From an uncultured bacterium (GTDB lineage: Bacteria; Verrucomicrobiota; Kiritimatiellia; RFP12; UBA1067), in the NCBI GenBank assembly GCA_902780865.1, contig CACZHC010000015.1, positions 1 to 42,508 on the forward strand: DNA of 42,508 bases. Reading direction: 5' to 3'. Every line of letters starts with the position of its first letter. Within the stretch, counting starts at the first letter, position 1. Made by a program: the position numbers and the translations under genes. Of the stretch, positions 1-42,508 are shown piece by piece. The notes beneath the pieces are model-generated. The model had not been told where the DNA came from, made no database searches, and saw only the letters and a list, made by a program, of their open reading frames with translations.

Positions 1-243
1 CATCCATTCGTCGGCCGTGATGCGGCCGTCGTCCTTGATTCCGAAATGACGTTCCGCGACATCGCAGAACGGAATTGCGAGAAGCGTGAAGCCGAGGCAG
101 ACGGGCATCTGGAGCCACAGCGGAAGCGCGGAGACGGCGTATGCGAGGGCGACTCCGGGAAGCGACCCAAAGGTCCCCGGCGCAAACGGCGCGACGAGGC
201 CAAGACCGAAACCCGACGCGACAAAAACACAGAATTTCTTCAT
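1..243 (-). CDS. pgpA: phosphatidylglycerophosphatase A, 5' part (cut by window edge)
   Basis: The first 81 codons are visible; the 3' end lies outside the window. PgpA removes the phosphate from phosphatidylglycerophosphate at the inner membrane, the last step of phosphatidylglycerol synthesis. The protein begins MKKFCVFVASGFGLGL, followed by APFAPGTFGSLPG, which is the PgpA N-terminal signature (GxGxxPxAPGTxGSL). Near the window end, KDDGRITADEW matches the acidic active-site region in which PgpA usually reads D(P/G)xxIVxDEW. The hydrophobic segment between the two motifs fits a membrane protein. The ATG lies only 8 nt after a TATAAT box, so there is no room for a ribosome binding site and the mRNA is probably leaderless. 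The gene appears to be its own transcription unit, separate from the upstream galactosidase. Confidence 0.85.
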   Translation of the reverse strand, partial: MKKFCVFVASGFGLGLVAPFAPGTFGSLPGVALAYAVSALPLWLQMPVCLGFTLLAIPFCDVAERHFGIKDDGRITADEWM

Positions 244-251
244 CGGCGGAT

Positions 252-260
252 ATTATACCA
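252..260 (-). promoter_or_regulatory. extended -10 promoter for pgpA
   Basis: On the minus strand the sequence is TGGTATAATATCCGCCG followed by ATG. TATAAT with the upstream TG is an extended sigma-70 -10 element. No good -35 hexamer is seen 17 nt upstream, as is common for extended -10 promoters. Transcription would start at or within about 2 nt of the pgpA start codon. Confidence 0.65.
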
Positions 261-325
261 AATCACGGCAATTGACGCCTTGGCCAAACCCACTTGACAG
301 GACTCGGCGGCAATCCTGCGGAGTG

Positions 326-2416
326 TCACCTCAAACTCGGCTCCTCAGGCGCGAAAAACACAAGCGCGGCATCCGCGCCGTTGAAGCGGCACGTTATCCG
401 TGCGCGGCCATCCGCCGTCGGCACAACCGAAACGTTGTCCGTCTTCCAGATCACGCGCCCAGCGCGATGCGCCGTCACATAGTCGTGCACACCGCCAGCT
501 GCGAACACGGCGAGCGCACCGGCGCCCTCCGCCGAGATTTTCTCGTGAATCTCCGGCGAGCCGCCGCGCACGCCGGTGCGCACTGGCGGCGCGGACGTCA
601 CCGCGTCACGCACACGCTTGTAGGCCGCAAGCGCCTCCCCGAACCACGCCCTGTCCTTCGGCGAAAGCGCGGAGAGGTCGCCCCAGATGCCGTTCTGCCC
701 GAGCACAAGAGACGCGAGGTTGATCTTCTGGCTTGTGCGCGGCGCATCTGGCAGATAGTGCGTGAGATAGAGGACGGATGGAATCCAGCGGTCGAAGTCG
801 AGCGTAGTGCGCGCGACCCGTGCGCGCGCGGGACCGGGATAGACAAATACATTGCTCCAGTACTTCGAGGCAGTCCAGTCGTAGGGGTGGTCGAGGTCGG
901 GAAAGTAAGGCCCGTTGTTCACCGCGAAATACTTGCCCGAGGCGAGGAACGCGAGGCCTACGCACCGGTTTCCCTCCGTCACGTCAAAGTCGACGATTGC
1001 GTCGGGGCACGCCGCGCAGAGGCGGTCGACGATTCGCGCCATGTAGCGCACCTGCTCAAAGGCGTAGCAGTCGGCGCGTTCGTCGGCCGGGACGGACGCG
1101 TCGCCGTGGAAGTGGTCGGGCGAGTCGCACCCGTACTGGTTAATCGCATCCCATTTGAAATACGTCACGCCCCAGTCGCGATAGCAGCGGATGAGCTCGT
1201 CCGCGACAGACTGCCAGTACGCGCTGACGAGGCAGTGGAAGCGGCTCTGCTCCGTCTCCCAGACGGAATGGGGCGCGGCGGCGACACCATGCCACGACAT
1301 GACGGCTTCCGGATGCCGCGCATGGATTTCGCTCGACTCCGCGGCCTCTGTCGGGCTGAACCAGAGCCCGAGCTTCATCCCCTTCTCGCGCAAGCGCGCG
1401 ACTACCGGCTCAAGTCCGTTGGGGAAGCGCTCGCGGCTGACGCGCCAGTCGCCGGACTTCTCGAACCAGCCGGTGTCGACGACGAACACGTCTATGCCCA
1501 TCTCCGCCGCGCGGTCGACGTCCGCGAGGATGCGCGCCTCGTTCATTAGGTTGAGGTACTTGCGGCTCCCGCCCCAGAAAAAGTCGCGTTCCTGGCTCGC
1601 CCACGTGTTGTAGAATATCCACGGCGCACGCGAGGCGGGATTGTCAGTCGCGCCTTTGATCTGGAAGGCGCGGTAAGCGGCAGCCATTGCGTCGATCCCG
1701 CCTTGCACTTCCGCCGTCTGCAGCCAGATTGTCTCGAAGGGATGCCCCGGTACAATGCGGCGTCCGCGCCAGTAGTTCCCCTTCACCGCCCGCAGCTCGA
1801 GCCGGCGGTCCTGCGTGCACGAGAATTCGATGAAACGGTCCGTCGACTGCGAACCATGTTCATAGGCGAGCAGCGAGGCGCGGCCCTCGGCCTCGATTAC
1901 GACAATTGGACCCACAAAGGCGAGATCCTCTGAGAAATACGAGTCTGCCACTGGCGTTTCGACAAGGCGATGGCAATGGCAAAGAGGATCGTATTCGCTA
2001 AGGCGAACCTCCGTCGCCCGTGCGCCTTTGGCAAGCGGAACCGATGCGTAGACGAGATTGTCGCGCCCGGACGACTTCGTAAGCGCAAAACCTTCGGGGG
2101 CAGTCGCCTCCAGCTCGTAGCGGAACCGGACTACGGGCGAGCCCCTGCGCTGGCGGGTGCGAAGCGTAAGCCGTGCGGACGGGAAGTCGCGCAAAACGCC
2201 CGACTGCGTGCGCTCGACGACGCCGTCAGCGCGTTCAACCGGTCCGCCCGACGCCTCCCACGCGACGACATCGCCACGCACTGTCCGCCCGTCTATTTCG
2301 AATGCCGGCGGCGAAACCGGCACCGGCAGCGGCAATGCTGCGTGCGCCGAAGCGCCAACGAGCAAGAGCGCAAAAACAGCTGCGAACAAAAAACGAATAT
2401 GTGCCATTTGCTTCAT
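326..2416 (-). CDS. alpha-galactosidase-like glycoside hydrolase (GH36/melibiase type), secreted
   Basis: This 696-residue protein has a signal peptide (MKQMAHIRFLFAAVFALLLVGASAHA) and a melibiase-type TIM barrel. Family marks are YNTW near residue 267, VDTGW near 312, GLWFSP near 350 and YFKWD near 420, whose Asp is the expected nucleophile; the N-terminal part has the beta-sandwich character of GH36. I chose the ATG at 2416 because AAAGGATG precedes it; an in-frame ATG at 2455 lies upstream of that site. The usual GH36 acid/base segment (CSxGxxRxD) is not plain: the corresponding stretch reads DFDVTEGNRCVG near 474-485, so exact specificity is uncertain. It follows an MFS transporter gene by 72 nt, which suggests release and uptake of galactosides or related sugars. 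A weak hairpin (CAGGA/TCCTG, about 297-317) lies downstream. Confidence 0.8.
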   Translation of the reverse strand: MKQMAHIRFLFAAVFALLLVGASAHAALPLPVPVSPPAFEIDGRTVRGDVVAWEASGGPVERADGVVERTQSGVLRDFPSARLTLRTRQRRGSPVVRFRYELEATAPEGFALTKSSGRDNLVYASVPLAKGARATEVRLSEYDPLCHCHRLVETPVADSYFSEDLAFVGPIVVIEAEGRASLLAYEHGSQSTDRFIEFSCTQDRRLELRAVKGNYWRGRRIVPGHPFETIWLQTAEVQGGIDAMAAAYRAFQIKGATDNPASRAPWIFYNTWASQERDFFWGGSRKYLNLMNEARILADVDRAAEMGIDVFVVDTGWFEKSGDWRVSRERFPNGLEPVVARLREKGMKLGLWFSPTEAAESSEIHARHPEAVMSWHGVAAAPHSVWETEQSRFHCLVSAYWQSVADELIRCYRDWGVTYFKWDAINQYGCDSPDHFHGDASVPADERADCYAFEQVRYMARIVDRLCAACPDAIVDFDVTEGNRCVGLAFLASGKYFAVNNGPYFPDLDHPYDWTASKYWSNVFVYPGPARARVARTTLDFDRWIPSVLYLTHYLPDAPRTSQKINLASLVLGQNGIWGDLSALSPKDRAWFGEALAAYKRVRDAVTSAPPVRTGVRGGSPEIHEKISAEGAGALAVFAAGGVHDYVTAHRAGRVIWKTDNVSVVPTADGRARITCRFNGADAALVFFAPEEPSLR

Positions 2417-2488
2417 ATTGCATCCTTTCAATGTTTGACCTTTACGGCCGCCCACACAGAAACGACCACAGAAAATCTTGATGCCGGC

Positions 2489-3676
2489 TCACTTGGAGGA
2501 TTTGGCTGTCGCAAGTCCGTAGACCGCGGTGGCGAGCGAGATCGCAATGGCGACGACGTAGGCAGTCGTCCACGGAGTAGGCGAGGACGATTTGAGAATC
2601 GCGTCGAAGATGAAGTTCGATGCGAAGACGCCGACGCCTGCGAGAATGAGGTTCACGAGCCCCTGCGCCTGGTTGCGCAGCTCTGGCGGCGCGACTTCGT
2701 CGACGTACATCTGGGCGCCTACGACGAGAAGACCGAAGATGAGCCCGTGCACGACGATTCCGCAGAAGTCGAGCGCGGCAAAGCCATAGGCGGAAGACAC
2801 CGCGAAGAAGATGTTGCGTAGCGCGAGAACGACAAGCGCGAGAACGAGGGAGCGCCTGTAGCCGATGCGACGGAAGATCAGCGGGATGAGGAGCATGAAG
2901 AATATCTCCCCCGCCTGCCCGATGTTCATCGTCGTAGTGAGATACTGGTAGCCGGATTCCTTCAGATAAGCGGCGCAGTAGACATTGTACCACTGGAAAG
3001 GAATCATCGCGAGAAGGAGCATGATCGCAAACGAGCGAAACGACTTGTCGCGCAACAGCACGAGCGCGCTAAGCCCAAGCGCGTCGCCAACTGATATCTG
3101 CGTTCCCTTCGCCTGCGGAGCCGTCTTCGGGAGGGCGAACGAGAAAAGCCCTGCGGCAACGGCAACGGCAGCGCCGCCAGCGAATATCCACGGCGACGAG
3201 TCAAAGCTCTTGAAGCCGCCTGCCGCGGCCCCGAGCGAGAACACGCACGAGGCAATCCAGCCAAGCGTTCCGAATATGCGGATGCGAGGAAAGGCGTCCT
3301 TGCTCGCATGCGCCATCGCTATCGTCGCCGTAAGCGCCCATGTCGGCATGTAGAAAAGCATCGCCGCGAGAAGCACCACGAAGAGGAGTGCGGGCGAGGT
3401 GACGAAGAACGCGCCCGACAGGAGCGCCGCAGACGCAAAGTAGCAGATCGCAAGGACCTTCTCCGCGTTGAGGCGGCGGTCTGCGAACATGCCGACGAGG
3501 GGAGACGCGAAAGTGCCGATGCCCATGATGAGACCGCACCAAAGAGTCCAGTTCTCGCCACCCTGCAGCGACTTGACGTAGGGGAGCATTGGCACAAACC
3601 ACACTGGCATGGCCATATACTCGAGGAACATCATCGTCGCAAGGACGACAGTCCGCCTGTTGATGCCGTCGCTCAT
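2489..3676 (-). CDS. MFS transporter (nucleoside/sugar:H+ symporter-like)
   Basis: A 395-residue polytopic membrane protein with about a dozen hydrophobic segments. The start MSDGINRRTVVLATMMFLEYMAMPVWFVP resembles the N-terminus of NupG/YegT-type MFS symporters. GIGTFASPLVGMFADRR is the MFS loop 2-3 motif (G-x-x-x-D-R-R). Substrate is unknown; the following alpha-galactosidase-like gene makes a sugar or glycoside plausible, but members of this group also carry nucleosides. The start codon overlaps the stop of the upstream DUF975 gene (ATGA), so translation is probably coupled. Confidence 0.8.
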   Translation of the reverse strand: MSDGINRRTVVLATMMFLEYMAMPVWFVPMLPYVKSLQGGENWTLWCGLIMGIGTFASPLVGMFADRRLNAEKVLAICYFASAALLSGAFFVTSPALLFVVLLAAMLFYMPTWALTATIAMAHASKDAFPRIRIFGTLGWIASCVFSLGAAAGGFKSFDSSPWIFAGGAAVAVAAGLFSFALPKTAPQAKGTQISVGDALGLSALVLLRDKSFRSFAIMLLLAMIPFQWYNVYCAAYLKESGYQYLTTTMNIGQAGEIFFMLLIPLIFRRIGYRRSLVLALVVLALRNIFFAVSSAYGFAALDFCGIVVHGLIFGLLVVGAQMYVDEVAPPELRNQAQGLVNLILAGVGVFASNFIFDAILKSSSPTPWTTAYVVAIAISLATAVYGLATAKSSK

Positions 3677-4671
3677 GCAGTCACGCCTTCCGACGGATCG
3701 GCTTCTTTCGCTGCGTCGACTTCGGCCTTGGCGTCACGGTAGAATACTGCCTGTCCGATTGCGGTGTAAAGAACGACAAATACACCTATCAAAATCGTTA
3801 CGACAAGTGCGCCGATCATGACGACAGAATACGATTCGTCAGCTGCAGCTGCCGTTGCGTCTTCGCTTGCTCCAGCGCCTGCAGCCGACAAGGCGCCCGT
3901 AACGCCTGATGCAATGGCAAGAGGCGCGATCAAAAGAATGTACCACCCGATGTAGGACAGCCAGAAGAAGAAAAGCTTCCACTTGCGACCGTACATCAAT
4001 TCACAGCTCCGCTTGATGCAGGCATTTGCACCAACCTCAACATTCTCTACCTTGACATACCATGTTAGCATATAGCGGAAGCTTGCGATGATGGCGGCGA
4101 TGCAGGCGGGGATGCCGCACATGCAGCCGAGCAATACTCCCATCTGCTTTTCAGTCACCGCGCCACACACCCGAAGGACGGCCGAAACGATACCACCGAT
4201 AAAACCACCGACAAAGGCGAAGATAAGAGCCCAGGCGACGACCTTGATCCCTAGTAGGAGAGTAATCCACAAGAGATCGAACGGGCGCTTGAAACCACCG
4301 AAGGCACCGGTGAACCAGCCATTGGGATCGTCCTTGATGCACTTGACAAGCGTTGTGACGAGGCCGAATACGACAATGCCCTGAAAGAGATACTCGACAA
4401 ACGTCGAAAAGCCGCTCGCAAACGTCATCCGCAGGAATTCGTAGCCAGAAGCGATGGTGAGTGTAACTCCCGATCGCTGGGCCTCACGCTGCGCCTCCCT
4501 GAACGACTCAAAGGTCTGGATGCCGGCGGCCTCGAAGATGAAATTGAGCCCGAGCATGACGGCGAGCAGAATCGCATACAGTACTATGCCGTTAAGAAGT
4601 ATTTTCCATCCCCACTTAGAACCAGTCAAAATGTTCCATGCATCCTGACGCATTTCCTTGCATGATCTCAT
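3673..4671 (-). CDS. DUF975 family integral membrane protein
   Basis: A 332-residue membrane protein with about six hydrophobic segments. Its layout matches DUF975: an N-terminal basic segment containing WNILTGSKWGWKILLNG, a loop with DDPNGWFTGAFGGFKRPFDLL, a central FRYMLTWY segment, and then the typical CIKRSCELMYGRKWKLFFFWLSYIGW before the last helices. The start at 4671 is preceded by AAAGGGA at proper spacing. The C-terminus is acidic and low in complexity. Family function is unknown. It lies 26 nt after the pyrophosphatase gene and overlaps the MFS gene by 4 nt, so it sits in the middle of the ppaC operon. Confidence 0.75.
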   Translation of the reverse strand: MRSCKEMRQDAWNILTGSKWGWKILLNGIVLYAILLAVMLGLNFIFEAAGIQTFESFREAQREAQRSGVTLTIASGYEFLRMTFASGFSTFVEYLFQGIVVFGLVTTLVKCIKDDPNGWFTGAFGGFKRPFDLLWITLLLGIKVVAWALIFAFVGGFIGGIVSAVLRVCGAVTEKQMGVLLGCMCGIPACIAAIIASFRYMLTWYVKVENVEVGANACIKRSCELMYGRKWKLFFFWLSYIGWYILLIAPLAIASGVTGALSAAGAGASEDATAAAADESYSVVMIGALVVTILIGVFVVLYTAIGQAVFYRDAKAEVDAAKEADPSEGVTA

Positions 4672-4697
4672 GTCAATTTTCCCTTTCTGATTAAATC

Positions 4698-5981
4698 TTA
4701 CGCCAGCGCCGCCAGCACCTCCGGCAAAAGCTGTTTCTTTCGCGAGAGGACGCCTGGCATCAGGAGGACGCCAGACTCCGCGCGGCGGTAGGGAAGCGCG
4801 CGGCGAACTGCCTCGTCGCCCTTGAAGAGAAGCTCGGAATTGCCGCGCACGGGATCGGTCACCATAAGCGCCGCAAAGTCGAGGCCGTTTTCCTTCTTCG
4901 TCTTCTCAAGCGCCGCGGCAAGCTCCGCCATGTGGCGGTGGAATACGGCGAGATGCGACTCCTCTATCTGCGCGAGAATGAACTTCTTGCCCGCTTCGCT
5001 ATATAGCTTCGCGTCGGCCGCGACAGCTTCGTCGGCGGACATCGAAGTGAGCGGAGAGGCAACCGACATGAGCCCTTCCATTATCGACGCGGCGGATTCG
5101 CCGCAGAGCTTTTCGAGCCATGTGCACATCGCGCGGTCGTCGTCGGTCGTCGTCGGCGACTGGAAAAGGAGCGTGTCGGAGACGATGCCCGCGATGAGAA
5201 CTCCCGCGACTTCCTTCGTCGGCCGCTCTCCCGCGCCGCGGAACATCCGCGCGACGAGCGTGCAAGTCGAGCCCACGACGTCTGCCGTGTACTTGATAGG
5301 GTCCTTCGTCGCCGCGAACGAAATCCTGTGGTGGTCGACGACTTCAACAACGGGGATTTCTTCAAGCCCGGGGATGCCCTGCTCCGTCTCGTTGTGGTCG
5401 ACGAGAATCATCCTCGCCGGCGGCGGTTCCGCAAACGCGCGCTTGAGGACTGTTCCTACGAGAACACCCTTGTCGTCCACCACGGGGAAATGGTTGTGCG
5501 CGTTGCGAACTGCGGCGGCGCGTATGTCGTGGACACGGTCGTTTTCGGAGAGAACCTGGCTGCACTGGTGAAGCGGCGCCTTCCCGACGGGGATCGAAAG
5601 ATCGGCCTTTTCGATGAAGAGAGAAAGGAGCTTCGCGGGAGAGAGCATCCCGACGAACTTCCCGGCCGCGTCCTTCACCGGAAGCGACGACTCGCCGGAC
5701 TTTTCGAGCGCCCTAAGCGCGTCGACAAGCGACTGACCGGCGTCGATCATGGGGACGGACGTATCGACGAGATCCCTGACTCGCACATAGACGTCGCGCT
5801 TCGGCCTTACGCCCTTGAGATGAAAGTGCTCGAACACCCACTTTGCACGCGGCGGAAGTCGCCCCGCGCATATCGCCTCGACGTCGCTCATCCCGGTACG
5901 CCGCCTCAAGTCTGCGAGCGCATACGCGCTCATGACCGAGTCGACGTCGGGATTCCTATGTCCGCATACAAAAGTCTTCAT
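4698..5981 (-). CDS. ppaC: manganese-dependent (family II) inorganic pyrophosphatase with CBS pair
   Basis: It hydrolyses pyrophosphate in the cytoplasm, pulling biosynthetic reactions forward. The 427-residue protein shows the DHH-family order: GHRNPDVDS at residues 7-15, VDHNE near 197, VDHHR near 218, and a C-terminal DHHA2 domain ending in the SRKKQ substrate-binding motif. Residues of about 68-185 form two CBS repeats inserted between the first and second DHH motifs. At this length there is no room for the DRTGG domain found in larger CBS-PPases. CBS-PPases are known to be regulated by adenine nucleotides, so energy-charge control is expected. It is the first gene after the promoter near 6014 and heads a run that continues to the galactosidase. 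Confidence 0.92.
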   Translation of the reverse strand: MKTFVCGHRNPDVDSVMSAYALADLRRRTGMSDVEAICAGRLPPRAKWVFEHFHLKGVRPKRDVYVRVRDLVDTSVPMIDAGQSLVDALRALEKSGESSLPVKDAAGKFVGMLSPAKLLSLFIEKADLSIPVGKAPLHQCSQVLSENDRVHDIRAAAVRNAHNHFPVVDDKGVLVGTVLKRAFAEPPPARMILVDHNETEQGIPGLEEIPVVEVVDHHRISFAATKDPIKYTADVVGSTCTLVARMFRGAGERPTKEVAGVLIAGIVSDTLLFQSPTTTDDDRAMCTWLEKLCGESAASIMEGLMSVASPLTSMSADEAVAADAKLYSEAGKKFILAQIEESHLAVFHRHMAELAAALEKTKKENGLDFAALMVTDPVRGNSELLFKGDEAVRRALPYRRAESGVLLMPGVLSRKKQLLPEVLAALA

Positions 5982-6013
5982 TCAGCTGTCTCTATTGCGT
6001 TTCTTCCCACGCA

Positions 6014-6022
6014 TTATATCAA
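6014..6022 (-). promoter_or_regulatory. extended -10 promoter upstream of ppaC
   Basis: The minus strand reads TGATATAATGCG, with TATAAT at 6019-6014 preceded by TG. It lies 32 nt before the ppaC ATG. A TTGC-type -35 is possible, but spacing is poor (15 or 21 nt). It would serve the ppaC-DUF975-MFS-galactosidase run. Confidence 0.6.
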
Positions 6023-6042
6023 AAATTGCAGGACCGCAATTG
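6022..6042 (-). terminator. possible weak terminator after the CotH-domain gene
   Basis: On the minus strand AATTGC, a 6-nt loop and GCAATT are followed by TTT, about 30 nt after the stop of the CotH-domain gene. The stem is only 6 bp and AT-rich, and it occupies the spacer of the ppaC promoter, so the call is weak. Confidence 0.3.
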
Positions 6043-6069
6043 CAACTGCCAGAAGATGCCGTTGCGGCC

Positions 6070-9000
6070 TCACTCGATCTTAAGGCGGAAGAAACGCCAG
6101 TCTCCGGACGGGAAGACGATGGGCTCGGACACGGACTTGCGCATCAGGTTCGTCCCCGTGGGATCGCCCTGAAGAACACTCCACATATCCATATGGAGCG
6201 TTCCGTTAAGCGTTCCTTCGTAGTCTTTGCCATAGACATTGAGATCGCCTGTCAGCGTCACCGTGCCGTCGGGAGCGACCGAGATCGACAATATCGCAAG
6301 GTCGATGTCAGGATCCGCCTGCGGCGCGATGTTGACGAGGTAGCAAGAAGACAGGTCCTCTGCCGTTCCGGTGAACGCAGCAATAGCCGCCGCGCCGTCT
6401 GGCTGTTCGGCGATATCATGCAACCACCATCCGATCTCCGGCGTGGCCTTGACGGCCGCAACCAGCGCAGCGGACGCGGTCGAATCCGCTGGAAGCGTGA
6501 AGGACGGCTTCCACTGCGAAATATCGGTCACGGTATCGCCGAACGCCAGCGCGATGAGCGACGCACCAGCGCCGTCTGTCGCCTCGAAGCCAGACCAGCT
6601 TGTTTCAAAGTGAAGCGTCTGCACCACGGCGCCGCCTGCGTCACGGACGATGAAATCCACCTTGTTGTTGGTTATCTTGCCAGACGGCCACCAGTCGGCC
6701 CGCTCGAAGCGGTATGTCGCTCCGGGCGCTAGAGGAAGCGAATTCGTCTCGCAGGTGAACGACATCTTCGGATTCGCGTCGCCAGTCTTCGTCGCGGACA
6801 TCGAGATGCCCGCGAGCTCAAGCGTCACGGAGTTGGACATGTTCGTGACAACCACGTATTCGCCTGTGTCGCCGTCGCTCTCCGGCGGGACGGACATGAC
6901 CTCACACACGCGCAGGTAGGTCGCCTCGTCAGACGGCGGCGCGAGCGAAAGCGCCTCGACGTTCGCGCCGTCCTTGAGAGTCAGCGAATGGACTGCCGGA
7001 TTGAACGTCGCGTTGCCGACAACCATCACTGCGCCAAGAGCCGTCAAATCGGCCTGCGACTTCGAGGCGACCCACGCCTTGCGGTTTGTCGTGACGATCA
7101 GCGCACCCTCCGCGTCAATCACAGTTCCGGGGGCGAATGTGTATTCGACCGCCCCCGAAAGCTTCCAGCCGCTCATGTCGACCGCAACATTGTTGGCGTT
7201 GGAGATCGTCAGCACCGTTTCGGACGATGCGTCGAAGAGCCCTTCTGCGTTGACGTTAAGGACAGAGAACCCGGCCTTGAGGCTTGCGGTCGGCGCCTGC
7301 GCCTCGGGAATGCCGGCATTTTTGGACGCCGCATAGCCGACTTCCCAAGACGTGTTCGTCACGCTGTGCGTGTCAAAGAGGTGCACGCGGCGCTTCACGA
7401 TGTAGTTGTCCCAGAGGTCGTCCATGCCCTTCGCGGCGACCGCGTTGCCGTTCTTGTCCCAGTCGAACGCGTTATCCGTCCAGCACCATACTGGCGTCCC
7501 CGTGCCGTGGTTCCACTTAATTACGTCGAGTCGGTAGTCGGCGTTCTCAGCCGCGGAAACGGTCTCAGCCCAGACCCAGAACGGCGTGTCCGCCTTGGCG
7601 GTTCCGGGCTCCTTGAGTATCTCGTCCATGAGCGTGCGCAGACGGCGCAGGTACATGCGGCGGAAGCGCGCGTTCTGCCAGATCACATCAAAGGCGCGGT
7701 TGTTCCTGTCGGTGCCGAAAGCCGAACCGCCATCGGCGAGATGGGCGCGGACACGGTTGCCGCCGTAGAACGGGTGGCTCTTGAACCAGTCGGCGTCGGC
7801 GAGCGTGCCGAGTTTGGGATGTCCTGTGAGGTCGTCCTTGTAGTACTGGCCCCACGAGTCGTTCAGGTCGTAGGCAAGCGGCATCCAGGTACCGGTTCCG
7901 TTCACATCGTAGTAGACGGAAAGATTGGCCCACACGTCGTCCGTCTCGGTCGTTATCTTCGTGATGGCGAGGTAGTTGAACCACGCGGGCAGGTCGAACT
8001 TCTCGACGACCTTGCGCGTAAGCGTCACATCGTCGAGGCCTGTCGCGTTGTCCGCGTCGGTCACCTGGGAGCCCTTGATGTAGTTGCAGAACTCGTTCAG
8101 AACCGAAAGGTCGCCCTCGTTGCCGTCCTCGGGCGTCTTCTTCTCAATGCCGCCGGCGTAGGTCTTGTTCGCGAAAGTGCCGACGTTCTTGTAGGAGTAG
8201 CCCTTCGGATCGAGACCATACCAATCCTCGATCAGCTCGTCCGTGAAGCGGTTAGAGTGGAAGGACATCTGGTAGAACTCGCCATTGCGCTGGATACGAA
8301 CAGGGTAGTCGAACGGAACGGGGCATCCAGCCATCCGGAGGACCTTGAACGAGAGCGCCTGGCGGATGCGCGCCGGGTCTGGCCATTCGGCGATAAACGA
8401 GGTCTTGCGCGTCTCGATCTCTACGCCATCGAACGGATCGGTGCACGTGAGCGGCTGGCTCTTGTTGAACCTAAGTCCGTGCGACTTCTTGTTCCAGCCA
8501 GCAGATGTGTTGCCGCGAAGGTCTATGCGGACGTTGTCGTAGTAGAGCCCAGTCTGGCCGTCGTAGACGCCGCAACGAGCGTTGTAGGGGACCAGAGAGA
8601 GGTTCTGGTTGGCGGCATCGACATCCATCTGCGCGAGGTGGTTCGCGGGATCGACGAAGAGGTGGAAAGTCTGCAAATCAGCGGAGACCTGCTCGGCTGT
8701 CGGCACGACGATCGTACCGTACCATTCGTAGGCGTTGTCGGGGTCGCAGAACGACGGCGTGCGCCAGACGCGCCCTTCCGCGTCTTCAACCACTGCCGCC
8801 CAGCGCAGGAGATGGCCCGCAGCGGGAAGCGCCGAAGAGGGAATCGAGGCCGTGTAGAGCTGGCCTGCGCCCTTCGAGTCATACGCGCCGAGCGCCATCG
8901 GCGTGGCGTTCGTGACAATCTCGCCGAAGTCGGCGCGGTAGATCAGGCGGACCGACGTTATCGCGTCGCCGGCAAGGTCGGAAAGCGGATTGACCGCGAT

Positions 9001-10755
9001 CGAGACCGCGTAGTCCTGGCCGTTCGTCGCTTGCGCGAACGCGCTCCAGTCGGAGAGGTCGTGCTTCACGCCGTAGAGCGGACCGGCGTTAGGACCGTAT
9101 GGAACGGCATCGGTCAGATCGTTCGCTGCAAGCGGAGTCGGCGTCTCCACTATGTAGCGCATGGTCGCGGAGGCCGGAGGAATCACGATTTCGTCAATGA
9201 CCGTGTCCGTAACCGTGGCCGTCGCGACGATGTCGCAGGAGCCGTCCGTTTCGGCGGTCGGCTGCACAACCCACTCAAGCGTATGCGCCGTAGGCGTCGA
9301 AGAAGCCGCAACTGCAATGTCGGCACCAGCCGTGACGTTTGTCCCGTCCAGCATAAGCGCAACGGATGTCGTGGCGCTTGGCGAGCAGGTCGTTCCAAAA
9401 TTGACATTCGTTGTGCCCGCTGGCAGTTCAATCTCCGCAGACCCGGCAATCGCAACGGGGCCGGTCCAGGCAGAAATCCGCGCAACCTCCGATGAGGAGA
9501 GCGCACGGGCGAAGACTTGCGGACGAACCTCAACGCCTGCGAAAACTACAGACGCCTCAGTAGGCGCAACAGTTTCCGTACCCGTGATGGAATCAGCCGT
9601 GTCGACGACAGCAACACCATCAAGGAAAACCGCGTAGCGCGACCCCGCGCTGCGTCCCATGACAAGCGCGACATGGTGCCACGCGCCATTGAAAAGACCG
9701 CCGGCCGCTGATTTCGCGGCACTTCCGCCGCGGCCAGCGACGAGCGCACCATCAGAATCGAGCCAGAGCGCAACCGCGCCAGATTCTACCGAATTCGCGC
9801 TTTGCGCGTCAAAGAGAGAAACGTATCCGCCCGCCAATGGCGCGGCGGACGCAGGCGCGAAGAACCAAAGCGACACAGTTACCGCATCGGCAGATGAGAG
9901 TTCGTTCGTCGCATAGGCAGCAACAAGCCAGTTCCCATCACCGACACCATCGGCATTCGAGAAGTCAAGCGCATCGAGGCGCGCGACATTGTTCGAGTCG
10001 GTTGCAGTGGCGAGCACCGCAACGGATTCGTCGATTTCGTATGAGCCGTCAGGAACCGCCGTTGCGGCCTCGTCGCTTGCAAGCGGCTCGCGCCAGGCAA
10101 GCGCTTCGACAGAAGTCCAGGACTGAGTCCGCTCAAGCACGTTCGATGTCGAGACTACAATCCGCTCCACGTAGTTCGTGCGGCCAGCCGAATCGGGACC
10201 CGGCACGAAAGAACACCCCTTCGCGAGGTCAACGGGAATGATGAACCGGTCCACGACGACGCCCGAGCCGGACGTATAGTCGTAGAGCTGTATCATCGGA
10301 TAGCGCTTAGGGTTCACCTTTGACGGCAGGACGATCATCGTCCCCGACGGCGAATCGTATTCCTTGACGATGAGACCGAGTCCATCGACCTCTTCGTCGT
10401 TGTCGTATTCGTCGCTTGTGTAGATGAGGACCCTTTCGCCTGGCCCGATTGTGCGCGACGGCAGCATTGATGGGCCATCATTATTCTGGTTTGCCAGACT
10501 GTAGGGCTTGTCCTTGACCTTCTTGCCGCGGTGCGTGCGCACGATCTGGTAGTTAGCGAGATCGACGGACTCCGTGGCGGAGGTGTTCTCAAGCTCGATC
10601 CAGCCGGAGACCTTTCCGTTGGGGTCGAGCTGGTCGATGACCTCGCCAGTCGTCGGATGGACCGCGGCCGGCTGCGGGCATATCTCCGATATCCTCAGCT
10701 GCGCCGAAGCTGACGCAACGGCAAGAAGAGGAAGCATCACGAGCACTCGTTTCAT
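6070..10755 (-). CDS. giant secreted protein with lamin-tail, LamG-like and CotH kinase domains
   Basis: About 1561 residues, starting MKRVLVMLPLLAVASASAQ (signal peptide). The ATG at 10755 was chosen because GGGAGGTG precedes it; the next in-frame ATG upstream (10770) abuts the stop of the previous gene. Domains in order: lamin-tail-like beta domain (about 20-175), LamG/concanavalin-like (about 265-430), Ig/Fn3-like segments (about 440-680), a CotH kinase-like domain (about 690-1120) with the RGNTSAGW..KKSHGLRFNK segment and YDLNDSWG near 958-965, two more lamin-tail-like domains (about 1160-1265 and 1275-1360), and a C-terminal beta segment ending DWRFFRLKIE. CotH proteins are atypical kinases that phosphorylate secreted proteins. 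It begins 15 nt after the stop of the 1926-residue gene, so the two are co-transcribed and perhaps partners. Substrate and surface attachment are unknown. Confidence 0.85.
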   Translation of the reverse strand: MKRVLVMLPLLAVASASAQLRISEICPQPAAVHPTTGEVIDQLDPNGKVSGWIELENTSATESVDLANYQIVRTHRGKKVKDKPYSLANQNNDGPSMLPSRTIGPGERVLIYTSDEYDNDEEVDGLGLIVKEYDSPSGTMIVLPSKVNPKRYPMIQLYDYTSGSGVVVDRFIIPVDLAKGCSFVPGPDSAGRTNYVERIVVSTSNVLERTQSWTSVEALAWREPLASDEAATAVPDGSYEIDESVAVLATATDSNNVARLDALDFSNADGVGDGNWLVAAYATNELSSADAVTVSLWFFAPASAAPLAGGYVSLFDAQSANSVESGAVALWLDSDGALVAGRGGSAAKSAAGGLFNGAWHHVALVMGRSAGSRYAVFLDGVAVVDTADSITGTETVAPTEASVVFAGVEVRPQVFARALSSSEVARISAWTGPVAIAGSAEIELPAGTTNVNFGTTCSPSATTSVALMLDGTNVTAGADIAVAASSTPTAHTLEWVVQPTAETDGSCDIVATATVTDTVIDEIVIPPASATMRYIVETPTPLAANDLTDAVPYGPNAGPLYGVKHDLSDWSAFAQATNGQDYAVSIAVNPLSDLAGDAITSVRLIYRADFGEIVTNATPMALGAYDSKGAGQLYTASIPSSALPAAGHLLRWAAVVEDAEGRVWRTPSFCDPDNAYEWYGTIVVPTAEQVSADLQTFHLFVDPANHLAQMDVDAANQNLSLVPYNARCGVYDGQTGLYYDNVRIDLRGNTSAGWNKKSHGLRFNKSQPLTCTDPFDGVEIETRKTSFIAEWPDPARIRQALSFKVLRMAGCPVPFDYPVRIQRNGEFYQMSFHSNRFTDELIEDWYGLDPKGYSYKNVGTFANKTYAGGIEKKTPEDGNEGDLSVLNEFCNYIKGSQVTDADNATGLDDVTLTRKVVEKFDLPAWFNYLAITKITTETDDVWANLSVYYDVNGTGTWMPLAYDLNDSWGQYYKDDLTGHPKLGTLADADWFKSHPFYGGNRVRAHLADGGSAFGTDRNNRAFDVIWQNARFRRMYLRRLRTLMDEILKEPGTAKADTPFWVWAETVSAAENADYRLDVIKWNHGTGTPVWCWTDNAFDWDKNGNAVAAKGMDDLWDNYIVKRRVHLFDTHSVTNTSWEVGYAASKNAGIPEAQAPTASLKAGFSVLNVNAEGLFDASSETVLTISNANNVAVDMSGWKLSGAVEYTFAPGTVIDAEGALIVTTNRKAWVASKSQADLTALGAVMVVGNATFNPAVHSLTLKDGANVEALSLAPPSDEATYLRVCEVMSVPPESDGDTGEYVVVTNMSNSVTLELAGISMSATKTGDANPKMSFTCETNSLPLAPGATYRFERADWWPSGKITNNKVDFIVRDAGGAVVQTLHFETSWSGFEATDGAGASLIALAFGDTVTDISQWKPSFTLPADSTASAALVAAVKATPEIGWWLHDIAEQPDGAAAIAAFTGTAEDLSSCYLVNIAPQADPDIDLAILSISVAPDGTVTLTGDLNVYGKDYEGTLNGTLHMDMWSVLQGDPTGTNLMRKSVSEPIVFPSGDWRFFRLKIE

Positions 10756-10770
10756 GTGCACACCTCCCAC

Positions 10771-13700
10771 TTACCAGACAAGAATCATTGTGAGTGGCGA
10801 ACGCCCCGTGAGGTCGAGGAGTATTTGCCTCGCGGCGTCCGTGTCGGACGTCTCGGCTCCGTCGACGCCGTACTTGACCGTGCCGTTGCGCGGGACCGTC
10901 CCGATCGGGTCGGCCATGCGGTCGATCTGGAAGCCGCTCGCGGTCTGGACAAGGACATTGTTCGAGATTGTCCCAGAGGTCCTCAGGGCTGGCGAGTCGT
11001 TCGCCACGGAGAAGGAGAACGTCGGCGTGGCGCCTGATGCGTCGTCCTTGTTCAGTTGCCCGAGCCGGTGCGCGGTCGACGTGTGCTGGAGCGGCGCGGA
11101 CGCGAATCCGCCCTGCGGGACCTGGAACTCGTAGACAACCGGCCAGGACTGTGCCCAAGACGTGAAATCGCCGTCGACATGGTTCTGCTTCAGGAGCGGG
11201 TTTGTCCCGCGCAGACGCACCTTCATGCCGGGACCGTCGGCGTCCGCCGGAATGTAGATCGACTTGGCGTTCACCGCCGAGTCGTCGATGGTGACGACCG
11301 TGTTCGTGCCGCCGATCGACATCTTGCTCGAGAACGTCGCGGTCGAGCCGTTCAGGAACTCCACCGTTGAATACGGCGCGGCGAAGACGAACGAGGAGAC
11401 GTTCTGGAGCGTCGTGTCGGAGAAGCGCAGCGTCAGGTTCGTCGTGCTCGAGTCGGTCGGCGCGACCGTCCAGAAGTTGTCGTTGACGCGGCCGACCGTC
11501 ATGTCCCGGAATTCGAGGACGGAGTCCGACTTGGCGGCATTCTCCTGAAGCGTCGTGGCCGTGATGCGGCTCGTCGACGCGCCCTGCCCGACGAACGTCA
11601 GGGACGCGGGATTGTCGCCGAAGAACTGCAGCGTGCCGACCGTGTACTGGCCGGGGACGGAGACCGTGACGGGGTTCGCGAGCGTGCAGTCGGCGAACGA
11701 TGCCGTGGCGGAGCCGGACTGCGGGTAGCCACGGCCGTCGTCGGAGCTGCAGCTCCAGTGCGCGGGGTCGTTCCACGCGCCGTTCCAGTCGCCGTCGACG
11801 GGCTGCCACGTGTAGACGGCCTTGTCCGCTGGCAGGACCGTGCCGCTCGCCGTACTCGTCCAAGCCTGACCGGTCGGGACGCCTTCAGCCGTAGCGCACT
11901 CGTTGGAGCACAGAATCTCCCAGCCGACGTTGCCCCAGCCGCTCGCGGCGTGCGTAGCGGTGAACGCAGTCGAGGCCGCGCCGGGAGCAAAAGTCGCGAC
12001 CGTCTCCCACGCGCTCCACCCGCCGTCGTTCCAGCGGGCGAGGATCGTCGTCGTGCCGGCGCCGACCGTCGCGAGCGAGCCGCTCACGGAGACGTTGCGC
12101 TGGTTCGCGCCAGTCGTGACGGCGTTCATGGCGGCTGCGCCGAGCGTCGTGAAGGAGCCGACTTCCGTCGCTATTGCGACGCCGGCCGAGTTGCGCGCCT
12201 CAAGGCACCAGTAGTAGGTGACGCCGGAGGTGAGGTTCGAAATCGCGAGCGAGAACGGCTCGCCCGCCGCGACGGGCATCGGGTCCTGCTCGGTCATGCG
12301 CGAAACGTTGTCAGAGGTGCCGACGAGCGCGTAGACCACGCAGCCCGTGATTGGATCCTCGCCCTCGCCCGCCGTGCCGAAGCTCGTCACCGTGCCGGAG
12401 ACGCGCGCAAAGACGCCGTCAACGACGGAGAGCGAAACCGTGTCGAGGACGGGAATCGTCTGATCGCCCGGGACGACGCCCGAATATTTGGGGACGTAGA
12501 TCGGCACGATTTCGTCCGAGAGGCCCTGTGCGGAGCCGTTGTCGGCCATCGCACGCAGATAGATCGTCTTCTGGTCGACGGGAACCGTGATTTCGAACGT
12601 CCCCGTGCCGACTGCGTCTTGCGCGACGTTGACCGAGTGCGTGAGTGAGTTCGCGGCATAACCCCACTTGATGTAGACGTCGGCATCATTCGCGCCTTCG
12701 CCAGCCCACGCCACGCGCCAGGTGCCGGTGATCTTGAGGTCGCCAGCGTAGGTTGCGCCTGTGAGGGAGACTACGGGCTCGGCCGAGCCGGCGCCGCTGC
12801 CCTGCACGGTGTAGCGGACGATGACAATGCCGTTGCCGCCGTTCGCGCCCTTGTAGGAACCGCTCACGTCGCTGCCACCGCCACCGCCGCCGCCGAGACC
12901 GTCCGTACCGGCGACCGCATGCTCGTCAAACGCGGGGTTTACCGTGCCGCTCGGGACAGCCATTCCGCCGCGGCCGCCGCCGCCGTCGCCGCCGCCACCG
13001 GGCGAGCCAAGGTTAGTGGCGGAGCCGACCTGGACGCCGCCGCCGCCGCCGCCGCCCGCGTACCAGACGTCGGAGCCGGTGATGGCGCACCGGTAGCCTT
13101 GACCGCCAGAGCCGGCGGACGGCGGGCTGTCGCCCGAGCCGCTACCGCCGGCGCGGCCCGCACCGCCACCGCCGCCGGCCACGGAGTTGTTGTTGTTGGC
13201 GTTGCCCTGGCCGCCGGCGTTGCCCTGGCCGGCCGTGCCAGCGCCGCCGACGGTGCCAGCGATGCCGCCGCCGCCACCGCCGCTGCCGCCTGCGGCGCCG
13301 GGACGGTAGGACGCGTTGTCGGCGTTGCCGCCGGCGCCGCCGCCGACGGTCTCGACGAGGACGGTCTGCCCGAGCGCGATGGAGGACGCGCCGCCGCTCG
13401 TGCCGTAGGCCGTCGCAGACTCGGACGCAACGCCGCCGGCACCGACCGTCACGGTGTAGGTCGAGCCGCCGGCCACGGCAAGCGCGGTATCGTGGATGAG
13501 GCCGCCCGCACCACCGCCGCCACCGCGACGGTAGCCGCCGGGACCGCCACCCGCGACGACAAGCGCCTCAATCGAGGAGGCATACGACGGCGGCGTGAAC
13601 TCATATGTGTTCACGCCCGTCTCGGGGTCGATCTCGAAGATGTGGACGTAGTCGTTGCCGATGCGCATGCGCTCGCCGCCTGTGCCGCCGGCGCCCGTGC

Positions 13701-16551
13701 CGCCCGTCGTGAAGGAGCCCTCGGCGATCTCGGAATCCGTCGGCGTCTCAAGGTTGTTCACAGCCTTGAGCTTCCAGGAGTAGGGCGTCTCGGGGTCGAG
13801 ACCCGTCACCGCTTTCTTGAACGCCGTGCCCTCGGCGAGGGCTGGGGCGAGAACGGTCCACTCAGCCGGTTCGGACTCGGCCGTCTTCCAGACCTTGACG
13901 AGGACGTCGCACGCCGTCGCGTCGCCGCCGCAGAGTCCGATCGAACCGCTGAACTGCGCGTATTTCGCGCTCGAGTCGGAGAGCGCGAGCGTTGCGATCG
14001 GGCGGGGCGTCTCGAGGAAGGTGACGACCTCGCCGCCGGAGAGGAAGGCCGTATCGACGACGGCGTCGTATTCGGCCTTGACCCAGTCGGCGCTGTCCTT
14101 GCCCCGGCGGAGGCGGACCTCGTCCATCTCGCCGTTGAACGAGCCGTAGCCGGAGGCGGACATGCCGCCGATGGCCAGGTCGGCCGAACCGTTCCTGGCC
14201 AGGATCTCGCTCAGGTTGCTGTCGAAGTTCTTGCCGCAGAGCGGCACCTGCTGCCGCGTGTGGTAGGCGCCGCCGTCGTAGTAGTAATCGACATAGCCGT
14301 CCGACCCGTAGACGACGTTGACCTTGCGCCAGGCGACCTGGTTCATGCCGGAGAGGTTGTTGTAGGGCGAGCCCGGGCTGAACGTCCGGTAGTAGGCGCC
14401 GTCGTTCTTGCCGAGGCTGGCCCAGATGCGGACCGGCTGGAAGTCGCTGTTGTGGCCGAACTGGAGGCCCCAGCCCTCCAGGGCGTCGTCGCCCTTGCGC
14501 GCGAGAAGGAAGGACCAGTCGGCGTTGGCCTTCGGGCTGAACCAGAGGGAGGCCGAGAACTCGGGCACGAGGGCGTCCACGGCCGCGCGTTCGGGCGAAT
14601 TCGCGTCGCCGAGGCTCACGAGGATGCGCCCGTTGGCGGCCGAGTTGCCGGACTTGGTGGAGTTGCGCCGCGCCGCGCCGATCCGGCCCGAGGAGACCGC
14701 GAGGGAGTTGGCGTGCGTCACGCCCGTCAGGGCGTTCGTCGTGGAGTCGTAGACGTACTGGGCGCCGTCGCCGCCCTCGCCGAGGTGCCAGACGCCCGTG
14801 TAGTCCTCCCAGGCGTTGTCGGCGCAGACGACGGAGCCGTTCTTCGAGGAGCGGTACCACATCGAGAACTCGGTGCCGTTCGTCATCCGCGGGAGCGTGA
14901 CCCAGACGAGCGACTCGCCGTTCGGGTACCACGTGTCGATCTCGTGCGGGATGCCGTTGCCGGCCGCGTCGAGAAAGCAGAGGTCCGCGCCCGAGACGTC
15001 GCCGGGGTTGTAGAAGTCTGCGTAGGAGAAGCCGGCCGGCGAACCGGCGGAGAGCCTCACGAGCACCGGGAAGTTCGTGAGCTCCTCCGTGCCGGCGTAC
15101 CCCGCCACGGTGAACTTCACGCCGCGCGAGAACTCGGCCACGTCCGGATCGGGGCGCTTGAAGTCGATGCCGGTCGTGAACGTGCCGGCCTGAACGGTCG
15201 TCCGGCCGAGGTCGTTCGAGGCCATGAACGACCAGGTGTAGTCCGCGTCCTCCTGGAGGCCGGTCACGTTGCGCGAGAAGGTTCCGCCCGACGCGAGGTC
15301 CGTGGCGACGCGCTCGTAGGCCGGAAGCGGATCCCCGGACGGGGCGTATGCGAACCAGAGGTCGCAGGACGAGGCGCCTATGCCCACGCCACCGACCGTG
15401 GCGCCCGCGGTGAATCCGTCGACGCCCAGCCTCGTGACGGAAGCGGAAAAGGACGGATTCACGGTGGGTTCGCTGGCGCCGACGGCCAGGAAGGACGCGG
15501 ACGAGGCGGTGTCGTACTCGGCCTTGACCCAATCGGCGGACGCGGCACCGCCCATGAGACGGCATTCGTCGAACGCGCCCTGCATGTAGGTCTCGGAGCC
15601 GTCGGAGTCGCAGCCGAAGGAGAGCGCGAGGCCGTTGTCCGTGGCGGCGTCGATGGTGCCGGTCTTGATCTGGGCGCCGTTCTGGTACACCGTGAGCGTT
15701 GTGTCGGAGTAGACGAAGGCGAGGTGCGCCCACGCCGTGTTGAGCGCAGGGCTGAACGTGCCGGTATAGGAGGGGTTGTTGGCGCCGCGCGCAGCGAAGT
15801 TGGCCATGCTCCCTTTGTTCATCTCGACTTCCCAGCCGTTGGCGTCCGTGTAATTGGCCTTGCGGGAGAACACGCGGGGATAATCCTTGCATCCTGACAT
15901 CTTCACCCAGCCCGACATCGTGAACGTGCCGCCGAGGCCGAAGCTGTTGTAGTTCGTGACGGAAAGGTAGCCCTTGTCCGCGGAGGTGGCGGTCTGGCGG
16001 CCGTTGCCGACGGGCCCGTCGACGGCGACGGAGTTCGCCGTGTTGCCCATGGGAGAGGCCGTGAGGCCGTGGCCCGTGGCGTCCGCGACGGAACCGGACG
16101 CCTCGTCCATGTGCCAGACGCCCGTGTAGGCGCTCCAGGTGCCGGTCGCGTCGGCGGCCGCGGCGACGCCGCCGTACCACATCGAGAACGTCGTGCCGGC
16201 GTCCATCTCGGGGAGCTTGACCCAGACGAGCGACTCGCCCGCCCTGTTCCACGCCTCGATCTCGTGGGGGATGACGTTGCCGTCCTCGTCCGAGAAGCGC
16301 AGGTCGGAGCCGTCCGCCGCGCAGGCGGCGTAGTCGAATCCGGACGGGGACGCCGCGGCGAGTCGCACGAGCACAGGGAAGTTCGTGAGCGGCGCAGAGC
16401 CGGCATAGCCGGACACGGTGAACGACGCCCGGTAGGCGAAGGCGCCGGGGTCGATGACGGCCGCCCGAAGGGGCAGCGCGAGCGCGCAGAGCGCAGAGAC
16501 AAGAAGTGCCGCAAATACGGCTATGCTCTTCGTTGCGAATTTTGTTTTCAT
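10771..16551 (-). CDS. giant secreted protein: DUF2341-LamG repeats, glycine-rich domain, beta-solenoid-like C-terminus
   Basis: A 1926-residue protein with a signal peptide (MKTKFATKSIAVFAALLVSALC). A DUF2341 domain (about 35-140, with LTNFPVLVRL and FSMWYGG) is followed by a LamG-like domain (about 145-345) and an Fn3-like segment. The same set repeats: DUF2341 (about 474-575, again LTNFPVLVRL and FSMWYR), LamG (about 580-830) and Fn3. Residues of about 990-1254 form a very glycine-rich domain with VVAGGGPGG at its start and GNGIVIVRY at its end, like the glycine-rich domains next to ALK-type receptors and in phage fibres. More Fn3-like segments follow, then a beta-solenoid-like region (about 1574-1926) with WNDPAHW and repeated TVGTLQF/LEFRDMTVG strands typical of autotransporter passenger repeats. 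It ends MILVW. Likely surface adhesion or glycan binding. No catalytic domain is seen. Confidence 0.85.
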   Translation of the reverse strand: MKTKFATKSIAVFAALLVSALCALALPLRAAVIDPGAFAYRASFTVSGYAGSAPLTNFPVLVRLAAASPSGFDYAACAADGSDLRFSDEDGNVIPHEIEAWNRAGESLVWVKLPEMDAGTTFSMWYGGVAAAADATGTWSAYTGVWHMDEASGSVADATGHGLTASPMGNTANSVAVDGPVGNGRQTATSADKGYLSVTNYNSFGLGGTFTMSGWVKMSGCKDYPRVFSRKANYTDANGWEVEMNKGSMANFAARGANNPSYTGTFSPALNTAWAHLAFVYSDTTLTVYQNGAQIKTGTIDAATDNGLALSFGCDSDGSETYMQGAFDECRLMGGAASADWVKAEYDTASSASFLAVGASEPTVNPSFSASVTRLGVDGFTAGATVGGVGIGASSCDLWFAYAPSGDPLPAYERVATDLASGGTFSRNVTGLQEDADYTWSFMASNDLGRTTVQAGTFTTGIDFKRPDPDVAEFSRGVKFTVAGYAGTEELTNFPVLVRLSAGSPAGFSYADFYNPGDVSGADLCFLDAAGNGIPHEIDTWYPNGESLVWVTLPRMTNGTEFSMWYRSSKNGSVVCADNAWEDYTGVWHLGEGGDGAQYVYDSTTNALTGVTHANSLAVSSGRIGAARRNSTKSGNSAANGRILVSLGDANSPERAAVDALVPEFSASLWFSPKANADWSFLLARKGDDALEGWGLQFGHNSDFQPVRIWASLGKNDGAYYRTFSPGSPYNNLSGMNQVAWRKVNVVYGSDGYVDYYYDGGAYHTRQQVPLCGKNFDSNLSEILARNGSADLAIGGMSASGYGSFNGEMDEVRLRRGKDSADWVKAEYDAVVDTAFLSGGEVVTFLETPRPIATLALSDSSAKYAQFSGSIGLCGGDATACDVLVKVWKTAESEPAEWTVLAPALAEGTAFKKAVTGLDPETPYSWKLKAVNNLETPTDSEIAEGSFTTGGTGAGGTGGERMRIGNDYVHIFEIDPETGVNTYEFTPPSYASSIEALVVAGGGPGGYRRGGGGGAGGLIHDTALAVAGGSTYTVTVGAGGVASESATAYGTSGGASSIALGQTVLVETVGGGAGGNADNASYRPGAAGGSGGGGGGIAGTVGGAGTAGQGNAGGQGNANNNNSVAGGGGGAGRAGGSGSGDSPPSAGSGGQGYRCAITGSDVWYAGGGGGGGVQVGSATNLGSPGGGGDGGGGRGGMAVPSGTVNPAFDEHAVAGTDGLGGGGGGGSDVSGSYKGANGGNGIVIVRYTVQGSGAGSAEPVVSLTGATYAGDLKITGTWRVAWAGEGANDADVYIKWGYAANSLTHSVNVAQDAVGTGTFEITVPVDQKTIYLRAMADNGSAQGLSDEIVPIYVPKYSGVVPGDQTIPVLDTVSLSVVDGVFARVSGTVTSFGTAGEGEDPITGCVVYALVGTSDNVSRMTEQDPMPVAAGEPFSLAISNLTSGVTYYWCLEARNSAGVAIATEVGSFTTLGAAAMNAVTTGANQRNVSVSGSLATVGAGTTTILARWNDGGWSAWETVATFAPGAASTAFTATHAASGWGNVGWEILCSNECATAEGVPTGQAWTSTASGTVLPADKAVYTWQPVDGDWNGAWNDPAHWSCSSDDGRGYPQSGSATASFADCTLANPVTVSVPGQYTVGTLQFFGDNPASLTFVGQGASTSRITATTLQENAAKSDSVLEFRDMTVGRVNDNFWTVAPTDSSTTNLTLRFSDTTLQNVSSFVFAAPYSTVEFLNGSTATFSSKMSIGGTNTVVTIDDSAVNAKSIYIPADADGPGMKVRLRGTNPLLKQNHVDGDFTSWAQSWPVVYEFQVPQGGFASAPLQHTSTAHRLGQLNKDDASGATPTFSFSVANDSPALRTSGTISNNVLVQTASGFQIDRMADPIGTVPRNGTVKYGVDGAETSDTDAARQILLDLTGRSPLTMILVW

Positions 16552-16631
16552 TGCTTTTCTCTTTTTAAAATTTGGATTTTAAAAACGTCGGCTGTGTTTC
16601 ACCGTCTACTTCTTCTCGAAGAAATTGACAA

Positions 16632-16835
16632 TTAATGCTGTCTTGTACAGATCCTCGCCGTGAGGATGATGCCCATGGAGACCGCGTTTCCTGACGTCTC
16701 GTCGAAGTCAAGGCGAGTGCGTTTGCAGCCGTACCGTACGTCTTCGCCAATGACTTTGCACTCGGCAACCGCCGATAGCCCCAAAAGCGAGAATATGAGA
16801 AACAGCATGCCTACCCTACACGTTCTCAATTTCAT
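16632..16835 (-). CDS. small secreted or membrane-anchored hypothetical protein
   Basis: A 67-residue ORF starting MKLRTCRVGMLFLIFSLLGL with a hydrophobic core and a plausible cleavage after SAVAE; the mature part would be about 42 residues with three cysteines. I recognise no family. Support comes from the position of the start codon: the -10 box at 16847-16842 and the TTGCCT -35 at 16870-16865 place the expected transcription start on the A of this ATG. It ends 80 nt before the 1926-residue gene, so both would share the promoter. An overlapping ORF in another frame (16565-16768) lacks a signal sequence and looks like a shadow. Confidence 0.5.
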   Translation of the reverse strand: MKLRTCRVGMLFLIFSLLGLSAVAECKVIGEDVRYGCKRTRLDFDETSGNAVSMGIILTARICTRQH

Positions 16836-16841
16836 GCCAAT

Positions 16842-16870
16842 ATTATACTCAAAAAAATGCTGGCAGGCAA
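16842..16870 (-). promoter_or_regulatory. promoter for the small secreted ORF and giant-protein genes
   Basis: The minus strand has TTGCCT at 16870-16865, a 17-nt spacer, then TATAAT at 16847-16842. Only 6 nt (ATTGGC) separate the -10 from the ATG of the 67-residue ORF, so the transcript should be leaderless. A run of seven T in the spacer follows the previous gene's end and may also act in termination. Confidence 0.7.
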
Positions 16871-16883
16871 GAGCGCGTCACAG

Positions 16884-17732
16884 CTAAAATTTCAGTCTGA
16901 CGAAAACGGCGTCGTGGTCTGATATGCGAAGCGCGGGGACAACCTTTGGAGGGCTTTCGACGCGGCAACCGCGCATAAAGATGTAGTCGAGCGTGCTCCC
17001 CGAGTGGCGGCCGCTCCCTGGATGCGTCATGCGCCCGTCCTTGGGAACACCCTCAAACGCATCGGCAAAGCCGGCGTCAAAGAGCGACTGGAAGAACGTG
17101 TCCTTCTCAAACGACTTAGAGAATCGATCGGCATTGAAGTCGCCTGCGACTATCACGGGCGGGTGCGGTTTTCCGCGCTTCGGCTTCTCCTGCTCGACAA
17201 GCTGCTCTATCGCGTAGGCGCGCTTGAGGCGATTCGTCTGGGCAATTGCTTCCGACGTCTGGCCATAGTTTGACTTTAGGTGAACGGCGTACACAGTCGC
17301 GGTTACCGTTGGCGATACGACGACTTCCGCGTGTGCGTATCCACGCGGCGGAAGCGCATCCTTGTGCGTCTTCCAACGGCTCCAGTTCGCCTTTGCGACC
17401 GGAAGTGTCGTCATGATGACGTCCTGCTGCTGGTCGAATCTATCGCGCCTGCGGTATGCGGTGACGATGGCAACAGAGAGGTTCGTGCGCCCTATCGCGG
17501 TGCAGAGCGCCTGCGCCGTCTCGATGTCGCGTATCTCGTTGAGGCAAAGGAGAATATCCTCTTTCCCCGAAGGGTCGACTTCCGAAATTCCGTCCGCGAG
17601 CATCTGCCCTGCGGCGCGGATAGTCGCTCGCTCTACCTGGTCGTTCGCCCTGTGCTCTGCCCGCCCGGACGGAAACCACTCGCCGTTCCAGGTTCCAACT
17701 ACAAGCGCGAGAACGAGCGAACTTGCGAGCAT
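16884..17732 (-). CDS. endonuclease/exonuclease/phosphatase-fold protein, probably secreted
   Basis: A protein of 282 residues of the EEP superfamily (DNase I, sphingomyelinase and inositol phosphatase relatives). Visible active-site motifs are GTWNGEW near residue 13 (metal/substrate Asn), CLNEI near 65 (catalytic Glu), YAVHLKS near 150, VAGDFNAD near 196 (catalytic Asp/Asn), LDYIF near 250 and ISDHDAVF near 272 (catalytic His). The N-terminus MLASSLVLALVVG is hydrophobic and could be a signal peptide, though it runs straight into the first beta strand. The ATG at 17732 overlaps the cysE stop (TGATG); an in-frame GTG lies one codon earlier. Substrate is unknown. It is the last gene of the metXW-cysE run and shows no obvious tie to sulfur metabolism. 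Confidence 0.8.
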   Translation of the reverse strand: MLASSLVLALVVGTWNGEWFPSGRAEHRANDQVERATIRAAGQMLADGISEVDPSGKEDILLCLNEIRDIETAQALCTAIGRTNLSVAIVTAYRRRDRFDQQQDVIMTTLPVAKANWSRWKTHKDALPPRGYAHAEVVVSPTVTATVYAVHLKSNYGQTSEAIAQTNRLKRAYAIEQLVEQEKPKRGKPHPPVIVAGDFNADRFSKSFEKDTFFQSLFDAGFADAFEGVPKDGRMTHPGSGRHSGSTLDYIFMRGCRVESPPKVVPALRISDHDAVFVRLKF

Positions 17733-18478
17733 CACCCGATTTTCTTTATCACCGGCGCCGGTGGTTTGTTATAGACGCGGGAATACGGAGGAACCGACTC
17801 CTTGATCCAGACGTTGCCGCCTATCTCGGAATCGTGGCCTATGGTTGTGTCGCCGCCGAGGATCGTCGCATTCGCGTATATGACGACGTTGTCTTCGATG
17901 TTGGGATGGCGCTTAAGCCCCTTCACGAGCGCGCCGGTAGAGTCCTTGTCGAAGGAAAGGCCGCCAAGCGTGACGCCCTGGTAGAGACGGACGTTTCGCC
18001 CAATCACCGTAGTCTCGCCGATTACGACGCCAGTTCCATGGTCGATGAAGAACCTCTCGCCTATCGTCGCGCCCGGGTGGATGTCGATGCCAGTCTTGGA
18101 GTGCGCAAGCTCGCTCATGACGCGCGGGATGATCGGGACCTTAAGCTTGTAGAGGACATGCGCGAGACGGTGAATCGTCACCGCATAGAGCCCAGGGTAC
18201 GCCATTACGACTTCCATGCGGCTCGTGGCCGCAGGATCGCCGTCATACGCGGCCTGAACGTCGGTTTCGACGAGACGGCGAACTTCAGGGAGAGCCGCCA
18301 CAAAGTCGTCGACTATCTCCTTCGCGTCGCGTCCTGGGCAAAGGAGCGCAATCTCCTTCTGGAGATCTGCCGCGATCTCTCCGACCGCTCCGCGCGCGGT
18401 CAAGTCGCCGTAGACGCACGGATGCAACGCCGCAAGTCCGTGGTTTACGATATGCGCTATTCTCTGCGGAAGTGTCAT
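17732..18478 (-). CDS. cysE: serine O-acetyltransferase
   Basis: It acetylates L-serine with acetyl-CoA to give O-acetylserine, the acceptor for sulfide in cysteine synthesis. The 248-residue protein has an N-terminal helical domain and a left-handed beta-helix of hexapeptide repeats from about residue 120. The signature GIDIHPGATIG (near 126-136), FIDHGTGVVIGET and RLYQGVTLGG are all present and typical of CysE. The ATG at 18478 overlaps the stop of the metX-metW gene (ATGA) and has an AAGGAGG Shine-Dalgarno inside the end of that gene, so the upstream in-frame ATG (18613) is not used. Placing cysE after the methionine genes puts both acyl-activation steps of sulfur assimilation in one transcript. 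Confidence 0.93.
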   Translation of the reverse strand: MTLPQRIAHIVNHGLAALHPCVYGDLTARGAVGEIAADLQKEIALLCPGRDAKEIVDDFVAALPEVRRLVETDVQAAYDGDPAATSRMEVVMAYPGLYAVTIHRLAHVLYKLKVPIIPRVMSELAHSKTGIDIHPGATIGERFFIDHGTGVVIGETTVIGRNVRLYQGVTLGGLSFDKDSTGALVKGLKRHPNIEDNVVIYANATILGGDTTIGHDSEIGGNVWIKESVPPYSRVYNKPPAPVIKKIG

Positions 18479-20250
18479 TGACGCCTCCTTCTTATGCGTG
18501 CCACGATACGCGACGCGCCGAGGTTCTTGAAGCCCAGCCACATGAGGATCTTGCCGATGAGGTGGCGGCTTTCGGCCTTGACCTCGAGGATTTCGATCCC
18601 CTCCTTGTCGCAAAGCGACTTGAAGTCCTTAAGCGTGATGCAGTGGATGTTGGGCGTATCGTACCACTGGAACGGAAGCTGCTTCGAGACCGGGAGCCGC
18701 CCCGTGAGCGCGAGCGTAAGGCGAATCCTGTACGCGGCGAAGTTCGGGAACGAGACTATCGCCTCGTTGGCGATCCTGAGCGCCTCGCTCAAAAGCCCAC
18801 GTGGATTTCTCACCTCCTGAAGCGTGTCGGAGACGATTGCCGTGTCGTAGTATCCGTCTGGAACGAGCGTAAGCCCTTCGTCGACATCTTCCCAGAAGAC
18901 GTCGTGTCCGTCGGCAATCGCTTCCTCATAGCGATCGACGTCGATTTCAACGCCATCGCCCTTCACGTCCTTCCTGTCGCGGAGCACGTCGAGAAGAGTG
19001 CCGTCGCCGCAGCCGATGTCGATTACGCGCGAACCATCCTTCACCATCGCAAGGACGTTCCTGTGGAGACGCACCTGCCACTTCATCACCTTGACCGGAC
19101 GCTCGGAGAGGAAGCCGCCAACGACTTTTGAAAGATGCTCGATATCCGTGAGGAACGAATCGTGGCCTGTGCCGCTTTCGAGATGGCAGTAGCTCACGGA
19201 CTTCTTGTTGCGCAGAAGCGACGCGACGATCTCCTTCGACTGCCACCACGGGAAGAGGATGTCGTTTTCGTACGAAACGACGAGCACCTTCGAGTTCACG
19301 CGGGCGAGCGCGGCATCAAGCGTACCGTAGCGGTCGCAGGGATCGGAGAGGTCCATCGAACGCGTTATGTGAAGGTAGGAGTTCGCGTCGAAACGGCGCA
19401 GGAACTTCATCGCCTGGTAGTCGAGGTAGCTCTCGATCTGAAAATACGTCTTGAAGAGACGGTCGCGCTCGGCGCGCTCCTCCGCCGGGGCGTTCACGAA
19501 GTTGTCCTGGAGCCGGCGGCCGAACTTCTGCTGCAGAAGCTCGCGCGAGAGATACGTTATGTGTGCGAGCTGGCGCGCGGCGGCAAGCCCCGCCTTCGGC
19601 CCCTTGCCGTCGCCTTCGAGATAGTAGTCGCCGCCCTTCCAGTTGGGATCGTCAGTGATGGAGTTGCGGCTCATGACGCTCAGGGCGATCGCCTGGGTGT
19701 TTAGGCTCGCGCTCGTCGCGATGAGGCACGATTTCTCCATGTCGTCGGGGAAGCGCGTCATCCAGTTTACGACCTGCAATCCGCCGTAGCTGCCGCCTAC
19801 GAGCGCCGCGAGCTTCTTTACGCCGAGCTGCTTCAAGAACATCCTGAAGACGTCAACAGCATCGTCGAACGTGTACTGCGGGAACGAAGAGCCGTAGGGT
19901 TTCCCAGTGTCGGGATTGATCGACATGGGGCCCGTCGTCCCAGTGCAGCCGCCGAGAACGTTCGCGCAGATTATGTGGAACCTGTTCGTGTCGAACGCGC
20001 GGCCAGGACCTACCATCTCCTCCCACCAACCGCTTGGTTTTTCCTCGCCTGGCCTTATGCCCGCTACATGAGCGTCGCCTGTAAGCGCGTGGCAGATGTA
20101 GATTGCGTTGGAGTCGCCGAGCGGTGCACCGCATTCCTCGTATGCGACCTCGATTTCCTTCAAAACGCCGCCATAGGCAAGCTTGAGCCCGCCGTCCGGC
20201 AGGTTCAGCTTCATCTTCTTCAATTCTACAACTCCAACGCCCTCAGTCAT
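18475..20250 (-). CDS. metXW: homoserine O-acetyltransferase fused to MetW-like methyltransferase-fold protein
   Basis: A 591-residue fusion. Residues 1 to about 380 are MetX (alpha/beta hydrolase fold, acetyl-CoA + homoserine to O-acetylhomoserine): AIYICHALTGDAH, the nucleophile elbow GGSYGG near 151-156, Asp in VVSYENDILFPWW near 330, and His in GTGHDSF near 362. Residues of about 387-591 are MetW: a SAM-binding motif VIDIGCGDGTLL near 405-416, then VSDTLQEVRNP and PFQWYDTPNIHCIT. MetX and MetW are usually separate adjacent genes; here a single reading frame joins them with no stop. The start at 20250 is supported by the conserved EGVGVVE N-terminus and by the promoter, which leaves a leader of about 5 nt. 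A later ATG (20214) would cut that motif off. Confidence 0.9.
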   Translation of the reverse strand: MTEGVGVVELKKMKLNLPDGGLKLAYGGVLKEIEVAYEECGAPLGDSNAIYICHALTGDAHVAGIRPGEEKPSGWWEEMVGPGRAFDTNRFHIICANVLGGCTGTTGPMSINPDTGKPYGSSFPQYTFDDAVDVFRMFLKQLGVKKLAALVGGSYGGLQVVNWMTRFPDDMEKSCLIATSASLNTQAIALSVMSRNSITDDPNWKGGDYYLEGDGKGPKAGLAAARQLAHITYLSRELLQQKFGRRLQDNFVNAPAEERAERDRLFKTYFQIESYLDYQAMKFLRRFDANSYLHITRSMDLSDPCDRYGTLDAALARVNSKVLVVSYENDILFPWWQSKEIVASLLRNKKSVSYCHLESGTGHDSFLTDIEHLSKVVGGFLSERPVKVMKWQVRLHRNVLAMVKDGSRVIDIGCGDGTLLDVLRDRKDVKGDGVEIDVDRYEEAIADGHDVFWEDVDEGLTLVPDGYYDTAIVSDTLQEVRNPRGLLSEALRIANEAIVSFPNFAAYRIRLTLALTGRLPVSKQLPFQWYDTPNIHCITLKDFKSLCDKEGIEILEVKAESRHLIGKILMWLGFKNLGASRIVARIRRRRQ

Positions 20251-20261
20251 AATTGGCGGAT

Positions 20262-20270
20262 ATTATATCA
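20262..20270 (-). promoter_or_regulatory. extended -10 promoter for metXW-cysE
   Basis: The minus strand reads TGATATAATATCCGCC, with TATAAT at 20267-20262, 11 nt before the metXW ATG. The 13-mer TATAATATCCGCC is identical to that before pgpA. No convincing -35 is present. The transcript would have a leader of about 5 nt. Confidence 0.6.
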
Positions 20271-20304
20271 TATTCCGCGTGTATCATACGCAAAAGCGCA
20301 TGCG

Positions 20305-20340
20305 AAAAAGAGAGGAGCGCGGCAGATTTGCCGCGCTCCT
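20305..20340 (-). terminator. strong rho-independent terminator after the Tat-signal operon
   Basis: On the minus strand a perfect 12-bp stem (AGGAGCGCGGCA / TGCCGCGCTCCT) with a 4-nt loop is followed by CTC and five T. It lies 37 nt after the stop of the last isomerase-like gene, just upstream of the metXW promoter. Confidence 0.9.
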
Positions 20341-20377
20341 TCTGTCGCCGTGGCGCATGGCCACGAGAGCCGCGCTA

Positions 20378-21370
20378 TCAGATGCGGCCCTTCGACTTGA
20401 GGAATTCGAACGACGGAACAACCGCCTTGGTGATGTCGTCGAAGTGACGTTCGCACTCGACCACGTACCACTCGACGCCGTCGGCGTCGGTCACTGGGAA
20501 AAGGCCGTCCCAGTCGACGGGCGTCGCGCCGGGCTTGCCGGGCTGGCCGAGAATGGCGTCGAACTCCTTGACGTCCTTGCCCATTCCGTTCTCCTTCGCG
20601 TGGAGCGTGGGCGAACGGTGCGGATACTTCTTGTACTGCTCGTGCGGCGTGAGGCCGGGGAACATGTCGCCGGCGCAGGTCGTCCAGCCGACGTCCTGCT
20701 CCATGCAGACCGCCTTGTCGGTGTTGGAGAAGAAGAAGTCCCAGAAGGACATGCCGTTCTGCATCTTGACGCCGTGCTCCCACGTGTGGTTGTGGAGACC
20801 GATCTTGCAGCCCATCTTCGCGGCCTCGACGGCGGCCTTGTTGTAGAGGTCGCAGAGCTTCTTCGTGAAGTCGTCGATCTCCTGCGAAGGCTTGCCGACG
20901 GTGCCGCCGCGGCCTGTGCCCCAGTCGCACCCGGGCGGGATGTTGCCGCCGCCGGGGCAGATCACGAGCGTGTTGCCGTAGGCAGTCTCGAAGTCGAGGG
21001 TCTTCTTGAGGACTTCGGCGTCGAACTTGTTCTCCTTGACGTTGAAGCCGTACCTGTCGTTGCCGACGTGAGTGCCGACCGCAACGAGCCCGGCGTCGGC
21101 GAGCATCGCCTTGAGCTCGGCCGGGGTCGCGCCATAGTAGCCCGCGAACTCGACGCCCTCAAAGCCGATCTCTGCGATCTTCTTGAGAGCCTTCGCGAGG
21201 GCGACCTTGCCCACCTTGTCCTGCGCTGGAATCCACTTGTTGAGCGAATAGAGCTGCAGGGCGATTTTGCCGGGACGCGCCGACTTGCAGAGCGAGCAGC
21301 AGCCGGGAGCGACCGCGAACGCGGAAGCGGCGGTCATTCCGCCGAGGAAGTTTCTGCGTGAGATGTTCAT
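20378..21370 (-). CDS. Tat-exported sugar phosphate isomerase/epimerase-like TIM-barrel protein
   Basis: A 330-residue protein with a twin-arginine signal (ISRRNFLGG, followed by a hydrophobic stretch and PGCCSLC, perhaps a lipoprotein cysteine). The mature part is a xylose-isomerase-like TIM barrel (AP endonuclease family 2): KIALQLYSLN at the first strand, GFEGVEFAGYYG, VAVGTHVGND, IGLHNHTWEHG and VCMEQDVGWT, providing Glu/His/Asp metal ligands. In related systems such proteins act on 3-keto sugars or inositols. Its start overlaps the stop of the preceding homologous-fold gene (TAATG). A strong terminator follows. Confidence 0.8.
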   Translation of the reverse strand: MNISRRNFLGGMTAASAFAVAPGCCSLCKSARPGKIALQLYSLNKWIPAQDKVGKVALAKALKKIAEIGFEGVEFAGYYGATPAELKAMLADAGLVAVGTHVGNDRYGFNVKENKFDAEVLKKTLDFETAYGNTLVICPGGGNIPPGCDWGTGRGGTVGKPSQEIDDFTKKLCDLYNKAAVEAAKMGCKIGLHNHTWEHGVKMQNGMSFWDFFFSNTDKAVCMEQDVGWTTCAGDMFPGLTPHEQYKKYPHRSPTLHAKENGMGKDVKEFDAILGQPGKPGATPVDWDGLFPVTDADGVEWYVVECERHFDDITKAVVPSFEFLKSKGRI

Positions 21371-22617
21371 TAGATGAGGTCCTTCATTGTGACTTGTTTG
21401 AGGTTGACATTTCCGAGCTTCATCGGCTTAAGGGCCGACTTGTCGAAGGCGTATCCATCGGGGCCGAGCGGCCACACGACCGGAGCCGTGTTGAGGATCG
21501 TCGCACGGAAGCCCTGGCGCGTCGCGCCCATGTTGCCGGTATGCGAGCTGTTGCAGCCCTCGTTCTCGATGACGAACGGATTCTTGTAGCCCTTCGCCAT
21601 GAGCGTTTCGAGGAACTTCGCCCAGTCGCAGCTGTCGCTGCCGCCGAAACCGGGGAGGCGCGGCTCGTAGTTCATGCGATCCCAGTTGCCGCCCTCGGAA
21701 TCCGGAGGAAGCGCAGGGAGACCGGCCTTCGCCGCAAGAGCGTCGTTGACGCGCTGGCGCGGGAAAAGACGACCCCAGTTGACGGCCTCAGCGTCGTTCG
21801 GGAAGTTCCTGGTGCCCTTGATGTGGACGCGGCGGAGCTTCGAGAAGTCCATCGCGTTGATGACGTCGGACGGATCGATGTGCTGCCAGATGTCGTGCGA
21901 GGGGTCGTACGTCTCCTGGAGGTTCGAGCTGTCGTCGAGAATCGCGTACATGAGCTTGCGGGCCGCAAGGCAGCCGGGCAAGTTGCAGTAGCAGACTGGC
22001 GACGACGCGGGAACCCAGCCCTCCATCGGGCAGTTCTCGACGCATACAGTCACACCGAGATCCTTGGCGTACTTCAAGATGGGCGTAAAGACCTTCTTGA
22101 ACTTCTCAAGGTTCTTCTCGAACCCACCATCCTCGGCTCCAAGCTTCTGGTCATAGCCGACGAAGGTTCCGCAGACGACATCGTTGGCGTCGCCGCCAAG
22201 CATCGCCGCGATGCGGATGAGGTTCAGGATGTGGTTCTGGTTGACTTCCTGGAAGTCGCCGCCGATCAGGTTGTCGTAGGCGCCAACGGAGACGCGAACG
22301 CCCTTCTCGTTGCAGACGTCTACGACGTGCTTCGCCTTGTCTGGCGTGAAGTCCTTGTAGTCGAGGTGCGTCGCGATGTGGTCGGCACGGTCGGTGTCCT
22401 TGCGGAAGACGCAGAGCTCAAGTCCCTGCGCGCCGAGCTTGACGGCCTCGTCCACGACTCCGTCGAAGGTGGGAATTCCCGCGAACGCCGAAGTCATGAG
22501 CCAAATCGGGTTGTTGCCCGGCTTTGGCTTCGCGGCATGCGCAAGCGCCTCCTTCGAGACAAGAGGAGCGACCGCGGCAAGCGCCGCGGCCCCCTTGAAG
22601 AATTCGCGCCTGTTCAT
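21370..22617 (-). CDS. Tat-exported sugar phosphate isomerase/epimerase-like protein
   Basis: A 415-residue protein starting MNRREFFKGAAALAAVAPLV, a clear Tat signal. The ATG at 22617 overlaps the stop of the oxidoreductase gene (TAATG); an ATG farther upstream in frame (22698) would bury the Tat motif. The body is a TIM-barrel with GAQGLELCVFRKDTDRAD, VSVGAYDNL, VCVENCPMEGW and TYDPSHDIWQHIDP, which contain the expected Glu, Asp and His metal ligands of the xylose-isomerase-like superfamily. It is larger than the downstream paralogue-like gene and only distantly similar, so the two probably do different steps. Substrate is unknown. Confidence 0.8.
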   Translation of the reverse strand: MNRREFFKGAAALAAVAPLVSKEALAHAAKPKPGNNPIWLMTSAFAGIPTFDGVVDEAVKLGAQGLELCVFRKDTDRADHIATHLDYKDFTPDKAKHVVDVCNEKGVRVSVGAYDNLIGGDFQEVNQNHILNLIRIAAMLGGDANDVVCGTFVGYDQKLGAEDGGFEKNLEKFKKVFTPILKYAKDLGVTVCVENCPMEGWVPASSPVCYCNLPGCLAARKLMYAILDDSSNLQETYDPSHDIWQHIDPSDVINAMDFSKLRRVHIKGTRNFPNDAEAVNWGRLFPRQRVNDALAAKAGLPALPPDSEGGNWDRMNYEPRLPGFGGSDSCDWAKFLETLMAKGYKNPFVIENEGCNSSHTGNMGATRQGFRATILNTAPVVWPLGPDGYAFDKSALKPMKLGNVNLKQVTMKDLI

Positions 22618-24173
22618 TAGAACTCGAATCCCTTGCGGATGTACGGCTTGACGAACGCATTCGCGGCCGCAACGTCGAACTTCTGCTTCTTGGAGCACCA
22701 GCCGAGCTTAACGCCCGGGAGACGCTGGGCGACGCAGCCGACGAGGATGCCTTCCATCTGCGGAATGCAGTACTCGATGTCTGCGAAGCAGCGCGAGTGG
22801 GTCTGCTCGTAGTACGGGCCTTTGCCGAAGATCGCGTTGATGAACTCGCCGTAGTGCCCCTCGGCAAAGCCCTTCATCTCGACCGTCGACTTGCCGTCGC
22901 CGGCGGAGGACTCCTGGCCGCAGAACGGAATCGAGCGCGCGACGGCCTTGGCGGCCTCGTGCTGGAACACGTCCTTGAACTCGCTGTCGGCGTCAAGCGC
23001 GATCGCGCACTTTGCGCCGTAGTCGTCCTGCATGAGAACCTGGCCCTTGCTGCCGATCATGAGGCACCCCGTGTTCGGGACCTTGCCGCCGTTCTTCGCC
23101 GCCCACTTGGGCATAAGCTCGGCTTTCGGCTTCTCGTTGCCGTCGTACCAGTAGAGCGTGACGGCCGGGAGCTTGACGCCGGGACGGACCTTCGAGTCGC
23201 GCTCCCTGTAGGTGAGCTTGACGATCGACTTGAGAGGATACGCGATGTCGTTCTGGGACTCGATCATCGTGCACTCCGCGTCGGAGACGCCGCCGAGTTC
23301 AAGGCCGCGGAACGCGAGGTTCATCGTGTGGCAGGCCATGTCGCCGAAAGCGCCGGCGCCGAAGTCGAAGAAGCCGCGCCATGTAAACGCGTGGTAGACG
23401 TTCTTGCCGAGCTTCCACGGATCGTAGACGTCGGCGTTGTCCGGATACTTGTCGAGGAACGGACGGTCGGCCGCCGTGGCGAGCCAGGCGTTCCAGTCGA
23501 GGCCCTTGCGGACGGGATCTCCCTTCGGGTGGCTCTTGACCCAGTCTGCGACGCCCTTGCCCTGGGGCCACACGGGACGGTTCGTCCAGACGTGAACTTC
23601 CTTGACGTCGCCAAGGATTCCGCTCTGGAGGACTTCGGTGCAGCGGCGCATCGAGTTGAGCGACGAGCCCTGGTTGCCCATCTGGACCACAACGCCGTTC
23701 TCGCGGGCGGTCTTCTCGAAGTACTCGAGTTCCCAGAGTGTGCGGACGAGGGGCTTCTGGACGTAGACGTGGATGCCCTTCTTCATCGCCTGGATCGCGA
23801 CAGGAGCGTGGACATGGTCAGGCGTCGAGATAGTCATCGCGTCGATGCCGATCTTGTCGGCGTCGTCGAGAAGCTTGCGGTAGTCGGTGTAGAAAGGAAC
23901 CTTCGAGAGGTCGAGGTCGGGGAATTCCTTCTTCGCCTTTTCAAGCGCCTGGGTCAGCATGTTGGCGTCTGCATCGCAGAACGCGACCATTTCGACGAGG
24001 CCGGTCTTGAGCATCGGCGTCCAGTCGCTGTAGCCCTTGCCCATGATGCCGACGGCCGCGAGGCGGACCTTCTGACCGGGCTTGCGGGGATGCGGCGTGA
24101 AGCAACCGCCCGCGCTAAGCAAAGAAACGCCCGCGAGGCCGCGGAGGAACCCTCTTCTGCTGGAACTAATCAT
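22617..24173 (-). CDS. Tat-exported Gfo/Idh/MocA family oxidoreductase
   Basis: A 518-residue NAD(P)-dependent oxidoreductase with a Tat signal (SSSRRGFLRG, then hydrophobic, then SAGGC, a possible lipoprotein site). The Rossmann part starts at VRLAAVGIMGKGYSDW, with STPDHVHAPVAIQAM and YVQKPLVRTLWE; the QKP form of the usual EKP is common in the Tat-exported subgroup. The C-terminal part contains FDFGAGAFGDMACHTMNLAF, typical of this group. I use the ATG at 24173 (after AAGGAAAA), because the in-frame ATG at 24287 would lie upstream of the promoter's -10. Exported Gfo/Idh enzymes are known to fold with tightly bound cofactor before Tat transport, as in Zymomonas glucose-fructose oxidoreductase. 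First gene of the trio. Confidence 0.85.
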   Translation of the reverse strand: MISSSRRGFLRGLAGVSLLSAGGCFTPHPRKPGQKVRLAAVGIMGKGYSDWTPMLKTGLVEMVAFCDADANMLTQALEKAKKEFPDLDLSKVPFYTDYRKLLDDADKIGIDAMTISTPDHVHAPVAIQAMKKGIHVYVQKPLVRTLWELEYFEKTARENGVVVQMGNQGSSLNSMRRCTEVLQSGILGDVKEVHVWTNRPVWPQGKGVADWVKSHPKGDPVRKGLDWNAWLATAADRPFLDKYPDNADVYDPWKLGKNVYHAFTWRGFFDFGAGAFGDMACHTMNLAFRGLELGGVSDAECTMIESQNDIAYPLKSIVKLTYRERDSKVRPGVKLPAVTLYWYDGNEKPKAELMPKWAAKNGGKVPNTGCLMIGSKGQVLMQDDYGAKCAIALDADSEFKDVFQHEAAKAVARSIPFCGQESSAGDGKSTVEMKGFAEGHYGEFINAIFGKGPYYEQTHSRCFADIEYCIPQMEGILVGCVAQRLPGVKLGWCSKKQKFDVAAANAFVKPYIRKGFEF

Positions 24174-24253
24174 CTTGATTTTCCTTATTTGGTTTTGTTG
24201 GTTTAAGTTTACTTTTGCGATGAAACCTGCGTTATGCCTTTGGCACTGTGAGA

Positions 24254-24282
24254 TATTATACCACAACCCATACCTGACTGCA
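24254..24282 (-). promoter_or_regulatory. promoter for the Tat-signal oxidoreductase operon
   Basis: The minus strand has TTGCAG at 24282-24277, a 17-nt spacer ending TGG, then TATAAT at 24259-24254. It lies 80 nt before the chosen start at 24173, giving a leader of about 75 nt, longer than at the other promoters here. Confidence 0.7.
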
Positions 24283-24314
24283 ATCATGCCTTTGCCTGGC
24301 TTGAGGCGAACTTT

Positions 24315-24755
24315 TCAGATCTGCTCAAGAAGGCAAGCGCATCCGGCCGCGATATCGGCGTATGTCGCCTCGAAATCGCCAGTGTACCACGGGTCGGCGA
24401 CATCGCGGGCCAACGGCGAAAAATCAAGGAGCCGACGGCAGACAGGCCGTTCCGCCGCCCCGACGAGCCACCGCAGGTCGTCCATGTTCGCACCGTCCAT
24501 GCCGACGACGAGATCGTACTCCGCGGCCTTTTGGGCCGTGAGGCGCCATGCCTTGCGCGGCGAGAACGGGATGCCGTGGCGCGACAGCTCGCGCTTCGTT
24601 CCGCGGTGGACATCGCATCCTATCGCGTCGTCGTGCAGCGCGGCGGACTCGATTTCGACGTCGTCGCGTCCGGCCTTCGCAAGCAGGTCTTTCATCACGA
24701 ACTCCGCCATCGGGCTCCTGCATATGTTCCCGTGGCAGACAAACAGTATCTTCAT
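24315..24755 (-). CDS. low-molecular-weight protein tyrosine phosphatase
   Basis: A 146-residue protein with the complete family signature: the P-loop VCHGNICRSPMAE (CX5R, Cys near residue 7) and the general-acid loop DPWYTGDF near 121. It removes phosphate from tyrosine (or arginine) residues in the cytoplasm. The usual partner, a tyrosine kinase for exopolysaccharide export, is not in the window. It begins 2 nt after the stop of the iron alcohol dehydrogenase gene, so the two are co-transcribed. Only a weak hairpin follows before the next promoter. Confidence 0.93.
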   Translation of the reverse strand: MKILFVCHGNICRSPMAEFVMKDLLAKAGRDDVEIESAALHDDAIGCDVHRGTKRELSRHGIPFSPRKAWRLTAQKAAEYDLVVGMDGANMDDLRWLVGAAERPVCRRLLDFSPLARDVADPWYTGDFEATYADIAAGCACLLEQI

Positions 24756-24757
24756 CT

Positions 24758-25945
24758 TTATCTGCGAAGGCAGAGGCGGTAGATTGCCTCTACGTCCGAT
24801 TCGACGAGCGGCTTGAAGCCGCCGAGGGTGTTGCCGTTCAAGTTTAGCGTCTTTACGAGCAGGGGAATGTCCTCTCCCTTCGCGCCAAGCTCCTCGAAGG
24901 TGAGCGGCAGGCCAAGCGACTTGAGCCAGCCGCGAAACGCCGCAATCCCGGCGAGCGACGCGGCGTCGTCAGAATCGCCGATGCCGACGCCGAAGACGTT
25001 TCTGGCGAAACGCGCAAACCGCGATACGTCCGTTTCGCGGACGTACGCCATCCACGCAGGCATGACGACGGCGAGGCCGGCGCCGTGCGCGCAGTCGTAA
25101 AGCGCCGAAAGCTCGTGCTCGATGCCGTGGCTCGCCCAGTCCTGCACGCGTCCCGCGCCGCAGACGTCGTTGTGTGCAAGCGTGCCCGCCCACATCACGT
25201 TCGCCCGCGCCTGGTAGTCCGATGGATTTGCCATTACCTTTGCGCCCTCCTCGACCACCGTGCGCATGACCGCCTCGCAGAGATTGTCCGAAAGCGCGAC
25301 GTCGGCGGTAGGCGTGAAGTACCGCTCGCAGAGATGAGCGAACATGTCGGCAAGGCCGCATGCCGTCTGGAACGGCGGAAGGCTCATGGTAAGCTCGGGA
25401 TTCATTACGGCGAACTTCGGGCGAAGTATGTCGCCGCCAGCCGCGCGCTTTAGGTTCTCGGGTTCGAGGTTGACGACGCTGTTGGTCGACGCCTCGCTGC
25501 CAGCCGCCGCGATAGTGAGCACGACGCCAACCGGCAACGCGGCGGGAATCGCAGGCCGTACCTTCACTTCGCGACCCACATAGAACTTGCGCCATTCGCC
25601 GCCGTTTGCCGCGCCGATCGCAATCGCCTTCGCCGAGTCGATGACGCTGCCGCCGCCGATCGCGAGCAAGAAGTCCACGCCCTCCGACATCGCGAGCCGC
25701 ACGCCCTCCTCAATGAGAGAACTGCGCGGATTTGGCTTTACGCCGCCAAGCTCGACGTAGCCGATTCCAGCCGCGGCAAGAGACGCGCCGACACGACCGA
25801 CAAGCCCACTCCTGACGGCGCTGCCGCCGCCGTAGTGCAGAAGCACGCGCCTCCCGCCAAACCGACGCACGAGCTCTCCCGTGCGCGATTCCTTGCCCTT
25901 GCCGAAAGCGATGTATGTCGGCGACCAGAAGTCGAAGTCGATCAT
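24758..25945 (-). CDS. iron-containing alcohol dehydrogenase (butanol dehydrogenase type)
   Basis: A 395-residue group III alcohol dehydrogenase of the YqhD/BdhA branch: MIDFDFWSPTYIAFGKG at the start, the GGGSAVRSG and AIGGGSVIDSAKAIAIG NAD(P)-binding segments, and the iron ligands in GLADMFAHLCERYF (Asp, His) and ASHGIEHELSALYDCAHGAGL (two His). It reduces aldehydes to alcohols as a redox sink. Its place after butyrate kinase and phosphotransacetylase genes fits fermentation to acids and alcohols. The start ATG has GGAGGGC nearby. Exact substrate cannot be told from sequence. Confidence 0.9.
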   Translation of the reverse strand: MIDFDFWSPTYIAFGKGKESRTGELVRRFGGRRVLLHYGGGSAVRSGLVGRVGASLAAAGIGYVELGGVKPNPRSSLIEEGVRLAMSEGVDFLLAIGGGSVIDSAKAIAIGAANGGEWRKFYVGREVKVRPAIPAALPVGVVLTIAAAGSEASTNSVVNLEPENLKRAAGGDILRPKFAVMNPELTMSLPPFQTACGLADMFAHLCERYFTPTADVALSDNLCEAVMRTVVEEGAKVMANPSDYQARANVMWAGTLAHNDVCGAGRVQDWASHGIEHELSALYDCAHGAGLAVVMPAWMAYVRETDVSRFARFARNVFGVGIGDSDDAASLAGIAAFRGWLKSLGLPLTFEELGAKGEDIPLLVKTLNLNGNTLGGFKPLVESDVEAIYRLCLRR

Positions 25946-25977
25946 TGTAGCCCTCCTGTTCAGCTCTTAGATGGATG

Positions 25978-26916
25978 TCACTGCCGTGCCTGCACAGCCG
26001 TCGCGGCGACGGTCGAGACGATGTCGTCGACAGAGCAGCCGCGCGACAGGTCGTTGCAGGGCTTCGCGAGCCCCTGCAAAACGGCGAAGCACGACGCCTT
26101 GCCTATGCGCTGCGTGATCTTGTAGCCGATGTTGCCCGCCTGCAAGTCGGGGAAGATAAAGACGTTCGCGCGACCCGCGACAGGGCTCCCTTTTGCCTTG
26201 GACGCCCCGACCTCGGGGACGATTGCCGCGTCGAACTGCATCTCGCCGTCAAGCGCGAGATCTGGCGCGAGCGAATGCGCGATTTCCGTCGCCTCGCGCA
26301 CCTTGTCTACAAGCGCGTGGCTGGCGCTCCCTTTCGTCGAGAAGGAAAGAAGCGCGACACGCGGCTCGGCAATGCCGCAGAGAGTCCGCGCAGTTTCCGC
26401 GGACGCGATTGCGATGTGCGCGAGCTCCTCCGCCGTCGGGCAGGGATTGACGACGCAGTCGGCGTAGACTAGAAGCCCGTCCTCGCCAAGAGAGCGGTCG
26501 GGACACTCCATCAGGAAACTCGACGAGACGAGCTTCATGCCGGGAGCGGTCTTGATGATCTGCAATGCGGGGCGCAGCATGTCGCCTGTGGAATGGACGG
26601 CGCCGGAAACGAGCCCGTCGGCATCGCCCATCTTCACCATCATCATGCCGTAGTACATCGGGTCGGCCGCGAGCTTTGCGGCCGCTTCCTCGGTAAGCCC
26701 TTTCGCCTTGCGAAGCTCGTATAGCGCCGCGGCGTAGCGCTCGCGGCGCGGCGCATCTGCCGCGATTGTCTCTGGCGTAAGGAGGATCGGTTCTGCAATC
26801 CAGTCATCCTTGACGATCTTCGCCGCCGCGACTGTGCGCGGCTCGTCGCCTTCAGGCAGCACGATGCGCTTGACGCTCTCCCGTGCCTTTTCCTTGATCT
26901 TCTCTACCAGGTTCAT
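25978..26916 (-). CDS. pta: phosphate acetyltransferase (or related phosphotransacylase)
   Basis: It exchanges acyl-CoA and acyl phosphate, feeding a kinase that makes ATP. The 312-residue short form starts MNLVEKIKEKARESVKRIV, then LPEGDEPRT, and contains DADGLVSGAVHSTGDMLRPA and GSPVAGRANVFIFPDLQAGN, classical phosphotransacetylase motifs. The ATG at 26916 has AAAGGGAG upstream; the in-frame ATG at 27006 lies inside the DUF486 gene. The sequence looks closer to Pta than to phosphate butyryltransferase, yet the kinase in the same operon is of butyrate kinase type, so the acyl group handled is open (acetyl, propionyl, butyryl or branched). Confidence 0.88.
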   Translation of the reverse strand: MNLVEKIKEKARESVKRIVLPEGDEPRTVAAAKIVKDDWIAEPILLTPETIAADAPRRERYAAALYELRKAKGLTEEAAAKLAADPMYYGMMMVKMGDADGLVSGAVHSTGDMLRPALQIIKTAPGMKLVSSSFLMECPDRSLGEDGLLVYADCVVNPCPTAEELAHIAIASAETARTLCGIAEPRVALLSFSTKGSASHALVDKVREATEIAHSLAPDLALDGEMQFDAAIVPEVGASKAKGSPVAGRANVFIFPDLQAGNIGYKITQRIGKASCFAVLQGLAKPCNDLSRGCSVDDIVSTVAATAVQARQ

Positions 26917-26930
26917 CGGGTTTTCTCCCT

Positions 26931-27302
26931 TTACAATCTCGCACGATTTACGAAATACACGGCTCCGACCATGCAGAAAAAGGCCCAGAGGTAGTCCCAG
27001 CGCCATTTCTCGCCCATGAAGAGCAGCATGAACGGGACGAACACGCAGACGGTTATCACTTCCTGTATGATCTTAAGCTGCGCCACGTTGAGCCCACTCG
27101 CCGCGCCAAGCCTGTTGGCGGGCACCGCGATGACGTACTCGACGAGGGCGATTAGCCAGCTGATAAGGATTATCGCGTAGACCGGCCAGCTCGACTCGCC
27201 CGGCTTCTGCAGCCGCAAGTGCCAATACCACGCAAAAGTCATGAAGAGGTTGCTGCAAACGAGCATCCCGACAGCCGTCGCCACGCCTACCTTTGATGTC
27301 AT
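26931..27302 (-). CDS. DUF486 family small membrane protein (DMT-like)
   Basis: A 123-residue protein with four hydrophobic segments. It matches the DUF486 pattern: SNLFMTFAWYWHLR, SWLIALVEYVIAVPANRLG, LKIIQEVITVCVFVPF and the C-terminal YLWAFFCMVGAVYFVN. The family belongs to the drug/metabolite transporter group; its substrate is not known. I chose ATG 27302; upstream codons of the same frame lie inside the butyrate kinase gene. It sits between butyrate kinase and pta, which suggests a link to export of an acid or metabolite, but this is inference from position only. Confidence 0.82.
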   Translation of the reverse strand: MTSKVGVATAVGMLVCSNLFMTFAWYWHLRLQKPGESSWPVYAIILISWLIALVEYVIAVPANRLGAASGLNVAQLKIIQEVITVCVFVPFMLLFMGEKWRWDYLWAFFCMVGAVYFVNRARL

Positions 27303-27315
27303 TTCCGCCTCGCCC

Positions 27316-28431
27316 TTACAGCCCGATGTCGCCAAAGCCGGGCCAGACATTGCGGCCGGAATAGGTCAGCGGCTTTAGTTCGCCGCGGAGGACCTTGAGC
27401 GCGGGAAACGCGAGCGCCTCCTGCTCCATCTCGCCGGGATAGACCTCGATTGGCGCGATGAAACCGCAGCGCGTCTTGATGCCGTCGACGATGTCCTGGA
27501 ATCGGACGAGCCCGCCTGTGAGGAGAATCGCGTCGACCTTTCCGCACAAGACAGCCGACATTTCGCCGATCATCTTGCAGATCTGGTAGATCATCGTGTT
27601 CCAGACGAGCGTAGCCTTCTTGTCGCCCTTGTCGACAAGCGCGTGTATCGTATCGGAATTGGAAGTGCCGAAGAGGTCGACGAAACCACCCGCACGCGAG
27701 CATCTTAGCCGCACGTCCGCGATGGAGTGCGCCTCGATGTAGTCAAGAAGCTGGAGAACCGGAACCGAGCCGATGCGAGTCGGCGTGAACGCGCCCTCGC
27801 CATCGGCACCCATGTTGCCGTCGACCATCTTACCGCGTTCGTGCGCCGACACAGTGATGCCGCCGTCTATGTGCGCGACGATGAAATTGCATTCCTCGTA
27901 CTTTCTGCCGAGCTTCGAGGCGTGGTACTCGGCAACGGCTTTCTGGTTGAGGACATGTGAGTGCGAGACTCTGTAGACACCCTTGATGCCGGTGAGCCGC
28001 GCCAAGTCGCAGTATTCGTCGACATTTGTTGGATTGAGGGTGAACGCCGGCTTCTCGTATTCTTGGGCAAAGGTCCAGGCGAGCATGACGCCGAGTTTCG
28101 CGGGATGCTCGGAACCGCCGACCGCAGCGACCGTGTCGTCGTATAGCTTCTGGTCGATCGCCGTGATGCCGCCTGGTTGCGTGCAGGCACTGCCGCCGCG
28201 CCCGACGAACGCGTCGATCGACCGTGGGCTTACGCCCTCTGCGGAGAGCATGTCGAGGATCACGCCCTTGCGGAACGGCACCTGGTCGTTTACATGGGGG
28301 AACGCGAGAAGCACCGACGAGTCATGGAAAAGGCTCTTCTCGAAAAGGCACGTCTCGTTTTCGAAAAGGCTCACCTTGGTAGAGGTAGAGCCGGGATTTA
28401 TAACAAGCAGTCTATATTTGCGATTTTGCAT
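27316..28431 (-). CDS. buk: butyrate kinase
   Basis: It converts acyl phosphate and ADP to carboxylate and ATP in the cytoplasm. The 371-residue protein shows the ASKHA kinase marks: VINPGSTSTKVSLFE at the N-terminus (the butyrate kinase form of the phosphate-1 loop), HSHVLNQKAVAEYHA, VAHIDGGITVSAHERG and the adenosine motif LLTGGLVRF. NPGSTSTK and the overall length separate it from acetate kinase. It starts after AGGACAG with an ATG at 28431 and is followed closely by DUF486, pta, alcohol dehydrogenase and phosphatase genes in the same direction, forming a likely operon. Confidence 0.9.
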   Translation of the reverse strand: MQNRKYRLLVINPGSTSTKVSLFENETCLFEKSLFHDSSVLLAFPHVNDQVPFRKGVILDMLSAEGVSPRSIDAFVGRGGSACTQPGGITAIDQKLYDDTVAAVGGSEHPAKLGVMLAWTFAQEYEKPAFTLNPTNVDEYCDLARLTGIKGVYRVSHSHVLNQKAVAEYHASKLGRKYEECNFIVAHIDGGITVSAHERGKMVDGNMGADGEGAFTPTRIGSVPVLQLLDYIEAHSIADVRLRCSRAGGFVDLFGTSNSDTIHALVDKGDKKATLVWNTMIYQICKMIGEMSAVLCGKVDAILLTGGLVRFQDIVDGIKTRCGFIAPIEVYPGEMEQEALAFPALKVLRGELKPLTYSGRNVWPGFGDIGL

Positions 28432-28465
28432 TATTGATCTGTCCTAGAAATTCTAAAATTTTTAA

Positions 28466-28485
28466 CGCAGAGGCGCAGAGACGCG
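28466..28485. repeat. short tandem CGCAGAG repeat
   Basis: Two and a half copies of an 8-nt unit (CGCAGAGG, CGCAGAGA, CGCG) in the buk-pyrB intergenic region. Similar CGCAGAG/CGCAAAG runs are scattered between genes in many unrelated bacteria; no function is established. Confidence 0.6.
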
Positions 28486-28491
28486 TATCCC

Positions 28492-28517
28492 CAGCCGAAG
28501 GCTGTCCGCGAAGCGGA
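28492..28517 (-). repeat. twin abutting 13-nt hairpins (5-bp stems, 3-nt loops)
   Basis: Two perfect hairpins touch end to end: CAGCC-GAA-GGCTG and TCCGC-GAA-GCGGA (plus-strand reading; loops are TTC on the minus strand). They lie 21-46 nt after the pyrB stop. There is no T run, so a simple terminator role is doubtful. The same arrangement with different stem bases occurs at 32268-32293. Confidence 0.65.
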
Positions 28518-28537
28518 TGCCTTAGCTTGGGTAGGCG

Positions 28538-29614
28538 TCAATAGCCGCAGTCCATAATTGACCTCTCAAAGCCGAACGTGGAGGCGATGAGGGCGGCGCG
28601 TATCCACATGCCGTTTCTCATCTGGCGCCAGTACATTGCGCGCGGATCGTGGTCGCAGCATGTCGCAATTTCGTCGCGGCGAGGCAGCGGGTGCATGATT
28701 ATGCCGTCCTTGGGGAGAAGATTGAGTTCCTCGGCGCCGAACTTGAAGCGCGACGTGTCGATCTTCGCGGAAGCTCCCTTCGACTCGTCCCACTCGTCCT
28801 GGATGCGCGTCATGTAGACGGCGTCGGCAATGCGCACAGCCGCGCGAAGATCGTCCGACACCTCGAATTCGACGCCCTTCTCCTTGAGAACCGCAATGAC
28901 GTCGTCGGGAACCTGGAGCTCCTGCGGCGCGACGAACACCTGGCGGACGTCCTTGAAGTTGGTGAGAAGATAGGAGAGCGAGCGAACCGTGCGTCCGCGC
29001 ATCAAGTCTCCGCAGAAAACGACTGTCTTGCCGTCTATGCTACCCTTGTCCTCAAAGGACCTGAAGAGCGTGTAGATGTCGAGAAGCGCCTGAGTCGGAT
29101 GCTGGTCCTTGCCCGAGCCGGCGTTGAGGATCGGAATTGGGCGCGACGAGTTCGAGAGCTCCCACGACATCTTCTCTGCTAGCCCCTGCTCTGGCGAGCG
29201 CATGATTATCATGTCGAAGTAAGATGAGAACGTGCGGATCGAGTCTTCGTGGCTCTCGCCCTTGAACTCGGAGGAGGTCGCCGCGTCGCGCACGGAGCCG
29301 GTCGTGACGCCGAGGATCTGGCACGCCGCGAGATGAGAGAGGAACGTACGCGAGCTCGGCTGGGAGAAGTAGAGCATCGCGCGCTTGTGCGCGAGGACGT
29401 TCTTGAGGTAAAGAGCGCCTTCCTTCGACTTGTTGATGAACCTGATTCGGTTCGCGAGGGCGCAAAGCCGTTCGAGAATGGGTCTGTCGAACTGCTGGGC
29501 GAAGAGCGTATGGTAGGGCATTCCCTCGCCTTCGACCCTTTCAAGATATGGACGCTTCGCCTCGAGCGGCAGCGCGTGAAACTCGTTCCAGCCAATGTCC
29601 GTAAGTCTTGCCAT
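28538..29614 (-). CDS. pyrB: aspartate carbamoyltransferase, divergent type
   Basis: It joins carbamoyl phosphate and aspartate in pyrimidine synthesis. The 358-residue protein has the carbamoyltransferase marks: SQPSSRTFLSHLAACQILG (carbamoyl-phosphate loop, where most PyrB read STRTR), FSSYFDMIIMRSPE, NAGSGKDQHPTQALLDIYT, FCGDLMRGRTVRSLSYLL and HPLPRRDEI. It is longer than the usual 310 residues, with an extra N-terminal stretch of about 45 residues before the family core. No pyrI or pyrC is adjacent. It has its own promoter and an AGAGG ribosome binding site. Confidence 0.88.
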   Translation of the reverse strand: MARLTDIGWNEFHALPLEAKRPYLERVEGEGMPYHTLFAQQFDRPILERLCALANRIRFINKSKEGALYLKNVLAHKRAMLYFSQPSSRTFLSHLAACQILGVTTGSVRDAATSSEFKGESHEDSIRTFSSYFDMIIMRSPEQGLAEKMSWELSNSSRPIPILNAGSGKDQHPTQALLDIYTLFRSFEDKGSIDGKTVVFCGDLMRGRTVRSLSYLLTNFKDVRQVFVAPQELQVPDDVIAVLKEKGVEFEVSDDLRAAVRIADAVYMTRIQDEWDESKGASAKIDTSRFKFGAEELNLLPKDGIIMHPLPRRDEIATCCDHDPRAMYWRQMRNGMWIRAALIASTFGFERSIMDCGY

Positions 29615-29641
29615 GAAAAACCTCTATGGAATGTTTGCAAT

Positions 29642-29650
29642 ATTATACCA
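29642..29650 (-). promoter_or_regulatory. extended -10 promoter for pyrB
   Basis: TGGTATAATATTGC on the minus strand, TATAAT at 29647-29642, 27 nt before the pyrB ATG. Leader about 20 nt with AGAGG. No clear -35. Confidence 0.65.
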
Positions 29651-29688
29651 AATTCCAATAGCCCGAGGCGAGGTGGGGCAAATTATGC

Positions 29689-29738
29689 AAAAAAGAACCG
29701 CCGCTGCGGGGCGCCGGTGGGCGCACTTCGCAGCGGCG
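29689..29738 (-). terminator. rho-independent terminator of the ribosomal operon
   Basis: On the minus strand a 10-bp stem (CGCCGCTGCG / CGCAGCGGCG) with a GC-rich 20-nt loop is followed by GTTC and six T. It lies 24 nt after the rplI stop and before the pyrB promoter. Confidence 0.85.
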
Positions 29739-29762
29739 ACTTGGGCGAGATCGCCCCTGGAG

Positions 29763-30227
29763 TTAGGCGGTCGCGCCTTCGTCCAGGATCGTGATCTTGC
29801 ACTTGGCGAAGACGCCGTGGCCGAGATCGATCTTGGCCTCGTACTCGCCGACCTCGCGCAGCGACTCCTCGAGGGAGAACTGGCCGCGCTCGATCTTGAC
29901 TCCGCGCTGGGCCTCGATGGCCGCGAGGAGGTCGGTCACGCTGACGGCGCCGTAGAGCTTCTTGCCGTCCGTCGTGCTGGCGGAAACGGTGAGGGCGAGG
30001 CCCTCGAGCTTCTTGGCGACCGCGAGAGCGGCCTTCTTCTCCTCGGCGGCGCGGGCGGCGCGCTCGGCCTCAAGCTTCTTGAGACGGCGCTTCGCGGCCT
30101 CGGTCGCGACGGAGGCGAGCCCCTTGGGGGCGAGATAGTTGCGGAAGTAGCCCGGGGCGACCTTGACGATCTCGCCGGCCTTGCCGAGCTTCTTCACGTT
30201 GTCCATAAGCATCACTTCGATATGCAT
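29763..30227 (-). CDS. rplI: 50S ribosomal protein L9
   Basis: A 154-residue protein with the L9 N-terminal RNA-binding domain (VKKLGKAGEIVKVAPGYFRNYLAPKGLA), a charged connecting helix rich in A, K and E (about 40-75), and the C-terminal domain with LYGAVSVTDLLAAI and IDLGHGVFAKCKITI. It is the last gene of the operon, preceded by AAGGAGAT at good spacing and followed by a strong terminator. Confidence 0.96.
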   Translation of the reverse strand: MHIEVMLMDNVKKLGKAGEIVKVAPGYFRNYLAPKGLASVATEAAKRRLKKLEAERAARAAEEKKAALAVAKKLEGLALTVSASTTDGKKLYGAVSVTDLLAAIEAQRGVKIERGQFSLEESLREVGEYEAKIDLGHGVFAKCKITILDEGATA

Positions 30228-30244
30228 GGCGTATCTCCTTCCGC

Positions 30245-30475
30245 TTAGGCCATGAGGCCCATGTTGCGGGCGCGCTTGACGCCCTGGCGGATCTGGCGCT
30301 GCTGCGCGGCGGTGACGCCGGTGATGCGCGCGGGCAGGATCTTGCCGTAGTCGGTGATGTAGTACTTGAGCGTCTCGATGTCGTTCACGTCGATCTGGTC
30401 GTTCGGGCCGAGCGCGGGACGCTTGCGGGCGGCGAATTCCTCGCCTGCCGAGCTGTTGGATTTCTTGAAAGCCAT
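30245..30475 (-). CDS. rpsR: 30S ribosomal protein S18
   Basis: A 76-residue protein with the S18 core: IDVNDIETLKYYITDYGKILPARITG followed by TAAQQRQIRQGVKRARNMGL. It binds 16S rRNA next to S6, whose gene is two genes upstream. The zinc-type cysteine pair seen in some S18 N-termini is absent. AAGGAA precedes the ATG. Confidence 0.97.
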   Translation of the reverse strand: MAFKKSNSSAGEEFAARKRPALGPNDQIDVNDIETLKYYITDYGKILPARITGVTAAQQRQIRQGVKRARNMGLMA

Positions 30476-30501
30476 TTTATTGGTTCCTTATTTAGATTTT
30501 A

Positions 30502-30933
30502 TCAGAACGGGATGTCGTCGGGATCGGACTCCAGTGCGTTGGGCTGGACCGCCGGGGGTTCCGGCCTCTGGGCGCTACCGGGCTGCTGAGGCCTCGTCTC
30601 GCCCTTTGGCGCAAGGAACTTGACCGCAAGGGCCCTGACCTTGAGCTTCTGGTGCCTGACACCGTCCTTCTCCCAGGTGTCCATCTGAAGGCGGCCCTCG
30701 ACGAGGACCGGGCTTCCCTTGACGAGAAACTGGCCGCAGAGCTCAGCGAGCTTGTCCCATGCGTCTACGTCGACGAACACGGGGAAGTCCTGCATCTGCC
30801 CGTTGCGGTCTCTCCTGCGCTCGTTGACGGCGAGGCCGAGACGAGCGACTTTCATGCCGCTCGATCCGGTCGCGCGAACATCTGGATCGCGCGTCAGGTT
30901 GCCCATCAGAATCACCTTGTTGAAGGAGGCCAT
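30502..30933 (-). CDS. ssb: single-stranded DNA-binding protein
   Basis: A 143-residue SSB with an N-terminal OB fold (MASFNKVILMGNLTRDPDVR, about 1-105), a short Q/P-rich linker and the acidic tip DPDDIPF that recruits partner proteins. It protects ssDNA in replication and repair. Its place between rpsF and rpsR is the common bacterial order. AGGAGAA precedes the ATG. Confidence 0.97.
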   Translation of the reverse strand: MASFNKVILMGNLTRDPDVRATGSSGMKVARLGLAVNERRRDRNGQMQDFPVFVDVDAWDKLAELCGQFLVKGSPVLVEGRLQMDTWEKDGVRHQKLKVRALAVKFLAPKGETRPQQPGSAQRPEPPAVQPNALESDPDDIPF

Positions 30934-30951
30934 CTCAGTTCTCCTGTAAGG

Positions 30952-31341
30952 TTACGCTTCCTCGGCGACAGGAGCCGCGGCCGCAGCGGCGGCGTCCTTC
31001 TTTGCCTGGCGCTCGGCGCGGGCCGCGCGCTCGGCGGCGATCTTCGCCTCACGGCGCTCGTCGACGGCGAGAATCTGAACCCGGAACACCTCTTCGACGA
31101 GGTGGTAGCGGTTGACGAGCTCGTCGACCTTGGCGGGATCGAGCTCCATGCGAACCTTGACATAGACGCCGCTGTCGCGCTTGCCCATCGGGCGAGAGAA
31201 CGAACGGCGACCGAGGGAAACCTTCTCCAGAACGTTTCCGCCGACGCGGGTCACTTCCGCAAGGGCCTTCTCGAGATTCGCCTCGAGGACGTCTTCCTTC
31301 GCGATACCGACGAAGATGTAGAGAGCATCGTACTTCTTCAT
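30952..31341 (-). CDS. rpsF: 30S ribosomal protein S6
   Basis: A 129-residue S6 with MKKYDALYIFVGIAKED at the start, VLEKVSLGRRSFSRPMGKRDSG in the middle and a low-complexity A/E-rich tail. It pairs with S18 on the ribosome platform. Its ATG overlaps the rplY stop (TAATG), and its Shine-Dalgarno (GGAGGAG) lies inside the lysine/glutamate-rich end of rplY, so translation is likely coupled. Confidence 0.96.
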   Translation of the reverse strand: MKKYDALYIFVGIAKEDVLEANLEKALAEVTRVGGNVLEKVSLGRRSFSRPMGKRDSGVYVKVRMELDPAKVDELVNRYHLVEEVFRVQILAVDERREAKIAAERAARAERQAKKDAAAAAAAPVAEEA

Positions 31342-32027
31342 TACTTCTTCTCCTCCTTCTTGTCGGCCGCAGCGGCCTCCTCTTCCTTGCCCTTCTTGAT
31401 GACCTCGGGAGCAGCGGGTGCCGCACCGGCCGCAGCGGCAGCAGGAGCGCCACCGGCCGCAGGAATGTCATCCGGGGCCTTTACGACCGCCACGGGAACT
31501 TCGCCGCGCGTGACAATGGTCTGCTTCTCGCCGAGCTTGAGGTCGCGGACGAACAGCGTCTGGTCGAGACCGAGCGCCGAAACGTCGACCTCGAACTTCT
31601 CCGCGATGTCGGTCGGCAGGCAGTCTACGTCGATCGTGCGAAGCGTCTGTTCGAGAACGCCGCCGCCGAGCTTCACGCCGACAGGTTCGCCCACGAGATA
31701 CAGCGGAACCGTGACGCGGACCTTCTCGGTCAGCGACACTTCGCTGAAATCAACGTGAATTGGTGTACCGGCGAGGACGTCGTTCTGCATTTCGCGCATG
31801 AGCGCGGGAACTTCCTTGCCGTCGAGATCGAGCGTGACCAGGAGCTGCTTGCTCGCGTGGCCGCGCGTCGCCATCATGAAGTCGTGCGCAGGGAGCTTTA
31901 TGAGCTCAGTGCCGCCCTTCTTCATCTTCATCACCGAACCGGGAATCATCCCCGTGCGGCGAAGGCGGCGGACAGCGCCCGTACCCTGTTCGGTACGCGC
32001 TTCCGCCTTGATCCTTATTTGATCCAT
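31341..32027 (-). CDS. rplY: 50S ribosomal protein L25/general stress protein Ctc
   Basis: A 228-residue, two-domain L25 of the TL5/Ctc type: N-terminal 5S-rRNA binding domain (MDQIRIKAEARTEQGTGAVR, RRTGMIPGSV) and C-terminal beta domain (IHVDFSEVSLTEKVRVTVPL, VDCLPTDIAEKFEVDV). The last 40 residues are a low-complexity A/P then K/E tail. The start at 32027 is chosen because it gives the canonical N-terminus; the in-frame upstream ATG (32132) lies within the promoter. It is first in the operon. The pth gene often found between rplY and rpsF is missing. Confidence 0.94.
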   Translation of the reverse strand: MDQIRIKAEARTEQGTGAVRRLRRTGMIPGSVMKMKKGGTELIKLPAHDFMMATRGHASKQLLVTLDLDGKEVPALMREMQNDVLAGTPIHVDFSEVSLTEKVRVTVPLYLVGEPVGVKLGGGVLEQTLRTIDVDCLPTDIAEKFEVDVSALGLDQTLFVRDLKLGEKQTIVTRGEVPVAVVKAPDDIPAAGGAPAAAAAGAAPAAPEVIKKGKEEEAAAADKKEEKK

Positions 32028-32102
32028 CTTATGCCTTTTCTGGTAATCTGACCGCATACTCTCGCGACACTCGTCGCTACCCTCCGCGGCAAAACGGCGC
32101 AA

Positions 32103-32132
32103 ATTATACCAAAACTGGCTCAATTCGCGCAA
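32103..32132 (-). promoter_or_regulatory. promoter of the rplY-rpsF-ssb-rpsR-rplI operon
   Basis: The minus strand has TTGCGC at 32132-32127, an 18-nt spacer ending TGG, then TATAAT at 32108-32103. The leader to the rplY ATG would be about 70 nt. A hairpin (AATTCGC/GCGAATT) overlaps the -35 region. Confidence 0.7.
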
Positions 32133-32154
32133 GAGCGAATTTTAAGTCGTTTCA

Positions 32155-32604
32155 GAGGCCTGCGCCCGACCTTCCCACTTCGCCGCGCCGCCCGACCTGC
32201 TCGCCCGACCCGCAGTTTGCGGGCACCCCACCGACATGATTTTGACGCGCGCGCACCGCTCTAGCGACTTGCTTCGCAAGCGGGCTTCGCCCGGCGGATA
32301 TTTCACGTCAAAATCACGTCGGGCCCACAAACGTGCTCTCGTGCGCCAGTCGGCTCTCCGGCCTCTGAGCCAAGCCGAGCCGATGGTCGCGGGTGAGGCA
32401 GGCGGAAGGTCGCAGGCGTAAGAGTGACTTGCGTACGCAACCAGTGATATGCGCCGAGGCACGGCAGACTAAACTCGGTTCATTGTCTGATGTGTGAGAG
32501 CCGTCGCGACCCTGTAGCCGAACGAGAGCCCCGCGAGCCATCGGGCGGCGCGGCTCGGCGAGCAGGTCGGGCGCAGGCCTCGCCATCGGGCGGCGCGGCG
32601 AAGT
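32155..32604. repeat. structured non-coding element with inverted-repeat ends (MITE-like or structured RNA)
   Basis: This stretch between rplY and the GDPD gene holds no credible gene. Two exact inverted pairs link its ends: 32155-32172 with 32564-32581 (18 bp) and 32177-32195 with 32586-32604 (19 bp); the modules occur in swapped order, so the ends are permuted rather than simple mirror images. An 18-nt direct repeat lies at 32537-32554 and 32582-32599. Inside are several perfect hairpins, including 32209-32223, 32268-32280 and 32281-32293, and a 17-bp stem at 32231-32247/32306-32322. No transposase, target duplication or promoter was recognised. Confidence 0.55.
32231..32322. repeat. 17-bp long-range stem enclosing twin hairpins
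   Basis: 32231-32247 (CCGACATGATTTTGACG) pairs with 32306-32322 with a single mismatch, which becomes a G-U pair if the minus strand is transcribed. The enclosed 58 nt contain two abutting 13-nt hairpins (CTTGC-TTC-GCAAG and CGGGC-TTC-GCCCG). The layout resembles a multi-branched RNA or a cruciform. Confidence 0.6.
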
Positions 32605-32624
32605 TAGCGGTGGAGCGAAGGTCC

Positions 32625-33458
32625 TTATTCCACCTCGCGGGTGAGCTTGAGAGGGAAGTCGGTAGTGACGCGGTCGGCGCCAACTGCCGCACACTCGTCC
32701 CATGTCGCCTTGTCCTGGCACATCCACAGGCAAACCGTCAGCCCCGCCTTGTGCGCCTTCTCCACCATCTCCTTGGTCGTGCCAACGCGCGGCGCGACGC
32801 TGCAGCAGCCGAGCTCCTTCGCCTTGGCAATGTGCGCGTCCTCAAGCGGACCGCCGACGATAAAACCAAGCGGCGCGTCGGGATCGACCTTGCGCATCGT
32901 CGCAAGCGTCTTCTCGTTGAAGCAAGTGAACGCATACGTCCCCGGCTTCATCAGCACCTTGGTCATGTCATTCAATCGGCGGCAGTAGTCCTCAAGAACG
33001 TATGGCGTATAGAATTCGCTCGGGCCGGCCTTCATCTCGATCTCAACGAAAATATCCTCGCGGCTACCCATCGCCATAAGCACTTCCGAAAGAGACGGCA
33101 CCTGCTCGGAAGACTTCTTGAGGCGCAGCTTGCAGAGATCAGAGAAAGTCGTGTCCTCTACGCGTCCCTTTCCGTTGGTGGTACGATCCAAGCTCTCGTC
33201 ATGCATCACCACGAGCACGCAGTCCTTTGTGTAGCGCACGTCGAGCTCAAACCCCTTTATCCCGCGCGAGCGGCACATCTTGAAACCGCCAAGGGCGTTG
33301 TCGTCGTATTCAAAACGCCCGCCGCGGTGCGCCTGGACGAGAGGGCCAGAGCCAGTCTTCAGCTTTGCGTTCGCCGGATACCTCGACGACGCGCATCCCG
33401 TCGCAAGAGCGGCGGCCATGAGCGCGCCGAAAACAAGTCTAACCGTTGCAGTCTTCAT
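32625..33458 (-). CDS. glycerophosphodiester phosphodiesterase family lipoprotein
   Basis: A 277-residue lipoprotein: signal peptide with lipobox LATGC (Cys 22), then a GDPD TIM barrel. Catalytic marks are QAHRGGRFEYDDN (the HRG..(E)N segment, with D in place of the usual E before N), GFELDVRYTKD, VVMHDESLDRTTNGKG and the late ADRVTTDFP. The family hydrolyses glycerophosphodiesters to glycerol 3-phosphate and an alcohol at the cell envelope. AGGAGGTG precedes the ATG. It starts 8 nt after the acyl carrier protein gene, at the end of the polysaccharide block, which hints at a glycerophosphate-decorated or lipid-linked surface polymer. Confidence 0.9.
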   Translation of the reverse strand: MKTATVRLVFGALMAAALATGCASSRYPANAKLKTGSGPLVQAHRGGRFEYDDNALGGFKMCRSRGIKGFELDVRYTKDCVLVVMHDESLDRTTNGKGRVEDTTFSDLCKLRLKKSSEQVPSLSEVLMAMGSREDIFVEIEMKAGPSEFYTPYVLEDYCRRLNDMTKVLMKPGTYAFTCFNEKTLATMRKVDPDAPLGFIVGGPLEDAHIAKAKELGCCSVAPRVGTTKEMVEKAHKAGLTVCLWMCQDKATWDECAAVGADRVTTDFPLKLTREVE

Positions 33459-33466
33459 AACACCTC

Positions 33467-33706
33467 CTATGAAATAAAATCGTTGAGCGTCATTAGCGAC
33501 GGAATCCTCTCGAGCGGATACTTGACGCCGAACTCGCGTTCAGTTTCCATCACAAGACGCAAATGGTTCACGCTGTCCCATCCCGGGATTGACTCGTACG
33601 CCGTCGTCTCGTCAATTTCGCCGCGCTCGACGCCGAAGATGCGCGCCGCAAGAGCGAAGAACTCCTCGCGCTTAGCAGAGCCAGAAAATATCGCAGCAGG
33701 ACTCAC
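33467..33706 (-). CDS. acyl carrier protein-like phosphopantetheine protein
   Basis: A 79-residue carrier protein: helix 1 with REEFFALAARIFGV, the attachment site GWDSVNHLRLV with Ser 45, and the acidic C-terminal helices. It should carry an acyl or aminoacyl group on 4'-phosphopantetheine. It is not near fatty acid synthesis genes but follows a glycosyltransferase, so a role in acylating a glycan or lipid carrier is inferred. The start is GTG, overlapping the glycosyltransferase stop (GTGA), with GGAGAG upstream. Confidence 0.85.
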   Translation of the reverse strand: MSPAAIFSGSAKREEFFALAARIFGVERGEIDETTAYESIPGWDSVNHLRLVMETEREFGVKYPLERIPSLMTLNDFIS

Positions 33707-35667
33707 TTACTCTCCACACCCTTGTCTTGCCTATTGTTCTGCTTGGGCAATGTCCCGCCAAACTTGCGATTTACATACGTCTGCATAATACGATCAGCGT
33801 CAACAGGGTCATAATGAACCAATTTATCGCGCTGTCCTGGCCAGGCACGAAAGCCGCCCTCAATTTCCGCCTTGCGCTCCCTCAAAGTAGGTGCCCCCAT
33901 GAAAATAGCAAGAATGTTTGCTACAATAGCAACAGGTATCGCAACGAGCATGAGCAGCCGAAAAGTCCGTTCAATACGTGTGCAGTGCACTATCTGAGCT
34001 ACCAAGTAGCACTCACAACAGAATATAGATATTGCAATTATCTCAAGCCGGTAGAAAAGGCCCGCCCCTGGCATCGAGCTTCGGCATAGGGCCCCCGCCG
34101 CAACAACAGAAAGAAGATACAGCAAAAACCAGAATACCGGATTATGGGCAAACTTCCGGAAGTTTAAAAGAATAACCACTATCAATCCGCACGAAATCGC
34201 ACCCAAAAGACGTGCTACAGGCGCTATTGGAGCGAGGTTCCCGAGAAGGCAAAGCGTAAAATCAGCCATGCCAATAAGTGTCCATTGCGAATACTCAACA
34301 TGAGCAACAGTCGCCGCATGGAATCCTTGCATGTACGGGACAACCACGACGATTGCAGATACCGCAACTGCGACAAGGCCACCAAAACCCTTCCCGTCCA
34401 AGAGCGCGGCAATAAGAAGCGCCGGCCACACTCCTATTCCAGACGCACTCGTCAAAGTTGCACATACAGCGAAGAAAATGGAAAGGGCTAAATACCGAAT
34501 GCTTGATCTACGAGCAAATGCCAACATCGAAGCAAGAGAGAAAAGCAACACTGCATGACTTTGTATCGACGTTAACGTCCAAAGTGTATTCTCGCAATTC
34601 CCCAAGTCTAGGAACAACCAGACAAAAGGAATAAAATACAACAGCAAACCCTTACGCAAAAACAAAACGCCTAGGGCAAATACATATCCAAGAAGGATTA
34701 TGTCGCCAAATACCGTGCATGCCAAGAAAGGGAAAAAACCTGGATATAGGTCAAATACCTCAAACACAAGCCGCGGAATGATCAACCGATGCTCATTATG
34801 AAAATCAGCAATATGACGCAACCGCTCAGGGAAGCCCCCGCCAAGATACATCAGTGTTGTTTGAAAATCGTCCCACCAAGGCGCATCCCATGCATAAAGC
34901 GCGACACAGGTGAAGAAAAGCACGACTGGAGCCACAAAAAGAGAAATGGTGACTATCGGTTTCCACGACTTAACAAATGCCCGCAAAAACCAATGCATAT
35001 AATTCGGCAACCACTTCCACAGCTTGAAGTTCGACTTGCCGGCAACGCGGTCGCGCCATGTTGTGGGAACCTCAACAATGCGCCGCCCAGCAAGATGAGC
35101 TTTGACAACAAGCTCAAGGCCAAGCTCGAATCCGCCGGTCGACTCAATCTTGACCTGGTCTAGAAACGACTTTCGATATAATTTGAAGCTGTTGGTTGGA
35201 TCATGCGTCGGCAACCGTGCAAACCAATGAAGAAGCCTCCCCGCCGTATGCGAGAGAAAGCCTTTGAACCTAGGCCCGCCAATTTGCCGCCCACCTTTCA
35301 TGTAACGAGAAGCACATACAATGTCGGCATCCTCCCTCTCCGCTGCAGCCACCATATCATTGACGACCTCCGGCGGATCGCAAAGATCTGCCATCGTTAC
35401 AACGACAAGCTCCCCCTTCGCGTCCTCAAGCCCAGTCTTTATGGCATTCAGCGCCCCACGCCCATACTTGTTTTTTACAAGACGGAACGGGATGCGCGTT
35501 TTGCCCTCGAGCTCACGGGCCGGCGCAAGGGTCGAGTCCTCATCACTGTCGTAGACAAGCCAAGTCTCGGCGTCGACAGTGGTCTTCGCATCAAGCTCAG
35601 CCAAAGTCGTCTTGATGTTGTCCCCTTCGTTATATACAGGGACTACTATAGTGACGCTCGCACTCAA
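33703..35667 (-). CDS. GT2 glycosyltransferase fused to a polytopic membrane domain
   Basis: A 654-residue protein. Residues 1 to about 235 are a GT2 domain of the polyprenyl-phosphate mannose/glucose synthase type (VTIVVPVYNEGDNI, LVYDSDEDST, MADLCDPPE, GRGALNAIKTG). From about residue 239 the rest is a membrane domain with about ten hydrophobic segments and an early extracytoplasmic WWDDFQTTLMYLGG...HNEHRLIIPR segment, which looks like a GT-C or flippase-type domain. The fusion would make and use, or flip, a lipid-linked sugar. The frame opens with TTG overlapping the epimerase stop (TTGA); no better start is nearby. The DNA is clearly AT-richer than the housekeeping genes around it. Confidence 0.8.
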   Translation of the reverse strand: MSASVTIVVPVYNEGDNIKTTLAELDAKTTVDAETWLVYDSDEDSTLAPARELEGKTRIPFRLVKNKYGRGALNAIKTGLEDAKGELVVVTMADLCDPPEVVNDMVAAAEREDADIVCASRYMKGGRQIGGPRFKGFLSHTAGRLLHWFARLPTHDPTNSFKLYRKSFLDQVKIESTGGFELGLELVVKAHLAGRRIVEVPTTWRDRVAGKSNFKLWKWLPNYMHWFLRAFVKSWKPIVTISLFVAPVVLFFTCVALYAWDAPWWDDFQTTLMYLGGGFPERLRHIADFHNEHRLIIPRLVFEVFDLYPGFFPFLACTVFGDIILLGYVFALGVLFLRKGLLLYFIPFVWLFLDLGNCENTLWTLTSIQSHAVLLFSLASMLAFARRSSIRYLALSIFFAVCATLTSASGIGVWPALLIAALLDGKGFGGLVAVAVSAIVVVVPYMQGFHAATVAHVEYSQWTLIGMADFTLCLLGNLAPIAPVARLLGAISCGLIVVILLNFRKFAHNPVFWFLLYLLSVVAAGALCRSSMPGAGLFYRLEIIAISIFCCECYLVAQIVHCTRIERTFRLLMLVAIPVAIVANILAIFMGAPTLRERKAEIEGGFRAWPGQRDKLVHYDPVDADRIMQTYVNRKFGGTLPKQNNRQDKGVESK

Positions 35668-36686
35668 ATTCCGCCAATCCTGATCTGCTCCTCGATCCAG
35701 GGAATGACCTCATCGAGGATCTGATCCAACGAAGTGTCCGCCTTGAAGCCAAGCAGCCGCTCGGCCTTATCAACGCAAGGAACACGCTTCTGGACGTCAT
35801 ACTTGAATGGCTCGTCGCTCGTGTATGCAAACTTCTTCGCTCCCTTGTGGTAGCGATTCCAGATGTTTTCGGCCAGCTCCAACACTGTAGTCGAGACAGG
35901 CGTCGAGAGATTGAAGTCCTCGTTGACGGCCTCTGACTTTTCGATGCATAGACGGATGCCACGCGCGAGATCTCCGCCATAGGTATAATGACGCACCTGG
36001 TTGCCAGCTCCTAATATGTGGAGAGGATCCTGGCCCTTGTAGACCTTCTGCACAAGGTCCGGCACGACATGGCTCATGGCAAGCTTTACGTTGCCGCTCT
36101 CAATCTCCTTGTCGCAGAGCGCCCGTTTCTCGCCGGTGCCAACGCAGTTGAACGGACGGATCACGGTATAAGGCAGCTGGTACTGCTCCCACGCACCTTG
36201 CGCAAAGTATTCGCACGCTAGCTTCTGGAAGCCGTAAGTACTTGAGGGCGGCGGGCACTTGCGTGCCTCTGTCTCTGGCGTCGGGTAGATATCGGTGTTC
36301 TCGAAGACCATTGACGAGGAAAGCACGTTGATCTTCTTCAGCTTCGCGTTCCGCTTGGCCCAGATCGCCGCGTCAAAGGTCGCCGCCGCGATCCGCTCGT
36401 TCTCGGCAAGCAAGTCATAGGCGAATGTGTGGAAGTAGGAAATGCCACCGATCATCGCCGCCGCGCCAAGCACCTGGTCGCAGTCCTTGATAAGCGACTT
36501 CATGAGGTCCAAATCCTTCACGTCACCACGCGTGAAGTGGTAGTTCGGATGGTTGTCGTAGCTCTTCTTTACAGGCCCATATTTCGAAAAGTTATCGATG
36601 CCGACAACTTCATGCCCAGCCTTGAGAAGCTCCTCTACGAGATATCCGCAGATGAATCCGGCAGAACCAGTGACCAGTATCTTCAT
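35664..36686 (-). CDS. NAD-dependent sugar-nucleotide epimerase/dehydratase
   Basis: A 340-residue extended short-chain dehydrogenase. It starts MKILVTGSAGFICGYLVEEL; the third glycine of the usual GxxGxxG is replaced by Cys, with a Gly one residue later. Further marks are the catalytic STYGFQKLACE (YxxxK near 150), LSSSMVFEN and VIRPFNCVGTGE. It probably epimerises or dehydrates a UDP-sugar; the exact reaction cannot be told. GGAGG at the end of the dehydrogenase gene serves as its ribosome binding site. It works next to the UDP-sugar dehydrogenase in making precursors for a surface polysaccharide. Confidence 0.88.
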   Translation of the reverse strand: MKILVTGSAGFICGYLVEELLKAGHEVVGIDNFSKYGPVKKSYDNHPNYHFTRGDVKDLDLMKSLIKDCDQVLGAAAMIGGISYFHTFAYDLLAENERIAAATFDAAIWAKRNAKLKKINVLSSSMVFENTDIYPTPETEARKCPPPSSTYGFQKLACEYFAQGAWEQYQLPYTVIRPFNCVGTGEKRALCDKEIESGNVKLAMSHVVPDLVQKVYKGQDPLHILGAGNQVRHYTYGGDLARGIRLCIEKSEAVNEDFNLSTPVSTTVLELAENIWNRYHKGAKKFAYTSDEPFKYDVQKRVPCVDKAERLLGFKADTSLDQILDEVIPWIEEQIRIGGI

Positions 36687-36688
36687 TT

Positions 36689-37849
36689 TTACCTCCAGCA
36701 GCCCCAGCAGTCGACAAAGGGCTTCTTAACCTTGAGTTTACGATAAGCGGAATGTGGAACGCCGAGAATGACGCCGTCGGCCTCCTTCATGAATTTCTTG
36801 AGCGGCATCGTGCCGGAAACAAACTCGTCAGTAACGAGCACCTCGGCCATCTTCATCTCAAGGAGCTTCTTAACTTTGAAAGAAAGAGACTCGCGGATAT
36901 CGTCGTTATCTGCCTTGAATGCAAGGCCCATAATGCCAATCGTCTTGCCCTTGAGAGATCCCATCTTGGCCTCAAGCTGCGAAACGAGGAAGTTAGGCAA
37001 ACCTTCGTTAACGAGCATCGCGGAGTGCCCAAGGAAGAACTCGTTGCTATGGAACGCAGAGAGCTGCATCGTATCCTTGAAGAGGCATGGACCAGCAGCG
37101 AGTCCTGCGCGGGCAAAATGCTTGGCCCGTGGATAGTCGTCCTTCATGGCCTCAAGGATGCGATAGAAGTCAAGACCCTGCTTCTCGACCATCATGTAAA
37201 ACTGGTTGGCGATGGCGAACTCAAGGTAACGCCAGGCGTTTGTCATAAGCTTCGCAAGCTCGGCTTCCTCCGGCTTGATGCGGATGATCTTAGGCGCAAT
37301 TGAGGCGAAGAGCGCGGCAGCAGCGTTCTCTGCCTTCTTGTTTACGCCAGAGACAAGCTGCGGAAGGTTGAAGATTTCCTCAATACCCTTCCCTTGCACG
37401 ATGCGCTCGGGACAAAACGCAAGATTGGCCGCGCCCAGTTTCGCCTTGAGTCTTTCCTCGACAATCCGTGTGACTCCGGGGAATATCGTTGACCTCAAGA
37501 TGACAAGCTGCCGCTTGTTGAGGAGCGGAAGATAGGCGTCAAGCACCTTGACGACATCGTGTATCTTCGGATTGAGATGCTCGTCGACAGGAGTTCCGGT
37601 GACGAAGACGACGACATCTTGTTTCTTTACGACCGAAACGTCTGACGTCGCATGCAGGTTCTTCCCCACATGCGCCTTTAGCAACGCATCGGCTCCTTCT
37701 TCCTTGAAAGGCAATCGCCCGGCGCTAATTGCTTCCACCGCCCTGGGGTTGACGTCGACGAGCGTGACATCCTTCCCTTTTGAGGCAAACGCAAGGCCTA
37801 GAGGTATTCCCACGTGACCACAGCCACCAATTATGCAGACTTTATTCAC
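36689..37849 (-). CDS. UDP-glucose/UDP-ManNAc-type 6-dehydrogenase
   Basis: A 386-residue NAD-dependent dehydrogenase that oxidises the C6 of a UDP-sugar to a uronic acid. Visible marks: VCIIGGCGHVGIPLGLAFA (Rossmann), FVTGTPVDEH, LRSTIFPGVTR, FCPERIVQGKG, ELAKLMTNAWRYLEFAIANQF, the catalytic-Cys loop GPCLFKDT (Cys near 254) and the C-terminal GLAFKADNDDIRESLSF. FCPERIVQGKG resembles the WecC (UDP-ManNAc) branch more than Ugd. The start is GTG with AGGAAAGGG upstream, 33 nt after the LamG-like gene. Confidence 0.9.
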   Translation of the reverse strand: MNKVCIIGGCGHVGIPLGLAFASKGKDVTLVDVNPRAVEAISAGRLPFKEEGADALLKAHVGKNLHATSDVSVVKKQDVVVFVTGTPVDEHLNPKIHDVVKVLDAYLPLLNKRQLVILRSTIFPGVTRIVEERLKAKLGAANLAFCPERIVQGKGIEEIFNLPQLVSGVNKKAENAAAALFASIAPKIIRIKPEEAELAKLMTNAWRYLEFAIANQFYMMVEKQGLDFYRILEAMKDDYPRAKHFARAGLAAGPCLFKDTMQLSAFHSNEFFLGHSAMLVNEGLPNFLVSQLEAKMGSLKGKTIGIMGLAFKADNDDIRESLSFKVKKLLEMKMAEVLVTDEFVSGTMPLKKFMKEADGVILGVPHSAYRKLKVKKPFVDCWGCWR

Positions 37850-37882
37850 GAAAAACCCTTTCCTGAAAAAATTACTCCACCA

Positions 37883-39535
37883 TTATTCGCCAAGGTTCTC
37901 GCCGTCGAAAACAAATTCTCCGCAATAACCCTTGAAGCCGTCATTATCTTTGGGCATGCAGACAAACACCCTGTACTCGAGCTTGTCATCCATCACCGGG
38001 ATCAGCACCGCAGAAGACTTATATGCCTTCCCGCCAGCGGTGCAGGTAACATCCACTACGCCCTTGTCGCGAATTTCAAATTTAAACACGCAATCATCTT
38101 CGGAGACACGGCAGGTCTTTCCGTCCAGACGCAACGCAACTTCCCCCCATTCGGGGTTGCTCTCCCACTCACAAGTCCACGCCGAGAAATCTGCGCACTT
38201 GACACCATCCGGCGTAATCTCCAAGTCGAGGTTGCGACTCTCACTGCCACAAGAGGACAAGACTTTCATCCTGCACTTTTCTCCCTTTTCGTCATACGAA
38301 GAGAATCCTCCGGCGCGCATGGTCCAGACATTGTCAACCGTCTTCCAACGTCCGGCGAGGATTCCGTCTTCCCCTATAACAAACAGCGCCGTGCCGTTCT
38401 TGCCTCCACCTGCGAACACTCCACTCGTCCAGCCCGGAAGGTTGCCGACAGTCGTCTTTTTGCGAATCGTCGTCGTCTGCCCCTTTCGGCTAATGCGCAT
38501 CACAATGTCAAAGACACCGCCCTTGGACGGAATTCCCGTAAAACAACGCTTCTTAGCATCAAACACAACCCCTGGAGGAAGACCTGACACCTCAATTGTC
38601 GCATCACGGGCATCCGGAAGCGCGTCCTGCGAAAGAGGCATGCCGACAAACCACCGTTCATCCCCCGAAGCCGCTCTCACAAGCCTCTTCGCCGCAGCGA
38701 CATCCGGTCCATCGCTTAACTTGAGGACTCGCTTTTCGGCAGCGGGCTTCGCAGCCAGGCCATCCCCGTTCTCATCCTGCCATATGCGCAACTCATCAAC
38801 CGCATAGTCACAATGGTTCTGCCCTTGCTCGTGGAACTCGCGCGCAAGGAACAGCATGCACGGCTGGGACATTGCCTTGCGAAACTTCTCAACTGCTTCT
38901 GCGTCAACATGCGAGTGTTCGAAATCCCCATTGATGGCAAGGATTTGTTCCCCATCGACAAAGACACGCGCCAAGTCGCGTCCGCCTTGCAACCCTGCGA
39001 GGTTCCACTGTATCAAATAATGGTGCCATCCCTTTGGGTCACTGTTTGGGAAGCAGGTCTTGTAGCTTATCCTCCAGCTAAAGCCCGGGAGGGAAGTGAT
39101 CCATCCCAAGTGATTCATTCGGAAATACCATCCGCTCTTTGCAACACCGTTATTCGCGTTAATCTCGAAGGCCATAACCATTTGGTTCGTGGTAGCGGAG
39201 TCAAACACGCTAAAAAACGTTGGGTCACCTGCATCACGGTACCAGTCGCGCGGATTGTCAATGCGAGCATGAAATTCTATTGCCCCTCGCTCGACAGGAA
39301 GCCCCTTGGGCAGAGGGAAGCCAACGCAACCGCTGCCTTGTTTCACTTGAAGAGCCTGCCCTTTCACTCCGTCGCAAAATGCAACTTGACGAGCGACAAC
39401 GGCAGGGTCGCCCACCTCGGGTCGCGACAGGGAACCATCCGAATCGAACGAGCATTGCAACACTGGCCTCCCGCCGCCAAAGAGCAACACAGGAATCATA
39501 CATATTCCGACTTGAATCAAAACGGATTGTTTCAT
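37883..39535 (-). CDS. secreted LamG-like/putative Ig domain protein
   Basis: A 550-residue protein with a hydrophobic N-terminus (MKQSVLIQVGICMIPVLLF). Residues of about 30-240 form a LamG/concanavalin-like sandwich (LQCSFDSDGSL, IEFHARI, GWHHYLIQWNL, ARVFVDGEQ, YAVDELRIWQDENGD). Residues of about 285-345 resemble a He_PIG-type Ig domain (VSGLPPGVVFDAKKRCFTGIP). The C-terminal 200 residues are beta-rich and unassigned. The ATG at 39535 has GGGGAGGTG upstream and overlaps the stop of the YfhO-like gene (ATGA); upstream in-frame ATGs fall inside that gene. Probably binds glycans at the surface; no catalytic motif seen. Confidence 0.75.
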   Translation of the reverse strand: MKQSVLIQVGICMIPVLLFGGGRPVLQCSFDSDGSLSRPEVGDPAVVARQVAFCDGVKGQALQVKQGSGCVGFPLPKGLPVERGAIEFHARIDNPRDWYRDAGDPTFFSVFDSATTNQMVMAFEINANNGVAKSGWYFRMNHLGWITSLPGFSWRISYKTCFPNSDPKGWHHYLIQWNLAGLQGGRDLARVFVDGEQILAINGDFEHSHVDAEAVEKFRKAMSQPCMLFLAREFHEQGQNHCDYAVDELRIWQDENGDGLAAKPAAEKRVLKLSDGPDVAAAKRLVRAASGDERWFVGMPLSQDALPDARDATIEVSGLPPGVVFDAKKRCFTGIPSKGGVFDIVMRISRKGQTTTIRKKTTVGNLPGWTSGVFAGGGKNGTALFVIGEDGILAGRWKTVDNVWTMRAGGFSSYDEKGEKCRMKVLSSCGSESRNLDLEITPDGVKCADFSAWTCEWESNPEWGEVALRLDGKTCRVSEDDCVFKFEIRDKGVVDVTCTAGGKAYKSSAVLIPVMDDKLEYRVFVCMPKDNDGFKGYCGEFVFDGENLGE

Positions 39536-41202
39536 TCTGCACCTCCCCGACTTGACTTTATAGACACACCTATAGTGATAATGGCAGAAAACACCGAAAC
39601 CAGTCCGAGGCAAAACGGCATGGTCTTGACAGGTTCGGGCTTTAGCGGCCTGGTGGGTTCCAAAACCTGCACAAGCAAGGCATCGTTTCCTCCAATCCAA
39701 TTTGCCACGGAAACAACATATCCCCCTCTAACCAATTCCGCCAACTGAGGCTGCATAAACTGTTGCCGAGACAGGACCGCCAGGCGAGAAGAACACCTTT
39801 TGAGAATCGCTCTTGAATAGTCAATCGGCGCACAGTACAAATGGGCAATGTAGGCAAGGTTGAACGCGCCAACCAAAACGATGCCTGCAACGACAATCCG
39901 AGAGAACTTCATCCTATGCAAAAGACAAAGGGCACGCTCTATTCCAAAGCCGGCAAGAACAGCAATGCAAAATTCCGTGAGATGATGCCATTTTACGGGC
40001 GCCCGCAAGTAGTCACCGAACGGCATTGCATAGACAAGTCGATAGACTGGCTCGCAATAACGCCCCAAGGAGAAAAGCCAGAAGAGGACTGCCGCGACAA
40101 CAAAAAAGACAAGCGTCGTACGATTATCGAAAAATACAAGCCGCTCCTTGTCGTTAGACGCACACCGCATGTCAGACTTCCAAGAAACAATCGCCATGAC
40201 GATGCCAAGAAGTGCCAGCAGGCAAGTGACCAACCCAACATAGAGCGAATGCTGGCGGTAGTTGCCAGCGGTAGCGCCATATGGACGACCCAAAGCGCCA
40301 GTATATGGCTTGACGCCCGTGCCCAGCTGCCGTCCTATTGAGAGCGTCAGAGGACAGCTTGTGTCACCATTGATACGTGGAACAAAGAACTCCAATGTCT
40401 CTTTAGGTGGAAGCGACCAGTTTGTTGCGAATATCCACCGTGCATCGGCATCTTCTTTGCCATCGCCAACCGAAGGAGCGCTTTTTGATTTTTCTATCTG
40501 TTCGTCTCGACTCGAAAGGTCCTTGGCAAAAGCAGAATATAGACTTGGTGCGGAAACTGCAAGAAAAACCACCGCAGCTACGAGAACACCTTTCATGGGG
40601 AAAGCGCGACTCTGCACAAAGAGAAACACTGCATATCCAGCTAAAAAGACCGCAAACAAAAGCCAGACATCAGGAGCATAGAAGCTAGCCCATGCTTCGG
40701 CAAGGCCAAGCAATGCCCAATAGCGGAACCCAAGCCCCTTAATGGCACGATCAAGAAGACCGAAAGCGAACACACCATAGCTCATCCACACAAACCAGTT
40801 GCCATGCCCCGCAGAATACAGCGTCAGTCCATATCCAGAAAACGCGAACAGGAGGCCAGCGCCATACGAGGAAATGGGCGAAAGACCACGCCCATGCAAA
40901 AACCAAGCCATTGCCAGCGCACCGAAATACGAAGAAACGACATATCGCAGTTGACAGCAAGTCAACGGAGATCCAATTAGTCCGGACCAAAGCACATCAA
41001 ATGGATGCGCTTTGCCCGTAGTCGCAAACATGTTCCACCAGTTTAGGAGCGTGTCGCTATATGAATTAGGAAAGAAAATGTCGTTGTCTGGAGCGACAAA
41101 TCCCATGTTTGGGCCCCACGACCCCCAAAAGACAATAGCGGCGCACACGGCGAAGACCGCCGTGAACGCCGCGAACCATCCCCATTTAGGGCTCAGGCGC
41201 AT
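39532..41202 (-). CDS. YfhO-like polytopic membrane protein (probable GT-C-type glycosyltransferase)
   Basis: A 556-residue protein with about 12 hydrophobic segments. PDNDIFFPNSYSDTLLNWWNMF follows the first helix, then LLFAFSGYGLTLYSAGHGNW and FGDYLRAPVKWHHLTEFCIAVLAGFGIE, which resemble bacterial YfhO family proteins; YfhO in Bacillus helps glycosylate lipoteichoic acid. It probably moves a sugar from a lipid carrier onto an envelope polymer. The ATG directly abuts the TAA expected for the ancestral atpK frame. It starts the polysaccharide block and is coupled to the LamG-like gene. Confidence 0.7.
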   Translation of the reverse strand: MRLSPKWGWFAAFTAVFAVCAAIVFWGSWGPNMGFVAPDNDIFFPNSYSDTLLNWWNMFATTGKAHPFDVLWSGLIGSPLTCCQLRYVVSSYFGALAMAWFLHGRGLSPISSYGAGLLFAFSGYGLTLYSAGHGNWFVWMSYGVFAFGLLDRAIKGLGFRYWALLGLAEAWASFYAPDVWLLFAVFLAGYAVFLFVQSRAFPMKGVLVAAVVFLAVSAPSLYSAFAKDLSSRDEQIEKSKSAPSVGDGKEDADARWIFATNWSLPPKETLEFFVPRINGDTSCPLTLSIGRQLGTGVKPYTGALGRPYGATAGNYRQHSLYVGLVTCLLALLGIVMAIVSWKSDMRCASNDKERLVFFDNRTTLVFFVVAAVLFWLFSLGRYCEPVYRLVYAMPFGDYLRAPVKWHHLTEFCIAVLAGFGIERALCLLHRMKFSRIVVAGIVLVGAFNLAYIAHLYCAPIDYSRAILKRCSSRLAVLSRQQFMQPQLAELVRGGYVVSVANWIGGNDALLVQVLEPTRPLKPEPVKTMPFCLGLVSVFSAIITIGVSIKSSRGGAE

Positions 41203-41614
41203 TTACTTGATGAACATGATCGCGATGATCGCGAACGCCGAAGTAGTTCGTGAGGCCCTGCCCAGTCTCGCCCTGCGCGTCGCAAGCTGCTGCTGCAGCA
41301 CGACCCTGGAAGAGCGCGGAAAGCCCGATGCCGAGCCCGGCGAAGATGCCGAGGATGATGCAGGGAACTCCGGCACCGGCGATGTCGCGCTTCATGAACA
41401 TGATGAACATGAGAATCATCCCGTACAGGGTCTGCGTGATGGGCGCACCTACGAGACCGAGTAGAATGAACGGTGCGGGCTTGCCAGCCGCATAGCACTT
41501 CTTCCATGCCCCGACCGCGGCGGACGCGGCGAAACCGGTGCCGAACGCCGATCCCGCGGCGCTCATTCCCAAGCAGGCGACTGCGCCTGCGATGACCAAT
41601 GCTGCTTCGTTCAT
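41186..41614 (-). CDS. atpK: V-type ATP synthase subunit K, last helix disrupted by a frameshift/deletion
   Basis: The proteolipid subunit of the membrane rotor. The ORF of 142 residues has three good helices: ALVIAGAVACLGMSAAGSAFGTG, FILLGLVGAPITQTLYGMIL and VPCIILGIFAGLGIGLSALFQGR, followed by the conserved AAAAACDAQGETGQGLTNYF. It then turns into the charged, non-membrane tail GVRDHRDHVHQVNAPEP and runs 17 nt into the next gene. One frame over, the same DNA encodes FAFAIIAIMFIK and a TAA that ends at 41203, one base before the next ATG. Neither frame contains the glutamate expected in the last helix. A small out-of-frame deletion, real or from assembly, is the simplest explanation. Confidence 0.85.
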   Translation of the reverse strand: MNEAALVIAGAVACLGMSAAGSAFGTGFAASAAVGAWKKCYAAGKPAPFILLGLVGAPITQTLYGMILMFIMFMKRDIAGAGVPCIILGIFAGLGIGLSALFQGRAAAAACDAQGETGQGLTNYFGVRDHRDHVHQVNAPEP

Positions 41615-41659
41615 TGTGTTTTCCCTTCTGTGTTGTTAAGTGGTTAGATAGTTTGGTGG

Positions 41660-42508
41660 TCAAGTGGATGTTTTGCGGAACGGACTAAACGCATAGCCCG
41701 CCCAAGTCACGCCCTTGTGGTTAGAGAACTCGAGGGTGTTGAGTCGCACCGCGTGGACGAGAATCGAGAGCCCCGCCATGGCGAAGTTGAGCCCGTGGCC
41801 AATAAGGAGGACGAGTATCATGCCGATGGCGGTAACCGGCTTTAGCCAGATCATGTCAGTGCAGTTGAAGATCGAAAGCGCCATGTCGTTGAAGTTCTCG
41901 GCGACCTTGACGGAAGCGAGCCCGACCGCAAAAAGGCGGACATACGAGATTACGTCGCCAAGCGCGCTCATGATGTTGAGCGGCAGCATGCCGAGCTCGA
42001 CGCCGCGAGTCTTCAGCTCGTCGCCCTTCAGCGTGAAGCCGAAGACGAGGACGAGTGATACCCCGAACATCCAAAACGCCCATGTCGGTATGCCGGAGAA
42101 TATTCCGACGATGGAGTTCGTGACGAGATACATGAAGAGGACGACTCCGGCCCAGCCGAACTGCGCGAGGCAGCGGCGGTCGTTGATGATCGTGATTCCA
42201 GTCCAGATTCGCGCGATCATCAGGTGGGAGACGCCGATCGTGAAGCAGAGAAGCATCATGTTCTTGTAGCTCGGGTCGGCGAGCCACTTCACCGTCGGCC
42301 AGTCGGCGCACCACGGAATCCCCGCGCCAAACCAGGTGTTCGAGAGCAGCCCCCAGAGAACCGTCGCGGACGAGAACACTGTCAGGAGCGTAAGCCAGCT
42401 CTTTGCGACAAGCGTCCGCTGATTGCGCGTCTTGAACCACCCGAAGATCGTGAGCGCGAGAATCAAGGCGCCATAGCCGCCGTCGCCGACGAGCATCGCG
42501 AAGAAGAT
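41660..42508 (-). CDS. atpI: V-type ATP synthase subunit I, C-terminal part (cut by window edge)
   Basis: The 3' part of the gene for the stator membrane subunit that couples ion flow to rotation; the reading frame stays open to the right window edge, and about 282 residues are visible. Marks of the subunit a/I membrane domain include FFAMLVGDGGYGALI, SALGDVISYVRLFAVGLASVKVAENF (with the essential Arg) and LIGHGLNFAMAGLSILVHAVRLNTLEFSNHKG. The gene ends 45 nt before the subunit K start, the usual I-K order. Cytoplasmic subunits (E, A, B, D) would lie outside the window. Confidence 0.92.
   Translation of the reverse strand: MFFAMLVGDGGYGALILALTIFGWFKTRNQRTLVAKSWLTLLTVFSSATVLWGLLSNTWFGAGIPWCADWPTVKWLADPSYKNMMLLCFTIGVSHLMIARIWTGITIINDRRCLAQFGWAGVVLFMYLVTNSIVGIFSGIPTWAFWMFGVSLVLVFGFTLKGDELKTRGVELGMLPLNIMSALGDVISYVRLFAVGLASVKVAENFNDMALSIFNCTDMIWLKPVTAIGMILVLLIGHGLNFAMAGLSILVHAVRLNTLEFSNHKGVTWAGYAFSPFRKTST

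Follow-up and report, generated by a model that had tools for sequence, protein, structure and literature searches.

A 41-bp deletion disrupts the V-type ATPase subunit K gene in a single draft genome from gut Kiritimatiellae

The gene at 41186..41614 (minus strand) of the window, the 42,508-nucleotide stretch of DNA analysed here, encodes the c-ring proteolipid, subunit K, of a bacterial V/A-type ATPase; the DNA comes from a gut bacterium of the Kiritimatiellae. We find a known gene whose copy here is broken, in a form confined to a single draft genome; codons 1 to 125-126 are intact, and the tail that follows is out of frame. The missing DNA, 41 bp in length, encodes the middle of the fourth helix including the glutamate of the motif GIVETV. 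Rather than new biology, the break most likely reflects faulty assembly or a chance mutation of very recent date.

Results

The subunit K reading frame specifies 142 amino acids and, as a sequence-only reading of this DNA had described, passes from the segment ending LTNYF into a hydrophilic tail, GVRDHRDHVHQVNAPEP, at the C-terminus. Its resemblance to V-type ATPase subunit K extends as far as residue 126, beyond which the protein is hydrophilic. It matches the curated family NF005174 above cut-off (138.8 bits; cut-off 127), the match being confined to residues 6-126 and reaching position 122 of the 143 of the profile. PF00137 gives no match to it and scores 30.1 bits with an intact relative, RGIG2266. 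Subunit K has four helices in two hairpins; here the place of helix 4 is taken by the hydrophilic tail, whose best 19-residue mean hydropathy is -0.9 versus +2.5 in relatives. The gene lies directly after that of subunit I (C-terminal part, 41660..42508, minus strand, intact as far as it goes and cut by the contig end), as do the NF005174 (PRK06649) subunit K genes of Kiritimatiellae MAGs recovered from the gut of ruminants and horses, and the order of subunits D and I, read across a 99-bp contig overlap, is that of the relatives. Compared with these Kiritimatiellae genes the window alone lacks the 41 bp, helix 4 and its glutamate, and has a frameshifted tail.

Nearest to the window are Kiritimatiellae-type MAGs, of which several come from ruminant gut samples: RUG14463 (L031), RGIG2266 (L032), RUG14632 (L033) and RUG12088 (L043). 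Alignment to the intact relatives yields a single best solution for the size and place of the deletion, 41 bp at 41236|41235 (junction 41235..41236, minus strand, also covered by a junction probe). With a 41-bp gap, one mismatch near the junction separates the window from RUG14632, against at least 18 for every alternative gap length between 38 and 44; over the whole compared stretch this gap leaves 6 mismatches with RGIG2266, 15 with RUG14632 and 28 with RUG14463. An out-of-frame deletion, as the sequence-only reading had proposed, is thus supported, but it comprises 13 codons and 2 bases where a few codons had been suggested. Since 41 bp is no whole number of codons, what remains of the original 3' end (41203..41235, minus strand) is read out of frame, both the end of helix 4 and the old stop codon. 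Shifting by one base does recover the hydrophobic FAFAIIAIMFIK followed by the ancestral TAA (41205-41203), as had been noted; this TAA directly abuts the ATG of the next gene at 41202, although it had been placed one base before it. The remnant is 97% identical over 38 bases to locus L001, where it is in frame. The next gene (39532..41202, minus strand) encodes a membrane protein of 556 aa that matches no Pfam family; the gene starts directly after the ancestral K stop, and the frameshifted K frame overlaps it by 17 bp. Homologues of this membrane protein are found at the same place in relatives, their body diverging.

Slippage between local repeats, which had been put forward as a possible trigger of the deletion, was rejected as its origin. 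The repeat GCGATCATC/GCGATCAT lies beside the junction, off the deletion ends, and is present unchanged in intact relatives; of the other direct repeats near the site, a 9-bp tandem sits just outside the deleted stretch and two more are not located at both ends. The placement of the deletion is unique, with zero microhomology at the junction. A hairpin-driven deletion was likewise rejected, the deleted 41 nt folding no better than shuffled sequences (z -0.19; wider context, z -1.44).

In NtpK of Enterococcus hirae, Na+ is bound by Thr64, Gln65, Gln110 and Glu139 with the support of Tyr68, Glu139 being the principal ligand (PMC2359735). The intact relatives carry T60, Q61, Y64, Q103 and E132 in the same order as NtpK Thr64, Gln65, Tyr68, Gln110 and Glu139 (PMC2359735), and the spacing from glutamine to glutamate is 29 residues in both. 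A profile search of the PDB for a subunit K template returned weak c-subunit matches only and missed NtpK, so the likeness to NtpK rests on motif and spacing. By motif the set of Na+ ligands is complete in the intact relatives and incomplete in the window, which keeps the threonine, the tyrosine and both glutamines but has lost the principal ligand. E132 is invariant among the aligned relatives and absent from the window in every frame, which bears out the earlier claim that the last helix and its essential glutamate are gone. The acidic residues left in the window protein are E3, D77, D112, E116 and those of the new tail; they are found at the N-terminus, in what the alignment suggests are loops, or in the hydrophilic tail, and none of them replaces E132. 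As written, the gene has lost this sequence, with three helices remaining, and would be a null allele, and by the established mechanism a ring assembled from its product could not carry ions.

That the shortened protein nevertheless functions, either because frameshifting restores the tail or because a ring devoid of the helix-4 glutamate has acquired a new role, strikes us as hardly credible. Such a reading would draw on the hydrophobic remnant and the old stop being kept in the other frame. Against it, the position of the remaining acidic residues offers no substitute, the old frame would leave a helix remnant of only 12 residues, and, with the glutamate codon missing from the DNA itself, neither frameshifting nor recoding restores the residue.

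The deletion is not shared by relatives. Over residues 1-125 the window protein is 100% identical to those of RUG14463, RGIG2266 and RUG14632; the contig of RUG12088 starts at codon 28, and residues 28-125 are identical as well. In all four a complete fourth helix with GIVETV follows the identical residues. Nonsynonymous and synonymous differences over codons 1-125 amount to 0 and 6 for RGIG2266, 0 and 15 for RUG14632 and 0 and 27 for RUG14463, and over 98 codons to 0 and 5 for RUG12088. Since all substitutions relative to these four genomes are synonymous, subunit K has undergone no decay beyond the deletion. Two substitutions in codons 28-125 are found in the window only, both synonymous, a count too small to weigh much by itself.

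A subunit K match is present in 58 of the 61 genomes of the genus, and the matches reach the end of helix 4 or near it except in the window and in two genomes in which the gene lies at a contig edge (G075, aligned to 140; G082, aligned to 75). A 21-base probe spanning the junction matches the window and no other sequence among the 61 genomes. A pattern search detected the helix-4 glutamate motif at 79 of 80 GTDB-scan loci, and the remaining one (L110) has the motif on separate reading. Among relatives readable through helix 4, none lacks it. Truncation throughout the family was therefore rejected; the sequence-only reading had allowed that relatives might naturally end with the same hydrophilic tail, and none does. 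In another MAG of the genus, G072 (L128, G072:C57:2900-4000), where the whole of K is covered, we observe an unrelated frameshift after TLY in the first hairpin, helix 4 being intact in the other frame.

The genome to which the window belongs is assembled in 178 contigs (3.36 Mb, 85.57% complete, 4.3% contaminated). Subunits A (contig C76), B (C54), D and I of the V-type enzyme are open in this genome, and so is a HydG-like gene on C42. The latter, a radical SAM gene (L130:4511-6091, G000:C42) that resembles HydG, lies directly upstream of subunit D, likewise in RUG14463 and RGIG2266. The C-terminal part of subunit I differs from that of RGIG2266 by 36 synonymous changes and a single nonsynonymous one; the remainder of the enzyme is strongly constrained. 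F1 alpha and beta were not found in the assembled part of the genome, and PF00137 has no match in it. PF00006 has four matches above cut-off: an SctN/FliI-like ATPase, V-type A, V-type B and Rho. The SctN/FliI-like export ATPase is encoded at L120 (G000:C62). PF00006 scores spread similarly across the genomes of the genus, the proteins being named for this genome only. An F-type enzyme as a backup was rejected, as PF00137 has no match and the PF00006 matches are otherwise identified. Because neither F-type c nor F1 subunits were found, the V-type enzyme is apparently the sole rotary ATPase, and a fixed null allele would therefore be expected to be costly.

A second K gene, which the sequence-only reading had raised, is unlikely. 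Searching the assembly reveals none, nor the missing 41-bp segment elsewhere in it. An intact second copy could supply the ring from the unassembled 14% or from an unbinned contig, the deletion being real; the incomplete assembly leaves room for such a copy, and in one relative (G026) a further K fragment lies at a contig edge. Yet, fragments aside, K is single-copy in genomes of the genus, and a DNA search of the genome that contains the window detects the region only once. We regard this combination as very improbable.

The window is a metagenome contig from a short-read assembly, and its end lies about 1.27 kb from the deletion. Positions 42410-42508 are identical over exactly 99 bp to the end of contig C42 (G000:C42:67553-67651); the overlap falls inside subunit I, and C42 carries the remainder of subunit I together with subunit D. 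The exact overlap makes it very likely that the two contigs are neighbours in the genome. Exact overlaps at contig ends are the trace of a de Bruijn assembler breaking at a branch, which indicates that the assembly graph branched near K.

Discussion

A question arises, does the deletion exist in the living organism? We lean slightly towards an assembly error, or a minor variant that entered the consensus without being fixed, over a real recent null. The deletion would then be unfixed in the organism, having arisen by error in the short-read metagenome assembly or in the library, or being present as a minor variant, in a region where the assembly graph branches, and the living population would most likely have an intact K. 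In favour of this are the privacy of the deletion to the window genome, the lack of decay in K beyond it with subunits A, B, D and I and the HydG-like gene all open, the cost expected of a null in what seems to be the only rotary ATPase, the 99-bp overlap at the nearby contig end, the contig of a near relative (RUG12088) that starts inside K, and the second MAG with an unrelated frameshift in K. False pseudogenes created by assembly errors have been documented in bacteria (PMC11017572). Such pseudogenes, like the one in the window, show a frameshift in an otherwise conserved gene that is absent from close relatives (PMC11017572), but the 41-bp gap is larger than one-base errors.

Other observations speak against an artefact. 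A 41-bp collapse is explained neither by microhomology nor by a repeat as long as the k-mer, synteny matches that of relatives on both sides of the junction, and elsewhere, where the window aligns to close relatives, gaps do not exceed 5 bp; since these aligned stretches contain no other long gap, the contig is not generally error-ridden. The same continuity of the contig across the junction, together with the remaining genes of the aligned stretch being intact, favours a genuine, very recent 41-bp deletion, one that is fixed or common in the strain, with a dead V-type ATPase and a cell presumably fermenting without a rotary pump, or declining. We hold this to be a real possibility, though a somewhat doubtful one, given that K is otherwise undecayed, that no sister genome has the junction, that the rest of the ATPase is strongly constrained and that the genome seems to encode no rotary ATPase besides the V-type enzyme.

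Whichever of the two applies, a caution follows for annotation. The curated model names the window protein subunit K above its cut-off despite the loss of the key residue, and pathway reconstructions would accordingly score this V-type ATPase as complete. We found no literature on the V-ATPase in Kiritimatiellae. Were the deletion both real and fixed, a gut bacterium would provide a natural knock-out of its sole rotary ATPase. That a gut Kiritimatiellae lineage now lives without any rotary ATPase, the c-ring of its only one having just been lost, is, in our estimate, unlikely; were it true, the pump would be dispensable in the gut niche.
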